From Flavobacterium beibuense F44-8 (GTDB taxonomy: Bacteria > Bacteroidota > Bacteroidia > Flavobacteriales > Flavobacteriaceae): a DNA stretch of 64,000 bases. Positions 1 to 64,000 of this stretch are shown here, one piece after another. Made by a program: the position numbers and the translations under genes. The notes under the pieces are model-generated. The model searched no databases. It was not told where the DNA came from and saw only the letters and a program-made list of their open reading frames with translations. Position 1 is the stretch's first letter, and each line of letters starts with the position of its first letter. The DNA lies in the NCBI RefSeq assembly GCF_000769915.1, contig NZ_JRLV01000008.1, positions 62,001 through 126,000 on the forward strand, written 5' to 3'.

Positions 1-1215
1 AATGTAAATGCGGTAAGGGAGATACTTAAAGGTAATTTTAAGGAAAGTCTTAAAGATTTTAAAAACCTTATGCAGGAACTGGCTGCCGAAATGAAGTTTG
101 AGGAAGCCCAGAAAATAAAGGAAAAGATTGAGGTGCTTGAAAACTATCAGGCGCGCTCTACCGTGTTTAACCCAAGGATATCTAACATAGATGTATTTAC
201 TATAATATCTGACGAGAGTATGGCTTATGTGAACTTTATACAGGTATCACACGGCGCCATTGTCCGTTCGCATACTATGGAGATAAAAAAGAGGCTGGAA
301 GAGACCGATGAGCAGTTGCTTGAGCTTGCCGTTGTAGAGCTTAGAGAGCGCTTTGATTTGCGCTCTAAGGAAATATTATTGCCTTTTGAACTGGACTTGG
401 GTCCTGACGTAAAAATAACAGTGCCTAAACTTGGTGATAAAAAGCAAATCTTAGATTTGTCTGAACGCAACGCTAAGTTTTATCGTATGGATCAGCTTAA
501 GCAAATTAAGATAGTTGATCCCGACAGGCATACCAACCGTATTATGGCACAAATGAAAAAAGATTTGCGCCTGCCGTTTGAGCCAAGGCATATAGAATGT
601 TTTGATAACTCAAACATTCAGGGTACTAATCCGGTATCGGCCTGCGTTGTGTTTAAGGACGGAAAGCCCAGTAAAAAGGACTACCGTCATTTCAATATAA
701 AAACGGTAGAAGGTCCTAACGATTTTGCTTCTATGGAAGAGGTGGTGTACAGGCGTTACAAGCGTCTTTTGGATGAGAATGAGCCCCTGCCGCAGCTTAT
801 AATTATTGACGGTGGTAAAGGTCAGTTATCATCTGCTTTAAAAAGCCTGGATGACTTGGGATTGAGAGGTAAAATCACTATTTTAGGCATTGCTAAAAGA
901 CTCGAAGAGATTTTCTATCCGGGGGATTCCATTCCGCTGTATCTGGACAAGAAATCAGAGACTTTAAAAATAATACAGCATCTCAGAAATGAGGCGCACC
1001 GTTTCGGGATTAATTTCCATAGGGATAAACGTAGCAAAGGAGCGCTCCAAACGTCAATAGAAAGCATACCGGGCATAGGGGAGAAGACAATGATAGCGCT
1101 TTTGAAAGAGTTTAAGTCGGTTAAAAGGCTGTCTGCCGCCCCCGAAGAAGACATTGCAAAAGTTGTAGGCCCTGCAAAAGCTAAAAAAATCACAGAATTC
1201 TATAAAAGTAAATAG
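1..1215 (+). CDS. uvrC: UvrABC excinuclease subunit C, C-terminal part (left-truncated)
   Basis: Incises damaged DNA on both sides of a lesion in nucleotide excision repair. The frame is open from base 1, so 404 codons are visible and the gene continues to the left. UvrC is usually about 600 residues, so the N-terminal GIY-YIG nuclease domain (3' incision) lies outside the window. The visible part opens with the UVR helical hairpin that contacts UvrB. Next comes the RNase H-like 5' nuclease domain, with ECFDNSNIQG, IIIDGGKGQLSSA and HRFGINFHRDKRSK segments. It ends in a helix-hairpin-helix module around SIPGIGEKT. The stop lies 2 bases before the patatin start codon, so the two are probably co-transcribed. 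The family assignment is secure; only completeness is limited, by the window edge. Confidence 0.97.
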   Translation, partial: NVNAVREILKGNFKESLKDFKNLMQELAAEMKFEEAQKIKEKIEVLENYQARSTVFNPRISNIDVFTIISDESMAYVNFIQVSHGAIVRSHTMEIKKRLEETDEQLLELAVVELRERFDLRSKEILLPFELDLGPDVKITVPKLGDKKQILDLSERNAKFYRMDQLKQIKIVDPDRHTNRIMAQMKKDLRLPFEPRHIECFDNSNIQGTNPVSACVVFKDGKPSKKDYRHFNIKTVEGPNDFASMEEVVYRRYKRLLDENEPLPQLIIIDGGKGQLSSALKSLDDLGLRGKITILGIAKRLEEIFYPGDSIPLYLDKKSETLKIIQHLRNEAHRFGINFHRDKRSKGALQTSIESIPGIGEKTMIALLKEFKSVKRLSAAPEEDIAKVVGPAKAKKITEFYKSK

Positions 1216-1217
1216 TA

Positions 1218-3434
1218 ATGAATAAACCGCTCCTTACCCTGCTATTTTTACTCACCTTCTATACTGTTTCGGCTCAGGAAAATGATACCCTGTCGAAACA
1301 CAAACCAAAAATAGGTGTAGTGCTGAGTGGCGGAGGAGCAAAAGGGCTTGCTCATATTGGTGCCTTAAAGGTACTGGAAGAAGCCGGGATAGAAATATCT
1401 TATATAGGCGGTACCAGTATGGGGGCCATAATCGGTGGTCTTTATGCTTCCGGTTACAGTGCAAATCAGTTGGATTCTATTTTTCAGAGGGTAGATTCAG
1501 ATGCCTTGCTTCGTGATTATATCCCCAGAAGTTCCAAAACCTTTTTTGAGAAAAGGAACGACGAAATTTACGCCTTAACTCTTCCGTTTAAAAAATTTAA
1601 GCTGGGGTTTCCCACAGCTGTTTCAAAAGGACTTTACAATTATGCCATTATAAACAGGCTTACCAATCATGTTAGACACATTAGGGATTTTGATAGCCTG
1701 CCTATTCCGTTTGTTTGTATTGCTACAGATATTGAAACCGGAGAAGAAGTAGTACTGCATAAAGGTATACTGCCCGATGCTATTCTTGCCAGTGGGGCAT
1801 TTCCGTCATTATACTATCCGGTAGAGATAGACGGGAGACTGCTTATTGACGGCGGAGTTACTAATAACTATCCGGTAGAGGAAATCAGAAAAATGGGTGC
1901 CGATATCATTATTGGGGTTGATGTTCAGGACGGACTGAAATCACGTGATGAGATTAAAGGAGCAACCGGTGTACTGGTACAAATTAATAACTACCAGATG
2001 ATCAAAAAAATGGATAAGAAACGTGAGGATACCGATGTGTATATAAAACCGGATATTTCAGGCTATTCGGTTATTTCTTTTGATCAGGGGAAGGAAATTA
2101 TAAGAAAAGGTGAAGAGGCAGCCTTAGTACTGTATGATACACTAAAAAAACTGGGTAGTGATAAGCCTATCGTGAAAAGATGTACCGAAGCAAAAGATAC
2201 TCTTAATATAGAGTATATTAATGTGAATGAACTGGAGTATTACACCAAATCATATGTGGTAGGTAAACTTAGGTTTAAAGGTGGGGCAAAAATTACTTAT
2301 GATAAGCTGGATGCCGGAATAAGCAGTCTTAGTGCGACACAAAACTTCAATTCCATTTCCTATTCTTTTGAAAAGGGACCAAACGGAGGCGATGTGCTTA
2401 ATATGAACCTGACCGAAAATCCTATAAACCGCTATTTGAAATTTGGGCTTCACTATGACGGATTGTATAAAAGTGGTATATTGGTTAACCTAACTCAAAA
2501 GAAACTGTTGTTTCAAAACGACGTTGCATCGCTTGATGTGATATTAGGAGATCACTTTCGTTATAATTTTGATTATTATCGTGATAATGGTTTTCATATC
2601 AGTTATGGTTTCCATTCCAGTTTTAGTAATTTCAACAGAAATATCTCTGCCGAATATAATGAAGGAGAGTTTTTAAGAACATTTGGGGTGAATTCTCTTA
2701 ATCTCGATTTTACCGATTTTACCAATAAGGTATATCTGCAAACCATTTTTGCACAAAAGTTCCTAATTGGTGCCGGTGCTGAGCTCAAGCATTTAAAGAT
2801 TAAGAGCGAAACGGTAGAGTCTAACAGTATTTTTGACGACAGTGATTATTTCTCGCTATACGGTACACTTAAATATGACTCTTATGATAATAAATACTTC
2901 CCTAAAAAAGGATGGTATTTTATAGGGGAGGCAAAAACGTTTTTGTTCTCCTCTGACTACAATGATATTTTTGGGCGTTTCAGCATCTTTAAGGCAGATA
3001 TGGGTATAGTACATGAGATTGTGCGTAACCTGTCATTAGAATTGCAAACAGAGGGAGGTTTTGCGGTTTCCAGTGATACTACAGTGCCGTTTTTTGATTT
3101 TATTTTAGGAGGGTACGGGTATCATATGACAAATAACTTCCGTCATTTTTACGGATATGACTTTTTGAGCCTGTCAGGAGACAGTTATATTAAAGGAACG
3201 GCTACCCTTGACTATGAGTTTGTAAAGAAAAACCATATTAACTTTACAGCAAACTTTGCCAATTTAGGACACAGAATTTATGATGAAGGTAATATTTTCA
3301 GTGTGCCTGAGTTTAGCGGATATGCTTTAGGTTATGGTATGGAAACCATAATAGGGCCTATAGAAATAAAGCACAGCTGGTCTCCCGATACCAAAAATCA
3401 TTACACCTGGTTTAGTGTAGGCTTTTGGTTCTAA
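1218..3434 (+). CDS. Patatin-like phospholipase with outer-membrane barrel (type Vd-like)
   Basis: Predicted lipid acyl hydrolase carried on its own outer-membrane barrel. A signal peptide covers residues 1-20 (ends VSAQ). The patatin domain has the oxyanion-hole loop GGGAKG (38-43), the nucleophile elbow GTSMG with Ser67, and the catalytic Asp211 of DGG, so the Ser-Asp dyad is intact. Residues about 330-405 look like a POTRA domain. Residues about 410-738 form the beta-rich barrel, ending in an aromatic residue (GFWF) as outer-membrane barrels do. The order patatin-POTRA-barrel is that of the PlpD / type Vd family. The start follows the uvrC stop by 2 bases. Whether the patatin domain faces outward or is released is not visible from sequence, and the substrate is unknown. 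Confidence 0.9.
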   Translation: MNKPLLTLLFLLTFYTVSAQENDTLSKHKPKIGVVLSGGGAKGLAHIGALKVLEEAGIEISYIGGTSMGAIIGGLYASGYSANQLDSIFQRVDSDALLRDYIPRSSKTFFEKRNDEIYALTLPFKKFKLGFPTAVSKGLYNYAIINRLTNHVRHIRDFDSLPIPFVCIATDIETGEEVVLHKGILPDAILASGAFPSLYYPVEIDGRLLIDGGVTNNYPVEEIRKMGADIIIGVDVQDGLKSRDEIKGATGVLVQINNYQMIKKMDKKREDTDVYIKPDISGYSVISFDQGKEIIRKGEEAALVLYDTLKKLGSDKPIVKRCTEAKDTLNIEYINVNELEYYTKSYVVGKLRFKGGAKITYDKLDAGISSLSATQNFNSISYSFEKGPNGGDVLNMNLTENPINRYLKFGLHYDGLYKSGILVNLTQKKLLFQNDVASLDVILGDHFRYNFDYYRDNGFHISYGFHSSFSNFNRNISAEYNEGEFLRTFGVNSLNLDFTDFTNKVYLQTIFAQKFLIGAGAELKHLKIKSETVESNSIFDDSDYFSLYGTLKYDSYDNKYFPKKGWYFIGEAKTFLFSSDYNDIFGRFSIFKADMGIVHEIVRNLSLELQTEGGFAVSSDTTVPFFDFILGGYGYHMTNNFRHFYGYDFLSLSGDSYIKGTATLDYEFVKKNHINFTANFANLGHRIYDEGNIFSVPEFSGYALGYGMETIIGPIEIKHSWSPDTKNHYTWFSVGFWF

Positions 3435-3477
3435 ATATTTATTAGGAGTAAACGAAACGGAAATATATAAAAAGCCA

Positions 3478-3504
3478 AAAGGCAGGATTAATTATCCTGC
3501 CTTT
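3478..3504. terminator. Bidirectional hairpin between patatin and symporter genes
   Basis: Perfect 11-bp stem (3478-3488 with 3494-3504) and a 5-base loop between two convergent genes. The minus-strand side is followed by a T-rich run, so it is strongest as a terminator for the symporter operon. The stop codon of the small symporter-linked gene lies inside the stem. Confidence 0.75.
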
Positions 3505-3643
3505 CTGTTATATCATCGTTTTCCGAATAGGAGTCGGGCTCCGATTTCGGTTTTACGGTTAAAACCTTATAAAAAAAGTATGCTGCTATGGTAACCACAA
3601 TTCCCTGTGCGCCTACCATTACTATTATTGCTTCTGTTTTCAT
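3488..3643 (-). CDS. 51-residue single-span protein coupled to the NSS symporter (MetS-like)
   Basis: A small gene shorter than most gene-calling cut-offs. Its ATG (3643-3641) overlaps the symporter's TGA (3642-3640) as ATGA, the classical sign of translational coupling. The product starts MKTEAIIVMVGAQG, has one hydrophobic span (about residues 5-26, IIVMVGAQGIVVTIAAYFFY), and ends in a charged polar tail of about 25 residues. Length, single span and position directly after an NSS transporter match the small-subunit idea known from MetS of the corynebacterial MetPS methionine/alanine importer. I cannot show homology from sequence alone. The call is therefore 'probable small accessory subunit', with the reading frame itself well supported by the overlap and by its end inside the terminator. 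Confidence 0.7.
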   Translation of the reverse strand: MKTEAIIVMVGAQGIVVTIAAYFFYKVLTVKPKSEPDSYSENDDITERQDN

Positions 3644-5448
3644 GCTGTTGCCCTCCCTTCTTTAACTCGTTTTAAATATGCTCTGTATACTACTACACTA
3701 ATAAAGATAAACAAAGTTATTAATAATAATCGGCCTATTGTTTTATACATCACGTTGTTAGTAAATTTACCTTCGGCAATTTTATCTTTAGGATGTATTT
3801 TATCACCCAGGCTAACAACTGTATGTTGTTCGCCTTTAAATGCGTAGGTTTTGTAATCAGTATACTTTATGGTATTTACAGTGTTTTGAGTTTTGTCAAA
3901 CACCTGTTTTTCATTCTCAAAAGCGATTTTTACAAAGTTAGGCGCTACAGAGTCAACCACACCAAATTCGGCAGAACCGTAGTCTTCGGCATAGTAAGCA
4001 TCCGCAAACCACTCTTTATTGTGAGTGTCGTTATTCATAACCTTGTTGGCTATATCTGGTGTGCTTGCTAAAAGAACCCATCCTAAAAGACATGGCGTTA
4101 CAACAAGTATTACATATTTAAAGAATACCGGAACTTTAATATCGGCACCAAGGTTAATTTCTTCCCAACCTCTTTTCATGCCGAAAATCCATGCGAATAA
4201 TACGGTTTCAAGGAAAGCAAATACTACAAGGCTCACTGTACCTGCCCAGTAGTCGTATTCGTCAAATACGCCTTCTTTATAGAAGATAACAGTTGGTAGT
4301 CCCATTATAAGGGCAATAAGCCCGAAGGACCATGCACCCTTGTTGTTTTTCCAGCCAAACTCGTCGCGCATAAAGCCAATCCAAGGTGTACCCATAGCGA
4401 GTGACGAAGTAATACCGGCAAAGAATAATAAACCGAACCAGAATACCCCTGCAAAAACGGCGAGGACATGACCCCATTGCTGGAAGAGGTAAGGCATAGT
4501 TTGGAATGCCATACCGAAGCCTGCATTTTGAAGTACCCAGTCAAGACCAAGGTAACCTGCAGCGATAGGAATTACTATTGAACTACCTAAAACAACCTCT
4601 ACAAACTCGTTCATGAAACCTGCAGAAACCGCATTTAAGGCAATATCATCTTTAGATTTAATGTAGGCTGCATAACAGTGTACAGTACCCATACCTACAG
4701 ACAGGGTGAAGAATATCTGTCCGGCGGCGGCGAGCCATACCTTAGCACTCCAGAGGGAATCAAACTGTGGTGTCCATAGGAAGTTAAGTCCGTCCCATGC
4801 GTTGGCATTAGGGAACATGTCTGAAGCTCCGTCGGTTCCAAGAGTAAGTCCTTTAAATGCCAGTACTGCTCCAAAAAGGATGAGTAGCGGCATACCTATT
4901 TTTGCTACTTTTTCAATACCTCCTAAACCTTTAGAAAGGATGTAAGTGTTTAAAAGTAAACAGGCTATGTAAAATACAACGGCTTCATAAGGAATACCTG
5001 TTGTGCTTTTTGCTATTGTGGTATAGGTATCAAAAAATCCTGCAACTTGAGCCTGATCCATACCCACAAAAGTTCCTTTTATTGTATGGTATACATAAGA
5101 CATAGTCCAGGATTCGATATAACAGTAGTATGATGCGACGGCGATATTGGTAAAAATACCAAAGACACCAATGTACTTCCATATTCGGCCTTTAGCCATG
5201 GTGTCCAGAATGTAAGGGGTACTGTGGTTGCCGTATCTTCCTCCAAAACGGCCGGTAGACCATTCAATAAAAAGGAGAGGGATTCCCATTACTACAAAAC
5301 ACACGAGGTAAGGTATAATAAAGGCGCCACCTCCGTTTTGAACTGCCTGTACCGGGAATCTTAAAAAGTTACCTAATCCAACCGCATTACCTGCCATTGC
5401 CAGAATTAAGCCAACACGTGAGCCCCACGATTCTGCTTTCGCTGCCAT
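3640..5448 (-). CDS. Sodium-dependent symporter, NSS (SNF) family
   Basis: Secondary transporter coupling Na+ entry to uptake of an amino acid or related solute. The N-terminus carries the family signature: WGSRVGLILAMAGNAVGLGN with the unwound TM1, then LRFPVQAVQNGGGAF. Hydrophobic spans continue along the 602 residues, consistent with about 12 helices. An unusual soluble stretch of about 90 residues (about 475-565) separates the last two spans, making the protein longer than LeuT-type members of roughly 500 residues. It is divergently placed from homogentisate dioxygenase, which suggests (inference only) an aromatic amino acid as substrate; TnaT and Tyt1 are NSS carriers of tryptophan and tyrosine. 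A TAnnTTTG element lies upstream. It is followed by a coupled 51-residue partner. Confidence 0.93.
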   Translation of the reverse strand: MAAKAESWGSRVGLILAMAGNAVGLGNFLRFPVQAVQNGGGAFIIPYLVCFVVMGIPLLFIEWSTGRFGGRYGNHSTPYILDTMAKGRIWKYIGVFGIFTNIAVASYYCYIESWTMSYVYHTIKGTFVGMDQAQVAGFFDTYTTIAKSTTGIPYEAVVFYIACLLLNTYILSKGLGGIEKVAKIGMPLLILFGAVLAFKGLTLGTDGASDMFPNANAWDGLNFLWTPQFDSLWSAKVWLAAAGQIFFTLSVGMGTVHCYAAYIKSKDDIALNAVSAGFMNEFVEVVLGSSIVIPIAAGYLGLDWVLQNAGFGMAFQTMPYLFQQWGHVLAVFAGVFWFGLLFFAGITSSLAMGTPWIGFMRDEFGWKNNKGAWSFGLIALIMGLPTVIFYKEGVFDEYDYWAGTVSLVVFAFLETVLFAWIFGMKRGWEEINLGADIKVPVFFKYVILVVTPCLLGWVLLASTPDIANKVMNNDTHNKEWFADAYYAEDYGSAEFGVVDSVAPNFVKIAFENEKQVFDKTQNTVNTIKYTDYKTYAFKGEQHTVVSLGDKIHPKDKIAEGKFTNNVMYKTIGRLLLITLFIFISVVVYRAYLKRVKEGRATA

Positions 5449-5833
5449 AAAGGATATTTGTTTTTTGGTTATTAAACGGTTTCAAAGATAGAAAAACAAA
5501 TAGAAAAGTAAAGAAAAGGTCAATTAAATTAAAAATCCGTAAAGGCTTTTAACATAAGTAATTCATATTTATCAAACAGCCTGAAATCAGGTCGACAGAT
5601 TCTTAAACAAAGCCGATTTTAACGCTAAACTCAAATTTTTGCTGAGAATGCGCTCTAAATATAAATATTGTATAATAATTAGGGAGCAAAATTAAATTTT
5701 TACGATATTTGTCTAATGAATATGAGTTGGACAGATTTATTAAGCCACCTGAAATTTCTCATTAAGAGAAATCCGGAATGATATATATTATATGGTGTAC
5801 CCGTTTAATATGTTTAATTAATAAATTTCAATT
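5449..5833. other. 385-bp intergenic region between divergent symporter and hmgA
   Basis: No gene seen. It holds the symporter -7 element near its left end. There are two dyads: an interrupted palindrome CCTGA-aa-TCAGG at 5580-5591, and a 7-bp stem ATTTCTC-attaa-GAGAAAT at 5754-5772, about 60 bases before the hmgA start. Neither is followed by a T-run, so they look more like protein-binding sites than terminators. No exact TAnnTTTG was found in front of hmgA, so its promoter is not identified. Confidence 0.5.
5483..5490 (-). promoter_or_regulatory. -7 promoter element of the symporter gene
   Basis: Exact TAnnTTTG (TATCTTTG on the minus strand), with its 3' end 34 bases before the symporter ATG. 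No well-spaced -33 TTG was seen, so this rests on the -7 match and the position. Confidence 0.5.
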
Positions 5834-6991
5834 ATGCCTATATATCACAAAGTAGGGAATATCCCTCACAAAAGACATATACAGTTTGAGAAACCAAATG
5901 GCGGACTTTACTACGAGCAGCTGTTTGGCACCGAAGGTTTTCACGGACATTCTTCATTGTTGTACCATGTACACAGGCCAACACAGGTTAAAGAGATTTT
6001 AAGATCGTACTCTGTAGAGCCGGAGATTGCCATCGAAAAAAATATCAAATCACTTTTACTTAAAGGTTTTGAGCTTCAGCCAAAGGATGACTTTTTGGAA
6101 AGCCGTACCGATATGCTGGTAAATAATGATTGTATCATTGGGCTTGCAGCACCAAAAAAATCGCTTCGTGAGTATTTTTACAAAAATGCTGATGCCGATG
6201 AAATGCTGTTTATCCACAAAGGCAAAGGTACCCTTAGAACTTTTATGGGTAACATTCCTTTTGAGTATGGTGATTACCTTGTTATTCCAAGGGGTATGAT
6301 ATACCAAATAGATTTTGAAACAAGTGATAACCGTTTACTTTATGTAGAGTCTACATCGCCTTTCTATACGCCTAAGCGTTATAAAAATGAAAGCGGACAG
6401 CATTTAGAGCACTCTCCGTTTTGTGAAAGGGACTTCAAATTACCGGAGCAGCTTGAAACGTATGATGAAAAAGGAGATTTCCTTATCAAGATCAAGAAAG
6501 AAGGTATGATGCATGAGGTAGTATATGCCACGCATCCGTTTGATGTTATTGGTTGGGATGGTTATAACTTCCCTTATGGGTTCAGTATTCATAACTTTGA
6601 GCCTATAACAGGTAGGGTACACTTACCACCACCAATTCACCAAACATTTGAAACTGCCGGATTTGTGGTTTGTTCATTCTGCCCAAGGCTTTATGACTAC
6701 CACCCAAAATCAATCCCGGCACCATACAACCACAGTAATATTGACAGTGATGAGGTGCTTTATTATGTAGACGGTGACTTTATGAGCCGTAACAATATTG
6801 AGCAGGGTCACATTACGCTTCACCCTAAGGGTATTCCTCACGGACCTGCACCCGGGGCAATGGAGCGCAGTATCGGTCAGACAGAAACTTTAGAGCTGGC
6901 GGTAATGGTAGATACCTTCCGTCCGTTAAAAGTAACTAAGGCTGCTATGGGCTTAGACGATGGTCAGTACTACAAATCGTGGGTAGAGTAA
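5834..6991 (+). CDS. hmgA: Homogentisate 1,2-dioxygenase
   Basis: Cleaves the homogentisate ring to maleylacetoacetate with Fe(II), the step after HPPD in tyrosine and phenylalanine breakdown. It is a 385-residue cupin-type protein, shorter than the roughly 430-440 residues of the fungal, animal and pseudomonad enzymes but typical of the shorter bacterial branch. The C-terminal active-site region is present: His300 and the acidic pair Asp306/Glu307 in NHSNIDSDEV, and His336 in KGIPHGPAPGA. These correspond to the His-Glu-His iron ligands of the family. HPPD follows 70 bases downstream, so the two are probably one transcript. Assignment rests on the iron-ligand region plus the HPPD neighbour. 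Confidence 0.93.
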   Translation: MPIYHKVGNIPHKRHIQFEKPNGGLYYEQLFGTEGFHGHSSLLYHVHRPTQVKEILRSYSVEPEIAIEKNIKSLLLKGFELQPKDDFLESRTDMLVNNDCIIGLAAPKKSLREYFYKNADADEMLFIHKGKGTLRTFMGNIPFEYGDYLVIPRGMIYQIDFETSDNRLLYVESTSPFYTPKRYKNESGQHLEHSPFCERDFKLPEQLETYDEKGDFLIKIKKEGMMHEVVYATHPFDVIGWDGYNFPYGFSIHNFEPITGRVHLPPPIHQTFETAGFVVCSFCPRLYDYHPKSIPAPYNHSNIDSDEVLYYVDGDFMSRNNIEQGHITLHPKGIPHGPAPGAMERSIGQTETLELAVMVDTFRPLKVTKAAMGLDDGQYYKSWVE

Positions 6992-7061
6992 ATTTTAAAA
7001 ACTAACAAACAAAACAAAAACGTTTTCCTGCTTTGTCAGGACAACTTAAAATATTGAAACT

Positions 7062-8222
7062 ATGAGCAAAGAAGTAAAGAGCGTTGAATACGGCTTAGAA
7101 AAAATATTTGAAGGAGCACAGGATTTCCTTCCGCTTTTAGGAACAGATTATATTGAATTTTATGTAGGTAACGCTAAACAGGCGGCCCACTATTATAAAA
7201 CAGCTTTCGGATTCCAGTCGCATGCTTATGCAGGTTTGGAAACAGGTTTAAAAGACAGAGCGTCTTATGTACTTGTTCAGGATAAAATCCGTTTAGTATT
7301 AACAACTCCGTTAAATGCTGATTCTCCGTTAAACGATCATATCGTTAAGCACGGTGACGGTGTTAAAATTGTAGCACTTTGGGTAGAAGATGCAAGAAAA
7401 TCTTTTGAGGAAACTACTAAAAGAGGGGCTAAAGTATACATGGAGCCAACTGTTGAGACAGATGAGTTTGGTGAAGTGGTACGTGCAGGTATCTACACTT
7501 ATGGTGAAACAGTACACATGTTTGTAGAACGTAAAAACTACAAGGGTGCTTTCTTGCCGGGATATAAAGAATGGAAATCTGACTACAACCCTGAGCCAAC
7601 AGGTCTTAAGTTTGTTGACCATATGGTAGGTAACGTAGGATGGAATGAAATGAATACCTGGGTTAAGTGGTATGAAGATGTAATGGGGTTTGTTAACTTC
7701 CTTTCATTTGATGATAAGCAAATCCATACAGAATATTCTGCTCTTATGAGTAAAGTAATGTCTAACGGTAACGGTAGAATTAAGTTCCCTATCAACGAGC
7801 CTGCAGAAGGAGCTAAGAGATCTCAAATTGAAGAGTATCTTGATTTCTACGGCGGTCCAGGTGTACAGCACATAGCTATCGCTACCGATGATATCATTAA
7901 AACAGTAAGCGCGTTAAAAGCAAGAGGTGTTGAATTTCTTTCTGCACCCCCTCATACTTACTATGAAGAAGTGCCAAACCGTCTTGGTGAACACATGAGT
8001 ATCATGAAAGAGGACATTAGTGTTCTTGAGAGTTTAGGTATCATGGTTGATGCTGATGAGGAAGGTTATCTATTACAAATTTTCACCAAACCGGTTGAAG
8101 ACCGTCCTACACTTTTTTACGAAATAATTCAGAGAATGGGTGCAAGAGGCTTTGGTGCGGGTAACTTTAAGGCTCTGTTTGAGTCGATTGAGAGAGAGCA
8201 GGCATTGCGAGGAACGTTATAA
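7062..8222 (+). CDS. hppD: 4-hydroxyphenylpyruvate dioxygenase
   Basis: Converts 4-hydroxyphenylpyruvate to homogentisate, the substrate of the enzyme encoded just upstream. The protein has 386 residues in two vicinal-oxygen-chelate halves. Metal ligands visible in the C-terminal half are His187 (FVDHMVGNV), His270 (GVQHIAIATDDI) and Glu354 (LFYEIIQRMG). Their spacing of 83 and 84 residues is close to that of the Pseudomonas enzyme. The C-terminal gate helix region (ARGFGAGNFKALFESIE) is intact. With hmgA this makes a two-gene tyrosine degradation unit. fumarylacetoacetase and maleylacetoacetate isomerase are not in the window. Confidence 0.96.
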   Translation: MSKEVKSVEYGLEKIFEGAQDFLPLLGTDYIEFYVGNAKQAAHYYKTAFGFQSHAYAGLETGLKDRASYVLVQDKIRLVLTTPLNADSPLNDHIVKHGDGVKIVALWVEDARKSFEETTKRGAKVYMEPTVETDEFGEVVRAGIYTYGETVHMFVERKNYKGAFLPGYKEWKSDYNPEPTGLKFVDHMVGNVGWNEMNTWVKWYEDVMGFVNFLSFDDKQIHTEYSALMSKVMSNGNGRIKFPINEPAEGAKRSQIEEYLDFYGGPGVQHIAIATDDIIKTVSALKARGVEFLSAPPHTYYEEVPNRLGEHMSIMKEDISVLESLGIMVDADEEGYLLQIFTKPVEDRPTLFYEIIQRMGARGFGAGNFKALFESIEREQALRGTL

Positions 8223-8346
8223 AAGCTGCTTATTTTTATATAGTCGATAATTTTAAACCATCAAAAGGCTTGTTTTTTGAGGAATATGTGTTAAAGTTGA
8301 TTTTTTAGGGAGAATTTTTCAATAACCTATCTACTTTTGCACTCGC

Positions 8347-8376
8347 AAAAAGGGAGCTGTAGTGAGCTCACTTTTT
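8347..8376 (+). terminator. Terminator-like hairpin after hppD
   Basis: Stem of AAAAAG plus GAGCT pairing with AGCTC plus CTTTTT around one G:A mismatch, loop GTAGTG, ending in six T. It could end the hmgA-hppD transcript. Confidence 0.55.
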
Positions 8377-8426
8377 TGTGAAAAGTAATTTTCATAATTT
8401 ATAGTTTTTTGGTTGGTTAATAGCAT

Positions 8427-8461
8427 AAAAACCCGGTCATTAATTTTGGCTGGGTTTTTTT
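8427..8461 (+). terminator. Rho-independent terminator
   Basis: Twelve-pair stem (8427-8438 with 8448-8459, two G:T pairs), 9-base loop, T-run. It is the second terminator-like hairpin between hppD and the DUF3108 gene. Confidence 0.75.
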
Positions 8462-8475
8462 GTTTAGTATTTTTG
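8445..8475 (+). promoter_or_regulatory. Promoter of the DUF3108-kynA-M23-pgi run
   Basis: TTTG (8445-8448), 19-base spacer, TATTTTTG (8468-8475), an exact fit to the Bacteroidota -33/-7 pattern, 53 bases before the DUF3108 start. The -33 box overlaps the arm of the preceding terminator. Confidence 0.55.
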
Positions 8476-8528
8476 GAACAAAAATTGTAATTTACTATTG
8501 TAAAACACCAAAAAGTTAGATAATTGCT

Positions 8529-9296
8529 ATGAAAAAGTTAATAACAGCCATTTTGTTTTTTACAATATGTAATGTTTACTCTCAAAACGCCTTTTCTACG
8601 GGCGAGTATTTTAAATTCAGAATCCATTACGGTTTTATAAACGCCGGGTATGCCACCCTTGAGGTTAAAGATGCCGTTCGTGAAAATAAAAAAGTATTTC
8701 ACGTGGTAGGTAAGGGGTATACTACAGGTGCAGCAAAACTGTTTTTTAAGGTGAAGGATGATTACCAGAGTTACTTTGATAAAGAGACCGGTAAGCCTTA
8801 CCAGTTTATAAGGAAAATAGACGAGGGCGGATATACCAAAAATCAGGAAGGTTTCTTTAACCAGTCCAGTAATACGGTAACCGTAAACGACTATAAAAAC
8901 GATACGAAAAAAACCTTCAAGGTCCCTGAGAACGTGCAGGATATAGTATCGGTGTTCTACTATTTGAGAAACCACCCTGAGGTTGATGACCTTAAAGTGG
9001 GGGGCTTTATAGAAGTAGACATGTTTTTTGATGAAGAAGTGACGAAGTTTAAGTTAAAATTCCTTGGTCGCGAGGATATAAAAACTAAATTTGGGACCGT
9101 TTCTGCTATGATATTCAGACCCTATGTTCAGGCAGGCCGTGTATTTAAAGAAGAGGAGAGTTTAACTGTCTGGATTTCAGACGATGGAAACAGGATTCCT
9201 CTAAGGATAAAGGCAGATTTGGCAGTGGGTTCATTAAAGGCAGATTTGGACGAGTTTAAAGGGCTTAGCCACTCTTTTAAAGTTAAATCTAAATAA
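8529..9296 (+). CDS. DUF3108 family secreted protein
   Basis: A 255-residue exported protein with a Sec signal peptide (MKKLITAILFF to about residue 19, ending VYSQ). The rest is beta-rich. Features shared with DUF3108 proteins as I recall them are the opening GEYFKFRIHYGFINAGYATL, a KVKDDYQSYFDK segment, and a C-terminal IPLRIKADLAVGSLKADL. It is presumably periplasmic or attached to the outer membrane; no enzymatic motif is seen and the biochemical role is unknown. It starts a tight run: kynA begins 4 bases after its stop. The family name is a recollection of sequence pattern, not a search result. Confidence 0.75.
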   Translation: MKKLITAILFFTICNVYSQNAFSTGEYFKFRIHYGFINAGYATLEVKDAVRENKKVFHVVGKGYTTGAAKLFFKVKDDYQSYFDKETGKPYQFIRKIDEGGYTKNQEGFFNQSSNTVTVNDYKNDTKKTFKVPENVQDIVSVFYYLRNHPEVDDLKVGGFIEVDMFFDEEVTKFKLKFLGREDIKTKFGTVSAMIFRPYVQAGRVFKEEESLTVWISDDGNRIPLRIKADLAVGSLKADLDEFKGLSHSFKVKSK

Positions 9297-9300
9297 CACA

Positions 9301-10233
9301 ATGGACATTACACCCGCAATAGAGCAACAGCTTAACGATCTTGAAAAAAAATTTAAGGCAATAAACCAGAAAACAGAAACCCATCTTGAAGGGCTTCTTT
9401 GGGCAAAACCCATAACCTACTGGGATTATATACAAACCGATGCATTATTAAACCTGCAAATTCAAAGGACTACGCTTCCGGATGAAATGGTTTTTATAAT
9501 GTACCATCAGGTAAATGAGCTGTTGTTTAAAATGATATTGTGGGAAGTAGAGCAGCTTTGCCATACCGAACAACCTGAAACGGCTTACTTTACCGAAAAG
9601 CTAATGCGTATTAGCCGTTACTTTGATATGCTTACCACCTCGTTTGATATTATGGGCGACGGTATGGAGGTAGATCAATATATGAAGTTCAGGAATACAT
9701 TAACGCCTGCGAGCGGATTCCAGAGTGCACAATACCGTCTTATCGAATTTGCTTCTACAGATCTTATTAATCTTATAGATTACAGGTACAGGGCAGATAT
9801 TGACAGAAACACGCCTTATGAGCATGCGTTAGAGCATTTATACTGGCAGGCTGCAGGTAAAGACTATAAAACAGGAGAGAAATCATACCTGTTATCGCAG
9901 TTTGAGAAAAGGTATAAGGGCGAATTCCTCCGCTTTATGGAAGAGTACAATACTATAAACATATGGAGGAAATTCAAACAACTTCCGGAAGAAACCCAAA
10001 AAGATGCTACGCTTGTAAAAGCAATGCGTCATTATGATTATACGGTAAATGTTACCTGGGTAATGGGGCACTACAATACGGCAAAAAAATATATTGAAAG
10101 CGTTTCAGGTCCGCAGGAAGCAACCGGAGGAAGCGACTGGAAAAAATATATGCATCCTAAATACCAAAGAAGGATATTTTTCCCTGAATTATGGAGTGAG
10201 GAGGAATTAAAGAACTGGGGAGAAAACGTATAA
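9301..10233 (+). CDS. kynA: Tryptophan 2,3-dioxygenase
   Basis: Haem enzyme that opens the indole ring of tryptophan to N-formylkynurenine. The 310-residue all-helical protein shows the family's conserved FRNTLTPASGFQSAQYR segment (residues about 131-147), an N-terminal MYHQVNELLFKMIL helix with His69 at the position of the distal His, and His244/His257 in the region of the haem ligand. The closing ATGGSDWKKY and FFPELW elements also fit. It is divergent from the proteobacterial enzyme but has its core motifs. It sits between DUF3108 and an M23 peptidase gene, with 4 and 21 base gaps, next to the tyrosine pathway genes. No kynureninase or formamidase gene is in the window. Confidence 0.9.
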   Translation: MDITPAIEQQLNDLEKKFKAINQKTETHLEGLLWAKPITYWDYIQTDALLNLQIQRTTLPDEMVFIMYHQVNELLFKMILWEVEQLCHTEQPETAYFTEKLMRISRYFDMLTTSFDIMGDGMEVDQYMKFRNTLTPASGFQSAQYRLIEFASTDLINLIDYRYRADIDRNTPYEHALEHLYWQAAGKDYKTGEKSYLLSQFEKRYKGEFLRFMEEYNTINIWRKFKQLPEETQKDATLVKAMRHYDYTVNVTWVMGHYNTAKKYIESVSGPQEATGGSDWKKYMHPKYQRRIFFPELWSEEELKNWGENV

Positions 10234-10254
10234 TAACCGCATAAAACATCTAAT

Positions 10255-11496
10255 TTGAGATATCTTGCTTTCATATTATTGCTAACCACTTTTATTGCCT
10301 GTAAAAAAGAGGAGAAGGACGTTAAGCCTGAAACCGTAGCAAAGAAAGAGGTTAAAAAAATAAGAAAAGAATTTGGCTTTGTTGTAGACAGTTTTCAGGT
10401 AGTGCATGATACCATTAAAAGTGGAGACACTTTTGGCGGATTAATGGCTAAACAAAACTTTGATGCAGCAGCTATCCATAATATAACCGAAAAAATTAGG
10501 GATACCTTTAATCTTAGGGATATAAGGATAGGTAAACCTTACACTCTTTTTAAGGATAAAAATGCGCCACATGACCTTAAGGCATTTGTGTATCAGCCCG
10601 ATAAGCTTAGCTATTATGTTATTGATTTAAGGGACTCAATAGTGGTGCATAAAAAGAAACGTCCTGTAACCGTGAAGCGCAGGGTAATTGTAGGGGAGAT
10701 TGAAGGTTCACTGGCAGGTTCTTTACAAAAGGAAGGTGTAGGGCCGGCATTGGCACAAGAGCTTTCTGAGATTTACGCCTGGAGTGTCGATTTCTTCAGG
10801 ATACAAAAAGGTGATAAGTTTGGGGTTATCATTAACGAAACCTATATAAGTGACAGTATTTATGCCGGAATTAAAAATATAGAAGGTTCTTACTTTGAAT
10901 ACAAAGGCGATAAAATTTATGCCTTCCCTTTTAAGCAGGATACACTTGCTAAAACCTATGATTATTATGACCATGAAGGTAAGGCGTTAAAAAGTATGTT
11001 CTTAAAGGCACCGCTTAAATTTAGCCGTATTTCTTCGCGTTTTACACCAAGACGTTTTCACCCGGTACAAAAACGCTGGAAAGCACACAATGGTACTGAT
11101 TATGCCGCTCCTACAGGTACACCTATTATGGCAACAGCCAGGGGTATTGTTGAAAAAGCCGGATATACTGCCGGTAACGGTAATTATGTAAAGATATGGC
11201 ACAACAAAACATACTCTACCCAATACCTTCACATGTCTAAGATTTTAGTTAAAAAAGGGCAAAGCGTAAGTCAGGGACAAATAATCGGTAAAGTAGGTAG
11301 TACAGGACTGGCAACCGGGCCTCACGTTTGTTACCGTTTTTGGAAAAACGGGGTGCAGGTGGATGCTCTTAAGCAAAAGTTTGGAAGTTCTGAACCAATA
11401 AAGCCGGAACACATGTCAAGGTATGAGACTTACATGAAGCCTTTAAAGAAAGAATTAGATAGTATCACAAACCTCAAATTAAATAATAATAAGTAA
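10255..11496 (+). CDS. M23 (LytM-type) peptidase, lipoprotein, Cys in place of a zinc-ligand His
   Basis: Predicted periplasmic peptidoglycan hydrolase or LytM regulator. It begins at TTG (10255): an in-frame stop at 10234 leaves no ATG, and the start gives a clean lipoprotein signal ([10 protein letters not shown], Cys16). Residues about 50-250 are an N-terminal region with a peptidoglycan-binding flavour ([14 protein letters not shown]). The C-terminal LytM domain has the first ligands in HNGTD (His278, Asp282), but the usual HxH motif reads GPHVCYRF: His357 is kept and the ligand position is Cys359. A Cys can bind zinc, so activity is possible but not assured. The pgi start overlaps the stop by one base (TAATG). 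Confidence 0.9.
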
Positions 11497-13145
11497 TGGC
11501 AATGGAAAATATCAACCCTACAGGTACCGCAGCCTGGACGGAATTACAAAAGCATTTTGCCGATATGCAAAATGCCTCCATGCAGGAGATGTTTGCTGCC
11601 GATAAAGGCAGGAGCGAAAAATTCCACATTCAGTGGAATGATTTTTTAGTGGACTACTCTAAAAATATAATAAACGAGGAAACGCTTTCACTTTTACTAA
11701 AACTTGCTCAGGAGTCAGGATTGGCATCGGCTATAGATAGTTATTTTGCCGGAGATGCTATTAACAGAACAGAAAACAGGGCAGTACTTCATACTGCATT
11801 GCGTGCACCCGAAAGTGCCGGTGTAGAAGTAAACGGTGTTAATGTAATGCCGGAAGTGTATGCCGTAAAAAATAAAATAAAAGGATTTTGTGACGGTATT
11901 ATAAACGGTTCTCAAAAAGGTTATACCGGTAAAGCATTTACTCATGTGGTAAATATTGGTATAGGTGGTAGTGACTTAGGGCCTGCAATGGTTGTAGATG
12001 CACTTGCTTATTACAAAAACAACCTTGAGGTGCGCTTTATTTCAAACGTAGACGGTGACCATGTTATGGAAAGCCTTAAAGGTTTGAATCCTGAAACTAC
12101 CCTTTTTGTAATTGTTTCTAAAACCTTTACTACTCAGGAAACGCTTTCTAATGCTCAAACGGTAAGGGAATGGTTCCTTAAATCGGCTAAGCAGGAAGAT
12201 GTGGCCAAACATTTTGTGGCTGTATCTACCAATATACAAAAGGTTACCGAGTTTGGTATTGATGAGAATAACATATTCCCTATGTGGGATTGGGTTGGCG
12301 GACGTTTCTCCCTGTGGAGTGCCGTAGGTCTTTCAATCAGTCTAGCTGTAGGTTTTGAAAACTTTGACGGACTGCTTAAAGGTGCGCACGATATGGATGA
12401 GCACTTTAAAACGATTCCGCATGATAAAAACATTCCGGTTGTACTGGCATTATTAAGTGTATGGTATAACAACTTTTTTGGTGCCGAAAGTGAGGCTTTA
12501 ATACCTTATACCCAGTACCTGCAAAAATTGGCTCCTTACCTGCAACAGGGTATAATGGAGAGTAACGGTAAGAGTATAGACCGTAACGGTAACCCGGTAC
12601 AGTACCAAACCGGTACTATTATATGGGGAGAGCCGGGTACAAACTCTCAGCACGCTTTCTTCCAGTTAATACATCAGGGTACTAAACTTATCCCTACCGA
12701 TTTTATTGGTTTTGTACAGCCGTTACACGGTAATAAAGACCACCATGATAAACTGATGTCAAACTTTTTTGCTCAAACCGAGGCATTACTTAACGGTAAA
12801 ACCGAGGCTCAGGTTAAAGCGGAGTTTGTAAAACAGGGTATAGATGGCGATAAGGCAGCGTTTTTGCTTCCGTTTAAGGTGTTTACAGGCAATAAGCCTA
12901 CAAATACCCTTTTAATCGATAAACTTACGCCAGAGACGTTGGGATCGCTTATTGCACTATATGAGCATAAAATATTTGTACAGGGTGTAATATGGAATAT
13001 TTTCAGTTACGATCAGTGGGGTGTTGAGTTAGGTAAACAACTGGCTAATTCTATCCTGGATGAGATACATTCAGGAGACGTTAAGCAGCACGATAACTCT
13101 ACCGAATTCCTGTTAAATTACTTTCTTAAAAACAAGAAATACTAA
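11496..13145 (+). CDS. pgi: Glucose-6-phosphate isomerase
   Basis: Interconverts glucose-6-phosphate and fructose-6-phosphate in glycolysis and gluconeogenesis. The 549 residues match the family's usual length. The sugar-phosphate loop appears as [15 protein letters not shown] (about 151-165). The two PROSITE-type signature regions are present around [14 protein letters not shown] and [20 protein letters not shown]. The C-terminal region ends with [10 protein letters not shown]. The start ATG shares a base with the preceding stop, so it is the last gene of the DUF3108-kynA-M23-pgi run. A strong terminator follows 42 bases later. Confidence 0.97.
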
Positions 13146-13187
13146 TTAAAAACACACTTAATAGTTTTTAAGTTATATATAAAACAG

Positions 13188-13216
13188 AGGCCCGAAAGCA
13201 ATTTCGGGCCTTTTTT
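13188..13216 (+). terminator. Terminator after pgi
   Basis: Ten-pair stem AGGCCCGAAA with TTTCGGGCCT, 3-base loop, followed by six T. Confidence 0.9.
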
Positions 13217-13427
13217 ATACCTGTAAACAAAAAAAACAGGTTAATAATGCGTGAATAAATGTTTATCCCAAGGTAAAGCAAAGTGTTAATTTTTTAAGTT
13301 TTTTTTAATATATAGTTGCTTGATTATCACTATTTTGTAAATATGATAGTATTTAATAATGTCTTAACCTTAGGTTGAGGGTAAAATGTAATTTTTGCGC
13401 CCGAAACCTTAAACACACGCAAAAAAC

Positions 13428-16019
13428 ATGAGGAATTTTAGACACTTGTTGATGACCTTAACAATGTTGTTGCTGGGAGCAACATCATTTGCACAGGAAA
13501 CAATTTTAGGTAAAGTTGTAGATGGACAGGACAACTTACCGTTAATGGCAGCTAATGTAGTGGTTAGAGGAACTGCAGACGGGACTACCACAAACGATGA
13601 TGGTAGCTTTACACTTAAAACCAGTAAAACATCGGGAGATGTTATTATCTCTTTTATTGGTTATGAAACAAGGGTTATCCCTTTTACTATTACACCAGGA
13701 CAAACATTTAATGTTGGTGAAATCAAATTAATGGTTGATGCCGAAGAGCTTGATGCAGTTGTAATTGTTGGATCTGGAGTTATTGATATGGAAGAAGACA
13801 GGAAAACACCTGTTGCCGTATCTAAAATCAGTTACAAGGAAATTCAGCAAAAATCTGGTAGCCAGGATTTTCCTGAGGTAATGAAAAATACACCTTCAGT
13901 TTATGTAGCCAGTCAGGCAGGTGGTTTTGGTGACTCTAAAGTATATGTTCGTGGTTTTGACCAAACCAATACGGCATTCCTTTTAAATGGTCAGCCAATC
14001 AACGGTATGGAAGACGGTAACATGTACTGGTCTAACTGGAGCGGTATGACAGATGTTGCAAGCTCTGTACAGGTGCAAAGAGGTTTAGGTTCATCTAAAC
14101 TTGCTATCTCTTCTGTAGGGGGTACTGTAAACATTGTTACAAAAGCTACACAGCTTAGACAGGGTGGTTTTGCTCAGTCTACTGTAGGTAACAACAATTT
14201 TATGAAGAATACAGTATCATACAACACAGGTATGATGGAAAACGGATGGGGTTTTAGTGCATTACTTACTAAGTGGAGTGGTGACGGATACAACCGTGGT
14301 ACTTATGGTGAAGGGCAAAATTACTTTGTATCTGTAGGTTACAAAGCTAACGACAGGCACCTTTTCAACTTCCTTATTTTTGGTGCACCGCAGCAACACG
14401 ACCAAAACTTCACAAAATCGATTTCAAGTTACCTTACAAACGGTAGAAAATACAATAACAACTATGGTTACTACAATGGTGACTATATGACAGAAAGAAG
14501 AAATTACTACCACAAACCGGTAGCTAACTTTAACTGGGATTTCAATATTAACGATGCTATGCAGCTTTCTACAGTGCTTTATGCTTCATGGGGACGCGGT
14601 GGAGGAACCGGTAACTGGGGTAGCGGTAGAGTAAGAACTGCCGACGGTCATGTTGATTTTGATGCTATTTCAGAAAACAACTCGGCTCTTCCGGGAGCTA
14701 TAGGTTCACTAAGCAATGGTGGTTATGCTATCCGTAACTCAGTTAACAACCATGCCTGGTATGGAGTGGTATCTAACTTTAACCACAAACTTACAGATGA
14801 GCTTAGCTACAACGCAGGTATCGACTTAAGAACATATAAAGGAGATCACTATAGAACCATAAACCATTTCTTAGGCCTTAACGGATGGGAAACTACTGAT
14901 AACGCTCAGTATCCTGGAGGTTATATCGTAACAGATGCATTTAGCGCTAAACCTTGGAGCTCTTTATTTGATAATGCTGATGACAACCAGAAAGTAAACT
15001 ACGACTATAGCGAGAGAATTAGCTACGGTGGGGTTTTTGGTCAGGTAGAATATGCTACTGATAACTTCTCTGCATATGTGCAGGGTGCGGTATCTAATCA
15101 GTCGCACATACGCTGGGACAGATTTGGTTATGTAGAGGCTGAAGAAGAATCGGCTAAAGTAAACAATACCGGATTTAACATTAAAGGTGGTGCTAGCTAT
15201 GTTATAACACCTAACCATACAGTATTTGTTAATGCAGGTCATTATTCAAGACAACCATACCACGATAACATCTACCTAAACTTTGGTAACGATGTAAACC
15301 CGTTAACTAAAAATGAAAAAGTAACTGGTTTTGAAGCTGGTTACAGATTTAGAAGTGCTTATTTTGATGCTAACCTTAACCTTTACAGTACTCAATGGAA
15401 AGACCGTGTTACTACAACTTCAGACGGTGATGAGGCTACTGGTGACAGAGTATACTTTAACAATTCTGGTGTGGTACAGTTACACAAAGGTGTTGAGATT
15501 GATTTCATGGCACATCCGTTCACTTTCCTTGATGTAAGAGGTTTCGGTTCATTTGGTGACTGGACTTATGATGATAACATTTACCAAAGGACTTTTGACC
15601 AGGATCAAAATCTTACTGAAGAAGAGGTTATTGATGTTAAAGGTGGTAAAGTAGGTGGTGGAGCACAAACTACTTACGGTTTTGGTTTAGTATATAAAGC
15701 TACTCAAAGATTATCTGTAGATGTTGACTGGAGAAACTACGACAACCTTTACAGTACAGCTGTTGTTAAAGATAATATCGAACTTCCTTCATACGATGTT
15801 TTTGATGCAGGAGCTACTTATAAAATTAACTTTACAGAAACTTCATTATCATTCCGTTTAAACGTGAACAACCTATTCGGGGAAGTTTATATGTCTGAGA
15901 TGACTTCAGCAAGAGCTGTTGAAGACGGAGACGAATCGTATAAAGGAATTAATACAAGTAACAATGTATTCTTTGGTAATGGTACTACCTGGAACTTTGC
16001 GATGAGATTTAATTTCTAA
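13428..16019 (+). CDS. TonB-dependent outer-membrane receptor with carboxypeptidase-like domain
   Basis: Active importer of a large or scarce nutrient across the outer membrane, energised by TonB. The 863-residue protein has a signal peptide (1-22, TSFAQ), then the carboxypeptidase-regulatory-like beta domain common in Bacteroidota receptors (about 25-110). The plug follows (about 125-240, with VYVRGFDQTNTAFLLNG and GGTVNIVTK), then a beta-barrel ending FAMRFNF with a terminal Phe. No SusD partner follows, so it is not a standard glycan-utilisation pair. Substrate cannot be inferred; a siderophore or other metal complex is possible. It stands alone between two terminators. A near-consensus TAATTTTTG (one base too long) lies about 30 bases before the start. 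Confidence 0.93.
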   Translation: MRNFRHLLMTLTMLLLGATSFAQETILGKVVDGQDNLPLMAANVVVRGTADGTTTNDDGSFTLKTSKTSGDVIISFIGYETRVIPFTITPGQTFNVGEIKLMVDAEELDAVVIVGSGVIDMEEDRKTPVAVSKISYKEIQQKSGSQDFPEVMKNTPSVYVASQAGGFGDSKVYVRGFDQTNTAFLLNGQPINGMEDGNMYWSNWSGMTDVASSVQVQRGLGSSKLAISSVGGTVNIVTKATQLRQGGFAQSTVGNNNFMKNTVSYNTGMMENGWGFSALLTKWSGDGYNRGTYGEGQNYFVSVGYKANDRHLFNFLIFGAPQQHDQNFTKSISSYLTNGRKYNNNYGYYNGDYMTERRNYYHKPVANFNWDFNINDAMQLSTVLYASWGRGGGTGNWGSGRVRTADGHVDFDAISENNSALPGAIGSLSNGGYAIRNSVNNHAWYGVVSNFNHKLTDELSYNAGIDLRTYKGDHYRTINHFLGLNGWETTDNAQYPGGYIVTDAFSAKPWSSLFDNADDNQKVNYDYSERISYGGVFGQVEYATDNFSAYVQGAVSNQSHIRWDRFGYVEAEEESAKVNNTGFNIKGGASYVITPNHTVFVNAGHYSRQPYHDNIYLNFGNDVNPLTKNEKVTGFEAGYRFRSAYFDANLNLYSTQWKDRVTTTSDGDEATGDRVYFNNSGVVQLHKGVEIDFMAHPFTFLDVRGFGSFGDWTYDDNIYQRTFDQDQNLTEEEVIDVKGGKVGGGAQTTYGFGLVYKATQRLSVDVDWRNYDNLYSTAVVKDNIELPSYDVFDAGATYKINFTETSLSFRLNVNNLFGEVYMSEMTSARAVEDGDESYKGINTSNNVFFGNGTTWNFAMRFNF

Positions 16020-16053
16020 TTTCTATATAAGCAGATTATTAATTTCAGAATAG

Positions 16054-16083
16054 TCCCCGATTGTATCGGGGATTATTTTTTTA
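16054..16083 (+). terminator. Terminator after the TonB receptor gene
   Basis: Eight-pair stem TCCCCGAT with ATCGGGGA, loop TGT, then a T-rich tail. Confidence 0.85.
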
Positions 16084-16105
16084 TAGTATCCAATCATAAA
16101 ATTTC

Positions 16106-16113
16106 TATTTTTG
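16106..16113 (+). promoter_or_regulatory. -7 promoter element of the 146-residue membrane protein gene
   Basis: TATTTTTG, 28 bases before the start at 16142. No clear -33 TTG. Confidence 0.45.
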
Positions 16114-16141
16114 TATAAGTAGAAAACAAAAACTAACTTTT

Positions 16142-16582
16142 ATGTACGATTCCGTTTTAGGGTTACACTCTTACTGGGCCTATGCCACTTTAGGACTTCT
16201 TTTAATAGCCACTTTAAATGCTTTTGGAGGCTTGTCTTCAAAAAGGGTATTTACGCCAAAAGACAGGCAAATATCAATGATAGCACTTATTTTTTCTCAT
16301 ATCCAGCTTTTGCTGGGATTTGTGCTTTATTTTGTGTCTCCTTATTTTGAAACAGCTAAACAGGCCGGTATGGGAGCTGTAATGAAAGACAGTACTTTGA
16401 GATTATATCTTGTAGAGCACCCGCTTATTAATATAATTGCCATTGCACTTATTACAATAGGATGGTCTAAGCATAAAAAGACTGAAGACAACCAGGCTAA
16501 ATTCAAAAAAATTGGTTACATGTATGCCATTGCTTTAGTGCTACTGTTAAGCAGGATACCGTGGAGCGCATGGTTTAATTAA
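16142..16582 (+). CDS. Small four-helix integral membrane protein, function unknown
   Basis: A 146-residue polytopic protein with about four hydrophobic spans (roughly residues 12-30, 45-66, 90-108 and 124-142). A conserved-looking His/Trp start (GLHSYWAYATLGLLL), a His in ALIFSHIQLLLG, and a His in VEHPLINIIAIAL are spread through the helices. That pattern is reminiscent of b-type cytochrome-like membrane proteins, but haem binding is only a possibility. It has its own promoter element and a terminator immediately downstream, so it appears to be monocistronic. I recognise it as a conserved flavobacterial type but cannot name a function. Confidence 0.75.
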   Translation: MYDSVLGLHSYWAYATLGLLLIATLNAFGGLSSKRVFTPKDRQISMIALIFSHIQLLLGFVLYFVSPYFETAKQAGMGAVMKDSTLRLYLVEHPLINIIAIALITIGWSKHKKTEDNQAKFKKIGYMYAIALVLLLSRIPWSAWFN

Positions 16583-16590
16583 AATATTTT

Positions 16591-16613
16591 GGGTCGCTTA
16601 GCGACCCTTTTTT
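16591..16613 (+). terminator. Terminator after the 146-residue membrane protein gene
   Basis: Seven-pair perfect stem GGGTCGC with GCGACCC, loop TTA, six T. Confidence 0.9.
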
Positions 16614-16651
16614 ATTTTATGGCATTTAATTTGTGAAAAAGGCTTAAATTT

Positions 16652-17095
16652 ATGTCTATGAAAAAAGTACTGCCCTTCGCTTTTTTACTACTAGTGTTTT
16701 TTGTTTTGAGTAGCTTCTCTGCTCATACTGCTTTTGGCGGGCATACTTCAGCTTTTGTTATAAATCCGGTTAGTGATACAGTATCACAAAATTTTACGGT
16801 TTATAAAACCGATGTGATAGCTACCTATTATCATGATAAATTTAACGGTCGTAAAACCAGTAGTGGTGAACGCTTTGATAATACAAAATATACGGCTGCG
16901 CATAAAAGCCTGCCTTTTGGTACACAGGTAAGGGTTACTAACCTAACCAACGGTAAATATGTTGATGTAACCGTAAATGACAGGGGACCTTTTAGTAAAA
17001 AACTGGAAATAGATCTCACGAAAAAGGCATTTATGGAGATAACTGGCAATAAAAATTATGGTATTTTAAAAGTGAAAATTGAAATAATAGAATAA
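16652..17095 (+). CDS. RlpA-like double-psi beta-barrel protein, exported
   Basis: Predicted cell-wall lytic transglycosylase-like protein of the RlpA/DPBB family. An N-terminal signal sequence (hydrophobic residues 5-21) is followed by a linker. The double-psi barrel (about 52-135) contains the family hallmarks TYYHDKFNGRKTSSGE, SLPFGTQVRVTNLTNGK and VNDRGPFSKKLEIDLTKKA, including the catalytic-type Asp of NDRGPF. There is no SPOR domain, so it is a minimal single-domain member. Two in-frame ATGs (16652, 16658) compete; the second gives a more typical signal start (MKKVL). Its role in septal or lateral wall cleavage is not shown here. Confidence 0.88.
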   Translation: MSMKKVLPFAFLLLVFFVLSSFSAHTAFGGHTSAFVINPVSDTVSQNFTVYKTDVIATYYHDKFNGRKTSSGERFDNTKYTAAHKSLPFGTQVRVTNLTNGKYVDVTVNDRGPFSKKLEIDLTKKAFMEITGNKNYGILKVKIEIIE

Positions 17096-17100
17096 TTACT

Positions 17101-17126
17101 AACCGGCTTTAGAGGCCGGTTTTTTA
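17101..17126 (+). terminator. Terminator after the RlpA-like gene
   Basis: Stem AACCGGC with GCCGGTT, 7-base loop, T-run. Confidence 0.85.
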
Positions 17127-17162
17127 TTGGATAAAATTATCTTAAAAAAAAATTAACACAAA

Positions 17163-17197
17163 TTTAGTTCGTTTAGTTCGGTGATTGCCGAACTAAA
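17163..17197. promoter_or_regulatory. Palindromic operator of the efflux operon
   Basis: A perfect 10-bp inverted repeat, TTTAGTTCGG (17172-17181) and CCGAACTAAA (17188-17197), separated by 6 bases. A third half-site copy TTTAGTTCG (17163-17171) lies directly in front, giving a 9-base direct repeat. It sits just upstream of the -7 box of the regulator gene, between the expected -33 region and -7. That position fits repression by the GbsR/MarR protein encoded immediately downstream (inference). Confidence 0.75.
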
Positions 17198-17202
17198 ATT
17201 TA

Positions 17203-17210
17203 TATCTTTG
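17203..17210 (+). promoter_or_regulatory. -7 promoter element of the efflux operon
   Basis: TATCTTTG, exact TAnnTTTG. A TTG at 17185-17187 inside the operator gives a 15-base spacer, slightly short. The start ATG at 17229 follows 18 bases later. This excludes the upstream in-frame GTG at 17181 as the start. Confidence 0.7.
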
Positions 17211-17228
17211 CAAAAAAAATTCATTAAC

Positions 17229-17747
17229 ATGTCAAATTTGAGTAAGGATAGAGATGAATTGGTGGAGCTGTTTGGAATCCATTTCGAAACCAATTACAAT
17301 TTACCGCCTTTAGCGGGAAGGATATTGGGTACACTTATAGTTGACAGTAAGCAGGGGGTAACTTTTGATACTCTTGTGGAAAAGCTTTCGGCAAGTAAAA
17401 GTTCAATTTCAACAAACCTCAATTTACTCTTAAAAATGGGAAAGATAGTTTACTATACCCTTTCCGGAGATCGTAAAAAGTATTTTCGCCCGGCCCCATT
17501 AAGCGAAAGGCTTGAGGGGTATGTAAAAATGGTAGGGCAGGAAAAGGTTTTGGTGGATAAGATGCTTAAGTACAGGGAGGCGACAGCCTCATGTCCCTTT
17601 GAACGTTTTGATTTGATGCATTTACAGGCATACAAGGAGCACGTTTTGGAGATAGAAAGCCTTTTTCAAAAAACAATACAACAGTTTAAGGAAATAGAGA
17701 AAAACAGATTAGATCAATTTAATTCAAGTGTTAGTAATGAGAAATAA
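17229..17747 (+). CDS. GbsR/MarR-family winged-helix transcriptional regulator
   Basis: Likely autoregulator and regulator of the RND efflux operon it heads. The 172-residue protein has a winged-helix core: LPPLAGRILGTLIV, then TFDTLVEKLSASKSSISTNLNLL (recognition helix), then the wing IVYYTLSGDRKKYFRPAP. A long C-terminal helix for dimerisation follows. The GbsR-like pattern includes the N-terminal FGIHFETNYNLPPLAGRI. The start was placed at 17229, because the alternative GTG at 17181 lies upstream of the -7 box and inside the operator. The gene overlaps the adaptor gene by 11 bases. The inducing ligand is unknown; a pump substrate is a reasonable guess. Confidence 0.88.
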   Translation: MSNLSKDRDELVELFGIHFETNYNLPPLAGRILGTLIVDSKQGVTFDTLVEKLSASKSSISTNLNLLLKMGKIVYYTLSGDRKKYFRPAPLSERLEGYVKMVGQEKVLVDKMLKYREATASCPFERFDLMHLQAYKEHVLEIESLFQKTIQQFKEIEKNRLDQFNSSVSNEK

Positions 17748-18858
17748 ATCATTTTTAGGTGCAATAGCCGCTATGCTAATGGTAACGGCATGTGGTAAAA
17801 AACAGGAACAGGCTCCGCAAATGGGACCTATGCCTTTCCCTGTTAAAACCGTAGCGAAGCAGGATGCAGTTATATATGAAGAATATACGGCAAACCTGGA
17901 AGGTCAGCAAAATGTAGAAATTAGGCCTAAAGTTTCCGGTTTTATCCAAAAAATATATGTGGATGAAGGGCAGGAGGTAAAAAAGGGGCAGTTGCTTTTC
18001 AGGCTGGAGACCCAAACCCTTAACGAAGATGCTGCTGCAGCAAAGGCCAGTGTAGATGCCGCTCAGGTTGAGGTAGACAGGCTTAAACCGCTTGTTGACC
18101 GTAAAATTATAAGTAATGTACAGCTGGAAACAGCAAAAGCACAATTGGCACAGGCTAAGGCTAGTTACAGTGCAATTGCAGCAAACATAGGTTATGCAAC
18201 TATTACTTCTCCGGTAAACGGAGTTGTAGGCGGACTTCCGTATAAAGAAGGAAGCCTTGTAAGTTCTACTATGGAGATGCCGCTTACTACAGTATCTGAT
18301 ACTAAAGTAATGAGAGCTTACTTTACAATGAACGAAAAGCAAATGCTTGATTTTACAAGAATGTTTGAAGGTAAATCGCTTGCCGAAAAACTTAAAAACA
18401 CCCCTGAAGTAAGTCTTGTACTTGTAGACGGTTCGGTTTATGAGGAAAAAGGACGACTTAAAACTGTAAACGGATTGGTAAACCCACAAACCGGTACAAC
18501 AGAGTTTAGGGCAGAATTCCCTAATCCGCAAAGTATACTTAGAAGTGGTAGCAGTGGTGTTGTTCGCCTTCCAATAGAAAAGAAGGATGCTATCCTTGTG
18601 CCACAAAACGCAGTTATGGATATGCAGGGTAAAAAGATGATCTATGTTGTTAATAAAGATAACACAGTGAAATCTACTATTATAACAACAAGTACAACAT
18701 CCGGTCTTGATTATATCGTTTCGGAAGGATTAAATGCCGGTGATGTTATTGTTACCGAGGGAGCTACCAAACTAAGGGATGGTCAGGAAATTGTTCCTCA
18801 GTCTGGCGAAAAACAGGCAGCTCCGGCAGCAGGCACAGAAGCCGCAGCCAAAAAATAA
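17737..18858 (+). CDS. RND efflux periplasmic adaptor lipoprotein (HlyD/AcrA family)
   Basis: Membrane fusion protein linking the inner-membrane pump to the outer-membrane channel. The start at 17737 gives a lipoprotein signal (AAMLMVTAC-GKK); the in-frame GTG at 17728 only adds MLV. The lipoyl/barrel-sandwich halves are seen as RPKVSGFIQKIYVDEGQEV and the later ITSPVNGVVGGLPYKEG. A helical hairpin of Ala/Gln-rich sequence lies between them (about residues 95-145). Beta-barrel and membrane-proximal domains follow, and an Ala-rich tail closes the protein. It overlaps the regulator gene by 11 bases and precedes the pump gene by 30 bases. Confidence 0.94.
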   Translation: MRNKSFLGAIAAMLMVTACGKKQEQAPQMGPMPFPVKTVAKQDAVIYEEYTANLEGQQNVEIRPKVSGFIQKIYVDEGQEVKKGQLLFRLETQTLNEDAAAAKASVDAAQVEVDRLKPLVDRKIISNVQLETAKAQLAQAKASYSAIAANIGYATITSPVNGVVGGLPYKEGSLVSSTMEMPLTTVSDTKVMRAYFTMNEKQMLDFTRMFEGKSLAEKLKNTPEVSLVLVDGSVYEEKGRLKTVNGLVNPQTGTTEFRAEFPNPQSILRSGSSGVVRLPIEKKDAILVPQNAVMDMQGKKMIYVVNKDNTVKSTIITTSTTSGLDYIVSEGLNAGDVIVTEGATKLRDGQEIVPQSGEKQAAPAAGTEAAAKK

Positions 18859-18888
18859 GTTCTGATACTCCGCAAAAAATAATAAATT

Positions 18889-21800
18889 ATGCTAAAAACA
18901 TTTATAGAAAGGCCGGTACTAAGTACCGTAATTTCGATATTGATAACCATTTTGGGTATACTGGGGCTTATGTCTTTACCGGTAGAGCAGTATCCTGAAA
19001 TTGCCCCTCCAACCGTTCAGGTAACTGCTACCTACACCGGTGCAAATGCAGAAACGGTATTAAACAGTGTTATTGTACCACTGGAAGAAGAAATAAACGG
19101 TGTGGAGGGAATGACGTACATGACCTCTTCTGCCGCAAACGACGGTACAGGTAAAATAAGCGTTTTCTTTGAGCTGGGTACTAACCCTGATATTGCTGCT
19201 GTAAATGTACAAAACCGTGTGGCACGTGCTAACAGTAAACTGCCTCAGGCGGTACTGCAAACAGGGGTTACAACAGTAAAGAGTCAAACCAGTGCGCTTA
19301 TGTTCCTTTCTCTGTATTCCACAAACAAGGAATATGATGGTACTTTTGTACAGAACTACGCAAAAATTAACCTTGTACCAAGTCTTCAAAGGGTAAAAGG
19401 GGTAGGTCAGGTAAACGTATTTGGAGCAAGAGATTACTCTATGCGTATATGGATTGACCCTGAAAAAATGGCGGCTTATGATCTTTCTCCCAAAGATATT
19501 CAGGCAGCACTTCAGGAACAGAATGTAGAGGCAGCACCGGGTAAATTTGGTGAAAATGCCGATGGAATTTATGAATATGTAATAAAATATAAAGGCCGAC
19601 TTTCTACCACACAGGAATATGAGGATATTGTTGTTAAGGCAATAGGTAACGGAAACTTTTTAAGGCTTAAGGATGTTGCTACTGTTGAGCTTGGGGCATT
19701 TAACTACGGTTCTAAGAACTTTGGTATGGGTAATGAAGGTGTTGCTATTGGTATATTCCAGACATCAGGTTCAAATGCTAATGATATTATTGACGAGGTT
19801 AATACTATTCTTGAAGAAAGTAAGGCGAGCTTCCCTGAGGGTATCAAATATGTAATACCATACAACACTAAAACGTTCCTTGATGCATCTATTGACAAGG
19901 TAAGCCATACATTGGTTGAAGCATTTATACTGGTGTTTATTGTAGTATTTCTTTTCCTTCAGGATGCGAGGTCTACATTAATTCCTGCTATAGCGGTTCC
20001 GGTTGCTATTATCGGTACTTTCTTTTTCCTGCAGTTGTTTGGATTCTCTATAAATCTGCTAACACTGTTTGCATTAGTGCTGGCAATTGGTATTGTTGTG
20101 GATGACGCCATCGTAGTTGTAGAGGCGGTGCATGCCAAACTTGATGAAGGTGCCAAATCTGCAAAGGAGGCGACCCTTTCTGCCATGAGTGAAATATCAG
20201 GGGCTATCGTTTCCATTACCTTGGTAATGTCTGCAGTATTTATTCCTGTATCCTTCCTTAATGGTCCGTCTGGGGTTTTCTATAAGCAGTTTGCCATAAC
20301 ACTTGCCGTATCAATCTTAATTTCGGCAGTAAACGCATTAACATTAAGTCCTGCTCTTTGTGCACTTTTCCTTAAACCTCATGATGAGCATGAACACGGT
20401 AAAAAGAAAAATTTTAAAGACAGGTTCTTTATCGCTTTCAATGCCGGTTTTGACTCTATGAATAACAAGTACAGCAAATCACTTGGATTCCTTATAAAAA
20501 GAAAATGGGTTGGTGTAACAGGACTTCTTGTATTTACAGGTATAACCTATTTCCTTTTCTCAACTACCCCTACAGGATTTATTCCTAATGAGGATCGTGG
20601 TATAATCATGGCCGATATTACAATGCCTCCTGGAACAACGTTAGAGAAAACTCAAAAAGCAGTAGATCAGTTGGATTCAATATTGGTTTCTATGCCAATG
20701 GTAGAAGCCAGGATGAATATTGTTGGTTTCAGTTTACTTAACGGTATCAATGGTAGTTCTTATGCTTTCTCTGTAATCAAACTTAAGGACTGGAGTGAAA
20801 GAACAGAAGACAATCAGTCGGTAGATGCTATAGTAAAAGAATTGTTTGGGCGTACAGCCGGATTTAAAGATGCAAGAGCCTTATTCTTTACACCGCCAAG
20901 TGTACAGGGCTTTGGTACTGCCGATGGTTTTGAGTTCAAACTTCAGGATAAGGGTGATGACGACTGGACAACAGTAAGTAAAGTGGCTAATGAGTTCCTT
21001 GCAGAACTTTCAAAAAGACCGGAAGTACAGTATGCTATTACCAACTTCAACCCTGGTTTCCCTCAATATCAAATGGATATTAATGTGGAAAGGGCTAAAA
21101 ATGCAGGGGTATCTGTTAGCGATATATTCAATACCATGCAGGGCTACTACGGAGGTCTTTATACAACAGACTTTAACCGATTTGGTAAACAGTTCCGTGT
21201 AATGATACAGGCTAAGCCGGATTCAAGAGCAGATGAAAAATCGATAAACAATGTTTATGTGCGTAATGCCTCCGGACAAATGGTTGCCATTAGTCAGTTT
21301 ATAGATTTTAAAAAGATATATGGTCCTGAGGCAGTTGCCCGTTTCAATCTTTTAAAGGCGGTTAATGTAAACGGTAAGGCAAATCCTGGTTATAGTTCGG
21401 GTGATGCTATTAAGGCTATTCAGGAAGTAGCTGCACAGCACCTTCCTAAAACATATACCTATGAGTTCTCGGGTATGACCCGTGAAGAGATTCTTGCAGG
21501 TAATCAGCAAATGGGTGTATTCCTGTTAAGTTTAATATTTGTGTACTTCCTGTTAAGTGCGCAGTATGAAAGTTACATAGTGCCGTTGTCGGTTATCCTT
21601 TCATTACCTGTGGGTATTGCAGGGGCAATTGGGTTTGTGAAGCTGGCAGGAATGGAAAACAACATTTATTTCCAGGTAGCACTAATCATGCTTATAGGTC
21701 TCCTCGCCAAGAATGCTATCCTTATCGTTGAGTTTGCCATACAGAGGCGACGACACGGTATGAGCCTCGCTGAATCGGCCATTGAAGGTGCTAAGGCGCG

Positions 21801-22041
21801 TTTAAGACCAATCCTTATGACCTCGTTTGCCTTTATCTTAGGTTTATTACCACTGGCACTGGCAAATGGTGTAGGTGCTGTAGGTAACCGTTCCATTGGT
21901 ATGGGGGCAGTAGGAGGTATGCTTGTAGGTACCGTATTCGGGGTATTTATCATTCCTGTATTGTTTGTAATATTCCAGGGATTACAGGAAAGGATTTCGG
22001 GAGGACCTGAGTTTGTTGAAACAGAAAATAATGAAGCATAA
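18889..22041 (+). CDS. RND multidrug efflux pump, HAE1 (AcrB-like) family
   Basis: Inner-membrane proton-driven exporter of hydrophobic and amphipathic compounds. The 1050 residues match AcrB. TM1 lies at about 9-29, followed by a large periplasmic porter domain with GANAETVLNSVIVPLE. TM2-TM6 start near 340. The proton-relay pair Asp405/Asp406 is in GIVVDDAIVVVE. A second pseudo-symmetric half has its own porter domain, and the C-terminal helices are around LIGLLAKNAILIVEFA, containing the conserved Lys. The gene lies between the adaptor and outer-membrane factor genes in a single operon under the GbsR/MarR regulator. Drug specificity cannot be read from sequence. Confidence 0.96.
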   Translation: MLKTFIERPVLSTVISILITILGILGLMSLPVEQYPEIAPPTVQVTATYTGANAETVLNSVIVPLEEEINGVEGMTYMTSSAANDGTGKISVFFELGTNPDIAAVNVQNRVARANSKLPQAVLQTGVTTVKSQTSALMFLSLYSTNKEYDGTFVQNYAKINLVPSLQRVKGVGQVNVFGARDYSMRIWIDPEKMAAYDLSPKDIQAALQEQNVEAAPGKFGENADGIYEYVIKYKGRLSTTQEYEDIVVKAIGNGNFLRLKDVATVELGAFNYGSKNFGMGNEGVAIGIFQTSGSNANDIIDEVNTILEESKASFPEGIKYVIPYNTKTFLDASIDKVSHTLVEAFILVFIVVFLFLQDARSTLIPAIAVPVAIIGTFFFLQLFGFSINLLTLFALVLAIGIVVDDAIVVVEAVHAKLDEGAKSAKEATLSAMSEISGAIVSITLVMSAVFIPVSFLNGPSGVFYKQFAITLAVSILISAVNALTLSPALCALFLKPHDEHEHGKKKNFKDRFFIAFNAGFDSMNNKYSKSLGFLIKRKWVGVTGLLVFTGITYFLFSTTPTGFIPNEDRGIIMADITMPPGTTLEKTQKAVDQLDSILVSMPMVEARMNIVGFSLLNGINGSSYAFSVIKLKDWSERTEDNQSVDAIVKELFGRTAGFKDARALFFTPPSVQGFGTADGFEFKLQDKGDDDWTTVSKVANEFLAELSKRPEVQYAITNFNPGFPQYQMDINVERAKNAGVSVSDIFNTMQGYYGGLYTTDFNRFGKQFRVMIQAKPDSRADEKSINNVYVRNASGQMVAISQFIDFKKIYGPEAVARFNLLKAVNVNGKANPGYSSGDAIKAIQEVAAQHLPKTYTYEFSGMTREEILAGNQQMGVFLLSLIFVYFLLSAQYESYIVPLSVILSLPVGIAGAIGFVKLAGMENNIYFQVALIMLIGLLAKNAILIVEFAIQRRRHGMSLAESAIEGAKARLRPILMTSFAFILGLLPLALANGVGAVGNRSIGMGAVGGMLVGTVFGVFIIPVLFVIFQGLQERISGGPEFVETENNEA

Positions 22042-22053
22042 ACTAAGTTTCAG

Positions 22054-23460
22054 ATGAAGAAAAAAAGTTTTAAAATATACAGGGTAATTATTTTGGTTGG
22101 TGCCGGTTTGTTAATGCAGTCGTGCCTTGTAGCCAAAAAATACGAAAGGCCTGATGTAAAGGCAGAGAACCTGTACAGAACAGAAGTTATAGCTCAGGAC
22201 AGCACTTCGCTGGGCGATGTGGCATGGGACAAGATTTTTACCGATCCTGTTTTACAGGGACACATCAAGAAAGGGCTTCAAAATAATTTTGATATGCTTG
22301 TTGCCATACAAAATGTAACAGCAGCAGAGGCCTATTTAAAACAGGCTAAAATGGGATATTTCCCTACACTTAGCGGTACGGCAAACCTAACGCACCAGGA
22401 ACTTTCCAGAAACAGCCAGTTTGGTAGTTTCTTTAACGGAGCATTAGATCAGTACCAGTTAAGTGCCACACTATCGTGGGAGGCTGATGTTTGGGGCAAA
22501 ATACGTAGTAACAAACGTGCTTATGGTGCGTCATACATGCAAACCATAGCGGCAAACCAGGCTGTAAAAACCAGAGTGATTACAGATATCGCTGCAACTT
22601 ATTACCAGTTAGTTGGTCTTGATGCACAGTTAAAAGTAGCCGAAGAAACGCTTATAAACCGTAATGAGAGTGTAGAAGCAATTCTTGCACTTAAAGAAGC
22701 GGGTAGTGTTAATGAGGTTGCCGTACAGCAAACGGAGGCTCAAAAATATGCTACTGAGCTTATTATTGAAGACCTTAAAACTAATATTACTTTGGTTGAG
22801 AATACTATGAGTCTTCTTTTAGGAGAGGCACCTCACGAGATTGAAAGAAGTTCTTTTAATCCGGATGATCTTAATCCGGAAATTAAACTGGGATATTCTA
22901 CTTCGTTGTTAAGTAACAGGCCTGATGTGGTTGCTGCCGAGTATAACCTTATCAATAAGTTTGAGCTTACTAATGTGGCAAGGGCTAATTTTTATCCGCA
23001 GTTTACTATAACTGCTACGGGTGGTTTACAAAGTTTAGAGGTTGATAAGTGGTTTAATGCAAACTCACTGTTTGCTAATATAGTAGGTGGTTTAACACAG
23101 CCTATTTTTAACCAGAGACAAATAAGAACCCAGCATGAGGTTGCCAAAGCAAACCAACAGCAGGCGTATATCCAGTTCCAGCAAGCTCTTGTTAATGCAG
23201 GGAAAGAGGTGTCTGATGCTCTTGCTCAGTATAACAATGAGACCAAAAAACTGGATATAAGATTAAAACAGGTTGAGTCATTAAGAAAAGCGTCTGACTA
23301 TTCTGATGAGTTACTGGAGTACGGTCTTGTAAACTATTTGGAATCACTTACAGCTAAATACAGTGCGCTAAGTGCTGAGCTTGATCTGGTTAATAATAAA
23401 TACCAGCAATACCTTGCTATAATTAACCTTTACAAAGCGTTAGGCGGAGGTTGGAAATAA
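22054..23460 (+). CDS. Outer-membrane efflux channel lipoprotein (NodT/OprM type)
   Basis: TolC-like trimeric channel completing the tripartite pump. The 468-residue protein begins with a lipoprotein signal (GAGLLMQSC, Cys27). The NodT-family mature N-terminus LVAKKYERPDV follows. Two repeats of the outer-membrane-factor fold come next, rich in long amphipathic helices (for example EADVWGKIRSNKRA and SLLSNRPDVVAAEYNL) with short beta segments between. It starts 12 bases after the pump stop and ends the operon, with a terminator about 50 bases downstream. Confidence 0.94.
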   Translation: MKKKSFKIYRVIILVGAGLLMQSCLVAKKYERPDVKAENLYRTEVIAQDSTSLGDVAWDKIFTDPVLQGHIKKGLQNNFDMLVAIQNVTAAEAYLKQAKMGYFPTLSGTANLTHQELSRNSQFGSFFNGALDQYQLSATLSWEADVWGKIRSNKRAYGASYMQTIAANQAVKTRVITDIAATYYQLVGLDAQLKVAEETLINRNESVEAILALKEAGSVNEVAVQQTEAQKYATELIIEDLKTNITLVENTMSLLLGEAPHEIERSSFNPDDLNPEIKLGYSTSLLSNRPDVVAAEYNLINKFELTNVARANFYPQFTITATGGLQSLEVDKWFNANSLFANIVGGLTQPIFNQRQIRTQHEVAKANQQQAYIQFQQALVNAGKEVSDALAQYNNETKKLDIRLKQVESLRKASDYSDELLEYGLVNYLESLTAKYSALSAELDLVNNKYQQYLAIINLYKALGGGWK

Positions 23461-23508
23461 TATAATTTGGGGTAGTCCGGATTATTTGATTAATTGTTTG
23501 TTTTATGT

Positions 23509-23553
23509 AAAACCGTCTGATAAGGAATATTTTATCGGGCGGTTTTGTTTTTT
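23509..23553 (+). terminator. Terminator of the efflux operon
   Basis: Fifteen-position stem (23509-23523 with 23532-23546, three G:T pairs) and T-rich tail. Confidence 0.75.
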
Positions 23554-23648
23554 TAATGATAAATGTGCAACAAAGTATAAAATTATGACATGCAAATTAT
23601 AAGAATAGTAAAAGTGATAACCATCTCATTTTGTGATTGTTTTTAATA

Positions 23649-23656
23649 TACATTTG
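23649..23656 (+). promoter_or_regulatory. -7 promoter element of the 144-residue unknown gene
   Basis: TACATTTG, exact match, 19 bases before the ATG at 23676. TTG at 23631-23633 is 15 bases upstream. It rules out an upstream TTG start at 23637. Confidence 0.6.
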
Positions 23657-23675
23657 TCTCGAATCACTAATAACT

Positions 23676-24110
23676 ATGACTATGAATTTTATGCTGATGA
23701 TAACAACTGCATTCATTATGGCTGCGTTGTTTTATGTGACAAATGTTTTTGAAGATTCAAATGTTTACTCCATGCGAAAAAAAGCCCTTAAGCTTTTCAG
23801 GAAAAACAGGGAAAACAGTTATAGGTTTTATATGACTCTTGAAAAGTATATAGCCCAAAACAATGTGTGGTCGTATAATGCTTTTGAAAATGACGATATC
23901 ACATTTTCAGAGTTTCTGGAAGCATTTAAGGAGAAGCACCATATAGAATACTCCCATGAGGAGGAAATGAAGCTTACAGGGTCTAAATTAAGCCGCAAGC
24001 AGGTGGAAGACTTCCTGATAAAGCTGGATTATCAATATGAGTTTATAGCTGCGGTAGAATCATCAATACAGTTTGATGCTTATATGTTCAAAAAGCAGTT
24101 AACGGCTTAG
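23676..24110 (+). CDS. Unknown 144-residue protein with N-terminal membrane segment
   Basis: I do not recognise the family. The start at 23676 is chosen because a promoter element lies between it and the upstream alternative TTG (23637). The product begins with a hydrophobic segment (MTMNFMLMITTAFIMAALFYV), an anchor or uncleaved signal. A basic, helical, charged cytoplasmic or periplasmic domain follows with many Glu/Lys and aromatic residues (KKALKLFRKN, TLEKYIAQNN, EAFKEKHHIE). No catalytic motif is visible. Its stop overlaps the stop of the convergent gene by 4 bases (TTAG). Confidence 0.65.
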   Translation: MTMNFMLMITTAFIMAALFYVTNVFEDSNVYSMRKKALKLFRKNRENSYRFYMTLEKYIAQNNVWSYNAFENDDITFSEFLEAFKEKHHIEYSHEEEMKLTGSKLSRKQVEDFLIKLDYQYEFIAAVESSIQFDAYMFKKQLTA

Positions 24111-24427
24111 AAGAGTCCAATAAGCAAAAATGTTGCTGCTAATAGTAGTATAATCGCTGCCGTTTGTGTAAGGAAACTTGCCTGCGCTCTTTTTTCTTCA
24201 AGTAATTTACCGTTTTTTCTAAACTGTACTTTGTTATCCCATCGACCGGCATAATCAAAGGCGGTTATTACTTCATAGTTGTCATTTTCAATGACAAACT
24301 CATGTCTTGTACCAAAAAGAGCACTTTTTTGAGAAACACTTTTTCCGTTATAGGTTATGGTTTCTTCCAGTCCGTTTTGATATACGGTTATTGCAGTATC
24401 GTTAAGGGTAAAGTCCGTAGTGGTCAT
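24107..24427 (-). CDS. Unknown 106-residue protein with C-terminal membrane anchor
   Basis: A small protein with a beta-rich soluble part and one hydrophobic helix at the very C-terminus (AAIILLLAATFLLIGLF), giving a tail-anchored layout. The start ATG at 24427 was chosen. A longer frame reaching 24598 would overlap the divergent radical SAM gene, and an exact -7 element sits between the two candidate starts. Polar residues and Gly/Asn turns (TVYQNGLEETITYNGKS) precede a KRAQASF membrane-border sequence. Function is unknown. Confidence 0.6.
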   Translation of the reverse strand: MTTTDFTLNDTAITVYQNGLEETITYNGKSVSQKSALFGTRHEFVIENDNYEVITAFDYAGRWDNKVQFRKNGKLLEEKRAQASFLTQTAAIILLLAATFLLIGLF

Positions 24428-24445
24428 ATTTGTAAGTGTATATGG

Positions 24446-24453
24446 CAAATATA
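24446..24453 (-). promoter_or_regulatory. -7 promoter element of the tail-anchored unknown gene
   Basis: TATATTTG on the minus strand, exact match, 18 bases before the ATG at 24427. It decides against the longer upstream start. Confidence 0.55.
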
Positions 24454-24550
24454 AATTATCTGTTTGTTTTTTTATAGGCTGCCTGTTGATAATATTTTCT
24501 TTTAATATATAAGAAAATAATCTTATAGTTTTTATCTTAGCTGAAAATAA

Positions 24551-24556
24551 GGAGGT
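24551..24556 (+). promoter_or_regulatory. Strong Shine-Dalgarno sequence before the radical SAM gene
   Basis: GGAGGT, 4 bases before the ATG at 24561. Such a match to the 16S tail is uncommon in this window, where most starts have none. Confidence 0.6.
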
Positions 24557-24560
24557 AAAG

Positions 24561-25610
24561 ATGAAAAAGGAGATAAAAGGACAGGGGGCTGTTGCCAATA
24601 TTCATAACCATTTTGAGAAAAACAGGTATGAGAAGTCTATTTATGATGATGATTTTGAAGAGGCTGTTGCCAAAACCAAAATACAGAACATATACCCTAA
24701 AACCATTGTAAACAAAGTTAAAAATCCTGATTTACCCATGGCATACTCCATGAACCCCTATCAGGGTTGTGAGCATGGCTGTGCCTATTGCTATGCCCGT
24801 CCTACCCATGAGTACTGGGGGTATAGTGCCGGAGTGGATTTTGAACGGATGATATTGGCTAAAAGAAATGCTCCCGAACTCCTAGAGAAGTTTTTTAAGA
24901 AAAAGGGATACAGGGCAGAAACCATAATGCTATCGGGTAATACTGATTGTTATCAGCCCATTGAACGGAAACTTAAAATAACCAGAGGTTTGCTGGGAGT
25001 TTGTTTAGAGTACCGGCACCCGGTTAGTATACTTACAAAAAATGCGCTTGTAACCCGCGACCTTGATATACTTACCCAACTGGCAGAGAAAAATTTGGTA
25101 ACTGTAGCGCTAAGTATCCCAACCATAAATGAGGATTTGAGGAGAAAAATGGAGCCACGAACTTCATCTGTGAATACCAAGTTACAGGCGCTCGAAACGA
25201 TATCTAAAGCGGGTATACCAACGTTTGTAATGATAGCGCCTATAATTCCCGGATTAAACAGTATGGATATTTTACCCACGGCAGAGGCTGTTGCCGATAG
25301 GGGAGCTCATAGTTTTGGATATACCCTTGTTAGGCTTAATGATACGGTTGAACCTGTTTTTATTGACTGGCTTGATGAACACTATCCCGACAGAAAAGAC
25401 AAAGTACTAAACCAAATAGCATCACTACACGGTGGTAAGCTTGGAGAAAAAAATGTTGCCAAACGAATGGCAGGTGAAGGGAATATTGCAGATGTGATAC
25501 ACAATACCTTTAAAATAGCCCGCCAAAAATACTTTAAGGATAAAAAGATGGAGCCGCTTGCCACACACCTGTTTGATGGTACTAAGGGCGAACAGCTCAG
25601 TCTTTTTTAG
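24561..25610 (+). CDS. Radical SAM protein of the PA0069 / SplB-like family
   Basis: Radical SAM enzyme with an iron-sulfur cluster bound by the CEHGCAYCYARP motif (residues about 71-82, CxxxCxxC). The N-terminal NPYQGCEHGC and THEYWGYSAGVDFE segments are typical of the PA0069 group, which is distantly related to spore photoproduct lyase. The 349-residue length fits. The remaining part of a partial TIM barrel includes MLSGNTDCYQPIE and VALSIPTINEDLRRKMEPR. Substrate of this group is not known to me. The ATG has a strong ribosome binding site. Its stop overlaps that of the convergent ypdA by 4 bases. Confidence 0.88.
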   Translation: MKKEIKGQGAVANIHNHFEKNRYEKSIYDDDFEEAVAKTKIQNIYPKTIVNKVKNPDLPMAYSMNPYQGCEHGCAYCYARPTHEYWGYSAGVDFERMILAKRNAPELLEKFFKKKGYRAETIMLSGNTDCYQPIERKLKITRGLLGVCLEYRHPVSILTKNALVTRDLDILTQLAEKNLVTVALSIPTINEDLRRKMEPRTSSVNTKLQALETISKAGIPTFVMIAPIIPGLNSMDILPTAEAVADRGAHSFGYTLVRLNDTVEPVFIDWLDEHYPDRKDKVLNQIASLHGGKLGEKNVAKRMAGEGNIADVIHNTFKIARQKYFKDKKMEPLATHLFDGTKGEQLSLF

Positions 25611-26581
25611 TTATTACCTGTAATGTTATTAATAATTATATCGGCGTGTACCCTGGAGTTTTCAATAAACCATTTGTGGGTTTCCATGCCGCCACAAACT
25701 ACTCCGGCAAGATATAGCCCTGTTATATTCGTTTCCATGGTTTCAGGGTTATATTGAGGGGTTAGGTTACTGTCATCACTAATGTTTACCCCACATTGTT
25801 GTATAAATTCAAGATTTGGCCTATAACCGGTAAGAGCTAAAACAAAGTCGTTTTCAATGGTAATAGGTCCGTTAGGAGTGAGTATGTCTACTTCGGTTTC
25901 TTTTATTTCGGTAATGTTTGAGTTAAAGTAGGCCTTGATACTACCTTCGGCTATTCGGTTTTCAACATCGGGCTTAACCCAGTATTTTACCCTTGGATTA
26001 ATTTCATCCTTTCGTATTACCATAGTAACATCGGCACCTTTTCGCCAACATTCCAGTGCCGCATCTACCGATGAGTTATTGGCGCCCACTATAAGTACTT
26101 TCCTAAAGGCATATTCATGAGCTTCCTTGTAATAATGGCTTACTTTAGCGAGATGTTCCCCTGGTACATCCATGTAAATAGGGATGTCATAAAATCCGGT
26201 AGCAATCACCACATTTTTAGCAGTATAGTTTGTCTTGTCTGTAACTATTGTGAATTCGCCGTTAGTTTTATTTATGGTTTCTACCTTTTCAAACAGTTTT
26301 ATATTAAGGTCAAAGTAGCGCTGAATGTTGCGGTAGTACTCCAGTGCTTCCTGCCTGCCCGGTTTTGGAGCTATGCAGTTAAACGGAATATTGCCTATTT
26401 CCAGTTTTTCGGCTGTAGAGAAAAACGTCATGTACAACGGGTAGTTAAACAGGCTGTTAACCAAAGCACCTTTTTCCAGTATAATATAGTTAAGTCCTTT
26501 TTGATGTGCAGCTATGGCACAGGCCATGCCTATAGGGCCACCACCAACGATAACAAGGTCATAAGTGTTTACTTTTGCCAT
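25607..26581 (-). CDS. ypdA: YpdA-family FAD/NAD(P) oxidoreductase (putative bacillithiol disulfide reductase)
   Basis: Flavoprotein of the thioredoxin-reductase-like superfamily, proposed to reduce bacillithiol disulfide. The FAD dinucleotide loop is near the N-terminus (VIVGGGPIGMACAIAAH, about 9-25). The NAD(P)-binding loop is at about 163-175 (VLIVGANNSSVDAALE). A C-terminal FAD segment ends in TGLYLAGVVCGG. There is no CxxC redox pair, as expected for YpdA rather than thioredoxin reductase. It overlaps the CYTH gene by 13 bases, so the two are co-transcribed. No bacillithiol synthesis genes are in the window. Confidence 0.85.
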   Translation of the reverse strand: MAKVNTYDLVIVGGGPIGMACAIAAHQKGLNYIILEKGALVNSLFNYPLYMTFFSTAEKLEIGNIPFNCIAPKPGRQEALEYYRNIQRYFDLNIKLFEKVETINKTNGEFTIVTDKTNYTAKNVVIATGFYDIPIYMDVPGEHLAKVSHYYKEAHEYAFRKVLIVGANNSSVDAALECWRKGADVTMVIRKDEINPRVKYWVKPDVENRIAEGSIKAYFNSNITEIKETEVDILTPNGPITIENDFVLALTGYRPNLEFIQQCGVNISDDSNLTPQYNPETMETNITGLYLAGVVCGGMETHKWFIENSRVHADIIINNITGNN

Positions 26582-27042
26582 GAGGTATAGGGGTTTTGGC
26601 TAAGGTAAGAGTTGTAGTATCTGTTATCTCCTGTTACCTCTTCACCCAGCCATGCGGGTTTTAAAAAAGTTTCGTTCTCATCGTTAAGTTCTATCTCGGC
26701 AATAATAAGTCCGTTATTATCACCAAAAAACTCATCTACTTCAAAAACGTGGTCACCATAAGGAATCTCATATCTTATCTTATCAATACTGCCCAGTTCG
26801 CACAGCTGTAAAAGCTGTTCGGCATCATGTAGGGGAATTTCTTTTTCCCATTCCATACGTGTAGTGCCCAGTTCATTCCCTTTTCCTTTAACGGTAAGGT
26901 AGCCACAGTCACCTTTAATGCGTACTCTTACGGTTCTTTCAGGGTGAGAATTGAGATAGCCCTGAACTATCCTTTTATGGTTTGAAGCCTCATTTTTGAA
27001 GTCTAAGTTCAAAACAAGGAATTTTCGTTCAATTTCAATCAT
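26569..27042 (-). CDS. CYTH domain protein
   Basis: Small protein of the triphosphate-tunnel metalloenzyme superfamily, which hydrolyses or binds inorganic triphosphate or related substrates. The diagnostic ExExK motif is EIERK at residues 3-7. It is followed by alternating charged strands such as RTVRVRIKG, YLTVKGKG, RMEWEKEIP, FEVDEFFG and IAEIELN that line the tunnel. The start is set at ATG 27042, because the upstream TTG at 27048 only adds two residues before the conserved MIEIERKF. The 157 residues match short bacterial members. Its 13-base overlap with ypdA indicates one transcript; the functional link is unclear. Confidence 0.88.
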   Translation of the reverse strand: MIEIERKFLVLNLDFKNEASNHKRIVQGYLNSHPERTVRVRIKGDCGYLTVKGKGNELGTTRMEWEKEIPLHDAEQLLQLCELGSIDKIRYEIPYGDHVFEVDEFFGDNNGLIIAEIELNDENETFLKPAWLGEEVTGDNRYYNSYLSQNPYTSWQK

Positions 27043-27132
27043 AATCAAATACTAAAAATATCTGCAAGGTAGTGAAAATATAAAGTCCTATTTGTATTTT
27101 TACGCAAGCATAGTAATACCTGCCTCTGCCCT

Positions 27133-29175
27133 ATGAAGTTAAAAAAACCAAGACGTAAAGCTACCCTTAAAGAATTTTTCGAATTAAATTTTGAAGAAAA
27201 TAACCTGTGGGAATATAAAGCGGATGAAGTTGATTTGCTGGCAGAACTGGTAGATATTATCCGTCCTAAAAAACTCAACAAGGTTTATTCGGTTGATATA
27301 AGTGAACTTATATTGTTGCTAAGGGACAACGAACACTATTGTGCCGGATTTTCCAAATACCTAAAAGGTATACTAAAGCAGAAAAAATTCAGTAAAATAC
27401 TTACCGATGCAGGTATACTTACTGATGCCGACTTTTTCTATGAGGTTAAAAAAAGGCTTTTTGCCAAGTTTATCCCCGATCAGCCGAAAAAAGATACGCT
27501 CGAATATGTTTTAAATCAGGTGTTTTTTGTGAAAACCGATCCGTTATGGATCAGGAAAATACCCTACGAGCAAATTGAGGCAGTGTTTGATTTGGTTAAG
27601 TTTAGTTCTGTCTACACCTCGATAGTCAATAAGAGTCCGCTTGCCGAGTTGCTTTTTGCTATAGATGTTACCATACACCGAATTGCCGGGCGTGCACTGG
27701 AAAGTGATGTGATAAAAATGGTTCCCGAATACGAGAACATGGAAAGTCCTTTCCTTGAAATTCAAAAGGAATTTGCACTGCTTACCGAAAAGCTTATTCA
27801 GGACAAGAACAACTTTTTTGATCCTAAGGATTTAGGGTATAAGCAGCTTATGATACTGCATAAGCAGTGCATTGATTATGTACAGATTGCTTTTAAGAAC
27901 AGTGAGAAATATGGTATATCGTTAAGGGTAAATCAAAGCCTGTTGCGTATAAGGCAGCAGCTTTTCAGGTTGCAAACGCTATTGCCTTTACTGGTATTGA
28001 ATGATGCTGATGATGCCCGAAAAAACTCTATTAAACTGGCACTCGACCTTATTGAGTACAATTGTGATAAAACCAATGTAAGGAAACTGATTAGTGAAAG
28101 TACCCAGTTACTCTCTTATGAGGTTACCCAACATACTGCCATTACGGGCGAACACTATATTACAAAAGACCGTGCCGATTATTTCAGGATGTTCTGGACG
28201 GCAGCCGGTGGTGGTGTAATCGTAGCTATAGCCTGTATTTTAAAGGTTTTCCTTTCTAAAATGGATAACAGTGCTTTTGGACATGCCTTTTTTTACAGCC
28301 TAAACTATGCCCTTGCCTTTATAGGGATTTACCTTTGCGGGTTTACCCTTGCTACAAAACAGCCTGCCATGACGGCATCGGCATTAATACGCTCGCTGGA
28401 AATAGGACGTAAATCAACGGAAAATGAAGATGAGAAACACAAGGCCTTTGCCGAGTTTTTTGCCAGAGTATTCCGTTCCCAGTTTATAGCTTTTGTAGGG
28501 AATGTGCTTTTTGCCTTTCCTGTTGCTTTACTGGGTATATGGCTTATTGATATTGTTTTTGATTATAATTTGGCGTTAACCAAATGGTATAAACTAATTA
28601 ACGATTTGAGTCCGGTGCACTCACTGGCTATATTCCATGCCGCTATTGCGGGGATATTCCTTTTCCTATCGGGTATTATTGCCGGTAGTGTTGCAAACAG
28701 GGACAAACACGAACAAATGTATTACCGTATTGAGGAACATCCGCTTTTAAAACTGAGTATAGGGCGTGTTAAGACCAAAAAATTATCAGAATGGTATGAA
28801 AGACGCTGGGCGGGTATTGTTTCCAATTTTTGGTTTGGTGTTTTTATGGGGAGTACAGCTTCCATAGGTATATTTCTTGGTCTTAATCTGGATATACGAC
28901 ACATTACCTTTGCCAGTGGTAACCTTGCACTGGGGCTTTATGGTGCTAACTATAACGTATCAGGCGGAATGCTGTTTTGGGGTATTTTCGGTATAGGGGT
29001 TATTGGGTTAATTAACTTCTTGGTAAGTTTTAGTCTTTCTATGGGACTGGCGTTCCGTTCCAGAAACATTCCTTTCTCTGAGGTCAGGCCTATAATAAGC
29101 TCTATCTGGGCGCATTTTAAGCGCAGACCCGCTACATTCTTCTTCCCTCGCATGAAAAGCCAGAATAAGGCTTAA
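27133..29175 (+). CDS. Polytopic membrane protein of the 'site-specific recombinase' (SpecificRecomb) family
   Basis: A 680-residue protein whose family carries the historical name 'site-specific recombinase'. The first half (about 1-345) is soluble and helical. The second half has about six to seven hydrophobic spans (for example AAGGGVIVAIACILKVFL, FYSLNYALAFIGIYLCGF, FVGNVLFAFPVALLGIWL, FHAAIAGIFLFLSGIIAGS and a Gly-rich FWGIFGIGVIGLINFLV). A YNVSGGMLFWG motif lies between the last spans. No Ser or Tyr recombinase catalytic pattern is seen and the topology argues against DNA recombination, so the name should be treated with caution. It is divergent from the CYTH gene and upstream of dinB. 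Confidence 0.75.
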   Translation: MKLKKPRRKATLKEFFELNFEENNLWEYKADEVDLLAELVDIIRPKKLNKVYSVDISELILLLRDNEHYCAGFSKYLKGILKQKKFSKILTDAGILTDADFFYEVKKRLFAKFIPDQPKKDTLEYVLNQVFFVKTDPLWIRKIPYEQIEAVFDLVKFSSVYTSIVNKSPLAELLFAIDVTIHRIAGRALESDVIKMVPEYENMESPFLEIQKEFALLTEKLIQDKNNFFDPKDLGYKQLMILHKQCIDYVQIAFKNSEKYGISLRVNQSLLRIRQQLFRLQTLLPLLVLNDADDARKNSIKLALDLIEYNCDKTNVRKLISESTQLLSYEVTQHTAITGEHYITKDRADYFRMFWTAAGGGVIVAIACILKVFLSKMDNSAFGHAFFYSLNYALAFIGIYLCGFTLATKQPAMTASALIRSLEIGRKSTENEDEKHKAFAEFFARVFRSQFIAFVGNVLFAFPVALLGIWLIDIVFDYNLALTKWYKLINDLSPVHSLAIFHAAIAGIFLFLSGIIAGSVANRDKHEQMYYRIEEHPLLKLSIGRVKTKKLSEWYERRWAGIVSNFWFGVFMGSTASIGIFLGLNLDIRHITFASGNLALGLYGANYNVSGGMLFWGIFGIGVIGLINFLVSFSLSMGLAFRSRNIPFSEVRPIISSIWAHFKRRPATFFFPRMKSQNKA

Positions 29176-29204
29176 TTTTCGCTTTTATAAAGTAATTTTA
29201 CCGT

Positions 29205-30302
29205 ATGGAACTTCAGGAGTCTTTACGAAAGATAATCCATGTGGATATGGATGCGTTTTATGCCTCTGTGGAGCAAAGGGATAATCCTGAGCTTCGCGGA
29301 AAGCCTATTGCTGTAGGCGGAGGTTCCAGCAGGGGAGTGGTAGCAGCAGCCAGTTATGAGGCACGTAAGTTTGGAGTCCGCAGTGCCATGAGTGGCTATC
29401 TTGCCAAAAAGAAATGTCCGGAGCTTATATTTGTACGACCACGATTTGAACGTTACAGGGAAGTGTCCTATCAGATAAGGAAAATTTTTCTTGATTATAC
29501 TGATTTAGTTGAACCGCTTTCGCTGGATGAGGCCTATCTGGATGTTACCATAAACAAAAAAGGAAACCCAAGTGCGACTATGATTGCCAAAGAGATAAGG
29601 CAGCGTATTTTTGAGACTACGGGGTTAACGGCTTCTGCCGGGATTTCTATCAATAAATTTATTGCTAAAGTAGCCAGTGACTACAATAAGCCTAACGGAC
29701 AAAAAACGGTTAACCCAGATGAGGTGCTGGAGTTTTTGGAGAATCTGGCTATTGGTAAGTTTTATGGTGTAGGTAAGGTAACTCAGGAAAAAATGTATCA
29801 ACTGGGCATTTTTACCGGAGCCGACTTAAAAGCCAAGAGTGTTGAATATCTTACGGAGCATTTTGGTAAATCAGGCGCTTATTACTACCATGTGGTAAGG
29901 GGTATACATAACAGTGCTGTTAAACCCGACAGGATTGTAAAATCAGTAGGGACAGAACATACTTTTTTTGAAAACCTCGTTTCGGAAGTATTTATGATTG
30001 AGAAGCTGGATGATATTTCTAAAGAACTCGATAAACGACTTAAAAAGAAAAAAATTGCCGGTAAAACGATAACCCTTAAAATAAAATACAGCGATTTTAC
30101 CGTGCAAACCCGCAGCAAAACATTGCCCTACTATATATCAGACAGAGCACTTATAATGGAAACGGTTAAAGAGCTCCTGTATCAGAAAAAGATAAAAGAT
30201 TCAGTCAGACTGCTTGGTATATCATTGGCAAACCTAAACAATGAGGAGAAAGAAGGAGAGAAGAAAAAAGAGGTTGCCGTACAGCTTAGGTTTGACTTTT
30301 AG
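29205..30302 (+). CDS. dinB: DNA polymerase IV (Y family)
   Basis: Error-prone translesion DNA polymerase. The 365 residues match the usual length. The palm begins IIHVDMDAFYASVEQRDNP, with the first metal-binding Asp and the steric-gate Phe/Tyr region. The second acidic pair is in SLDEAYLDV. The thumb holds helix-hairpin-helix sequence FYGVGKVTQEKMYQLGI, and the C-terminal little finger carries VGTEHTF. The very C-terminus (VAVQLRFDF) resembles a beta-clamp-binding peptide (QLxLF-like), but this is a guess. It sits 29 bases after the membrane protein gene. No LexA box was identified. Confidence 0.95.
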   Translation: MELQESLRKIIHVDMDAFYASVEQRDNPELRGKPIAVGGGSSRGVVAAASYEARKFGVRSAMSGYLAKKKCPELIFVRPRFERYREVSYQIRKIFLDYTDLVEPLSLDEAYLDVTINKKGNPSATMIAKEIRQRIFETTGLTASAGISINKFIAKVASDYNKPNGQKTVNPDEVLEFLENLAIGKFYGVGKVTQEKMYQLGIFTGADLKAKSVEYLTEHFGKSGAYYYHVVRGIHNSAVKPDRIVKSVGTEHTFFENLVSEVFMIEKLDDISKELDKRLKKKKIAGKTITLKIKYSDFTVQTRSKTLPYYISDRALIMETVKELLYQKKIKDSVRLLGISLANLNNEEKEGEKKKEVAVQLRFDF

Positions 30303-30311
30303 GAAATAAAA

Positions 30312-30339
30312 AAGCCTGCTTGACGGCAGGCTTAGTTAA
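30312..30339. terminator. Bidirectional terminator between dinB and pyk
   Basis: Eight-pair stem AAGCCTGC with GCAGGCTT, 6-base loop, between convergent genes. The minus side runs into a T-rich stretch. Confidence 0.75.
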
Positions 30340-30359
30340 AATTTATTTGGGTAGAATAA

Positions 30360-31790
30360 CTACTCTATTTCAGAAACCCTAAGCGTGTTAACCATACCTT
30401 TTTCTATAACAGGCATAGCAACAAGGTTAATAATCATATCGCCTTTCTCTACATATTTCATTTCGTGTGCAATTGCATTAACGTCTTCTACAGTTTCGTC
30501 AGTACTTGTTAGCTTATCGTAGTAAAAAGCATTAACCCCCCATAAAAGGTTCATTTGTGCAAGTATACGCTTGTTAGAAGTATATACAAGTATGTGTGCA
30601 TTTGGTCTCCATGCAGAGATTTGGAATGCAGTATAACCACTGTTTGTTAGTGTTGAAATAGCTTTTGCTTTAATTACGTTTGCCATTTGTGCAGCGTGGT
30701 AACAAATAGATTTTGTTATAAAACGCTTGGTTCTAACCTGTGGTGTATTTTGAGGAACTGAGATTAGCGGAGAATCTTCTACAGATTCGATAATCTGAGT
30801 CATTTTCTCAATAACCTGTACCGGGTAGCTACCTACAGATGTTTCACCTGAAAGCATTACCGCATCGGCACCGTCCATAACCGAGTTTGCCACATCATTC
30901 ACCTCTGCTCTTGTAGGAGTAAGGCTTGTAATCATGGTTTCCATCATTTGTGTAGCGATGATTACAGGGATACGGGCAGTTTTAGCGCGGTGAACCAGTT
31001 TTTTCTGGATAAGCGGTACTTCCTGTGCAGGAACTTCCACACCAAGGTCACCACGAGCCACCATAAGTGCATCACAAAAAGCAACAATCTTATCAATGTT
31101 CTCTACAGCCTCTGGCTTTTCGATTTTTGCAATGATTGGAATTTTATAAGCAGAATGCTCTGAGATAAGATCCTGAAGTTCTTCAAGGTCTTTTGGAGTT
31201 CTTACAAATGAAAGAGCAATCCAGTCTACTTCCTGCTTAATAGCGAAGATGGCATCTTTAACGTCTTTTTCGGTAAGAGCCGGTAAAGAAACTTTTGTAT
31301 TAGGAAGGTTAACCCCTTTTTTAGACTTTAAAGGTCCGCCCTGTACAACAACGGCTTTAACCTCGTCTGTTTTATTGGTTTCAAGAACTTCAAAGATAAG
31401 TTTACCGTCATCCAGTAATATTCTTTCTCCCGGGTTTACATCGTTAGGAAATTCTTTGTAGTTCATGTATACTTTCTCGGCAGTACCAAGTATATCCTGT
31501 GCAGTTGTAAAAGTGATTATATCACCTTTGTCTACCACTACATCTTCTTTCATTACACCTACCCTTAGTTTTGGACCCTGAAGGTCGGCAAGTATAGCGG
31601 TATTATAACCAAACTCGTTGCTTAGGCCTCTGATTATGCTGATGCGTTCTTTTACATCCTCATAATCGGCATGTGAAAAGTTTATCCTGAAAACGTTTAC
31701 GCCTGCATCAATCATGTCTTTAATTACCTCTCTTGTGCTGCAGGCAGGTCCCAGTGTAGCTACAATTTTAGTTTTTTTATTTGTTGGCAT
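30360..31790 (-). CDS. pyk: Pyruvate kinase
   Basis: Makes pyruvate and ATP from phosphoenolpyruvate, the last step of glycolysis. The 476 residues match short bacterial members. The N-terminus is TKIVATLGPACSTREVI. The A-domain has substrate-binding VFRINFSHAD and the catalytic Lys region IPIIAKIEKPEAVENI (Lys-Glu), then VARGDLGVEVP and TQMMETMI, and a C-domain ends the protein. The B-domain lid lies between about residues 70 and 170. It follows the IPExxxVDY gene by 2 bases on the same strand, a gene order often seen in flavobacteria. Confidence 0.97.
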   Translation of the reverse strand: MPTNKKTKIVATLGPACSTREVIKDMIDAGVNVFRINFSHADYEDVKERISIIRGLSNEFGYNTAILADLQGPKLRVGVMKEDVVVDKGDIITFTTAQDILGTAEKVYMNYKEFPNDVNPGERILLDDGKLIFEVLETNKTDEVKAVVVQGGPLKSKKGVNLPNTKVSLPALTEKDVKDAIFAIKQEVDWIALSFVRTPKDLEELQDLISEHSAYKIPIIAKIEKPEAVENIDKIVAFCDALMVARGDLGVEVPAQEVPLIQKKLVHRAKTARIPVIIATQMMETMITSLTPTRAEVNDVANSVMDGADAVMLSGETSVGSYPVQVIEKMTQIIESVEDSPLISVPQNTPQVRTKRFITKSICYHAAQMANVIKAKAISTLTNSGYTAFQISAWRPNAHILVYTSNKRILAQMNLLWGVNAFYYDKLTSTDETVEDVNAIAHEMKYVEKGDMIINLVAMPVIEKGMVNTLRVSEIE

Positions 31791-31792
31791 TC

Positions 31793-32278
31793 TTAAAAAA
31801 TTAAATTGTTTTTCGATTTTAGTTTTTGGTGGTCAATTTTATAAGCGGTAGTAACCTGACGTATTTTGAGTAGCTTTTCAACAAGCTCCTCAATCGCAAA
31901 ATTCCCACAAATGTTCTCTATTTTTATAATGTAATCCACTTTTTTGAATTCCGGTAAAAGGAAGACATTAGTGCTCACGTCAAACCCTGCGGCATCAAAC
32001 AGCGAAATACTTTCCTGTTGTTTGCTCACTATGGTGTTTTTGTTTTCCAGAAGGTTCCAGGTTATCTCTTTATCCTCATCTTCATAAATGAACCTTGAAA
32101 AACAGCTTTCACCTTCTTTAACCTTGATCTCTATATCTTTTGGGCTTTTTTCAAGGAGAATTGACAGTTCACGATTAATGAAATATGCCAGCCTGTAGTC
32201 TTCCAGAGAAGAGTGTATGGCGATTAATTCATAATCGATTGTAACGAAGTCATCAATCAGCAGTTTGTGAATAGCCAT
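31793..32278 (-). CDS. IPExxxVDY family protein
   Basis: A 161-residue lineage-specific protein. The defining motif appears as LPEFKKVDYIIKIENICGN (about residues 105-123), with Leu where Ile is usual. The N-terminal part (LAIHSSLEDYRLAYFINREL) and acidic body match members seen beside pyk in Bacteroidota. There is no signal peptide or membrane span, so it is cytoplasmic. No biochemical role is known to me; the fixed position 2 bases before pyk suggests some link to it. A near-consensus TATATTTA lies about 20 bases before the start. Confidence 0.88.
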   Translation of the reverse strand: MAIHKLLIDDFVTIDYELIAIHSSLEDYRLAYFINRELSILLEKSPKDIEIKVKEGESCFSRFIYEDEDKEITWNLLENKNTIVSKQQESISLFDAAGFDVSTNVFLLPEFKKVDYIIKIENICGNFAIEELVEKLLKIRQVTTAYKIDHQKLKSKNNLIF

Positions 32279-32394
32279 TATTATTCTGAATAATAAGGCG
32301 TAAATATACTACTTATAACTTACAAAAAATAGTCTTAAAATTAAGTTAACGGTAAATTATCAACGAAAACGTTATAGTTTACTGTTAAATTCAT

Positions 32395-33135
32395 TTATTT
32401 TTTGTTAATTTTTTCCTGAAATGCAAAATAGGCTCTTTGGGATGCTTTTTCTTCGGCTTTCTTTTTTGAAGTAGCTCTTGCTTTGGCTACAATTTTTCCG
32501 TCAATTTTTAAACGTACACCAAAATGCTTAACATCTTCATTACCGTTGTCTTCAAAAACATCGTAATGAAACTGTTTTTTTTCTTTTTGGCACCATTCAA
32601 TAACAAGGCTTTTGTAGCTAATAACCTTACCCTCAAGTTTAGGGATGTCTACATAAGGTACAATTACCTTTTTGTTGATGAATTTTTCGCAGTAAGTAAA
32701 ACCTCTGTCAAGGTAAATGGCTCCAACAAAGGCCTCAAAAAGGTTACCGTGTATGTTTTCGCCAAAATGTTGTGCAGATACTTTACTTTCAACCCATTTT
32801 ATAAGGTTAAGATCGCGCCCCAGTTCGTTTAAGTGTTCACGGCTTACAATTTTAGAGCGCATTTTGGTAAGGTAGCCTTCATCTCCGGTAGGTACCTCTT
32901 TAAACAGGTGTGCTGCAATTACAGATCCCAGCATGGCATCTCCCAAAAACTCAAGACGTTCGTAATTTATAGGATTACCGTTTTCATCTGTTTTGTTTGA
33001 AGAGCGGTGTGTAAACCCTTTTCGGTAATGTGATAGTTCTACCGGGTTAAATCCCAGTATTTTTCTCATTTCTTCAAAAAAAATCCCGTCTTCAGGAGAG
33101 CGGGATTTGTTGAATATTTTCTTTATAATGCCCAT
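32395..33135 (-). CDS. rnc: Ribonuclease III
   Basis: Endonuclease cutting double-stranded RNA in rRNA and mRNA processing. The start is placed at ATG 33135 (MGIIKKIFNKSRS), giving 246 residues and an 10-base gap after fabF; a longer frame to 33198 would run into fabF. The signature ERLEFLGDAMLGSVIA carries the metal-binding Glu and Asp, with a second acidic pair in NLFEAFVGAIYLD. The C-terminal double-stranded RNA binding domain is about 165-240, ending ATSKKKAEEKASQRAYFAF. It is the third gene of acpP-fabF-rnc, a common bacterial arrangement. Confidence 0.95.
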   Translation of the reverse strand: MGIIKKIFNKSRSPEDGIFFEEMRKILGFNPVELSHYRKGFTHRSSNKTDENGNPINYERLEFLGDAMLGSVIAAHLFKEVPTGDEGYLTKMRSKIVSREHLNELGRDLNLIKWVESKVSAQHFGENIHGNLFEAFVGAIYLDRGFTYCEKFINKKVIVPYVDIPKLEGKVISYKSLVIEWCQKEKKQFHYDVFEDNGNEDVKHFGVRLKIDGKIVAKARATSKKKAEEKASQRAYFAFQEKINKK

Positions 33136-33145
33136 TAAAGGATAA

Positions 33146-34399
33146 TTATAATTCCAGTTTTTTAACCAATACGCACGCATTGTGACCGCCAAAACCAAAC
33201 GTGTTACTCATAGCAACCTTTACGTCTCTTTTCTGAGCTTTGTTGAAAGTGAAGTTTAGTTTTGGATCGATGTTCTCGTCATCAGTAAAATGGTTGATGG
33301 TTGGAGGAACAATTCCGTGTTTTATTGAAAGTATTGAAGCGATTGCCTCTATAGCCCCGGCAGCACCAAGAAGGTGACCTGTCATGGACTTAGTTGAGTT
33401 AAGGTTAAGGTTGTATGCATGCTCGCCAAATACTTCAAGTATGGCTTTAGATTCGGCAATATCTCCAAGCGGAGTAGATGTACCGTGCATATTAACAGCA
33501 TCAACATCTGATGGCTGTAAACCAGCATCCCTTAAACAGTTAAGCATGACATTTTTAGCACCAAGCCCTTCAGGGTGTGGAGCAGTAATGTGGTGAGCAT
33601 CGGCACTCATACCGCCTCCGCCGATTTCGCAGTAAATAGTAGCGCCCCTTGCAATTGCATGCTCATACTCCTCAATAACAAGTGAACCTGCACCTTCACC
33701 AAGTACAAAACCGTCGCGGTCTTTGTCCATTGGTCTTGAAGCTGTTTGCGGATCGTCGTTTCTTGTAGAAAGCGCGTGCATAGCGTTAAAACCACCCATA
33801 CCTGCAATGGTAACGGCAGCCTCACTACCTCCGGTAACCATAACATCTGCATGGCCTAAACGAATGTAGTTAAAAGCATCTATTAAAGCGTTTGTTGATG
33901 ATGCACAGGCAGAAACCGTTGTGAAGTTAGGTCCTCTAAAGCCATATTTCATAGAAATGTGACCACCTGCAATATCAGCTATCATTTTAGGGATAAAGAA
34001 AGGGTTAAATTTTGGAGTACCGTTACCGGCAGCAAAGTTCATTACTTCTTCCTGGAAAGTCTCTAGACCTCCAATACCTGAACCCCAAATTACACCTACT
34101 CTGTCTTTATCCAGTGTATCAAAATCAAAATTGGCGTCTTTTACAGCCTCATCGCTAGAAACAATGGCGTACTGAGCGTAACGGTCCATTTTTCTTGCTT
34201 CTTTTCTGTCTATAAAATCTTCTACCTTGAAATTTTTTACTTCGCAGGCAAATTTTGTTTTGAAGTTAGTCGTATCAAAATATGTAATAGGGGCAGCACC
34301 GCTAACTCCGTTGATAAGGCTGTTCCAGTACTCCTCAACGTTGTTTCCTATAGGTGTAAGGGCGCCTAAGCCGGTTACTACAACTCTTCTTAATTTCAT
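33146..34399 (-). CDS. fabF: 3-oxoacyl-ACP synthase II
   Basis: Condensing enzyme that extends acyl-ACP with malonyl-ACP in fatty acid synthesis. The 417 residues fit. The catalytic triad is Cys165 (TVSACASSTNA), His305 (NMHGTSTPLGD) and His342 (KSMTGHLLGAAGA). The N-terminus MKLRRVVVTGLGALTPIG and C-terminus NTFGFGGHNACVLVKKL are standard for FabF. It lies downstream of acpP on the same strand, separated by 193 bases holding two inverted repeats, and upstream of rnc. Confidence 0.97.
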   Translation of the reverse strand: MKLRRVVVTGLGALTPIGNNVEEYWNSLINGVSGAAPITYFDTTNFKTKFACEVKNFKVEDFIDRKEARKMDRYAQYAIVSSDEAVKDANFDFDTLDKDRVGVIWGSGIGGLETFQEEVMNFAAGNGTPKFNPFFIPKMIADIAGGHISMKYGFRGPNFTTVSACASSTNALIDAFNYIRLGHADVMVTGGSEAAVTIAGMGGFNAMHALSTRNDDPQTASRPMDKDRDGFVLGEGAGSLVIEEYEHAIARGATIYCEIGGGGMSADAHHITAPHPEGLGAKNVMLNCLRDAGLQPSDVDAVNMHGTSTPLGDIAESKAILEVFGEHAYNLNLNSTKSMTGHLLGAAGAIEAIASILSIKHGIVPPTINHFTDDENIDPKLNFTFNKAQKRDVKVAMSNTFGFGGHNACVLVKKLEL

Positions 34400-34434
34400 A
34401 AGTTAAATTTTATAGTTTCAATTTATAGAACAAT

Positions 34435-34592
34435 ACCCATGCGTCTCTATTGAAAATAATAAGAAAACATGGGCATCAGGATATATTATGAATGGATAAA
34501 CCCGTTCATTTTATCAAAGCGTTTAACGCAAAAGTTGGTAAGACAATAAATAAGAACATCCATGCATCAGATACATGGATGTATATTATTTA
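34435..34592 (-). promoter_or_regulatory. Inverted repeats between acpP and fabF (possible attenuator)
   Basis: A perfect 9-bp stem ACATCCATG (34556-34564) with CATGGATGT (34574-34582), 9-base loop, lies 11 bases after the acpP stop. A second longer-range pair, CCCATG and CATGGG, lies nearer fabF. The T-content after the first stem on the minus strand is modest, so partial termination is more likely than full. This could give more ACP than FabF, as ACP is needed in excess (inference). Confidence 0.45.
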
Positions 34593-34829
34593 TTATTTTT
34601 TTGCTTCTTCTATGTAAGAAATAGCCTGACCAACAGTAGAGATGTTCTCAGCCTGATCGTCTGGAATCTGAATATCGAATTCTTTTTCAAACTCCATGAT
34701 AAGCTCAACAGTGTCTAGTGAATCTGCTCCTAGATCATTTGTGAAGCTAGCCTCTGTTACAACCTCGTTTTCGTCAACACCTAATTTGTCTACGATAATC
34801 GCTTTTACTCTTGATGCAATGTCTGACAT
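34593..34829 (-). CDS. acpP: Acyl carrier protein
   Basis: Carries growing acyl chains on a phosphopantetheine arm. The 78-residue, strongly acidic four-helix protein has the attachment motif [16 protein letters not shown] with Ser37. It begins [18 protein letters not shown]. It is the first gene of the acpP-fabF-rnc cluster, preceded by an exact -7 promoter element, and divergent from purN. Confidence 0.97.
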
Positions 34830-34859
34830 AATCTTTAATTTTAGAATTTAAATTGATGG

Positions 34860-34867
34860 CAAAAATA
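34860..34867 (-). promoter_or_regulatory. -7 promoter element of acpP
   Basis: TATTTTTG on the minus strand, 30 bases before the acpP start. No clear -33 TTG. Confidence 0.55.
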
Positions 34868-35009
34868 AAAAACTTTATTTTAAAACCATGTTTTACTAAA
34901 AAAATGTGACTACTAAAATAAAAAATTAATTTCAGAAATTTGCCAGAGAGCCTTTATTTTACAGTTTATTATTCTTTTTTTTGCACTTTGAAAAAAAATT
35001 AAAAAAGGT

Positions 35010-35573
35010 ATGAAAAACATAGTACTTTTTGCTTCAGGAGGGGGGTCTAACGCCGAAAAAATCATGGAATATTTCGGTAAAAAAGACGAATTTAATGTTG
35101 TTGGACTGTTTACTAACAACCCAAATGCGGGTGCAATTAACAGGGCAAAAAGCTATAATGTGCCTGTTTTTGTGTTTAACAGAGAGGAGTTAAACGGTGA
35201 TTTTGTGCTTAAAAATGTGCAAAATTTAAATCCGGATGTTATTGTTTTAGCCGGTTTTTTATGGAAATTCCCTTCTAATATAATAGCTCAATATCCTGAT
35301 AGGGTAGTGAATATACACCCTGCACTGTTGCCAAAATATGGCGGAAAAGGTATGTATGGCATACATGTACATACAGCTGTTTTAGAAAATAAAGAGGAGG
35401 AGACAGGTATTACCATACACTATGTGAATGATAATTATGACGAAGGGAATATTATTTTTCAGGCTACGGTAAAAGTGTCTGATTGTACTTCTCCGCAGGA
35501 AGTAGCATCAAGGGTACTTGCTTTAGAGCATGAACATTTCCCTAGAGTTATAGAGGAGTTTTTGAGTAAGTAA
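35010..35573 (+). CDS. purN: Phosphoribosylglycinamide formyltransferase
   Basis: Transfers a formyl group from 10-formyltetrahydrofolate to GAR, the third step of purine synthesis. The 187 residues match the monomeric PurN enzyme. Visible are the N-terminal phosphate loop FASGGGSNAEKI, and the catalytic residues Asn101 and His103 in VVNIHPALLPKYGG with Asp144 in NDNYDEGNII. These correspond to the Asn-His-Asp triad of the E. coli enzyme. It is divergent from acpP and 53 bases upstream of rnhA. Confidence 0.95.
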   Translation: MKNIVLFASGGGSNAEKIMEYFGKKDEFNVVGLFTNNPNAGAINRAKSYNVPVFVFNREELNGDFVLKNVQNLNPDVIVLAGFLWKFPSNIIAQYPDRVVNIHPALLPKYGGKGMYGIHVHTAVLENKEEETGITIHYVNDNYDEGNIIFQATVKVSDCTSPQEVASRVLALEHEHFPRVIEEFLSK

Positions 35574-35626
35574 TTTAATTTTTCACCATTACGGGTGTTT
35601 AACAAGTCAATTTCACTATTGTAAAA

Positions 35627-36106
35627 ATGAGTCACCAAATACATATATATACAGATGGCGCGGCTAAAGGGAATCCGGGCCCGGGCGGCTATGGTGTGGT
35701 TATGGAACAGGTGGGTACGGGCTATAAAAGGGAGTTTTATGAAGGTTTCAGGAAAACGACCAATAACCGTATGGAGCTGCTGGCTGTTATTGTAGGTTTA
35801 GAGAAACTTAAAAGCCCGGGTATGTCGGTACTTGTGGTGTCCGATTCCAAATATGTGATTGACTCCATTACTAAAGGTTGGGTATTTGGCTGGGAGAAAA
35901 AAGGGTATGCCGGTAAAAAAAATCCCGACCTGTGGAAACGCTTTCTTAAAATATACAGGCAACACAAAGTTGATTTCAAGTGGGTAAAAGGGCATAATAA
36001 TCACCCTCAAAACGAACGTTGTGATCAGTTGGCCGTTATGGCCTCACAGCAGCCTGTTCTTAATGTTGATACTTATTATGAGGCTGATGGGGATAAGTTG
36101 TTATAG
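35627..36106 (+). CDS. rnhA: Ribonuclease HI
   Basis: Degrades the RNA strand of RNA-DNA hybrids. The catalytic carboxylates are Asp10 (IYTDGAAKGNPGPGG), Glu50 (NNRMELLAVI), Asp73 (VVSDSKYVID) and Asp133 (ERCDQLAV), and His123 lies in KGHNNHPQNE. The 159 residues match the single-domain bacterial enzyme, including the basic handle region (WEKKGYAGKKNPDLWKRF). The last codon is separated by 2 bases from the stop of a convergent unknown gene. Confidence 0.96.
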   Translation: MSHQIHIYTDGAAKGNPGPGGYGVVMEQVGTGYKREFYEGFRKTTNNRMELLAVIVGLEKLKSPGMSVLVVSDSKYVIDSITKGWVFGWEKKGYAGKKNPDLWKRFLKIYRQHKVDFKWVKGHNNHPQNERCDQLAVMASQQPVLNVDTYYEADGDKLL

Positions 36107-36108
36107 GT

Positions 36109-36504
36109 TTAACTCCAGCTCATATTTATAATGACGAGATTGTTTTTTATTTTTACTGTTCCGCCTATTGCTCCCTTTTCTCCGGAAATGATATAGGTTT
36201 TTGTGGTGTTTCTTTCACGGGGCTGAATTTTATTCAGTTTTTTATTTTTCTCAATCCAATTTTCAATTTCCTTGGTGCTTGCAGTAAATTCAAGAATATA
36301 CTGTCTTGTAAACATACTTCCCTGTTTAGTGATGTTTATGTTTTTATTTTCAACGGGAAGTTCGGTAAGTCCACTCCATTCTATAGTAGTTTTTATGGCT
36401 TCATCCTTCTGCCAGGGGAAAACAATATTTGAGAAAATAAACAGATAAATTATCAGTACAGAGGTAATGAATAAAAGAGTAAGGACTTTAAAAGCTTTTT
36501 TCAT
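36109..36504 (-). CDS. Unknown 131-residue membrane-anchored protein
   Basis: Not recognised. A hydrophobic N-terminal segment (about 6-28, VLTLLFITSVLIIYLFIFSN) acts as an anchor or signal. It is followed by a basic, beta-strand-rich domain (KTTIEWSGL, RQYILEFTAS, GGTVKIKNNLVIINMSW) presumably in the periplasm. No Cys, no lipobox and no catalytic motif are seen. It lies between rnhA (convergent, 2 bases apart) and a PhnB-like gene on the same strand. There is no strong promoter match. Confidence 0.55.
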   Translation of the reverse strand: MKKAFKVLTLLFITSVLIIYLFIFSNIVFPWQKDEAIKTTIEWSGLTELPVENKNINITKQGSMFTRQYILEFTASTKEIENWIEKNKKLNKIQPRERNTTKTYIISGEKGAIGGTVKIKNNLVIINMSWS

Positions 36505-36587
36505 AGGTGTGTTATTGTTGGGTTTAAAAATAAAAAATCCGCTACAGATTAATGTAGCAGATTAGAAATATTCCTGTAAAAAAACAT

Positions 36588-37094
36588 TTAACTGTTAAAA
36601 GCCTCTTCCAGTTTTGCGATGTCCAGCTTTTTCATTTGCAGTAGCGCATTCATCACTTTGCCTGTTTTGGTCTTATCGGGGTCACTAAGTAATTTGTAGA
36701 GTATATTAGGAACTACCTGCCACGATACACCAAACTGATCTTTAAGCCAGCCACACTGTTGTGATTCAGGGTTTCCGCCTTCACGAAGTTTCTCCCAGTA
36801 GTAATCAACCTCTTCCTGGTCTTCACATTTAATAATAAAGGAAACCGATTCATTTAGCTGAAATAAAGGTCCGCCGTTAAGTCCAACGAATTTGGTGCCG
36901 TGAACAATAAAATCAACAGTCATTACTGCTCCCTCGGGCATGTTGTGTATTTCCTGTCCTTCTTTGCCGTAATGTGTGGTGCTTAATATTTTGCCGTCAC
37001 TAAATACCGAGGTGTAAAATTTAGCGGCTTGTTCGGCATTTCTGTCAAACCATAAATTAATGGTAAGCGGTTCAAAGTTTTTAGAATTTTCCAT
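36588..37094 (-). CDS. VOC-superfamily PhnB-like protein
   Basis: Vicinal-oxygen-chelate protein of the type often labelled '3-demethylubiquinone-9 3-methyltransferase domain' (PhnB-like). The 168 residues contain LTINLWFDRNAEQAAKFYTSVF at the start (a beta-alpha-beta opening with paired aromatic residues), DFIVHGTKFVGLNGGPLFQL, and GWLKDQFGVSWQVVPNIL near the end, the classical PhnB-like signatures. The name does not imply ubiquinone synthesis; the actual substrate is unknown. It has an exact -7 promoter element 32 bases upstream and appears to be monocistronic. Confidence 0.85.
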   Translation of the reverse strand: MENSKNFEPLTINLWFDRNAEQAAKFYTSVFSDGKILSTTHYGKEGQEIHNMPEGAVMTVDFIVHGTKFVGLNGGPLFQLNESVSFIIKCEDQEEVDYYWEKLREGGNPESQQCGWLKDQFGVSWQVVPNILYKLLSDPDKTKTGKVMNALLQMKKLDIAKLEEAFNS

Positions 37095-37126
37095 AATATA
37101 TTATTTAATTGATTTTAAGAATATTA

Positions 37127-37134
37127 CAAAGTTA
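37127..37134 (-). promoter_or_regulatory. -7 promoter element of the PhnB-like gene
   Basis: TAACTTTG on the minus strand, exact match, 32 bases before the start codon. Confidence 0.5.
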
Positions 37135-37242
37135 TATGTAATGGTTTGAGGGTAAAGGGTGAATAACAGACAAAGCATGGTGTGTATCCCGACAAACTAT
37201 AAAAAATAGCTGTTGCAGGCATAAATGAAATTTATGGACAAA

Positions 37243-37274
37243 TTTGTTGTTATCCAACTTATGGAGTATCTTTG
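37243..37274 (+). promoter_or_regulatory. Promoter of the PfkB-kinase gene
   Basis: TTTG (37243-37246) or TTG (37247-37249) in the -33 position, 20- or 17-base spacer, and TATCTTTG (37267-37274). A textbook Bacteroidota promoter lying 22 bases before the ATG at 37297. It proves that the in-frame ATG at 37225 is not the start. Confidence 0.8.
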
Positions 37275-37296
37275 CAGCTTCATTTTTAAACTGTTT

Positions 37297-38241
37297 ATGA
37301 ATAAATTACTTATTGTAGGTTCAGTTGCTTTTGATGCTATCGAAACACCTTTCGGGAAAACCGATAAGATACTTGGCGGAGCAGGGACTTATATTGGCTT
37401 AGCGTCTTCTTTTTTTAAAGTGAAGTCGGCCATCGTTTCAGTAGTAGGAGAAGACTTTCCTCAAGAGCATATCGACTTATTTACAAACAGGGGAATTGAC
37501 GTTTCGGCCATCGAGGTGGTAAAAGGCGGAAAAACCTTTTTCTGGAAAGGACGTTACCATAACGACCTTAACTCAAGGGATACCCTGGAAACGCAATTAA
37601 ACGTACTTGGCGATTTTCAGCCTAAAGTTCCTCAAAACTTCAAAGATGCCGATGTGGTAATGCTGGGTAACCTGCACCCACTGGTGCAAATTAGTGTGCT
37701 TGATCAAATGGAAAAAGCGCCTAAACTTGTAGTGCTTGATACCATGAACTTTTGGATGGACTGTGCCCTGCCTGAACTTAAGGAAGTTATTAAGCGTGTA
37801 GATGTTATTACCGTTAATGACGAAGAGGCAAGACAGCTTACGGGAGAATATTCTCTTGTTAAGGCAGCTGCTAAGATCCATGAAATGGGTCCGGAATATG
37901 TAGTAATTAAAAAAGGAGAACACGGTGCATTGCTGTTTCATGATAAACAGGTGTTTTTTGCACCGGCACTTCCGCTTGAAGAGGTGTTTGATCCAACAGG
38001 GGCAGGAGATACTTTTGCAGGAGGATTTGCAGGTTATATAGCTCAAAGCGAAAACCTGTCGTTTAAGAACATGAAGAACGCCATAATTTATGGCTCGACC
38101 CTTGCTTCATTTTGTGTAGAGCAGTTTGGTACCCAACGAATGGAGGATGTTTCCAAAGAAGAGGTTATAGACCGCCTGCAGCAGTTTAAGGCATTAACCC
38201 AGTTTGATATATCGCTGGATTTAAAAAACGAAGAAGAGTAA
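37297..38241 (+). CDS. PfkB-family sugar/nucleoside kinase
   Basis: ATP-dependent kinase of the ribokinase family. The start is at ATG 37297 because the promoter overlaps the upstream in-frame alternative; this gives 314 residues. The N-terminus MNKLLIVGSVAFDAI is followed by the PfkB signature-1 region LGGAGTYIGLASSFF. The catalytic signature-2 reads DPTGAGDTFAGGFAGYI with the base Asp. Substrate could be adenosine, ribose or fructose-type sugars; the closest pattern I recall is 'sugar kinase' beside purF in flavobacteria. The purF homologue follows 57 bases later, hinting at a nucleoside role. Confidence 0.88.
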   Translation: MNKLLIVGSVAFDAIETPFGKTDKILGGAGTYIGLASSFFKVKSAIVSVVGEDFPQEHIDLFTNRGIDVSAIEVVKGGKTFFWKGRYHNDLNSRDTLETQLNVLGDFQPKVPQNFKDADVVMLGNLHPLVQISVLDQMEKAPKLVVLDTMNFWMDCALPELKEVIKRVDVITVNDEEARQLTGEYSLVKAAAKIHEMGPEYVVIKKGEHGALLFHDKQVFFAPALPLEEVFDPTGAGDTFAGGFAGYIAQSENLSFKNMKNAIIYGSTLASFCVEQFGTQRMEDVSKEEVIDRLQQFKALTQFDISLDLKNEEE

Positions 38242-38248
38242 AAAATAC

Positions 38249-38274
38249 TAAGGCCTCATTGTGGGGCTTTTTTT
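38249..38274 (+). terminator. Imperfect terminator between PfkB gene and purF homologue
   Basis: Stem AAGGCCTC against GGGGCTT with one bulged G, followed by seven T. Read-through into the purF homologue is possible. Confidence 0.5.
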
Positions 38275-38298
38275 AATAAACACGACAATAACACAACT

Positions 38299-40197
38299 AT
38301 GAGCGACGCTTTAAAGCATGAATGTGGTATAGCACTTTTAAGATTACGTAAGCCTTTAGAGTATTATAAAGAGAAATACGGTACGGCCTTTTACGGAGTG
38401 CAAAAAATGTATTTGCTGATGGAAAAACAGCACAACCGCGGGCAGGATGGTGCCGGGTTTGCCAGTGTGAAAATGGATGTTAAGCCGGGTCAGCGCTACA
38501 TAAGCAGGATACGTTCTAACAAACAACAACCTATACAGGATATATTTACCCAGATAAACGGAAGGATTAATGAGGAGATGATTGCACATCCTGAATATGC
38601 TAACGATGTGCAGCTTCAAAAAGAAAATGTACCTTATGTAGGTGAAGTATACTTAGGTCATGTGAGGTATGGTACGTTTGGTAAAAACAGTATAGAGAGT
38701 GTTCACCCTTTCCTTCGCCAAAACAGCTGGATGCACCGCAACCTTATCGTTGCTGGTAACTTTAACCTTACTAATGTTAAAGAGCTTTTTGATAGCCTTG
38801 TAGAATTAGGGCAGCACCCTAAAGAACTTGCCGATACGGTAACTGTAATGGAAAAAATAGGTCACTTTCTAGATGAAGAGGTGATTGATTTATATCAGGA
38901 ATGTAAAAAAGAAGGTTTCAGTAAACAGGAAGCTTCAGCAGAAATTGCTAAGAGACTTGATATCGCAAACATACTTAAACGCGCGTCTAAAAAATGGGAT
39001 GGCGGTTATGCTATGGCAGGTATGATGGGGCATGGTGATGCTTTTGTAATGAGAGACCCTGCAGGTATCCGTCCGGCATACTACTACCAGGATGATGAGA
39101 TTGTGGTAGTGGCTTCAGAAAGACCGGTTATCCAAACCGTTTTCAATGTTCCGTTTGAAGCAGTTCAGGAGTTAGACCCTGGACATGCAGTAATCGTTAA
39201 GAAAGACGGTAGCATGAATATTGAGGAAATCAATCCGGCATTGCCTAAAAAAGCATGTTCGTTTGAAAGGATTTACTTCTCAAGAGGTAGTGATGCCGAG
39301 ATATATGAAGAACGCAAGCAACTTGGTCGTTTGGTATTGCCACAGGTGCTTGAGGCAATTGAAAGCGATACAGATAACGCAGTATTCTCATATATTCCTA
39401 ATACAGCAGAAACTTCTTTCTTTGGTATGGTTGAAGCGGCACAGGACTTCCTTAACAAAAGAAAGAATGATTATATACTTGATAACAAGGATACATTAAC
39501 TGAAGATAGTCTTAGGGAATTACTTTCGGTTAAAATCCGTACAGAGAAAGTGGCTATTAAAGATGCTAAGCTGAGAACCTTTATTACTGAAGACAGTAGT
39601 AGGGACGACTTAGTGGCTCACGTTTATGATGTTACTTATGGTGTTATTAAACCGGAAGATAATCTGGTTATTATTGACGACAGTATTGTAAGGGGGACTA
39701 CACTTAAAAAGAGCATCATTAAAATGATGGATAGGCTTAACCCTAAGCGTATTGTTGTAGTTTCTTCTGCTCCGCAAATAAGGTACCCTGACTGTTATGG
39801 TATCGATATGGCGAAACTTGAAGGTCTTATCGCCTTTAAGGCGGCTCATGAGCTTCTTATTGAAAGAGGTATGGAGCATATTGTTGAAGATGTTTACAAG
39901 AAATCGAAAGCGCAGGAAAACCTTCCTGATAACCAGGTGATAAACTATGTGAAAGAGTTTTACGCACCGTTTACAGATGAAGAGATTTCTAACAAAATAG
40001 CTGAGATGTTAAGTTCGGATGAGATTGCTGCTGAGGTTAAGATTATTTACCAAAGTGTAGAGAACCTTCACAAGGCATGTCCGAAGAATTTAGGTGACTG
40101 GTATTTTACAGGTGAATACCCTACCCCGGGAGGTAATCGTGTGGTTAACAGGGCCTTTATTAATTTTTACGAAGGAAACGACGCAAGAGCCTATTAA
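38299..40197 (+). CDS. Amidophosphoribosyltransferase homologue (PurF family, extended)
   Basis: Glutamine-PRPP amidotransferase family, first step of purine synthesis. The likely N-terminal nucleophile is Cys9, behind an 8-residue leader MSDALKHE, so self-processing as in the Bacillus enzyme is expected. The glutaminase domain has the NRGQDGAGFAS and GHVRYGTFGKNS segments. The PRPP loop VIIDDSIVRGTTL (457-469) is intact. At 632 residues it is well over the usual 470-510, with extra sequence after residue 55, around 155-220, and at about 385-430. Fewer Cys remain in the Fe-S cluster region than in Bacillus PurF (Cys320 and two near the end). It may be the main enzyme or a lineage-specific paralogue. 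Confidence 0.85.
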   Translation: MSDALKHECGIALLRLRKPLEYYKEKYGTAFYGVQKMYLLMEKQHNRGQDGAGFASVKMDVKPGQRYISRIRSNKQQPIQDIFTQINGRINEEMIAHPEYANDVQLQKENVPYVGEVYLGHVRYGTFGKNSIESVHPFLRQNSWMHRNLIVAGNFNLTNVKELFDSLVELGQHPKELADTVTVMEKIGHFLDEEVIDLYQECKKEGFSKQEASAEIAKRLDIANILKRASKKWDGGYAMAGMMGHGDAFVMRDPAGIRPAYYYQDDEIVVVASERPVIQTVFNVPFEAVQELDPGHAVIVKKDGSMNIEEINPALPKKACSFERIYFSRGSDAEIYEERKQLGRLVLPQVLEAIESDTDNAVFSYIPNTAETSFFGMVEAAQDFLNKRKNDYILDNKDTLTEDSLRELLSVKIRTEKVAIKDAKLRTFITEDSSRDDLVAHVYDVTYGVIKPEDNLVIIDDSIVRGTTLKKSIIKMMDRLNPKRIVVVSSAPQIRYPDCYGIDMAKLEGLIAFKAAHELLIERGMEHIVEDVYKKSKAQENLPDNQVINYVKEFYAPFTDEEISNKIAEMLSSDEIAAEVKIIYQSVENLHKACPKNLGDWYFTGEYPTPGGNRVVNRAFINFYEGNDARAY

Positions 40198-40348
40198 TCA
40201 GGTTGCAAAGGGCTGTTAATCAGGGATAAAAGTTGCATTTCGTCGATTATTTGAACTTTTTACCTGATTTTTCGTCGAAAAACTTGCAAAATATCAATCG
40301 TAATCTTAGTTTTACAGCAAAATAGCATTAGTAAATTAATTTTTACGG

Positions 40349-40356
40349 TATTTTTG
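40349..40356 (+). promoter_or_regulatory. Orphan -7-like element before a hairpin
   Basis: TATTTTTG, exact -7 pattern, with no gene downstream on the plus strand. It is followed by a hairpin (40364-40390) and, 80 bases on, a second terminator. It may be chance or the start of a short RNA. Confidence 0.2.
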
Positions 40357-40363
40357 GGGGCAA

Positions 40364-40390
40364 AGAAGGGGAAACATCGTTTCCCCTTCT
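40364..40390 (+). terminator. Terminator of the purF homologue
   Basis: Perfect 12-pair stem (40364-40375 with 40379-40390), loop ATC, then TATTTT. Confidence 0.8.
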
Positions 40391-40436
40391 TATTTTAAAA
40401 AGCATTTCAATCGTTTAATATATTGCTGTTTACAGC

Positions 40437-40469
40437 AAAAAAGGGAGCTCAAATGAACTCCCTTTTTTT
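40437..40469. terminator. Bidirectional terminator between purF homologue and sod
   Basis: Stem AAAAAAGGGAG with CTCCCTTTTTT (40437-40447 with 40458-40468), 10-base loop, T-run on both strands, between convergent genes. Confidence 0.8.
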
Positions 40470-40506
40470 ATTGTTGTATCAAAATGTATTTGCTTTTCGA
40501 TAACTT

Positions 40507-41115
40507 TTATTTTTCGTTAGCATAACGTCTTGCTACTTCTTCCCAGTTTACTACGTTAAAGAAAGCCTCAATATAGTCAGGTCTTCTGTTTTGGTAGTTT
40601 AGGTAGTAAGCATGTTCCCAAACGTCAAGTCCAAGTATTGGAGTTCCTCCGCAACCTACTTCCGGCATTAACGGGTTGTCTTGGTTTGGAGTAGCGCAAA
40701 CTTCAAGTTTACCACCTTTGTGAACACATAACCAAGCCCATCCTGAACCAAATTGTGTAGCAGCAGCTTTAGAGAATTTTGCTTTGAACTCTTCAAAAGA
40801 ACCAAAAGCTTTTTCTATAGCAGCTTCAAGTTCACCTGTTGGCTGGCCTCCACCTTTTGGAGAAAGTATTTGCCAAAACAGGTTGTGGTTGTAAAAACCA
40901 CCACCGTTATTTCTAACCGCACCGTTAGCCGGGTCAAGGTTAATTAAAATATTTTCAATTGTTTTACCTTCTAAGTCAGTTCCTGCTATGGCGTTATTTA
41001 GGTTGGTAGTATATGCATTATGGTGCTTTGTATGGTGTATTTCCATAGTGCGGGCATCAATATGTGGCTCCAGCGCATCATACGCATACGGAAGTTTTGG
41101 TAATTCAAAAGCCAT
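40507..41115 (-). CDS. Fe/Mn superoxide dismutase
   Basis: Dismutes superoxide to hydrogen peroxide and oxygen. The 202 residues fit the bacterial Fe/Mn family. The metal ligands are His27 ([11 protein letters not shown]), His77 (FYNHNLFWQ), Asp164 and His168 ([11 protein letters not shown]). The conserved GSGWAWL segment is also present. There is no signal peptide, so it is cytosolic. Whether the metal is iron or manganese cannot be decided from these residues. An exact -7 element lies about 40 bases upstream; the gene is divergent from addA. Confidence 0.96.
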
Positions 41116-41153
41116 AATATGTCAAAATTTAAAGATTAATATTAATTTTAATC

Positions 41154-41161
41154 CAAATTTA
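41154..41161 (-). promoter_or_regulatory. -7 promoter element of the superoxide dismutase gene
   Basis: TAAATTTG on the minus strand, exact match, 38 bases before the ATG. Confidence 0.55.
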
Positions 41162-41237
41162 GAAATTTTACGCTTTATAATGAAATAAGATTTTGTTATA
41201 ATTTATCTTACTAAATGCTAATTCCATAAAAAAACGA

Positions 41238-44200
41238 GTGAAAAAAGCTGCTTTTTCAATATACAACGCCTCTGCGGGCTCGGGAAAAACCTATATGCTT
41301 GTAAAAGAGTATTTAAAGATACTCCTGCTGGCAGGGAGCGACGATGCTTACAGAAAAATACTGGCCATTACTTTTACCAATAAGGCGGTAGAGGAAATGA
41401 AAAACAGGATTATTGCTAACCTGTCTGAATTTTCTAAAGACGAACCCGATGTTAAAGCGGAAGGTTTGATGAAAACACTTTCGGTTGAAACCGGACTCTC
41501 GCTGGCTACTATTAAAGATAAATCGAAAGCCATAATTAAACATATAATTCATAATTATGCTTCGTTTGACATTTCTACCATCGATAGGTTTACGCATAAG
41601 GTAATACGTGCTTTTGCACACGATCTTAATCTTTCGGTATCTTTTGATGTATCGCTTGAAACAGATAACCTGCTTCAGGAGGCTGTTGATGCTATTATTG
41701 CAAAGGCAGGGGAAAATGATGTGCTTACCAACTTGCTTGTAGATTTCTCGGTAGATAAAACAGATAACGACAAGAGTTGGGATGTTACCTACGAGCTGTT
41801 TGAAATAGGTAAACTGCTTATTAATGAGAATAACCGTAACGAGGTAGCGCAATTTAGTGATAAACCCATAGAAGAATTTCTTTTTATAAAAGAGAAACTT
41901 AAACAGAATATTGAACAACTGGAAGAGGACAGCAGGCAGACTGCCGATGCTATTTTCGCCCTTTTGGAACAAAAAGGGATTGACTTAAAATCATTTTCCA
42001 GAGGAACATTCCCTAACCATGTTGGCTATATACAAAAAGGGGAACTTAAATCTACCCATAAAAAATACCACGAACCGGAAGATATAGCAGTAAATAAGGC
42101 TGCGAAAGACAGAGAAGTAATCGAGGGTATTTCGGGGGAGTTGATTGCGATGCTAAAAAGGGCTTATGTAAATTATGAGAAAAAGAATTTTTATGAAGCC
42201 TTCCTTAAAAATATTACTCCGTTATCACTACTTAATTCCATAAGCCAGGAACTGGAGCGTATCCAGAAGGAACAGAACGTGCTTTCGATATCCGAATTCA
42301 ATGCTATTATATACAGGGAGATTCAAAATCAGCCTGCACCTTTTATTTATGAAAGATTAGGAGAAAGATACAGGCACTTTTTTATTGATGAGTTTCAGGA
42401 TACCTCACAAATGCAGTGGTTTAACCTGATTCCACTTATTGACAACTCCCTCGCGTCTGAAGATATGGGAGTAAAAGGTTCGCTTATGGTAGTGGGCGAC
42501 CCAAAGCAGTCCATTTATCGCTGGCGTGGCGGTAAGGCCGAACAGTTTATAGAACTTAGTAAGGAATACAATCCGTTTTCCAATCCTGATAAGGAAATTA
42601 TCGAACTGGGACAAAACTACAGGAGTTACAGCGAGGTAATTAATTTTAATAATGAGCTGTTCTCTATGCTGTCGGACGAATTTGATGATCCTGATTATAA
42701 GGATTTGTATGCCAATCACAGCAGGCAGGACTTTAATAGTAAAACGGGAGGATATGTAAACATCTCTTTTCTTCCGGAGGTTCAGAAGCAGGATGATGCA
42801 GAGGATGCACCCGATAAAAACCAACTGTATCTTGAGACAGTGCTCCAAACCATACAAAAGGTTAGGGAGAAAGGTTTTGCTTACAGGGATATCGTTTTAC
42901 TTACCCGCAAGAGACAACCGGGGGTGTTGTTGGCTAATTTTTTAACCGAGAATAAAATCCCAATACTTTCTTCGGAAACATTGCTTATTGAAAATGCTGC
43001 TGAGGTAAAGCTTATTATTAACCTGCTGCGCTACTTAAAAAGTAATGCCAATAAGGAAGCTAAAGCGCACTTTTTATATTTTGCGGCTACCAGTAAGGGA
43101 ATGGGAGAGAAAACCCACGACTTTATTAGTGAGGGTATGGAGCAGCCTAATGAAGAACAGCTGGAGGCATGGCTTGAGGAGCATGGTATACATATTTCTT
43201 TCAGGAATTGCAGGAAGCGTTCGTTGTATGAAGCGGTGGAGAGTATTATAGATGCTTTTATAAAAAATAAGAGTAACCAGTCGTACGTGCAGTATTTCCT
43301 TGATCTTGTATTGGAAAAAGATGTAAGGAGCCAGTCGGGTATATCCGATTTTCTGGAGTACTGGGATAATAACGGATCAAAATTCAGCATTCCGTCTCCT
43401 GAAGGGAACGATGCAGTACGTATAATGACTATACATAAATCAAAAGGACTTGAGTTTCCGGTTGTGATTTTCCCTTTTGCCGAAGAGGATTATGCCAAAT
43501 CACCGCGCAGTAAATTGTGGCTGGAACTGGATGATGAAACCCTTGGTTTTCAAAAAGCACTTATTGACAGTAAAAAGGAGGTGGCAGAATATGGCGAAAA
43601 AGCTTCACAGTTATACCATATAAAATCGCAGGAAGAATTACTGGATAACATTAATATACTTTATGTGGCACTTACCCGTGCCGAGGAGCAACTGTATATT
43701 ATCTCGGGTAAAAACTTTACCTCAAAAGGAGAGCTTACCAATAATATGTCGTCTTATTTTGTAAAGTATCTCATGCAAAAAGGACTCTATAATGATACAG
43801 ATCTGGAGTACGAGTTTGGTAGCCCCAATAAGATTTCTGATAATGAGGAATATGTTTCATATCAGGAAACTATTAAGGTAGTGGGGGAAAGATTTAGTCC
43901 GCGCGGGGTTAAAATCGCACAACGTGAATCGCTTATGTGGGGTACTAACCAATTAAAGGCAATTGAGTTTGGTAATGTAATGCACGAAATACTGTCGTTC
44001 ATTGAGACAGCTTCAGATATTGATCTTGCTGTTATTAAGGCAATAGAGGCGGGCTTGGTAACTGCTGCTCAGGAACAGGAAATTAAGCAAAGCCTTGAAT
44101 CTATTGTCAATCATGAAGAACTCAAAGTGTTTTTTGCTGAAGGGGTAACGGTATTTAACGAGCAGAATATAATAAGAAGAAATATACAAAACATTAAGCC

Positions 44201-44390
44201 CGACAGGGTGGCTGTTAAAGGTAATAAGGCTTGGTTACTGGATTATAAAACGGGAGCACATCAGCCTAAATATGAAAAGCAGCTGGCTGAATATGAAAAG
44301 GCACTACAGGAAATGGGCTTTGAAGTTGCTAAAAAAGCATTAGTCTATATAGGAGAAACCATAAATGTGGTACATTTGTCGCAAAATTAG
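41238..44390 (+). CDS. UvrD/AddA-like helicase-nuclease subunit
   Basis: Superfamily 1A helicase fused to a C-terminal PD-(D/E)XK nuclease, the AddA/RecB-type half of a double-strand-break processing enzyme. It starts at GTG 41238. The Walker A is ASAGSGKT (11-18), with AITFTNKAVEEMKNRI behind it. The DEAD-like motif is FIDEFQDTSQMQW. Motif III GDPKQSIYRWRGG, motif V (RIMTIHKSKGLEFPVVIFP) and motif VI (YVALTRAEEQLY) are all intact. The C-terminal nuclease has WLLDYKTG with the active Asp and Lys. The 1050 residues are shorter than Bacillus AddA (about 1230). Its partner gene lies 2.8 kb downstream, beyond kbl and ompA. Confidence 0.9.
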   Translation: MKKAAFSIYNASAGSGKTYMLVKEYLKILLLAGSDDAYRKILAITFTNKAVEEMKNRIIANLSEFSKDEPDVKAEGLMKTLSVETGLSLATIKDKSKAIIKHIIHNYASFDISTIDRFTHKVIRAFAHDLNLSVSFDVSLETDNLLQEAVDAIIAKAGENDVLTNLLVDFSVDKTDNDKSWDVTYELFEIGKLLINENNRNEVAQFSDKPIEEFLFIKEKLKQNIEQLEEDSRQTADAIFALLEQKGIDLKSFSRGTFPNHVGYIQKGELKSTHKKYHEPEDIAVNKAAKDREVIEGISGELIAMLKRAYVNYEKKNFYEAFLKNITPLSLLNSISQELERIQKEQNVLSISEFNAIIYREIQNQPAPFIYERLGERYRHFFIDEFQDTSQMQWFNLIPLIDNSLASEDMGVKGSLMVVGDPKQSIYRWRGGKAEQFIELSKEYNPFSNPDKEIIELGQNYRSYSEVINFNNELFSMLSDEFDDPDYKDLYANHSRQDFNSKTGGYVNISFLPEVQKQDDAEDAPDKNQLYLETVLQTIQKVREKGFAYRDIVLLTRKRQPGVLLANFLTENKIPILSSETLLIENAAEVKLIINLLRYLKSNANKEAKAHFLYFAATSKGMGEKTHDFISEGMEQPNEEQLEAWLEEHGIHISFRNCRKRSLYEAVESIIDAFIKNKSNQSYVQYFLDLVLEKDVRSQSGISDFLEYWDNNGSKFSIPSPEGNDAVRIMTIHKSKGLEFPVVIFPFAEEDYAKSPRSKLWLELDDETLGFQKALIDSKKEVAEYGEKASQLYHIKSQEELLDNINILYVALTRAEEQLYIISGKNFTSKGELTNNMSSYFVKYLMQKGLYNDTDLEYEFGSPNKISDNEEYVSYQETIKVVGERFSPRGVKIAQRESLMWGTNQLKAIEFGNVMHEILSFIETASDIDLAVIKAIEAGLVTAAQEQEIKQSLESIVNHEELKVFFAEGVTVFNEQNIIRRNIQNIKPDRVAVKGNKAWLLDYKTGAHQPKYEKQLAEYEKALQEMGFEVAKKALVYIGETINVVHLSQN
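44371..44378 (+). promoter_or_regulatory. -7 promoter element of kbl, inside the addA 3' end
   Basis: TACATTTG, exact match, 50 bases before the kbl start and within the last codons of addA. It could give kbl its own transcript. Confidence 0.35.
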
Positions 44391-44428
44391 AGTTGATTTA
44401 CACCATAAAAATATTAAACTGATAAACT

Positions 44429-45622
44429 ATGTACGGAAAAATCAAGAATTATTTAGAGCAGGAGCTTGATGCTATCAAAGAAAACGGATTGTATAAAAAG
44501 GAGCGCATTATCGCTTCTCCTCAAGGAGCAGAAATTACCCTTGATTCAGGACAAAAGGTACTTAACTTTTGTGCTAACAATTATCTTGGGCTTTCATCTC
44601 ACCCAGAGGTGATCAAAGCAGCAAAAGATGCGCTTGATACTCACGGTTTCGGTATGTCTTCAGTTCGTTTTATTTGTGGTACACAGGATATACATAAAAC
44701 ACTGGAACAAAAAATAGCTGATTTTTACGGAACAGAAGATACTATTCTTTATGCTGCGGCTTTTGATGCTAACGGTGGTGTTTTTGAACCGCTTTTAGGA
44801 GAGGAAGATGCGATTATATCAGACAGTCTTAACCATGCTTCTATTATAGACGGAGTTCGTCTTTGTAAAGCAGGACGCTACCGTTATGAAAATAACAATA
44901 TGGAAGAGCTTGAAAAGCAACTTATAAAAGCTAACGAAGACGGCAGAAGGTTTAAGCTTATAGTTACTGATGGTGTTTTCTCTATGGACGGTCTTGTGGC
45001 TCCTTTAGATAAGATTTGTGACCTTGCCGATAAGTATGATGCTATGGTAATGGTAGACGAATGTCATGCTGCAGGTTTTATAGGTGCTACCGGTAAAGGT
45101 ACACTTGAGGCTAAAAATGTAATGGGTAGGGTAGATATTATAACCGGTACTCTTGGTAAGGCTTTAGGTGGTGCTATGGGTGGTTACACTACAGCTAAAA
45201 AAGAGGTTATAGAGATATTGAGACAACGTTCAAGACCATACCTGTTCTCTAACTCGCTGGCACCTTCAATAGTTGGAGCTTCAATTAAAGTTTTCGAACT
45301 ATTAAGTGAAAGTACTGAATTAAGAGATCAGTTGGAGTGGAATACCAACTATTTTAAAGATGGTATGAAAAAGGCCGGTTTTGATATTATAGACGGAGAT
45401 TCTGCTATTGTTCCTGTAATGTTATATGATGCGAAGCTTTCTCAGAAAATGGCCGATAAGCTTCTTGAAAAAGGAATCTATGTTATAGGGTTCTTTTACC
45501 CTGTTGTTCCTAAAGATAAAGCCAGGATAAGAGTGCAACTTTCTGCTGCTCATACAAAAGAGCATTTGGATAAGGCAATCGCTGCTTTTACTGAAGTAGG
45601 CAGAGAATTAACGATAATTTAA
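44429..45622 (+). CDS. kbl: Glycine C-acetyltransferase (2-amino-3-ketobutyrate CoA ligase)
   Basis: PLP enzyme cleaving 2-amino-3-oxobutyrate with CoA to glycine and acetyl-CoA, the second step of threonine breakdown. The 397 residues fit. The PLP lysine is Lys244 in [15 protein letters not shown], the pyridoxal-contacting Asp is in [14 protein letters not shown], and [16 protein letters not shown] is near the N-terminus. Family members KBL, serine palmitoyltransferase and AONS look alike. The NYLGLSSHP and [12 protein letters not shown] segments favour KBL. No threonine dehydrogenase gene is nearby. Confidence 0.92.
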
Positions 45623-45665
45623 CTACATTTTTGGGTTTTAAGTAGGATAATTTGTATTAAATAGT

Positions 45666-45696
45666 TTTGTTGTTATTTCGTAACACGCTAAATTTG
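45666..45696 (+). promoter_or_regulatory. Promoter of the OmpA-family gene
   Basis: TTTG (45666-45669), 19-base spacer, TAAATTTG (45689-45696), 36 bases before the ATG at 45733. A textbook Bacteroidota promoter. Confidence 0.75.
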
Positions 45697-45732
45697 TCTA
45701 CTATAACCTATTTGTAATTAAAATAAAAAAGT

Positions 45733-47124
45733 ATGAAACATCTTAACAAATTAATCGTTGCTGCATGCATGGCAGTGGGCTTGAATGCTCACGCGCAGGA
45801 CGAAAACAACCCATGGGCTGTTTCTTTTGGTGTCAATGCAGTTGATACCAGAACAAGCACTGCTGATGATTTTGGTGATAGATTCAGTGAGTTCTTTAAT
45901 GCTAAGGATCACTGGAACATCATTCCTTCAGTTTCTTATTTAAATGTTTCCCGTTATGTTGGGCAAAACCTTTCGGTTGGTTTAACAGGATCGGTTAATA
46001 AAATCGACAAGCTTGTCGTTAAAGGAGACGATGGAGAACGTAGTGTTATCAATCCGGGTGATGTAAGTTACTATGGTCTTGATGCCTCTGTTAAATACAG
46101 CTTCATGAACATGATTGGTTCAAAATGGTTTGACCCTGCACTTTATGTAGGTGGAGGTTACACCTGGATGGATGATAATGGAGATGCTACATTTAACTTT
46201 GGTGCTCAGTTTAACTTCTGGTTTACTGAGAATGTAGCTTTAACACTTCAGTCTGGTTACAAAAAATCATTTGAGGATGACAGAATGGTACTTCCTTCTC
46301 ACTTCCAGCACATGGCGGGTCTTACTTTCAAATTTGGAGGAAAAGACACAGATAAGGATGGTATCTACGATAAAGACGATTTATGTCCAAACGAGCCAGG
46401 TCTAAAAGAATTCCAGGGATGTCCTGATAGTGACGGAGATGGTATTCCGGATAAAGATGACCAATGTCCAAACGAAGCAGGTACTGCTGAGTTTAACGGA
46501 TGTCCTGATACAGATGGTGACGGTATTCCTGATAAAAACGATGCTTGTCCGGATGTAGCAGGTGTTAAATCACTACAGGGTTGTCCTGATGCTGACAGTG
46601 ACGGTATTGCTGATAAAGATGATAAATGTCCAAATGAGGCAGGACCAAAAGAAAACGGTGGTTGCCCATGGCCGGATTCAGACGGTGACGGTGTATTAGA
46701 CAAAGACGATATGTGTCCTGAAGTTAAAGGTACTGCTGCTAACCGCGGATGTCCTGAAGTTACTGAAGAAGTTATGAAACAACTTAACGACTATGCAAGA
46801 ACTATTCTGTTCAATAGTGGTAAGGCTACTTTCAAAGAAGAAACTTACGAAGTTCTTGAGAACATGAAAGAAATCTTAAAAGAGTACCCTCACGCTAAAT
46901 TTAGCTTAGAAGGTCATACAGATAGCGATGGTAGTAATGCACTTAACCAAACTCTATCTGAAAACAGAGCTCAGGCTGTTAAAACTTACCTTGTTGAGCA
47001 CGGTATTGCTACCGACAGGTTAAGAGCTGTAGGTTTTGGTGAAACTAAACCAATTGCTTCTAACAAAACGAGAGCTGGTAAAGCACAAAACAGAAGGGTT
47101 GAAGTTAAACTTATCAAAGATTAA
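45733..47124 (+). CDS. OmpA-family outer-membrane protein with thrombospondin type 3 repeats
   Basis: Abundant outer-membrane protein that ties the outer membrane to peptidoglycan. A signal peptide spans 1-22 (ends AHAQ). A small beta-barrel occupies about 23-200 (ends [10 protein letters not shown]). Five calcium-binding-type thrombospondin-3 repeats cover 205-341, with [13 protein letters not shown] units. The ten Cys come in pairs 12 apart, and the first four units repeat at exactly 27 residues (81 bases). The C-terminal OmpA domain contains [21 protein letters not shown] and [10 protein letters not shown], the peptidoglycan-binding pattern. It has its own promoter and terminator, so it interrupts addA-addB as an independent unit. 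Confidence 0.96.
46345..46755 (+). repeat. 81-base thrombospondin-3 repeat array in the OmpA gene
   Basis: Five tandem units coding for Cys-paired, Asp-rich loops. The first four have an 81-base period and the last is offset by 2 residues (a PW insertion). Units differ in sequence, so the array is old rather than freshly duplicated. Confidence 0.8.
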
Positions 47125-47146
47125 GTTAACCCTCTAAAATAAATTG

Positions 47147-47177
47147 AAACGCCCCGGAAAAACCGGGGCGTTTTTTT
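47147..47177 (+). terminator. Terminator after the OmpA gene
   Basis: Perfect 11-pair stem AAACGCCCCGG with CCGGGGCGTTT, 5-base loop, run of T. It covers an in-frame TTG at 47144, excluding it as the start of the next gene. Confidence 0.92.
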
Positions 47178-47188
47178 ATTTTTATACC

Positions 47189-49963
47189 ATGACACAAAAT
47201 ACTTTTCTGGATAAGCTAAGCGAAAAAATAGTAAGCAGTTACCCTGATAAACTTCAGGATATTGTTATCGTACTTCCTAATAAAAGAGCAAAGGTTTTTC
47301 TTTTGGAGGCATTAAAAAGGCAACTTACTACAACTGTTTTTGCGCCGGAGATTATCAGTATCGAAGATTTTGTACAAAACGTTTCGGGTATTAGGGCTAT
47401 AGATCCTATTGAGCTATTGTTTGAGTTTTATTCGGTTTATCTTGGGCTTACCGAGAAAGAAAAGCAACAGCCTTTTGAAAATTTTGCCAATTGGGGTAAA
47501 ACCCTGCTACAGGATTTTAACGAGATTGATCGTTACCTGCTAAATCCTAAACACGTACTTTCCTACCTAAAGGATATAGAAGATATTAAGCACTGGTCAC
47601 TGGATATGGAGAAGAGGACTACCATGATAGAGAATTATCTGGAGTTTTGGAATTTGTTACCAGTGTATTATGATGCGTTGTATGAACATCTGCTTAAAAA
47701 AGAGGCAGGATATCAGGGACTGGTGTACAGGGAGGCAGTTGGTAATATCAATCATTTTTCAAACGCTTTTAAGAAACACAAACTGGTTTTTGCCGGGTTT
47801 AATGCGCTTAATGCTGCCGAAGAGCGTATTATAAGACATTTGCTTTCATCTGGGCAGGCAGAAATTTACTGGGATATAGATGAAACTTTTTTAAATGACC
47901 CTTACCATGATGCAGGGCTCTTTATAAGACGCTTTAAGCAATCATGGAGGGAATACCATACACAGCCTTTTGAGTGGATTGCTAACGATTTTAGCAAAGA
48001 AAAGAATATAAAGATTATTGGTACGCCAAAAACGGTTGGGCAGGCAAAAATTGCAGGGCAGCTTGTAGAGAAATTACAGACCGAAGGACACGGGCTGGAT
48101 AAAACGGCACTGGTGCTTGGGGAAGAAAATATGCTTATCCCTATGCTGTACAGTTTACCAAACAGTGTGGGTAGCCTTAACATTACTATGGGGTACAGTA
48201 GCAAGAACAATCCGGCACAGCTGCTTATCCAGAAACTGTTTAAAATGCATACCAATGCCATTAACAGGAGTGAAACCAGTTATACGCTGTATTACAGGGA
48301 GGTGCTGGATGTACTAACGCACCCTTTGATAGAACCACATTCGGGAGCTTCTTATCTGGTAGATGTAATCAATAAAAACAATATTACTTTTTTCTCGCTT
48401 AATAAACTGTTTGAAATACAGGGGGAGGCTTCGCCTTTCTTTACCCTGCTGTTTGAACGATGGGATAATGATGTGAAATCGGTACTGGGCCGGCTGTCTG
48501 ATATACTGTTGATGCTTAAAGAGTTTATGGGTAGTGATGATGAGGAGGAAAAAATAGCCAAAGCCTTTTTATATTCGGTATTTAAGGTAATCAATAAACT
48601 GATTAATTATACCGACTCACACCCCGAACTGAATAACCTCGCCGTACTTTATACCATTTACAAACAGGTGGTAGAACTGGCTGAGGTTTCTTTTGAAGGC
48701 GAACCGTTAACCGGACTTCAGGTTATGGGGGTACTGGAAAGTCGTGTGCTTGATTTTGAAAATGTAATCATCACCTCAATGAATGAGGGGAAATTCCCGT
48801 CGGGTAAAACCCAAAACTCATTTATCCCCTATGACGTGAAAAGGGAACTGGGATTGCCTACTTACAAGGAAAAGGACGCGATTTACAGTTACCACTTTTA
48901 CCATTTGCTTATGAGGGCAAAAAACATTTACCTGCTGTACAATACCGAAAGTGAAGGGCTTGATGCAGGGGAACGCAGCCGCTTTTTGACGCAGCTTGAA
49001 ATTGAGAAAAAACCACTGCATAATCTTGAGAGTACAATTTACAATGCCTACCTGCCTGATAAGGCTTATGAGCCTATGCTGATACAAAAGTCAGATAAGG
49101 TTATGGAGAGACTAAAGGAGATTGCTACTGGTAGAGGTTTTTCACCATCGGCATTAACGGGGTATATCCGTAACCCAATACAGTTTTACTATCAAAGGGT
49201 ATTGCGTATCCGTGAGGTTGATGAGGTAGAGGAGAGTATTGCTCTTAATACCCTGGGTACTATCATTCATGGTGCATTGGAGGAACTCTACAAACCTTTT
49301 CTGGGTAAATTCCTTACCGTTCAGGATATAGACGGTATGAAAGCTCTTGTTGATGATGAAGTGATGCGACAGTTTGTTTTGGTATACAAAGAAGGCGAGA
49401 TTAAAAAAGGGCGTAATCTGCTCGCTTTTGAGGTGGCAAAGCGTAATGTACACAATCTGCTCAAACAGGAACGAAGGCTGATAGAAGAGGGTGATGCTGT
49501 AAAAGTATTGGCTCTGGAAGAAACCTTTGAACGCTGGCTGGAAGACAGCAGGCTGCCTTATGCTGTGAAAATATCGGGTAATATTGACCGTATTGAACAG
49601 CGTAATGGTAAAATTAGGATAGTGGATTACAAAACGGGTAAGGTGGAAAAAAACAATCTCGTACTTAAAACATGGGAAGGATTACCTGCCGATATTAAAA
49701 ACGAAAAGATAATACAGCTGCTTACCTATGCTTTTATGTACGAGCCTAACGTAAACGGTATGGAAACCGAAGCTGGGATCATATCTTTCAAGAATATGAA
49801 AACCGGATTTATGAACTTCAGTTTTAAGGAAGGTGCTGAGCGTAGTGCGCCGATTGTTAACAGTATTGATATGGATATGCTGGCTCAGTTCAAAACAGAG
49901 CTTATAGGGCTGATAAATGAAATTCTTAATCCTGATATTCCTTTTGAGGAAAAACTGGATTAG
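47189..49963 (+). CDS. AddB-like PD-(D/E)XK nuclease subunit without cysteines
   Basis: Second subunit of the AddAB-type helicase-nuclease, an inactivated helicase with a C-terminal nuclease. The start is placed at ATG 47189; a longer frame beginning at TTG 47144 lies inside the OmpA terminator. That gives 924 residues. Helicase-like remnants include IVIVLPNKRAKVFLLEAL, and the late segment VIITSMNEGKFPSGKTQNSFIPYD. The nuclease core is KIRIVDYKTGKVEKN, with IIQLLTYAFMY following. The whole protein contains no Cys, so the Fe-S cluster known from Bacillus AddB cannot be present; the place of the usual CP motif reads RNPIQFYYQ. Confidence 0.85.
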   Translation: MTQNTFLDKLSEKIVSSYPDKLQDIVIVLPNKRAKVFLLEALKRQLTTTVFAPEIISIEDFVQNVSGIRAIDPIELLFEFYSVYLGLTEKEKQQPFENFANWGKTLLQDFNEIDRYLLNPKHVLSYLKDIEDIKHWSLDMEKRTTMIENYLEFWNLLPVYYDALYEHLLKKEAGYQGLVYREAVGNINHFSNAFKKHKLVFAGFNALNAAEERIIRHLLSSGQAEIYWDIDETFLNDPYHDAGLFIRRFKQSWREYHTQPFEWIANDFSKEKNIKIIGTPKTVGQAKIAGQLVEKLQTEGHGLDKTALVLGEENMLIPMLYSLPNSVGSLNITMGYSSKNNPAQLLIQKLFKMHTNAINRSETSYTLYYREVLDVLTHPLIEPHSGASYLVDVINKNNITFFSLNKLFEIQGEASPFFTLLFERWDNDVKSVLGRLSDILLMLKEFMGSDDEEEKIAKAFLYSVFKVINKLINYTDSHPELNNLAVLYTIYKQVVELAEVSFEGEPLTGLQVMGVLESRVLDFENVIITSMNEGKFPSGKTQNSFIPYDVKRELGLPTYKEKDAIYSYHFYHLLMRAKNIYLLYNTESEGLDAGERSRFLTQLEIEKKPLHNLESTIYNAYLPDKAYEPMLIQKSDKVMERLKEIATGRGFSPSALTGYIRNPIQFYYQRVLRIREVDEVEESIALNTLGTIIHGALEELYKPFLGKFLTVQDIDGMKALVDDEVMRQFVLVYKEGEIKKGRNLLAFEVAKRNVHNLLKQERRLIEEGDAVKVLALEETFERWLEDSRLPYAVKISGNIDRIEQRNGKIRIVDYKTGKVEKNNLVLKTWEGLPADIKNEKIIQLLTYAFMYEPNVNGMETEAGIISFKNMKTGFMNFSFKEGAERSAPIVNSIDMDMLAQFKTELIGLINEILNPDIPFEEKLD

Positions 49964-49990
49964 AACGCTTTGTTTGTTGCTTGTGCAGGA

Positions 49991-50776
49991 TTACAGGATT
50001 GCTTTGTAAAACTGTAACAGATCGGTTGTAAGGGCTTCCCTGTTCTCTATGTGTGCCATGTGTCCGTCAGGGTAGGTAATAAGTTTTACTTTAGTACCAT
50101 CCAGTTGGCTAAGGCTGTCCTGATAATTCATTACCGGATCTTTTTTCCCTAATACTAGTAGTACAGGTATATCTGTAGTGTGCAGTAGTATTTCTCGGTC
50201 CTTACGTATTTTCATGCCTTCCAGTGCGGCAACAATTCCCTGAACCGGAGTTTTTAGGGCTTCATTACGCACCGCTTCAATCTCTGCTGTTAGGCGTTCC
50301 CTGTTTTCTTCGCTAAAAAGATTAGCAATGGCAAGGCGCACAAAGTTGGCATAACTTTGTTTTACGGCATTAATAGCCCTGTCGCGGTTAAGTTTTCGCT
50401 CTTCGCTATCGGCTTTTGAGGTGGAGTTTTGCAATACAATACCTTTAACCATATCAGGATACAACTCGGCTATTGCCAGTGCCACATATCCGCCCATAGA
50501 ATGCCCTGTAAAAACAGCTTCGGTTATTTCTAACTCTTCCAGTACGGCATATACAACATCTGCCATGTCTTCCATAGTGTGAATGTAACCTATGCAGTCG
50601 GTTTGCCCATGTCCCAAAAGATCTACAGTAATAACACGGTAGTATTTGGAGAACTCGGTTATGTAGTGTTTCCACATATTACTGTTTTCCAAAAAGCCAT
50701 GTAATAACACAAGGGCAGGACCGTTTCCGGTATCGGTATAACTTACAGTCGAGTTTTTATAGTGGATATGTTTCAA
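49991..50776 (-). CDS. Alpha/beta hydrolase
   Basis: Serine hydrolase of the alpha/beta fold with unknown substrate. The nucleophile elbow is GHSMGG with Ser93, the oxyanion region is VLLHGFLENSNMW near residue 23, and LLGHGQTD is at about 53. The catalytic acid and His sit in VLGKKDPVMN and DGHMAHIENREAL. The 261 residues fit short esterase or BioH-like members. No signal peptide. It is convergent with the AddB gene and divergent from abiH; nothing around it suggests a substrate. Confidence 0.88.
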   Translation of the reverse strand: MKHIHYKNSTVSYTDTGNGPALVLLHGFLENSNMWKHYITEFSKYYRVITVDLLGHGQTDCIGYIHTMEDMADVVYAVLEELEITEAVFTGHSMGGYVALAIAELYPDMVKGIVLQNSTSKADSEERKLNRDRAINAVKQSYANFVRLAIANLFSEENRERLTAEIEAVRNEALKTPVQGIVAALEGMKIRKDREILLHTTDIPVLLVLGKKDPVMNYQDSLSQLDGTKVKLITYPDGHMAHIENREALTTDLLQFYKAIL

Positions 50777-50863
50777 CTTGTTTTGTGTGAGGGATTAGGG
50801 GTAATTGACTGCAAAATTAATCTATCTGTATAGAAAAGAGCAAGCAAAGTTTTGTTAAATAAG

Positions 50864-50871
50864 TATATTTG
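50864..50871 (+). promoter_or_regulatory. -7 promoter element of abiH
   Basis: TATATTTG, exact match, 22 bases before the ATG at 50894. No well-spaced -33 TTG. Confidence 0.5.
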
Positions 50872-50893
50872 AAATACCTAACACACCTTTTTT

Positions 50894-52126
50894 ATGAACA
50901 GACTTGTTATTATAGGCAATGGTTTTGACCTTGCGCACGGCTTACCAACCGGATATTCTGATTTTATAAATGATTTTTGGAGGAATTTCAGAAAGTGTTT
51001 GAACACTGAAGATTATAAGAGTATTTTGGAGATAAATGAAAGCTTTGTAAATTTTCTAAATTATGGAGAAATCAATTCTTTTAAGGATTTCAAAGCTAAT
51101 ATTCTAGAATATGCAAAAGACTATGGTTTTTCTTTTCATGATGGAGGTAATCAAGGAATTTTACAGCAACATCAAAACAGGATAACCTTAATTAAATATA
51201 AAAATTATTTTTTCAAGATTATAAATGAATTACACTCTGTTCAGAATTGGATTGATATAGAAAATTTATATTTTAAAATTCTGAAAGATTGCTTAGAGGA
51301 TTCTACATTAAATAATTATCATACAGATGTTACAACTTTGAATAAAGAATTTGAACAAATAAAAGTATTGTTTGAAAAATACTTAAGTCTAAAAGTTAAT
51401 GATAAATATGATTTCAAATCGCCTCCTGAAAAAACAACTTTTCTTACCAAGTTATTCGATGTTAAATCGAGAGATAATGATTTATATTTAAGAGAGTTTA
51501 GTTATGGAGATAGGGGGAAAGTAAAAGAGAACTTAAAAGAAGTAGAGTTAAACCTATTGTTAGACAAGGAAGAGAGAGAGCAATGTTTACTTTTAAATTT
51601 CAATTATACGGCAACAGCCGATAATTATTGTAAGATTATGAATATGGATTCTGTTAAGTACGGAAAGTGTAGAATAATCCAAATTCATGGAAGGTTAAAT
51701 GATCCTGAGAATAAAATCAATTTTGGTTTTGGCGATGAAATGGATGATGATTACAAAAAGATTGAGAATAAGGATGATAATGAGTATCTACGAAATATAA
51801 AATCGTTTCAGTACCTACAAAATTCAAATTATAAGGATATGCTTGATTTTGTTGAAAGTGAGATATTTCAGGTATATATAATGGGGCACTCCTGTGGATT
51901 GTCTGACAGGATTTTATTGAATAAGATATTCGAACATCATAATTGTAAATCGATAAAAGTATTCTATTATAAAAATGGTGACTGGGATAACTATACAGAG
52001 ATAATACAAAACATATCCCGCCATTTTAATAAAAAAGAAATGATGCGTGAAAAGATTGTCAATAAAACCCTATGCCAGCCTTTACCACAAGAAATAAGGT
52101 TTAAAGAAAAAAATAACGGCTCATAA
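50894..52126 (+). CDS. AbiH-family abortive infection protein
   Basis: Predicted anti-phage abortive-infection protein. The AbiH hallmark opens the protein: LVIIGNGFDLAHGLPTGYSDF (a glycine loop at 7-17 and GLPT). Next come NWIDIENLYFKIL (119-131), LLLNFNYTATAD (232-243), IIQIHGRLND (261-270) and MGHSCGLSDRILL (330-342). Glycine loop, NYT, IHG and GHSxxxSD follow the same order as the NAD-site elements of SIR2-type proteins, an analogy I infer. The 410 residues fit AbiH. It is visibly AT-richer than its neighbours and stands alone with its own promoter and terminator, features of an acquired defence gene. No toxin-antitoxin partner or mobile element is adjacent. Confidence 0.88.
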   Translation: MNRLVIIGNGFDLAHGLPTGYSDFINDFWRNFRKCLNTEDYKSILEINESFVNFLNYGEINSFKDFKANILEYAKDYGFSFHDGGNQGILQQHQNRITLIKYKNYFFKIINELHSVQNWIDIENLYFKILKDCLEDSTLNNYHTDVTTLNKEFEQIKVLFEKYLSLKVNDKYDFKSPPEKTTFLTKLFDVKSRDNDLYLREFSYGDRGKVKENLKEVELNLLLDKEEREQCLLLNFNYTATADNYCKIMNMDSVKYGKCRIIQIHGRLNDPENKINFGFGDEMDDDYKKIENKDDNEYLRNIKSFQYLQNSNYKDMLDFVESEIFQVYIMGHSCGLSDRILLNKIFEHHNCKSIKVFYYKNGDWDNYTEIIQNISRHFNKKEMMREKIVNKTLCQPLPQEIRFKEKNNGS

Positions 52127-52146
52127 TTATGAGCCGTTATTTTTTT
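52112..52146. terminator. Bidirectional terminator of abiH, containing its stop codon
   Basis: A near-perfect palindrome AATAACGGCTCATAA with TTATGAGCCGTTATT, then a T-run on the plus strand. The abiH TAA (52124-52126) lies in its centre. It separates the convergent abiH and pepP genes. Confidence 0.9.
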
Positions 52147-52169
52147 ATATCGCAATTAACCAGTATTAG

Positions 52170-53462
52170 TTACTGATTCATTAAGCTTTCAATCTCATCT
52201 GCTTCAATAGGGATATTGCGCATCAGGTTAAACGGCTCGCCGCTTTCCTGTATTACCACATCATCTTCAAGACGGATACCAAAACCTTCGGCAGGGATAT
52301 AAATTCCCGGTTCAACGGTAAATACCATATTCGGTTTCATTGGCTCAACCAGTAAACCGTAATCGTGAGTATCAAGACCTAAGTGGTGAGACGTACCGTG
52401 CATAAAGTACTTTTTGTACGCAGGCCAGTCCGGATTTTCGTTCTGTACATCAGCTTTATCTAAAAGACCAAGACCTAAAAGCTCTGAAGTCATTATTTTA
52501 CCCACTTCCACATGGTACTGTTTCCATAGTGCACCAGGTACAAGCATTTTTGTAGCCTCGTCCTTAACACGTAGTACGGCATTGTATACCTCTTTCTGCC
52601 TGTCGGTAAAACGACCTGATACTGGTATAGTACGCGACATATCACTTGAATAGTTGGCATATTCGGCACCTACATCAAAAAGAATCAGTTCGCCCTCACG
52701 GCATTGCTGGTTGTTCTCCACATAGTGCAGTACGTTAGCATTTGCCCCCGATGCGATAATAGGTCCGTAAGCAAACCCTTTAGAACGGTTACGGATAAAC
52801 TCATGGATAAATTCGGCTTCAATCTCATATTCCATTACACCCGGTTTGGTGAACGAAAGCACTCGGCGGAAACCTTTTTCGGTAATATCACAAGCCTTCT
52901 GTAGTAAGTCAAGCTCTTCACTTTCCTTAATAGAACGAAGGCGTTGCAGTATAGGGTTGCTTTTTGCTACCTGATGTGCAGGGTATTTTTCTTTCCACCA
53001 TTTTACGAAACGTGCCTCGCGTGTTTCTGTTTGTACAGATGAACGGTAGTGCTCGTTTGTATTAATGTACATGGTATCGCAGTAAGTCATTACCTCAAAA
53101 AGAACCTTTTCGAAGTCCTGTAGCCAGTATACGCTTTTAATACCCGATACTTCAAAAGCACGGTCTTTAGTTAGTTTTTCACCTTCCCAAACAGCAATGT
53201 GTTCGTTTGTTTCACGAAGGAAAAGTATTTCGCGCAGGTGCTCATATGGAGCATCCGGGCAAAGTAAAAGTATGCTTTCTTCCTGGTCTACACCGCTTAG
53301 GTAAAAAATATCACGGTGTTGCTGGAAAGGTATTGTGCTGTCGGCACTAATAGGATAAATATCGTTTGAATTGAATACCGCAACGCTTTTCGGTTTCATT
53401 TCTGCCGTAAATTTTTTACGGTTCTTTATAAACAGGTTGCGGTCTATCTGATGGTATTTCAT
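52170..53462 (-). CDS. pepP: Aminopeptidase P family protein (M24)
   Basis: Dinuclear-metal peptidase removing an N-terminal residue ahead of proline. The 430-residue protein has an N-terminal aminopeptidase P domain (about 1-130, with YPISADSTIPFQQHRDIFYLSG). The catalytic pita-bread domain has the metal ligands in LILFDVGAEYANYSSDMSRT (two Asp), FMHGTSHHLGLDTHD (His), VFTVEPGIYIP (Glu) and GIRLEDDVVI (Glu). The ligand set is complete, so it should be active. It has an exact -7 element 25 bases upstream and is convergent with abiH. Confidence 0.94.
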   Translation of the reverse strand: MKYHQIDRNLFIKNRKKFTAEMKPKSVAVFNSNDIYPISADSTIPFQQHRDIFYLSGVDQEESILLLCPDAPYEHLREILFLRETNEHIAVWEGEKLTKDRAFEVSGIKSVYWLQDFEKVLFEVMTYCDTMYINTNEHYRSSVQTETREARFVKWWKEKYPAHQVAKSNPILQRLRSIKESEELDLLQKACDITEKGFRRVLSFTKPGVMEYEIEAEFIHEFIRNRSKGFAYGPIIASGANANVLHYVENNQQCREGELILFDVGAEYANYSSDMSRTIPVSGRFTDRQKEVYNAVLRVKDEATKMLVPGALWKQYHVEVGKIMTSELLGLGLLDKADVQNENPDWPAYKKYFMHGTSHHLGLDTHDYGLLVEPMKPNMVFTVEPGIYIPAEGFGIRLEDDVVIQESGEPFNLMRNIPIEADEIESLMNQ

Positions 53463-53487
53463 GATAAACGTTTTTAATTTTGAATAC

Positions 53488-53495
53488 CAAAAGTA
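53488..53495 (-). promoter_or_regulatory. -7 promoter element of pepP
   Basis: TACTTTTG on the minus strand, exact match, 25 bases before the pepP start. Confidence 0.55.
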
Positions 53496-53567
53496 CTAAG
53501 ATTAAAACGAAATAATGTTAAACGAATAGGGGAGTTTTTTATATTTACTAAAATTAATAGCCACATC

Positions 53568-54071
53568 ATGAGAAAAATGTATTTCGTTTTAGCTGCTTTC
53601 CTGTTGGTTTCATCAGTTGGCAGTGCACAAATGAGAAAAAAGGACACGGCAGAACTTGAAACGGCTAAGTATGCAGGGAAATATACCTACGGTGAAGGGA
53701 CTGACTTCGGGAACGGGGAGGTGCTTGTATATCCGGAGAGTGATTCTACCATTCTTTTCTATATTAATATTGAAGTGGGAGAGCCTTCGTACAATATGGG
53801 TGACCTGTATGGCAGGGTAAGCATTGTTGACGGGAAGGGTGTTTTTGAGCGTAAAACACAATATTCTGATGATGGATGTAAATGGAGTATGACCTTTATC
53901 GATGATAAACTGATTATTGAGATTTTAGACGAGCAATATGAATGTGGCTTCGGGTATGGGGTTTATGCCGATGGTGAATATGCCCGTAAAAATAATATCA
54001 TACCGGAGTATTTTATCGATTTTGCCGATAAGAAACATTACTTTAAAAATCTTAAAGTTGAAGATGAATAA
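53568..54071 (+). CDS. Unknown 167-residue exported protein
   Basis: Not recognised. A signal peptide (MRKMYFVLAAFLLVSSVGSAQ, cleavage near 21) is followed by a beta-rich domain with many aromatic residues and two Cys (in DDGCKWSMTF and EQYECGFGYG) about 25 apart that could form a disulfide. Acidic patches alternate with Gly/Tyr turns. The gene overlaps the next by 8 bases (ATGAATAA), so the pair is translated together. It is the first of three small unknown genes on the plus strand between pepP and HMG-CoA synthase. Confidence 0.65.
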   Translation: MRKMYFVLAAFLLVSSVGSAQMRKKDTAELETAKYAGKYTYGEGTDFGNGEVLVYPESDSTILFYINIEVGEPSYNMGDLYGRVSIVDGKGVFERKTQYSDDGCKWSMTFIDDKLIIEILDEQYECGFGYGVYADGEYARKNNIIPEYFIDFADKKHYFKNLKVEDE

Positions 54072-54624
54072 CAGGTGTTTAGGCTTTTTGATTGTTATGG
54101 TTCTTTTTCTTTCCGGTTGTGAGAAGAAAAAAGAAACTATTGAGAGCGAGGTTCCGGTTACTGCTGTTTCAGATACAGTCACTGTTGCTGCTGATGGCAA
54201 TATTGACCAACAGGATCGTTATGAGCCTCAGCAGAAATCTATTGACGATGAAGGGACTGTGTTTCTTGATGATGTTACATTTAAGGTTTTGTCTGAATTT
54301 ACAGACAATGTGTCATTTGAGCAGAAAGTTGAAGGTTCAGGAAGAAATGTAAAATTGTTTTACAGAGAAAAAGTAATTCATCTTATTAATACTAAATTAC
54401 AGGATACAATCACTTTTAGGAAGGAGGATTTTAAAGATAAACTCCCTGATTATGATAATATGATTTTACAATCGGTGCTGATTGATTTTGAAATTATTAA
54501 TAAACCAATTCCGTTGGTTGTTACGTTTTGTATGCCTGATAGTGATTATTGCTACTTCTTTGATGTTCGTTTTACCAATGGTGCTTTGCAGTATGAAATG
54601 ATTAATTTAGAGATAGATGGTTAG
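54064..54624 (+). CDS. Unknown 186-residue lipoprotein
   Basis: Not recognised. The start is at ATG 54064, because it overlaps the previous stop by 8 bases and gives a clear lipoprotein signal (VMVLFLSGC-EKKK, Cys18); longer in-frame starts lie inside the upstream gene. An acidic Ser/Thr/Asp-rich linker (about 25-65) is followed by a beta-strand-rich domain (VTFKVLSEFTDNV, VKLFYREKVIHLI, PLVVTFCMPDSDYCYFFDVRF). It is likely a periplasm-facing partner of the exported protein encoded just before it. Confidence 0.65.
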   Translation: MNNRCLGFLIVMVLFLSGCEKKKETIESEVPVTAVSDTVTVAADGNIDQQDRYEPQQKSIDDEGTVFLDDVTFKVLSEFTDNVSFEQKVEGSGRNVKLFYREKVIHLINTKLQDTITFRKEDFKDKLPDYDNMILQSVLIDFEIINKPIPLVVTFCMPDSDYCYFFDVRFTNGALQYEMINLEIDG

Positions 54625-54675
54625 GAGTATGAGGGATAAATGATTTCTTTACGTTTTTTACTTTTGAAATGTTTT

Positions 54676-55119
54676 ATGACTGATATAGAGAATGTTTTTT
54701 CAATTTTTCATGATGGGTGTATTTCTGGATATAGTGGGGATATGACCTTACTCAATTTGAAAATAGAATGTACCTATTTGGCAGAATTGATAAATTTAAA
54801 CTATAGTTTTTTTTACATAAAACTGTTTGAGGTTAGTCATCTCAGTTTTCAAACATGGCATAATCTTATTGATTTAGCGACAGAACTTGTAATTAAGCCT
54901 GAAAAAATTTTTCAGGCAGAACTTGAAATTTTAAGTGCTAATATAAAAGACGATGTGGTCGAGGTAATATGCAATCAGTATGATAAGACTTTTGACTATT
55001 GTGGTGGCGTTTTAAGGATTTCGGCTAATAGAATTGAGATTTGTGACGAGAAAATGAACACTATTTCGCTTGATGAACTCTCTTCAATATGTGATAAGTA
55101 TTGGGATACATTCCGTTAA
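54676..55119 (+). CDS. Unknown 147-residue cytoplasmic protein, immunity-protein-like in character
   Basis: Not recognised with certainty. The start is put at ATG 54676 (MTDIENVFSIFHDG); an upstream ATG (54640) adds 12 hydrophobic residues not typical of a signal. No signal peptide or lipobox follows from that start. The small acidic alpha/beta protein has IFHDGCISGYSGDMTLLNLKIECTYLA and a DYCGGVLRISANRIEIC C-terminal part. The compact acidic, strand-rich character is like immunity-type or adaptor proteins of Bacteroidota, but this is impression, not evidence of family. Codon use looks more AT-rich than in the flanking genes. Confidence 0.5.
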   Translation: MTDIENVFSIFHDGCISGYSGDMTLLNLKIECTYLAELINLNYSFFYIKLFEVSHLSFQTWHNLIDLATELVIKPEKIFQAELEILSANIKDDVVEVICNQYDKTFDYCGGVLRISANRIEICDEKMNTISLDELSSICDKYWDTFR

Positions 55120-55124
55120 TAGCG

Positions 55125-56480
55125 TTACTCTACCCACTTATAATATCTTGCACCTGTTAAGTTAGGTTTTTCTTTTTCTATATGGTCTAAAACCCATTCG
55201 TTATGAGGTTGTAGCAGGCTTGTTTGCTGTTCTTTTTTATGTAATGCCAAATAGGTTTCAAAATTGATTTCATGGCTTTTGGCAAGCGTTTCAAAAAGCT
55301 GGGCTTTTTCTGTTGCTGCCTTCCATCTGTTTTGTATTGTTCCCTCAAACACTTTTGATTTAGAGCCACTACCGTAGGCAAGGAACCCAAATGTTTTTCC
55401 GGTAACGTCATTACCCTTTTCGTTATACTGACTTAGCGCTGATAACAGTCCCATAAATACAGAGCCGGTATAAAGGTTACCTATAAGCGATGATGCCGGT
55501 TCGGCAGGCTGCATTTTGTGGTTTACAAAACTCCTGTATTCATCGCTTTTGCTTATTTCTTTCAGTTTGATAGCATAGTCTTCGCTTCCTTCTGTTAGAA
55601 TAGGTGTTTCTGCATCGAGTGCAAATATCTCACTAAACATCCTGCGCCCCTGGTAAGCATAGGGTAGGTGCATTATAATGCTTTCCCATCTGTCATAAAG
55701 AGAACCTATAATATTGTTAGCTTCCTTAAATCTAAAGTAAGCTTCACGGGTACGGTCAGTATAACATTGGTTGGAATACTGTCCGTCAAATACCGGCTGA
55801 TCTTTGTGTATTTCAATTTCTGCCTCAAGGTTGCCAAACCATTCGTCGTTATTCGTGTTGCCGTTTATGTCTTGTTTTTCTATGGTGCGGTATGGTTTAA
55901 AAAAGTCGAATACCCCTTTTGTGCTAACAGTCCACTTGTGGTTAAAGGCAATGATCCTTGGGTTAGCGGTTACAAGCATGGCAAGTGCGCCTGCGCCCTG
56001 AGTATATTCTCCGGTCGATTCCAAATCATACTTGGCAATATCACTGGTAATAACCACTGCTTTTTGTTCCGGATTCAGCCGTACATAATCAATACAGTTT
56101 TGCAAAGCGTCTACGCCACCTATACAGGCAAAGGTTAAATCTACCGTATCGCAATGTGAAAAACTGCCTTCACCATGCAACTGCTCCATTAATGTTACTA
56201 CAAACGAACCTATAGGTTTAGAACTGTCAATGCCGCTTTCTGTACCTATATAAATACGCGAAATCTCTTTCGGATTAAGATTATTCTCTTTTATAAGCCT
56301 GGTAAGTGCATTAGCTGCAAAAACAACAGTGTCCTGATGAGCGTCGGGCAATGTCATTTTTAATAGCCCCAGTCCTTTTTCAAGTTTATCGGGATCTATA
56401 TTCCTTGCTTTGGCAAGCGTTGTAATAGGTAAGTGTAGTTTTGCTATATCAAATGCGATAGCATCTATTCCGGTAGTCAT
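55125..56480 (-). CDS. Hydroxymethylglutaryl-CoA synthase
   Basis: Condenses acetyl-CoA with acetoacetyl-CoA to HMG-CoA, the entry to the mevalonate route. The 451 residues show the nucleophile Cys119 (LTFACIGGVDALQ), the general acid Glu81 (YIGTESGIDSSKP), and His271 (MHLPYAYQGRRM), matching the Glu-Cys-His triad of bacterial MvaS. The thiolase-fold opening GIDAIAFDIAKLHLP and GSVFMGLLSALSQY near the end also fit. No HMG-CoA reductase or mevalonate kinase is within the window. It has a near-consensus TACCTTTC upstream. The last base is 5 bases from the plus-strand unknown gene's stop. Confidence 0.93.
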   Translation of the reverse strand: MTTGIDAIAFDIAKLHLPITTLAKARNIDPDKLEKGLGLLKMTLPDAHQDTVVFAANALTRLIKENNLNPKEISRIYIGTESGIDSSKPIGSFVVTLMEQLHGEGSFSHCDTVDLTFACIGGVDALQNCIDYVRLNPEQKAVVITSDIAKYDLESTGEYTQGAGALAMLVTANPRIIAFNHKWTVSTKGVFDFFKPYRTIEKQDINGNTNNDEWFGNLEAEIEIHKDQPVFDGQYSNQCYTDRTREAYFRFKEANNIIGSLYDRWESIIMHLPYAYQGRRMFSEIFALDAETPILTEGSEDYAIKLKEISKSDEYRSFVNHKMQPAEPASSLIGNLYTGSVFMGLLSALSQYNEKGNDVTGKTFGFLAYGSGSKSKVFEGTIQNRWKAATEKAQLFETLAKSHEINFETYLALHKKEQQTSLLQPHNEWVLDHIEKEKPNLTGARYYKWVE

Positions 56481-56656
56481 TGTATTCTGTTTTGAAAGGT
56501 AAAATTACACAGACCAGTCTAATAATATGTTTAAAAATATCTGAATACGGCATTTTTGCGGATTTGAGAATAAACAGGGCTAAAATTTTACAATGTATTA
56601 ATTTTAAAACACAGTTTTATATCTTAATTTAGTCCCGTTTAAAATACCACTATCCT

Positions 56657-57505
56657 ATGGAAAAATTACTGGCATTACTGCTGTTTTTTGCCTTAGCTGC
56701 TCAGGCTCAGTATAAACAGCCCTACCAACTTTACACTAAAGACGGGAAAAAGACAACGTACAAGAAGCTTTTAAAGAAATCAGGTGAAGCCCAAGTAGTG
56801 CTTTTTGGCGAATATCATGACAATTCGCTTGTGCACTGGCTTCAGTTGGAGTTTACAAAAGATATGGCTGCCCAAAAATATCTTGTGCTGGGAGCAGAGA
56901 TGTTTGAAGCCGATAATCAGGACGAACTACAGCAGTATCTTGACGGTAAGATAGATCAAAAAGCACTTGATACCGTTGCTCGTTTATGGAGTAATTATAA
57001 AACTGATTATAAGCCTATTGTTGACTATGCAAAGGAAAATAATATTCCTTTTATAGCTACCAACGTGCCGCGTAGATATGCAAGCCAAGTGTACAAGCAG
57101 GGAATTGAATCGCTGGAGGCACTTAGTGATGATGAAAAAAGCTGGATAGCACCTTTACCAATACCGTATGACGGAACATTACCTGGGTATAAAAAGATGA
57201 TTGAAATGATGGGCGGCCATGGTGGTGAGAACATGCCAAAGGCGCAGGCTGTTAAAGATGCAACCATGGCGCATTTTATTACCGAAAATATTAAGGATGA
57301 TTATGTTTTTATCCATTTTAACGGAACGTATCACAGCGATAATTTTGAGGGTATTTCGTGGTATTTAAAACAAAATGATCCTGATGTAAAGGTGATAACA
57401 ATATCATCGGTTTCTCAAAAAGAGGTGTCAAAACTGGAAGAGGAAAATATGGGTAAAGCCGATTTTATACTGGTTGTCGATGAGGATATGACCAAAACCC
57501 ATTAA
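56657..57505 (+). CDS. ChaN-like (DUF399) exported protein
   Basis: Predicted haem- or iron-related protein of the ChaN family. A signal peptide covers about 1-18 (ends AAQAQ). The DUF399 core begins VVLFGEYHDNSLVHWLQLEF (about 47-66), with the diagnostic GExHxN motif (Glu52, His54). It continues with FEADNQDELQQYLDG, IPFIATNVPRRYASQVYK, GGHGGENMPKAQAVKDATMA and FIHFNGTYHSDNFEGISWYL. No lipobox Cys is seen, so it is periplasmic rather than a lipoprotein. Haem binding is known for Campylobacter ChaN, not shown here. A weak hairpin follows the stop. Confidence 0.85.
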   Translation: MEKLLALLLFFALAAQAQYKQPYQLYTKDGKKTTYKKLLKKSGEAQVVLFGEYHDNSLVHWLQLEFTKDMAAQKYLVLGAEMFEADNQDELQQYLDGKIDQKALDTVARLWSNYKTDYKPIVDYAKENNIPFIATNVPRRYASQVYKQGIESLEALSDDEKSWIAPLPIPYDGTLPGYKKMIEMMGGHGGENMPKAQAVKDATMAHFITENIKDDYVFIHFNGTYHSDNFEGISWYLKQNDPDVKVITISSVSQKEVSKLEEENMGKADFILVVDEDMTKTH

Positions 57506-57662
57506 TAGCTTACGGATAATAAGCTAAAAATGTATAATCGTATTGTGATTTTATTGTACTTTTTAAAGTTTTTTAAGATTAAAAAGATATTTCGCAAAAT
57601 TTTACTGAAAAAAATGCATAAAATCGCCCTACTTTATACTGATTATAAATTAGCTCTCAAAG

Positions 57663-57693
57663 GTTGTAGTTAATTTCTTTTACCTTTATTTTT
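57663..57693 (+). promoter_or_regulatory. Promoter of the sdhCAB operon
   Basis: TTG (57663-57665), 20-base spacer, TATTTTTG (57686-57693), 36 bases before the sdhC start. It fits the Bacteroidota -33/-7 pattern. Confidence 0.7.
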
Positions 57694-57729
57694 GTATGAT
57701 TTTTTAAAAAACTATATTTCACAAATACT

Positions 57730-58569
57730 ATGGCAAAATCTGCACTATTGAAGTCGTCGCTTGCAAAAAAATACTGGATGGCTTTGACAGGTTTATTTTT
57801 ATGTTTGTTCTTAATCGGACACTTAATAGGTAACCTTCAATTGCTTGCAACAGGAGAAAACGCGGCTCTTAATTTCAACAAGTATGCGTTGTTTATGACA
57901 ACTAACCCGGCAGTAAAATTACTGTCTTACCTAACTTACTTCTCAATCCTTTTTCACGCTGTAGACGGGATAGTGCTTACAGTACAAAACAAAAAAGCAA
58001 GGCCTGTAGGCTATGTTAAAAACAGTCCTTCAAGTAATACCGTTTGGGCTTCAAGAAACATGGCGGTTTTAGGTACTTTGATTTTAGTTTTCATCGTTAC
58101 TCACATGGTTAACTTTTGGGCAGTAATGCATTTTGATAAAAACATGCCGCTTCAAAAAGTTAAGATAGAAGTTAACGGTATGGAGCAGGAGCTTTACCTT
58201 ACTACAGATGGCGGTTACATGCCGGTAGCCCAGGTTGAGCAGGGCAATATAGAAATTAAGCACAGAACAGAGTTCTATGATGCTAATGCTCATGTAAAAA
58301 TAAAAGAGGGTTATAAAGACCTTTACAAGGTAACTGTAGATTTCTTTAAACATGAAAAATGGGGCTTAATTGCCACTATATTATATGTATTTGCAATGTT
58401 TGTTTTAGCATTCCACCTGTACCACGGGTTTAGCAGTGCTTTCCAGTCATTAGGGCTAAACAATCCAAAATACAATTCACTTATCAAAAATTTCGGAAAA
58501 GCATTTTCTGTAGTTGTACCGCTTTTATTTGCTTCTATTCCGGTTTTTATTCACTTTATTCTAAAATAA
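57730..58569 (+). CDS. sdhC: Succinate dehydrogenase cytochrome b558 subunit
   Basis: Membrane anchor carrying haem and handing electrons to menaquinone. Hydrophobic spans lie at about 17-38, 62-85, 111-135, 211-231 and 247-277. His residues in GHLIGNLQL, LFHAVDG, THMVNFW and FHLYHGFSS are in or near the membrane, as needed for two haems. At 279 residues it is longer than the about 200-230 of Bacillus or Wolinella homologues; the extra part is a soluble insert of about 65 residues (about 140-205) between the third and fourth spans. sdhA and sdhB follow at 15 and 12 base gaps. Confidence 0.92.
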   Translation: MAKSALLKSSLAKKYWMALTGLFLCLFLIGHLIGNLQLLATGENAALNFNKYALFMTTNPAVKLLSYLTYFSILFHAVDGIVLTVQNKKARPVGYVKNSPSSNTVWASRNMAVLGTLILVFIVTHMVNFWAVMHFDKNMPLQKVKIEVNGMEQELYLTTDGGYMPVAQVEQGNIEIKHRTEFYDANAHVKIKEGYKDLYKVTVDFFKHEKWGLIATILYVFAMFVLAFHLYHGFSSAFQSLGLNNPKYNSLIKNFGKAFSVVVPLLFASIPVFIHFILK

Positions 58570-58584
58570 ATCAACATCAATACT

Positions 58585-60594
58585 ATGAAGTTAGATTCTA
58601 AAATACCAGAAGGGCATATATCAGAGAAATGGACGAATTATAAAGACCATTTAAAACTGGTTGCTCCAAACAACAGACCTAAAATTGATGTAATTGTTGT
58701 AGGTACAGGTTTAGCAGGAGCTTCGGCTGCAGCTTCACTTGGTGAGATGGGGTACAATGTAAAAGCTTTTTGTTTTCAGGATTCTCCACGTCGTGCACAC
58801 TCTATCGCTGCACAGGGTGGTATCAATGCTGCAAAAAATTATCAAAATGATGGTGACAGCGTTTACAGGCTGTTTTACGATACAATTAAAGGAGGAGATT
58901 ACAGGGCGCGTGAAGCTAACGTTCACCGTTTGGCAGAGGTTTCCGGTAATATTATAGACCAGTGTGTGGCTCAGGGTGTTCCGTTTGCACGTGATTACGG
59001 CGGACTTCTTGATAACCGTTCATTTGGTGGTGTACAGGTACAGCGTACTTTTTATGCTGCGGGACAAACAGGTCAGCAGCTTTTATTAGGTGCTTACTCA
59101 GCACTTTCAAGACAAATAGGTCTTGGTCGTGTGCAAATGTACAATCGTCACGAAATGCTTGACATCGTTAAGGTAGATGGTAAAGCTCGTGGTATCATTG
59201 CACGTAACCTGCTTACAGGTGAGCTTGAAAGACATTCTGCTCACGCAGTGATTATCGCATCAGGTGGTTACGGTAACGTTTATTTCCTTTCTACAAATGC
59301 AATGGGAAGTAATGTAACAGCTGCCTGGAAAATACATAAAAAAGGTGCTTACTTCGCTAACCCTTGTTATGTGCAAATTCACCCAACATGTATTCCGGTT
59401 CACGGTACTAACCAGTCTAAGCTTACGCTTATGTCTGAGTCATTACGTAACTCAGGACGTATTTGGGTTCCTAAGAAAAAAGAAGATGCTGAAGCTATCC
59501 GTGCAGGTAAATTAAAACCAACACAAATTGCAGAGGCTGACAGAGATTACTATCTGGAAAGAAGATATCCTGCTTTTGGTAACCTTGTACCGCGTGACGT
59601 TGCATCAAGAGCTGCAAAAGAGCGTTGTGATGCCGGTTATGGTATTGAGGATAACGATACAAACGAAGGTGTATATCTTGATTTCTCTTCAGAGATCGTG
59701 AGTAAAGGTAAACAGGCCGCTTATGCTCAGGGTAACCATAACCCAAGTGATGAAGAGGTAATTAAACTTGGTAAGCAATGGATTGAGGAGAAATATGGTA
59801 ACCTTTTCCAGATGTACCAAAAAATTACTGACGAAAACCCTTATGAAACACCAATGAAAATTTATCCTGCGGTACACTATACCATGGGTGGTGTTTGGGT
59901 TGACTATAACCTGCAAAGTACAATTCCGGGTTGTTTTGTTGCCGGTGAGGCTAACTTCTCTGACCACGGAGCTAACCGCTTAGGTGCTTCTGCACTTATG
60001 CAGGGTCTTGCAGATGGTTACTTTGTACTTCCTTACACTGTTTCTGATTACCTTGCTAACGATATTCGTACAGGTAAAATCTCAACAGACTTACCTGAGT
60101 TTGCTGAAGCAGAAAACAGCGTAAAATCGCAAATAGATAAATTCCTTAGCAATAACGGTTCTAAATCGGTAGATCATTTCCATAAAAAACTGGGTCACAT
60201 TATGTGGAACAAAGTGGGTATGGCCCGTAACGAGCAGGGACTTAAAGAGGCTATCCGTGAGATAGACGAGCTTAGAAAAGAGTTCCATAATGATGTTTAT
60301 GTACCGGGTACTGCTAATGAGCTTAATACCGAGCTTGAAAAGGCACTTCGTGTTGCCGATTTCATGGAGCTTGGTCAGCTAATGGCAATGGATGCTTTAC
60401 AACGTAAAGAATCTGCCGGAGGTCACTTTAGAGAAGAGTACCAGGATTCTGAAGGGGAGACGTTACGTGATGACGAAAACTTCTCTTTCGTAGGAGCTTG
60501 GGAATACCAAGGAGATGATATCAATAAAGAAACGTTGCATAAAGAGGAGCTTAACTATGAGTTCATCAAAATTGCAGCTAGGAATTACAAATAA
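58585..60594 (+). CDS. sdhA: Succinate dehydrogenase flavoprotein subunit
   Basis: Oxidises succinate to fumarate with covalently bound FAD. The 669-residue length is that of the menaquinone-type enzymes. The dinucleotide loop is [19 protein letters not shown] (about 36-54). The FAD-attaching His is in [15 protein letters not shown]. Substrate-binding residues are in HPTCIPVHG and the catalytic Arg region [15 protein letters not shown]. The C-terminal capping region contains [20 protein letters not shown]. It lies between sdhC and sdhB in one operon. Confidence 0.97.
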
Positions 60595-60606
60595 AAAATT
60601 AGAGAG

Positions 60607-61365
60607 ATGGCTTCAAAATATATAAATATAACCCTTAAAATCTGGCGTCAGAAAGATGCTAAATCTAAAGGACAAATAGAGACTTACAAGCTTGATAATG
60701 TTTCTACAAGTAGCTCATTCCTTGAAATGCTTGACCAGTTAAACGAGCAGCTTGTAGGAGAGAGAAAAGAACCTGTAGCGTTTGACCACGACTGTCGTGA
60801 AGGTATTTGTGGTATGTGTTCGCTTTACATTAACGGTAGGGCTCACGGACCTGATACTAAAATCACTACGTGTCAGCTACACATGAGGTCTTTTAAAGAT
60901 GGCGATACAATTTATGTTGAGCCATGGAGATCTAAAGCTTTCCCTGTAATCAAAGACCTTATTGTTGACAGAACTGCGTTTGACAGAATCCAGCAGGCTG
61001 GTGGTTTCGTTTCTGTAAACACTTCAGGTCGTACTATGGATGCTAACGCTATTCCTGTAGCTAAGCATGATGCAGACAGATCGTTTGAGGCTGCAGCATG
61101 TATTGGTTGTGGTGCTTGTGTGGCTAGTTGTAAAAACGGTTCTGCTATGCTGTTTGTAGGTGCTAAAGTATCTCAGTATGCTTTATTACCACAAGGTAAG
61201 GTAGAGGCTACTCAGCGTGTACTTAACATGGTAAGACAAATGGATGAGGAAGGATTTGGTAACTGTACTAATACAGGTGCTTGTGAGGTTGAATGTCCTA
61301 AAGGGATTTCTCTTGAGAACATTGCCCGTATGAACAGGGAGTACCTTGTTGCAAGTATCAAATAA
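60607..61365 (+). CDS. sdhB: Succinate dehydrogenase iron-sulfur subunit
   Basis: Passes electrons through three Fe-S clusters. The [2Fe-2S] site is [15 protein letters not shown] plus the downstream [10 protein letters not shown] (Cys). The C-terminal ferredoxin part has [14 protein letters not shown] and [22 protein letters not shown] for the [4Fe-4S] and [3Fe-4S] clusters. The 252 residues match. It is the last gene of sdhCAB and is followed by a strong terminator before the convergent regulator gene. Confidence 0.97.
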
Positions 61366-61385
61366 GAATCATTTTCTATCGATAT

Positions 61386-61413
61386 AAAAAAGCACCCATT
61401 CGGGTGCTTTTTT
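61386..61413. terminator. Bidirectional terminator between sdhB and the regulator gene
   Basis: Perfect 11-pair stem AAAAAGCACCC with GGGTGCTTTTT, loop ATTC, T-run on both strands. Confidence 0.9.
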
Positions 61414-61431
61414 ATTTATATGTTGTTTTGT

Positions 61432-64000
61432 TTATTCCTGTGTGTCGTTGGCTTCGTTAGCTACGGCTTCGAGGTAAGAAACAAAGTTATCCTCGTGGTT
61501 TACATTAAGCTTTTTTCGAACCCTGTAACGGGCGTTCTCTACACCGCGTAGGGAAATGTTCAATAGTGGCGATATTTCTTTATTAGTAAGGTTCATTTTA
61601 ACGAAAGCACATAGCCTTAGTTCTCTCTTGGTAAGGGTAGTGTTGAGTTCTTTCAGTTTTTCAAAGAAATTATGGTGTACCTTTTCAAAGTTCACATCAA
61701 ATACTTCCATGTACTCCTCGCCAATTTTATGCTGGTTGAGTTTTTGAAACATCTCCAGTATTTTTTTACGGGAATCGTCATTCTTAACGCTTTCTTTCAG
61801 TTGCTTTAGGTCATCGGTAATTTCAGAGAAAATATCTTTCTTACTCGCCAGTAGCATGGTGTAATTAGCAAGTTCTTTACTCTTGTTCAGTACATCTTCC
61901 TCCAAATGCATTTTGTCACGTTTAATTTCTTCCTTGTCGCGCTGTAACTTTAGCTGTTCTAGTTCCAGTTCAAGTAGTTTTTTAGTGCGCTGAGCCTCTT
62001 TTTGACTTTTTTGGTGTTCCCGTTCCATACGCTTGCTGATGTAGCGTATAATCAAAAATAAAAGTAATAGGCCGCCTATTATGTATAGTACATAAGCTAA
62101 TGTGGTTTGATACCATTTAGGGAGTATGGTGAACTTATATACAGTTTCGGTACCTGTAAGGCCTGCAGTGTTTCGGCTTTTTACCTTAAAGCTATAATTG
62201 CCGGGCCTAAGGTGGGTGTATTCCTTGTAAGCGATGTTTTGCCATGTAGACCAGTTTTTATCTACATTCTCCAGTATGTAACTGTACTGTACTTCGGTGC
62301 CGTGAGTCATTTTTGGTGCGGCAAACTCAAAGCGTAATATATCGGTTTGGTTGGGTAGTGTGGCTTCTTCACTGGTAGAAAGCGGTAATAATTTAAGCTC
62401 CTGATCTTTTGAATAAGATATTTGGGTGATAATAGTATTAATACCGTCACTGTTTTTATTGCTTTCTATTTTGTAGAGATACAATCCTGTAGTGGTACCA
62501 AATAATACCTTGTTAGGACTGAGGCTTACAATACATTCCATACCACGGTTAAAGCTTCCTTTAAGATTAAGGAAAAGGTCTTTATGTAGGCTTGGATGTT
62601 TTTCGTTGGTAAAAAAGTAACCAGCTTCATCATCCTGTACAAACCAGGTTTTGTCACCATATTCGGTAAGCTTGCGTGTGTTTTTACTACTGTCCAGTAT
62701 AGAGTTGAGTTGTGCGTGGGGCTCAAATCGGTTATTGTTAGCGTTAAAGCGGTATATTCCGGTATTAGTGGTGAATACTATTTCATTTTTCCAACGGGTA
62801 ACATTCACATTAAAAGATGATCCCAGTCCGTTTTTATTCGTAAAGTGGTCAACCGAGCTTACCCTTTCATAAGTAGGGTTAATCCTTATCCTGAAAACTC
62901 CTTTGTAGCCGTGGCAAATCCAGTAAGTGTCGTTTTCGTCTGAAGCTATAATGTCGCGGGACGATTCGTCAAAACCTGTTATTTTATTGTGTAGTATCCA
63001 TTCGCCATTGTTCTTTTCCAAGAGATATATCCCATTGTACTGTGAGGCGAGGTAAAAGCCTTTCTTGTTTTTTACAGGTGTCACTTTCCAAAATCCGTTT
63101 GCATTACCGATTCTCACCGCCTGTCCGTTTTCAATTTTAAAGAGGCCGTTATCGTGTCCTGCAATAATGTCTCCATCTAAAAGCTGTAGCGACCAGGCCT
63201 GACCATGCAGATTAGGAACTTTTTTAAAATCAAGCGCCTGTGAGCCTGAGTTTTGTGTTGAATAGTATACACCCTGATTAGTTGCCAGGTAATAGGTGTT
63301 ATTGTTAATAAGCGCGTCGTATACCGAAGCCTTATTGAACAGGTAAGTGTAGGGTGATTTAAAATCGATAAAAGCAAGGCCAATGTTTTGCATGGCCCAT
63401 ACGTTATTTGAAGCTGTTTTGTAAAGTTGGTGAATTACGGCGTCCTGTAAGTTTTGAAATACGGCGGGTGTTTTAAGTACTTCGCCCTTGTTGTTTATTA
63501 CCAGTATTTTTGAGCTTAAAGTACCCAGAAAAATAGCATCTGCCGAGTATCGTATGGCTGATATAATCTGGTCTTTTGGAATATTGGTAAAAATATTATT
63601 CAGTAGCTCCATGGTGCCGGTTTCAGGATTTCCCTCATATACATTTCCTGATTTTACGGTTACCAGTATTTTGCCTCCTGCAGCCGGGAGTATGGCTGAT
63701 ATTTCCTCGTTATTATATTCTGTTGAAGGGAATACGATGGTAAGCTCCCTGCCTTTACTGTCCAGTTTTAAAATACCATGATTTACATCCTGTATGTAGT
63801 AGTTGTTACCTGCAAGATTAGAGTAGATAAATGAGTTAGATGCCGGGATATGCGTTGCTGTTTTTCCGGTAATAACTATAAGCTCATCAAAAGAACGACA
63901 TAGCAGTTTGTTGTTAAGGGCGTGGATTTGCCAAATGTTTTCGATATTCCTGTTTTCAAGCTGGAGGTCTTCCATTAATGATTTATAAAAATACCTTCCG
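61432..64000 (-). CDS. Triple-tyrosine-motif membrane regulator with LuxR-type HTH (right-truncated)
   Basis: A sensor-regulator of the Bacteroidota 'two-component regulator three-Y' type. The frame is open to the window end. Upstream of the internal Met (63975), the codons read GRYFYKSL, so the gene begins outside the window and 856 codons are visible here. The N-terminal part is a beta-propeller-like series of repeats. A Y_Y_Y domain follows (about 565-620; YILENVDKNWSTWQ and NYSFKVKSRN). One membrane span (WYQTTLAYVLYIIGGLLLLFL) leads to a coiled-coil (LELELEQLKLQRDKEEIKRD). The LuxR-type HTH near the C-terminus is LTKRELRLCAFVKMNLTNKE and ISLRGVENARYRVRKKL. No histidine kinase domain is seen: the same molecule senses and binds DNA. 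Confidence 0.9.
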   Translation of the reverse strand, partial: GRYFYKSLMEDLQLENRNIENIWQIHALNNKLLCRSFDELIVITGKTATHIPASNSFIYSNLAGNNYYIQDVNHGILKLDSKGRELTIVFPSTEYNNEEISAILPAAGGKILVTVKSGNVYEGNPETGTMELLNNIFTNIPKDQIISAIRYSADAIFLGTLSSKILVINNKGEVLKTPAVFQNLQDAVIHQLYKTASNNVWAMQNIGLAFIDFKSPYTYLFNKASVYDALINNNTYYLATNQGVYYSTQNSGSQALDFKKVPNLHGQAWSLQLLDGDIIAGHDNGLFKIENGQAVRIGNANGFWKVTPVKNKKGFYLASQYNGIYLLEKNNGEWILHNKITGFDESSRDIIASDENDTYWICHGYKGVFRIRINPTYERVSSVDHFTNKNGLGSSFNVNVTRWKNEIVFTTNTGIYRFNANNNRFEPHAQLNSILDSSKNTRKLTEYGDKTWFVQDDEAGYFFTNEKHPSLHKDLFLNLKGSFNRGMECIVSLSPNKVLFGTTTGLYLYKIESNKNSDGINTIITQISYSKDQELKLLPLSTSEEATLPNQTDILRFEFAAPKMTHGTEVQYSYILENVDKNWSTWQNIAYKEYTHLRPGNYSFKVKSRNTAGLTGTETVYKFTILPKWYQTTLAYVLYIIGGLLLLFLIIRYISKRMEREHQKSQKEAQRTKKLLELELEQLKLQRDKEEIKRDKMHLEEDVLNKSKELANYTMLLASKKDIFSEITDDLKQLKESVKNDDSRKKILEMFQKLNQHKIGEEYMEVFDVNFEKVHHNFFEKLKELNTTLTKRELRLCAFVKMNLTNKEISPLLNISLRGVENARYRVRKKLNVNHEDNFVSYLEAVANEANDTQE

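Follow-up and report, generated by a model that had tools for sequence, protein, structure and literature searches.

The window analysed here is a stretch of 64,000 nucleotides from Flavobacterium beibuense F44-8, and the gene of interest, abiH, lies in it between an alpha/beta-hydrolase gene and pepP (Table 1). Its product matched the Pfam family AbiH (PF14253) with an E-value of 4.7e-25 and a score of 89.6 bits (curated cut-off 30.9); residues 4-358 covered positions 1-258 of 260, i.e. nearly the entire profile. Judged by its sequence the product certainly is a member of the AbiH family. With the other members it has in common the near full-length HMM match and the constant residues described below. 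Compared with AbiH forms of about 290-350 amino acids it is long (410 amino acids) and has a larger helical insert between the Gly loop and NFNYT. The PADLOC model for AbiH matched with an E-value of 3.1e-6, only at residues 3-67 (profile 2-65 of 343), and NCBIfam gave no match at E-values up to 1. A WWE_5 match at residues 355-391 (E 0.0097, below the cut-off) was taken as chance because only two of the 43 AbiH proteins aligned below show one. The source assembly (3.80 Mb, 61 contigs) contains a single AbiH match, and the nearest named relatives found are for the most part from Flavobacterium. The same genome has a Sir2-family gene (PF02146; L113) and no SIR2_2 match.

The consensus of the -7 element of Bacteroidota promoters is TAnnTTTG. 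A promoter-like TATATTTG was read by eye 23-30 bases upstream of abiH. At the other end, the first arm of a terminator hairpin extends up to the initial base of the abiH stop codon; none of 200 shuffled sequences was as stable as this hairpin, which also faces pepP. With a promoter-like element and its own strong terminator reaching the stop codon, abiH seems to form a one-gene unit. The initial annotation, made from the sequence alone, had called the gene isolated, which is right in this sense, and AT-rich, which agrees with a GC content of 28.2% compared with 42.2% for pepP. Beyond pepP, at 53568-55119, the window contains three ORFs (two overlapping; one DUF4738-like below cut-off) with no confident Pfam match; GC is 30-33% at 54000-54999.

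Table 1. The abiH locus: genes, candidate expression signals and conserved motifs (positions in the window).
Feature	Position	Strand	Evidence or remark
alpha/beta-hydrolase gene, slot border	49991..50776	-	Pfam, genus comparison
TAnnTTTG-like candidate -7 element TATATTTG	50864..50871	+	read by eye
abiH CDS, 410 aa, ATG start	50894..52126	+	ORF call, Pfam AbiH, predicted SIR2-type fold
Gly loop G8-N9-G10-F11-D12; D12 at the Ser position of SIR2	50915..50929	+	invariant 43/43; hhalign register
W119-x-D121-x-E123, helix start	51248..51262	+	W and E invariant in the 43-row alignment
F236-N237-Y238-T239	51599..51610	+	Asn on catalytic Asn; Thr replaces Asp of N-x-D
H265-G266	51686..51691	+	aligned with catalytic His of SIR2
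G331-H-S333....D338	51884..51907	+	Gly, Ser on the G-Y-S of SIR2_2 proteins; Asp displaced two positions towards the C-terminus
Terminator hairpin with U run	52107..52146	+	-23 kcal/mol, z -8.46
pepP (AMP_N + Peptidase_M24), other slot border	52170..53462	-	Pfam, genus comparison

For an AbiH alignment the F44-8 protein was combined with 42 of the 56 AbiH loci found, which are 20-55% identical to it. Excluded were the window itself (L001), L039, which repeats the contig of L019, and twelve truncated, broken or partial loci (L016, L017, L020, L026, L034, L049-L054, L056). Invariant in all 43 sequences are G8, N9, G10, F11, D12, W119, E123, F236, N237, Y238, T239, H265, G278, G331, S333 and D338. 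Thus, the motifs GNGFD, NFNYT, IHG and GHS....D, which the initial annotation had listed in sirtuin order, were confirmed with every quoted residue invariant, and its numbering of N237, H265, S333 and D338 was exact. The alignment has no invariant Cys and therefore gives no sign of a zinc module. An extra set was built from 74 loci, located in genus genomes, on viral contigs and on six plasmids of Bacillota and Pseudomonadota. Of the 76 frames that matched there, 65 were distinct at 90% identity, and 63 were left after removal of L151 (a repeat of L009) and L201 (a repeat of L002). Among those with a letter at the respective position, D12 was found in 60/60, N237 in 62/62 and H265 in 61/62, and position 239 was Thr in 60 and Ser in 2 of 62. 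W119 and E123 were each present in 62/63. Because the viral contigs had been found via the GNGFD pattern, independent evidence on D12 comes only from the genus loci identified with the Pfam model and the plasmid loci identified with tblastn, where D12 occurred in all 18 that have a letter there (L151 left out).

Next to this, AbiH was compared with two SIR2 families at the profile level. The SIR2_2 set comprised 25 of 30 loci; L073, L075, L079, L082 and L083 were omitted since the patterns missed their Gly or N-x-D motif, and this pattern-based choice biases the motif conservation within the set upward. The canonical Sir2 set comprised 17 of 30 loci, the others being dropped because of a wrong or cut frame or to limit the size of the set. 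With default columns hhalign aligned AbiH and SIR2_2 at the Gly loop only, with GNGFDLAHGLPT on GSGFSIPLGLPN (30 columns, E 0.002, probability 14). Aligning the three C-terminal motifs (probability 47-79) required the removal of columns with more than half gaps; the alignment with the 25 SIR2_2 effectors then had 115 columns, an E-value of 2e-4 and a probability of 47. In this register N237 pairs with the Asn of TTNYD and H265 with the His of the HG motif, and G331 and S333 fall on GYS. None of 200 column shuffles reached the score, neither with the full profile nor with residues 225-400, and the reversed SIR2_2 control scored 13.5 and 11.6, respectively, compared with 36.7 and 35.6 for the real profile. 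None of the columns conserved in the SIR2_2 alignment corresponds to W119 or E123. The likeness of GHS....D to G.S..D was less exact than the initial annotation had put it: Gly and Ser are in register, whereas the Asp follows the Ser by five residues in 42 of 43 AbiH (four in one) and by three in 25/25 of the pattern-selected SIR2_2 proteins. Because of this spacing D338 is out of register in the hhalign alignment.

Against the 17 canonical Sir2 proteins the comparison was insignificant (E 0.06-0.23; 0.19 with default columns); as a yardstick, SIR2_2 versus Sir2 gave 9e-11. The Pfam SIR2 families (PF02146, PF13289) were not among the 21 families matched by the 43 AbiH proteins at E-values up to 0.1. 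A PDB sequence search with F44-8 AbiH gave no match at E-values up to 10. An hmmsearch of PDB with the 43-row profile gave 17 matches at E-values up to 10, none of them SIR2; these matches, e.g. ATP synthase subunit 4 and apolipoprotein A-I, were uninformative. Therefore, a comparison of folds was needed. From sequence alone the link between AbiH and SIR2 is weak, and it is the fold that carries it. As there is no SIR2 HMM match and two signature residues differ, the sequence signature speaks against placing AbiH within the SIR2 families proper.

F44-8 AbiH was modelled with AlphaFold2 from the 43-row alignment (pLDDT 91.6, pTM 0.90). In the model one of the four motifs follows each of the strands 2-7, 230-235, 258-263 and 325-330. 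At ranks 1-16 a Foldseek search of PDB returned nothing but chains from E. coli entries of SIR2-HerA, Nezha or SIR2 (best E 3.0e-4 for 8su9_D; six matches below 0.001), and nothing else was below 0.1. These chains have 381-401 residues, consistent with the 415-residue SIR2 subunit. VIA-align, which re-ranks Foldseek's own matches, listed SIR2 entries in 44 of 50 rows. At the top was 8yhx_Q with a Z of 12.8 (246 residues, 4.2 A). The entry is titled after HerA and has 12 chains of 428 amino acids named SIR2 family protein; from its length chain Q presumably is one of these. Further Z values were 11.3 for PsSIR2 (8w9l), 11.1 for 8wld, 9.6 for KomBC, 9.4 for BcThsA and 9.2 for DSR2. The six non-SIR2 rows were 9d2f (7.9), AroE (7.4), MDH (7.1) and three chains of CRISPR-associated or ring-nuclease type (7.0-7.1). 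They overlap with the lower SIR2 rows, which reach down to 7.3, and lie at a level which the tool calls common. As a second model we used L032, a distant AbiH of 291 amino acids (21-22% identical), with a 19-row alignment (pLDDT 80.4). Here Foldseek was weak: the best match was a SIR2-HerA chain with an E-value of 0.018, none was below 0.001 and rank 2 was an unrelated designed protein. VIA-align of this model peaked at a Z of 13.4 for human SIRT2, and 50/50 rows were sirtuins or SPARSA. Because the 43-row and the 19-row alignments have sequences in common, the two models are not wholly independent. The initial annotation had proposed a likeness to SIR2 proteins and had named structure prediction as a check; in both models the SIR2-type fold was the best match. 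According to these predictions AbiH almost certainly has a SIR2-type (Rossmann) fold. Yet a common fold does not prove a common reaction.

Among known systems the best fold match to AbiH was the SIR2 subunit of SIR2-HerA / Nezha (8su9, 8sub, 8suw, 8j4u, 8w9l, 8yhx). In the nine top rows Z was 9.7-12.8 with 246-263 residues aligned, and the catalytic Asn and His are common to both. The structurally aligned residues are 12-16% identical, and AbiH has GNGFD and NYT instead of GxGxS and NYD. No herA is located beside abiH, the direct neighbours of which are the alpha/beta-hydrolase gene and pepP. The SIR2 domains of ThsA, DSR2, KomBC (HAM-SIR2) and the SIR2-STAND effectors also fold like AbiH and have the catalytic Asn and His; their Z values are 7.5-9.6, and the lower ones overlap those of unrelated rows (7.0-7.9). 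These effectors carry a separate sensor domain or partner, whereas AbiH has only its insert, and in addition the pocket exchange. The fold of canonical sirtuins (SIRT2, SIRT3, bacterial Sir2) matched the short AbiH with a Z of 12.1-13.4 and F44-8 AbiH with 8.0-8.1 (yeast Hst2 8.1, human SIRT2 8.0). Unlike them, AbiH has no invariant Cys, and the profile comparison was insignificant.

The two signature residues in which AbiH departs from SIR2 are on different loops. The Gly loop is GxGxS in SIR2_2 proteins (Ser in 24/25 of this pattern-selected set) and GAGxS in 17/17 canonical Sir2 proteins; in AbiH GxGxS is absent, and the loop is GNGFD in 43/43. The Asn loop is N-[YFW]-D in SIR2_2 (Asp in 25/25 of the same set), QN[VI]D in 17/17 canonical Sir2 and NYT in 43/43 AbiH. 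The Asp of N-x-D thus is absent; a Thr is in its place in all 43 proteins, as in 60 of the 62 extra sequences, with Ser in the other 2. The catalytic Asn of N-x-D is kept (N237, 43/43, in register by hhalign) and so is the catalytic His of H-G (H265, 43/43). In sirtuin structures the loops with the Gly-loop Ser and the N-x-D Asp touch and form one pocket; a literature search on these two residues sharing a pocket found no paper. In DSR2 the Asp of NYD is part of the lining of the catalytic pocket, and the D135A mutation lowers NAD+ degradation (PMC11263360). In simulations of SIRT3, Asp231 is bonded to the nicotinamide amide (PMC4164625); we regard it as the equivalent residue. We read Asp12 and Thr239 as a putative reciprocal exchange, in which two loops of the same pocket have swapped residue types and which may be compensatory. 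W119 and E123 may contribute a second carboxylate to it. Tentatively, AbiH could even be a separate branch of SIR2-fold immune effectors in which the acid has moved to Asp12, Thr or Ser 239 is in the old place and Glu123 may join. With the acid so relocated, such a reorganised pocket may cleave NAD+ by another geometry, use another nucleotide as a substrate or transfer ADP-ribose.

We assign a probability of roughly 0.6 to the reading that AbiH is a sirtuin-fold, single-gene abortive-infection effector which, by analogy with SIR2 effectors, would cleave NAD+ via N237 and H265. A phage cue would activate AbiH. NAD+ would be bound across the loops after strand 1 (GNGFD) and after the strands before NFNYT, IHG and GHS....D. 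Asn237 and His265 would then cleave the bond between nicotinamide and ribose in the roles which they have in ThsA and DSR2, the NAD pool would be emptied and phage replication would stop. The two loops differ from those of the known SIR2 NADases, as the Gly loop of AbiH has an acid (Asp12) and its Asn loop a hydroxyl (Thr239), opposite to the arrangement in SIR2. ThsA requires N112 and H152 for NAD+ cleavage, with H152A also upsetting the oligomer (PMC7272460), and DSR2 likewise requires N133 and H171 (PMC11087589). N237 and H265 match this catalytic pair, and SIR2 was the best fold match of two AbiH models. Against an NAD-cleaving AbiH stands the Thr in place of the Asp of N-x-D, the Ala mutant of which lowers DSR2 activity; further adverse points are the missing Pfam SIR2 match, the PDB profile search without SIR2, the insignificant hhalign with canonical Sir2 and the weak Foldseek result of L032. 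Going by the predicted fold and the Asn/His pair, AbiH most likely works like a SIR2 effector.

The idea of a link between AbiH and SIR2 is not new and has been in print since 2012. Makarova and colleagues named predicted Sir2 superfamily enzymes as AbiH components and considered these enzymes as possible ADP-ribosylating toxins or nucleases (PMC3506569). The founding member was described in 1996 from Lactococcus lactis S94 (cited in PMC12322248). The same 2025 study reports that AbiH of S. thermophilus inhibits Vansinderenvirus phages and lists its mechanism as unknown (PMC12322248). The AbiH passages found in a literature search, which covered a minority of subscription papers and no bioRxiv preprints, report no NAD assay of AbiH. 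As a first alternative, AbiH may be a SIR2-fold enzyme with a different chemistry in the rearranged pocket. It could ADP-ribosylate a target or cleave another nucleotide, and Asp12, Glu123 or both would provide the catalytic carboxylate. The two constant changes in the pocket motifs (D12, T239) and the two constant residues peculiar to AbiH (W119, E123) point in this direction, as does mono-ADP-ribosylation, which the 2012 paper names as an option for such proteins (PMC3506569). However, AbiH retains the Asn and His found in NAD-cleaving SIR2 proteins, and the nearest folds of F44-8 AbiH include known NADases; we consider a different chemistry unlikely.

Among 26 relatives from GTDB genomes, identified by a search which favours close relatives, AbiH is between the hydrolase and pepP genes in 16 and has one of the two in its flank in 5; in 21/21 such loci its orientation is opposite to these genes. 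The other five comprise two loci of Alistipes, one each of a Lachnospiraceae and a Bacteroidetes bin, and a locus cut off by a contig end. In 61 genomes drawn from the genus both flanking genes were on one strand within 30 kb in 51 contig pairs, separated by at most 623 bp in 23 and by 1,076 bp to 9.9 kb in 28. AbiH occurred in 14 of the 61 genomes at 16 places, 9 of them in the hydrolase-pepP slot (G000, G399, G413, G417, G422, G430, G440, G442, and G446 by pepP alone) and 7 elsewhere. Broken slot copies in two of these genomes (L134, L139 and L156 in G413 and G442) point to repeated loss. The slot is used by two AbiH subfamilies with an identity of about 25% to each other.

The slot itself (50777-52169 in the window) is variable in the 51 genus contigs and ranges from 14 bp to 9.9 kb. 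Besides AbiH it contains AIM24, ferritin-like, DUF1398 or second hydrolase genes, and in L142 and L143 genes which by eye appear to be of the SusC type. A DUF1398 gene directly follows AbiH on the same strand at L128:80-472 and L047:2730-3119, and as a fragment seen by eye at L126:1301-1522. DUF1398 was considered as a partner of AbiH, but tblastn found it in none of L002-L027. In genomes of the phylum SIR2_2 (PF13289) was present in 57/198 and AbiH in 27/395.

Mean identity across 17 loci was 53% for AbiH compared with 84% for pepP. In all 17 loci with pepP nearby AbiH had a GC content of 22.5-31.7%, pepP one of 33.2-45.1%. AT-richness as a mark of recent import was rejected because AbiH is AT-rich in 17/17 loci measured. 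AbiH and pepP distances correlated with a Spearman coefficient of 0.45 (7 of 5000 permutations as high), and of 0.33 when L003 and L022 were left out (96 of 5000). As the distances correlate only moderately and two subfamilies occupy one slot, strict vertical inheritance is not shown. Of five pairs compared, one was saturated; the other four gave dN/dS ratios of 0.10, 0.14, 0.24 and 0.30, which show that AbiH is under purifying selection. We infer that in the Flavobacteriaceae slot AbiH is an old resident with frequent loss and allele exchange and no recent island. 'Typical defence cargo', as the initial annotation had put it, is unfit for the F44-8 locus because the slot, fixed and with the same orientation, is common to relatives and AT-richness recurs in all 17 loci. 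Outside this slot AbiH does travel. With F44-8 AbiH as a query plasmid records gave two weak matches and phage GenBank records none; two short AbiH queries matched 285 and 288 plasmid records. In three of the six plasmid AbiH loci a restriction or superinfection-exclusion gene adjoins. The viral contigs L158 (2959-4861) and L159 each have two different AbiH frames, in L158 in tandem.

These data bear on a second alternative, i.e. that AbiH is a resident gene of Flavobacteriaceae cell physiology and not a phage defence gene. The recurrence of one or both slot borders in 21/26 loci and in 9/16 genus places would agree with this, as would dN/dS of 0.10-0.30 in four of five pairs. However, a physiological gene that only 14 of the 61 genus genomes have, with some copies broken (L134, L139), evolving fast as the identities of 53% and 84% demonstrate, and with relatives on plasmids, three of six beside restriction or exclusion genes, and on viral contigs appears improbable. 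Moreover, one family member inhibits phages (PMC12322248). Still less probable is a non-catalytic sirtuin-fold protein whose role is confined to binding or sensing an NAD-type ligand. The loss of the N-x-D Asp would fit, yet the Asn, His, Ser and Asp residues in four of the loops are nearly constant across Bacteroidota, Bacillota and Pseudomonadota, which is unexpected for a dead enzyme. A nuclease function of AbiH, an earlier proposal for the Sir2 proteins in HerA-FtsK-type systems, is hardly credible. The 2012 paper names it as an alternative (PMC3506569) and the 2025 study lists SIR2-HerA with DNA degradation beside NAD+/ATP depletion (PMC12322248), yet HerA is absent beside F44-8 abiH and no nuclease family is among the over-cut-off Pfam matches of the 43 AbiH members.

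The SIR2-type model names D12, E123, N237, T239, H265, S333 and D338 and thus makes the mechanism of AbiH directly testable. If AbiH does cleave NAD+ with an exchanged pocket, the signature by which SIR2 effectors are recognised would be too narrow, and other families may possibly have been missed.
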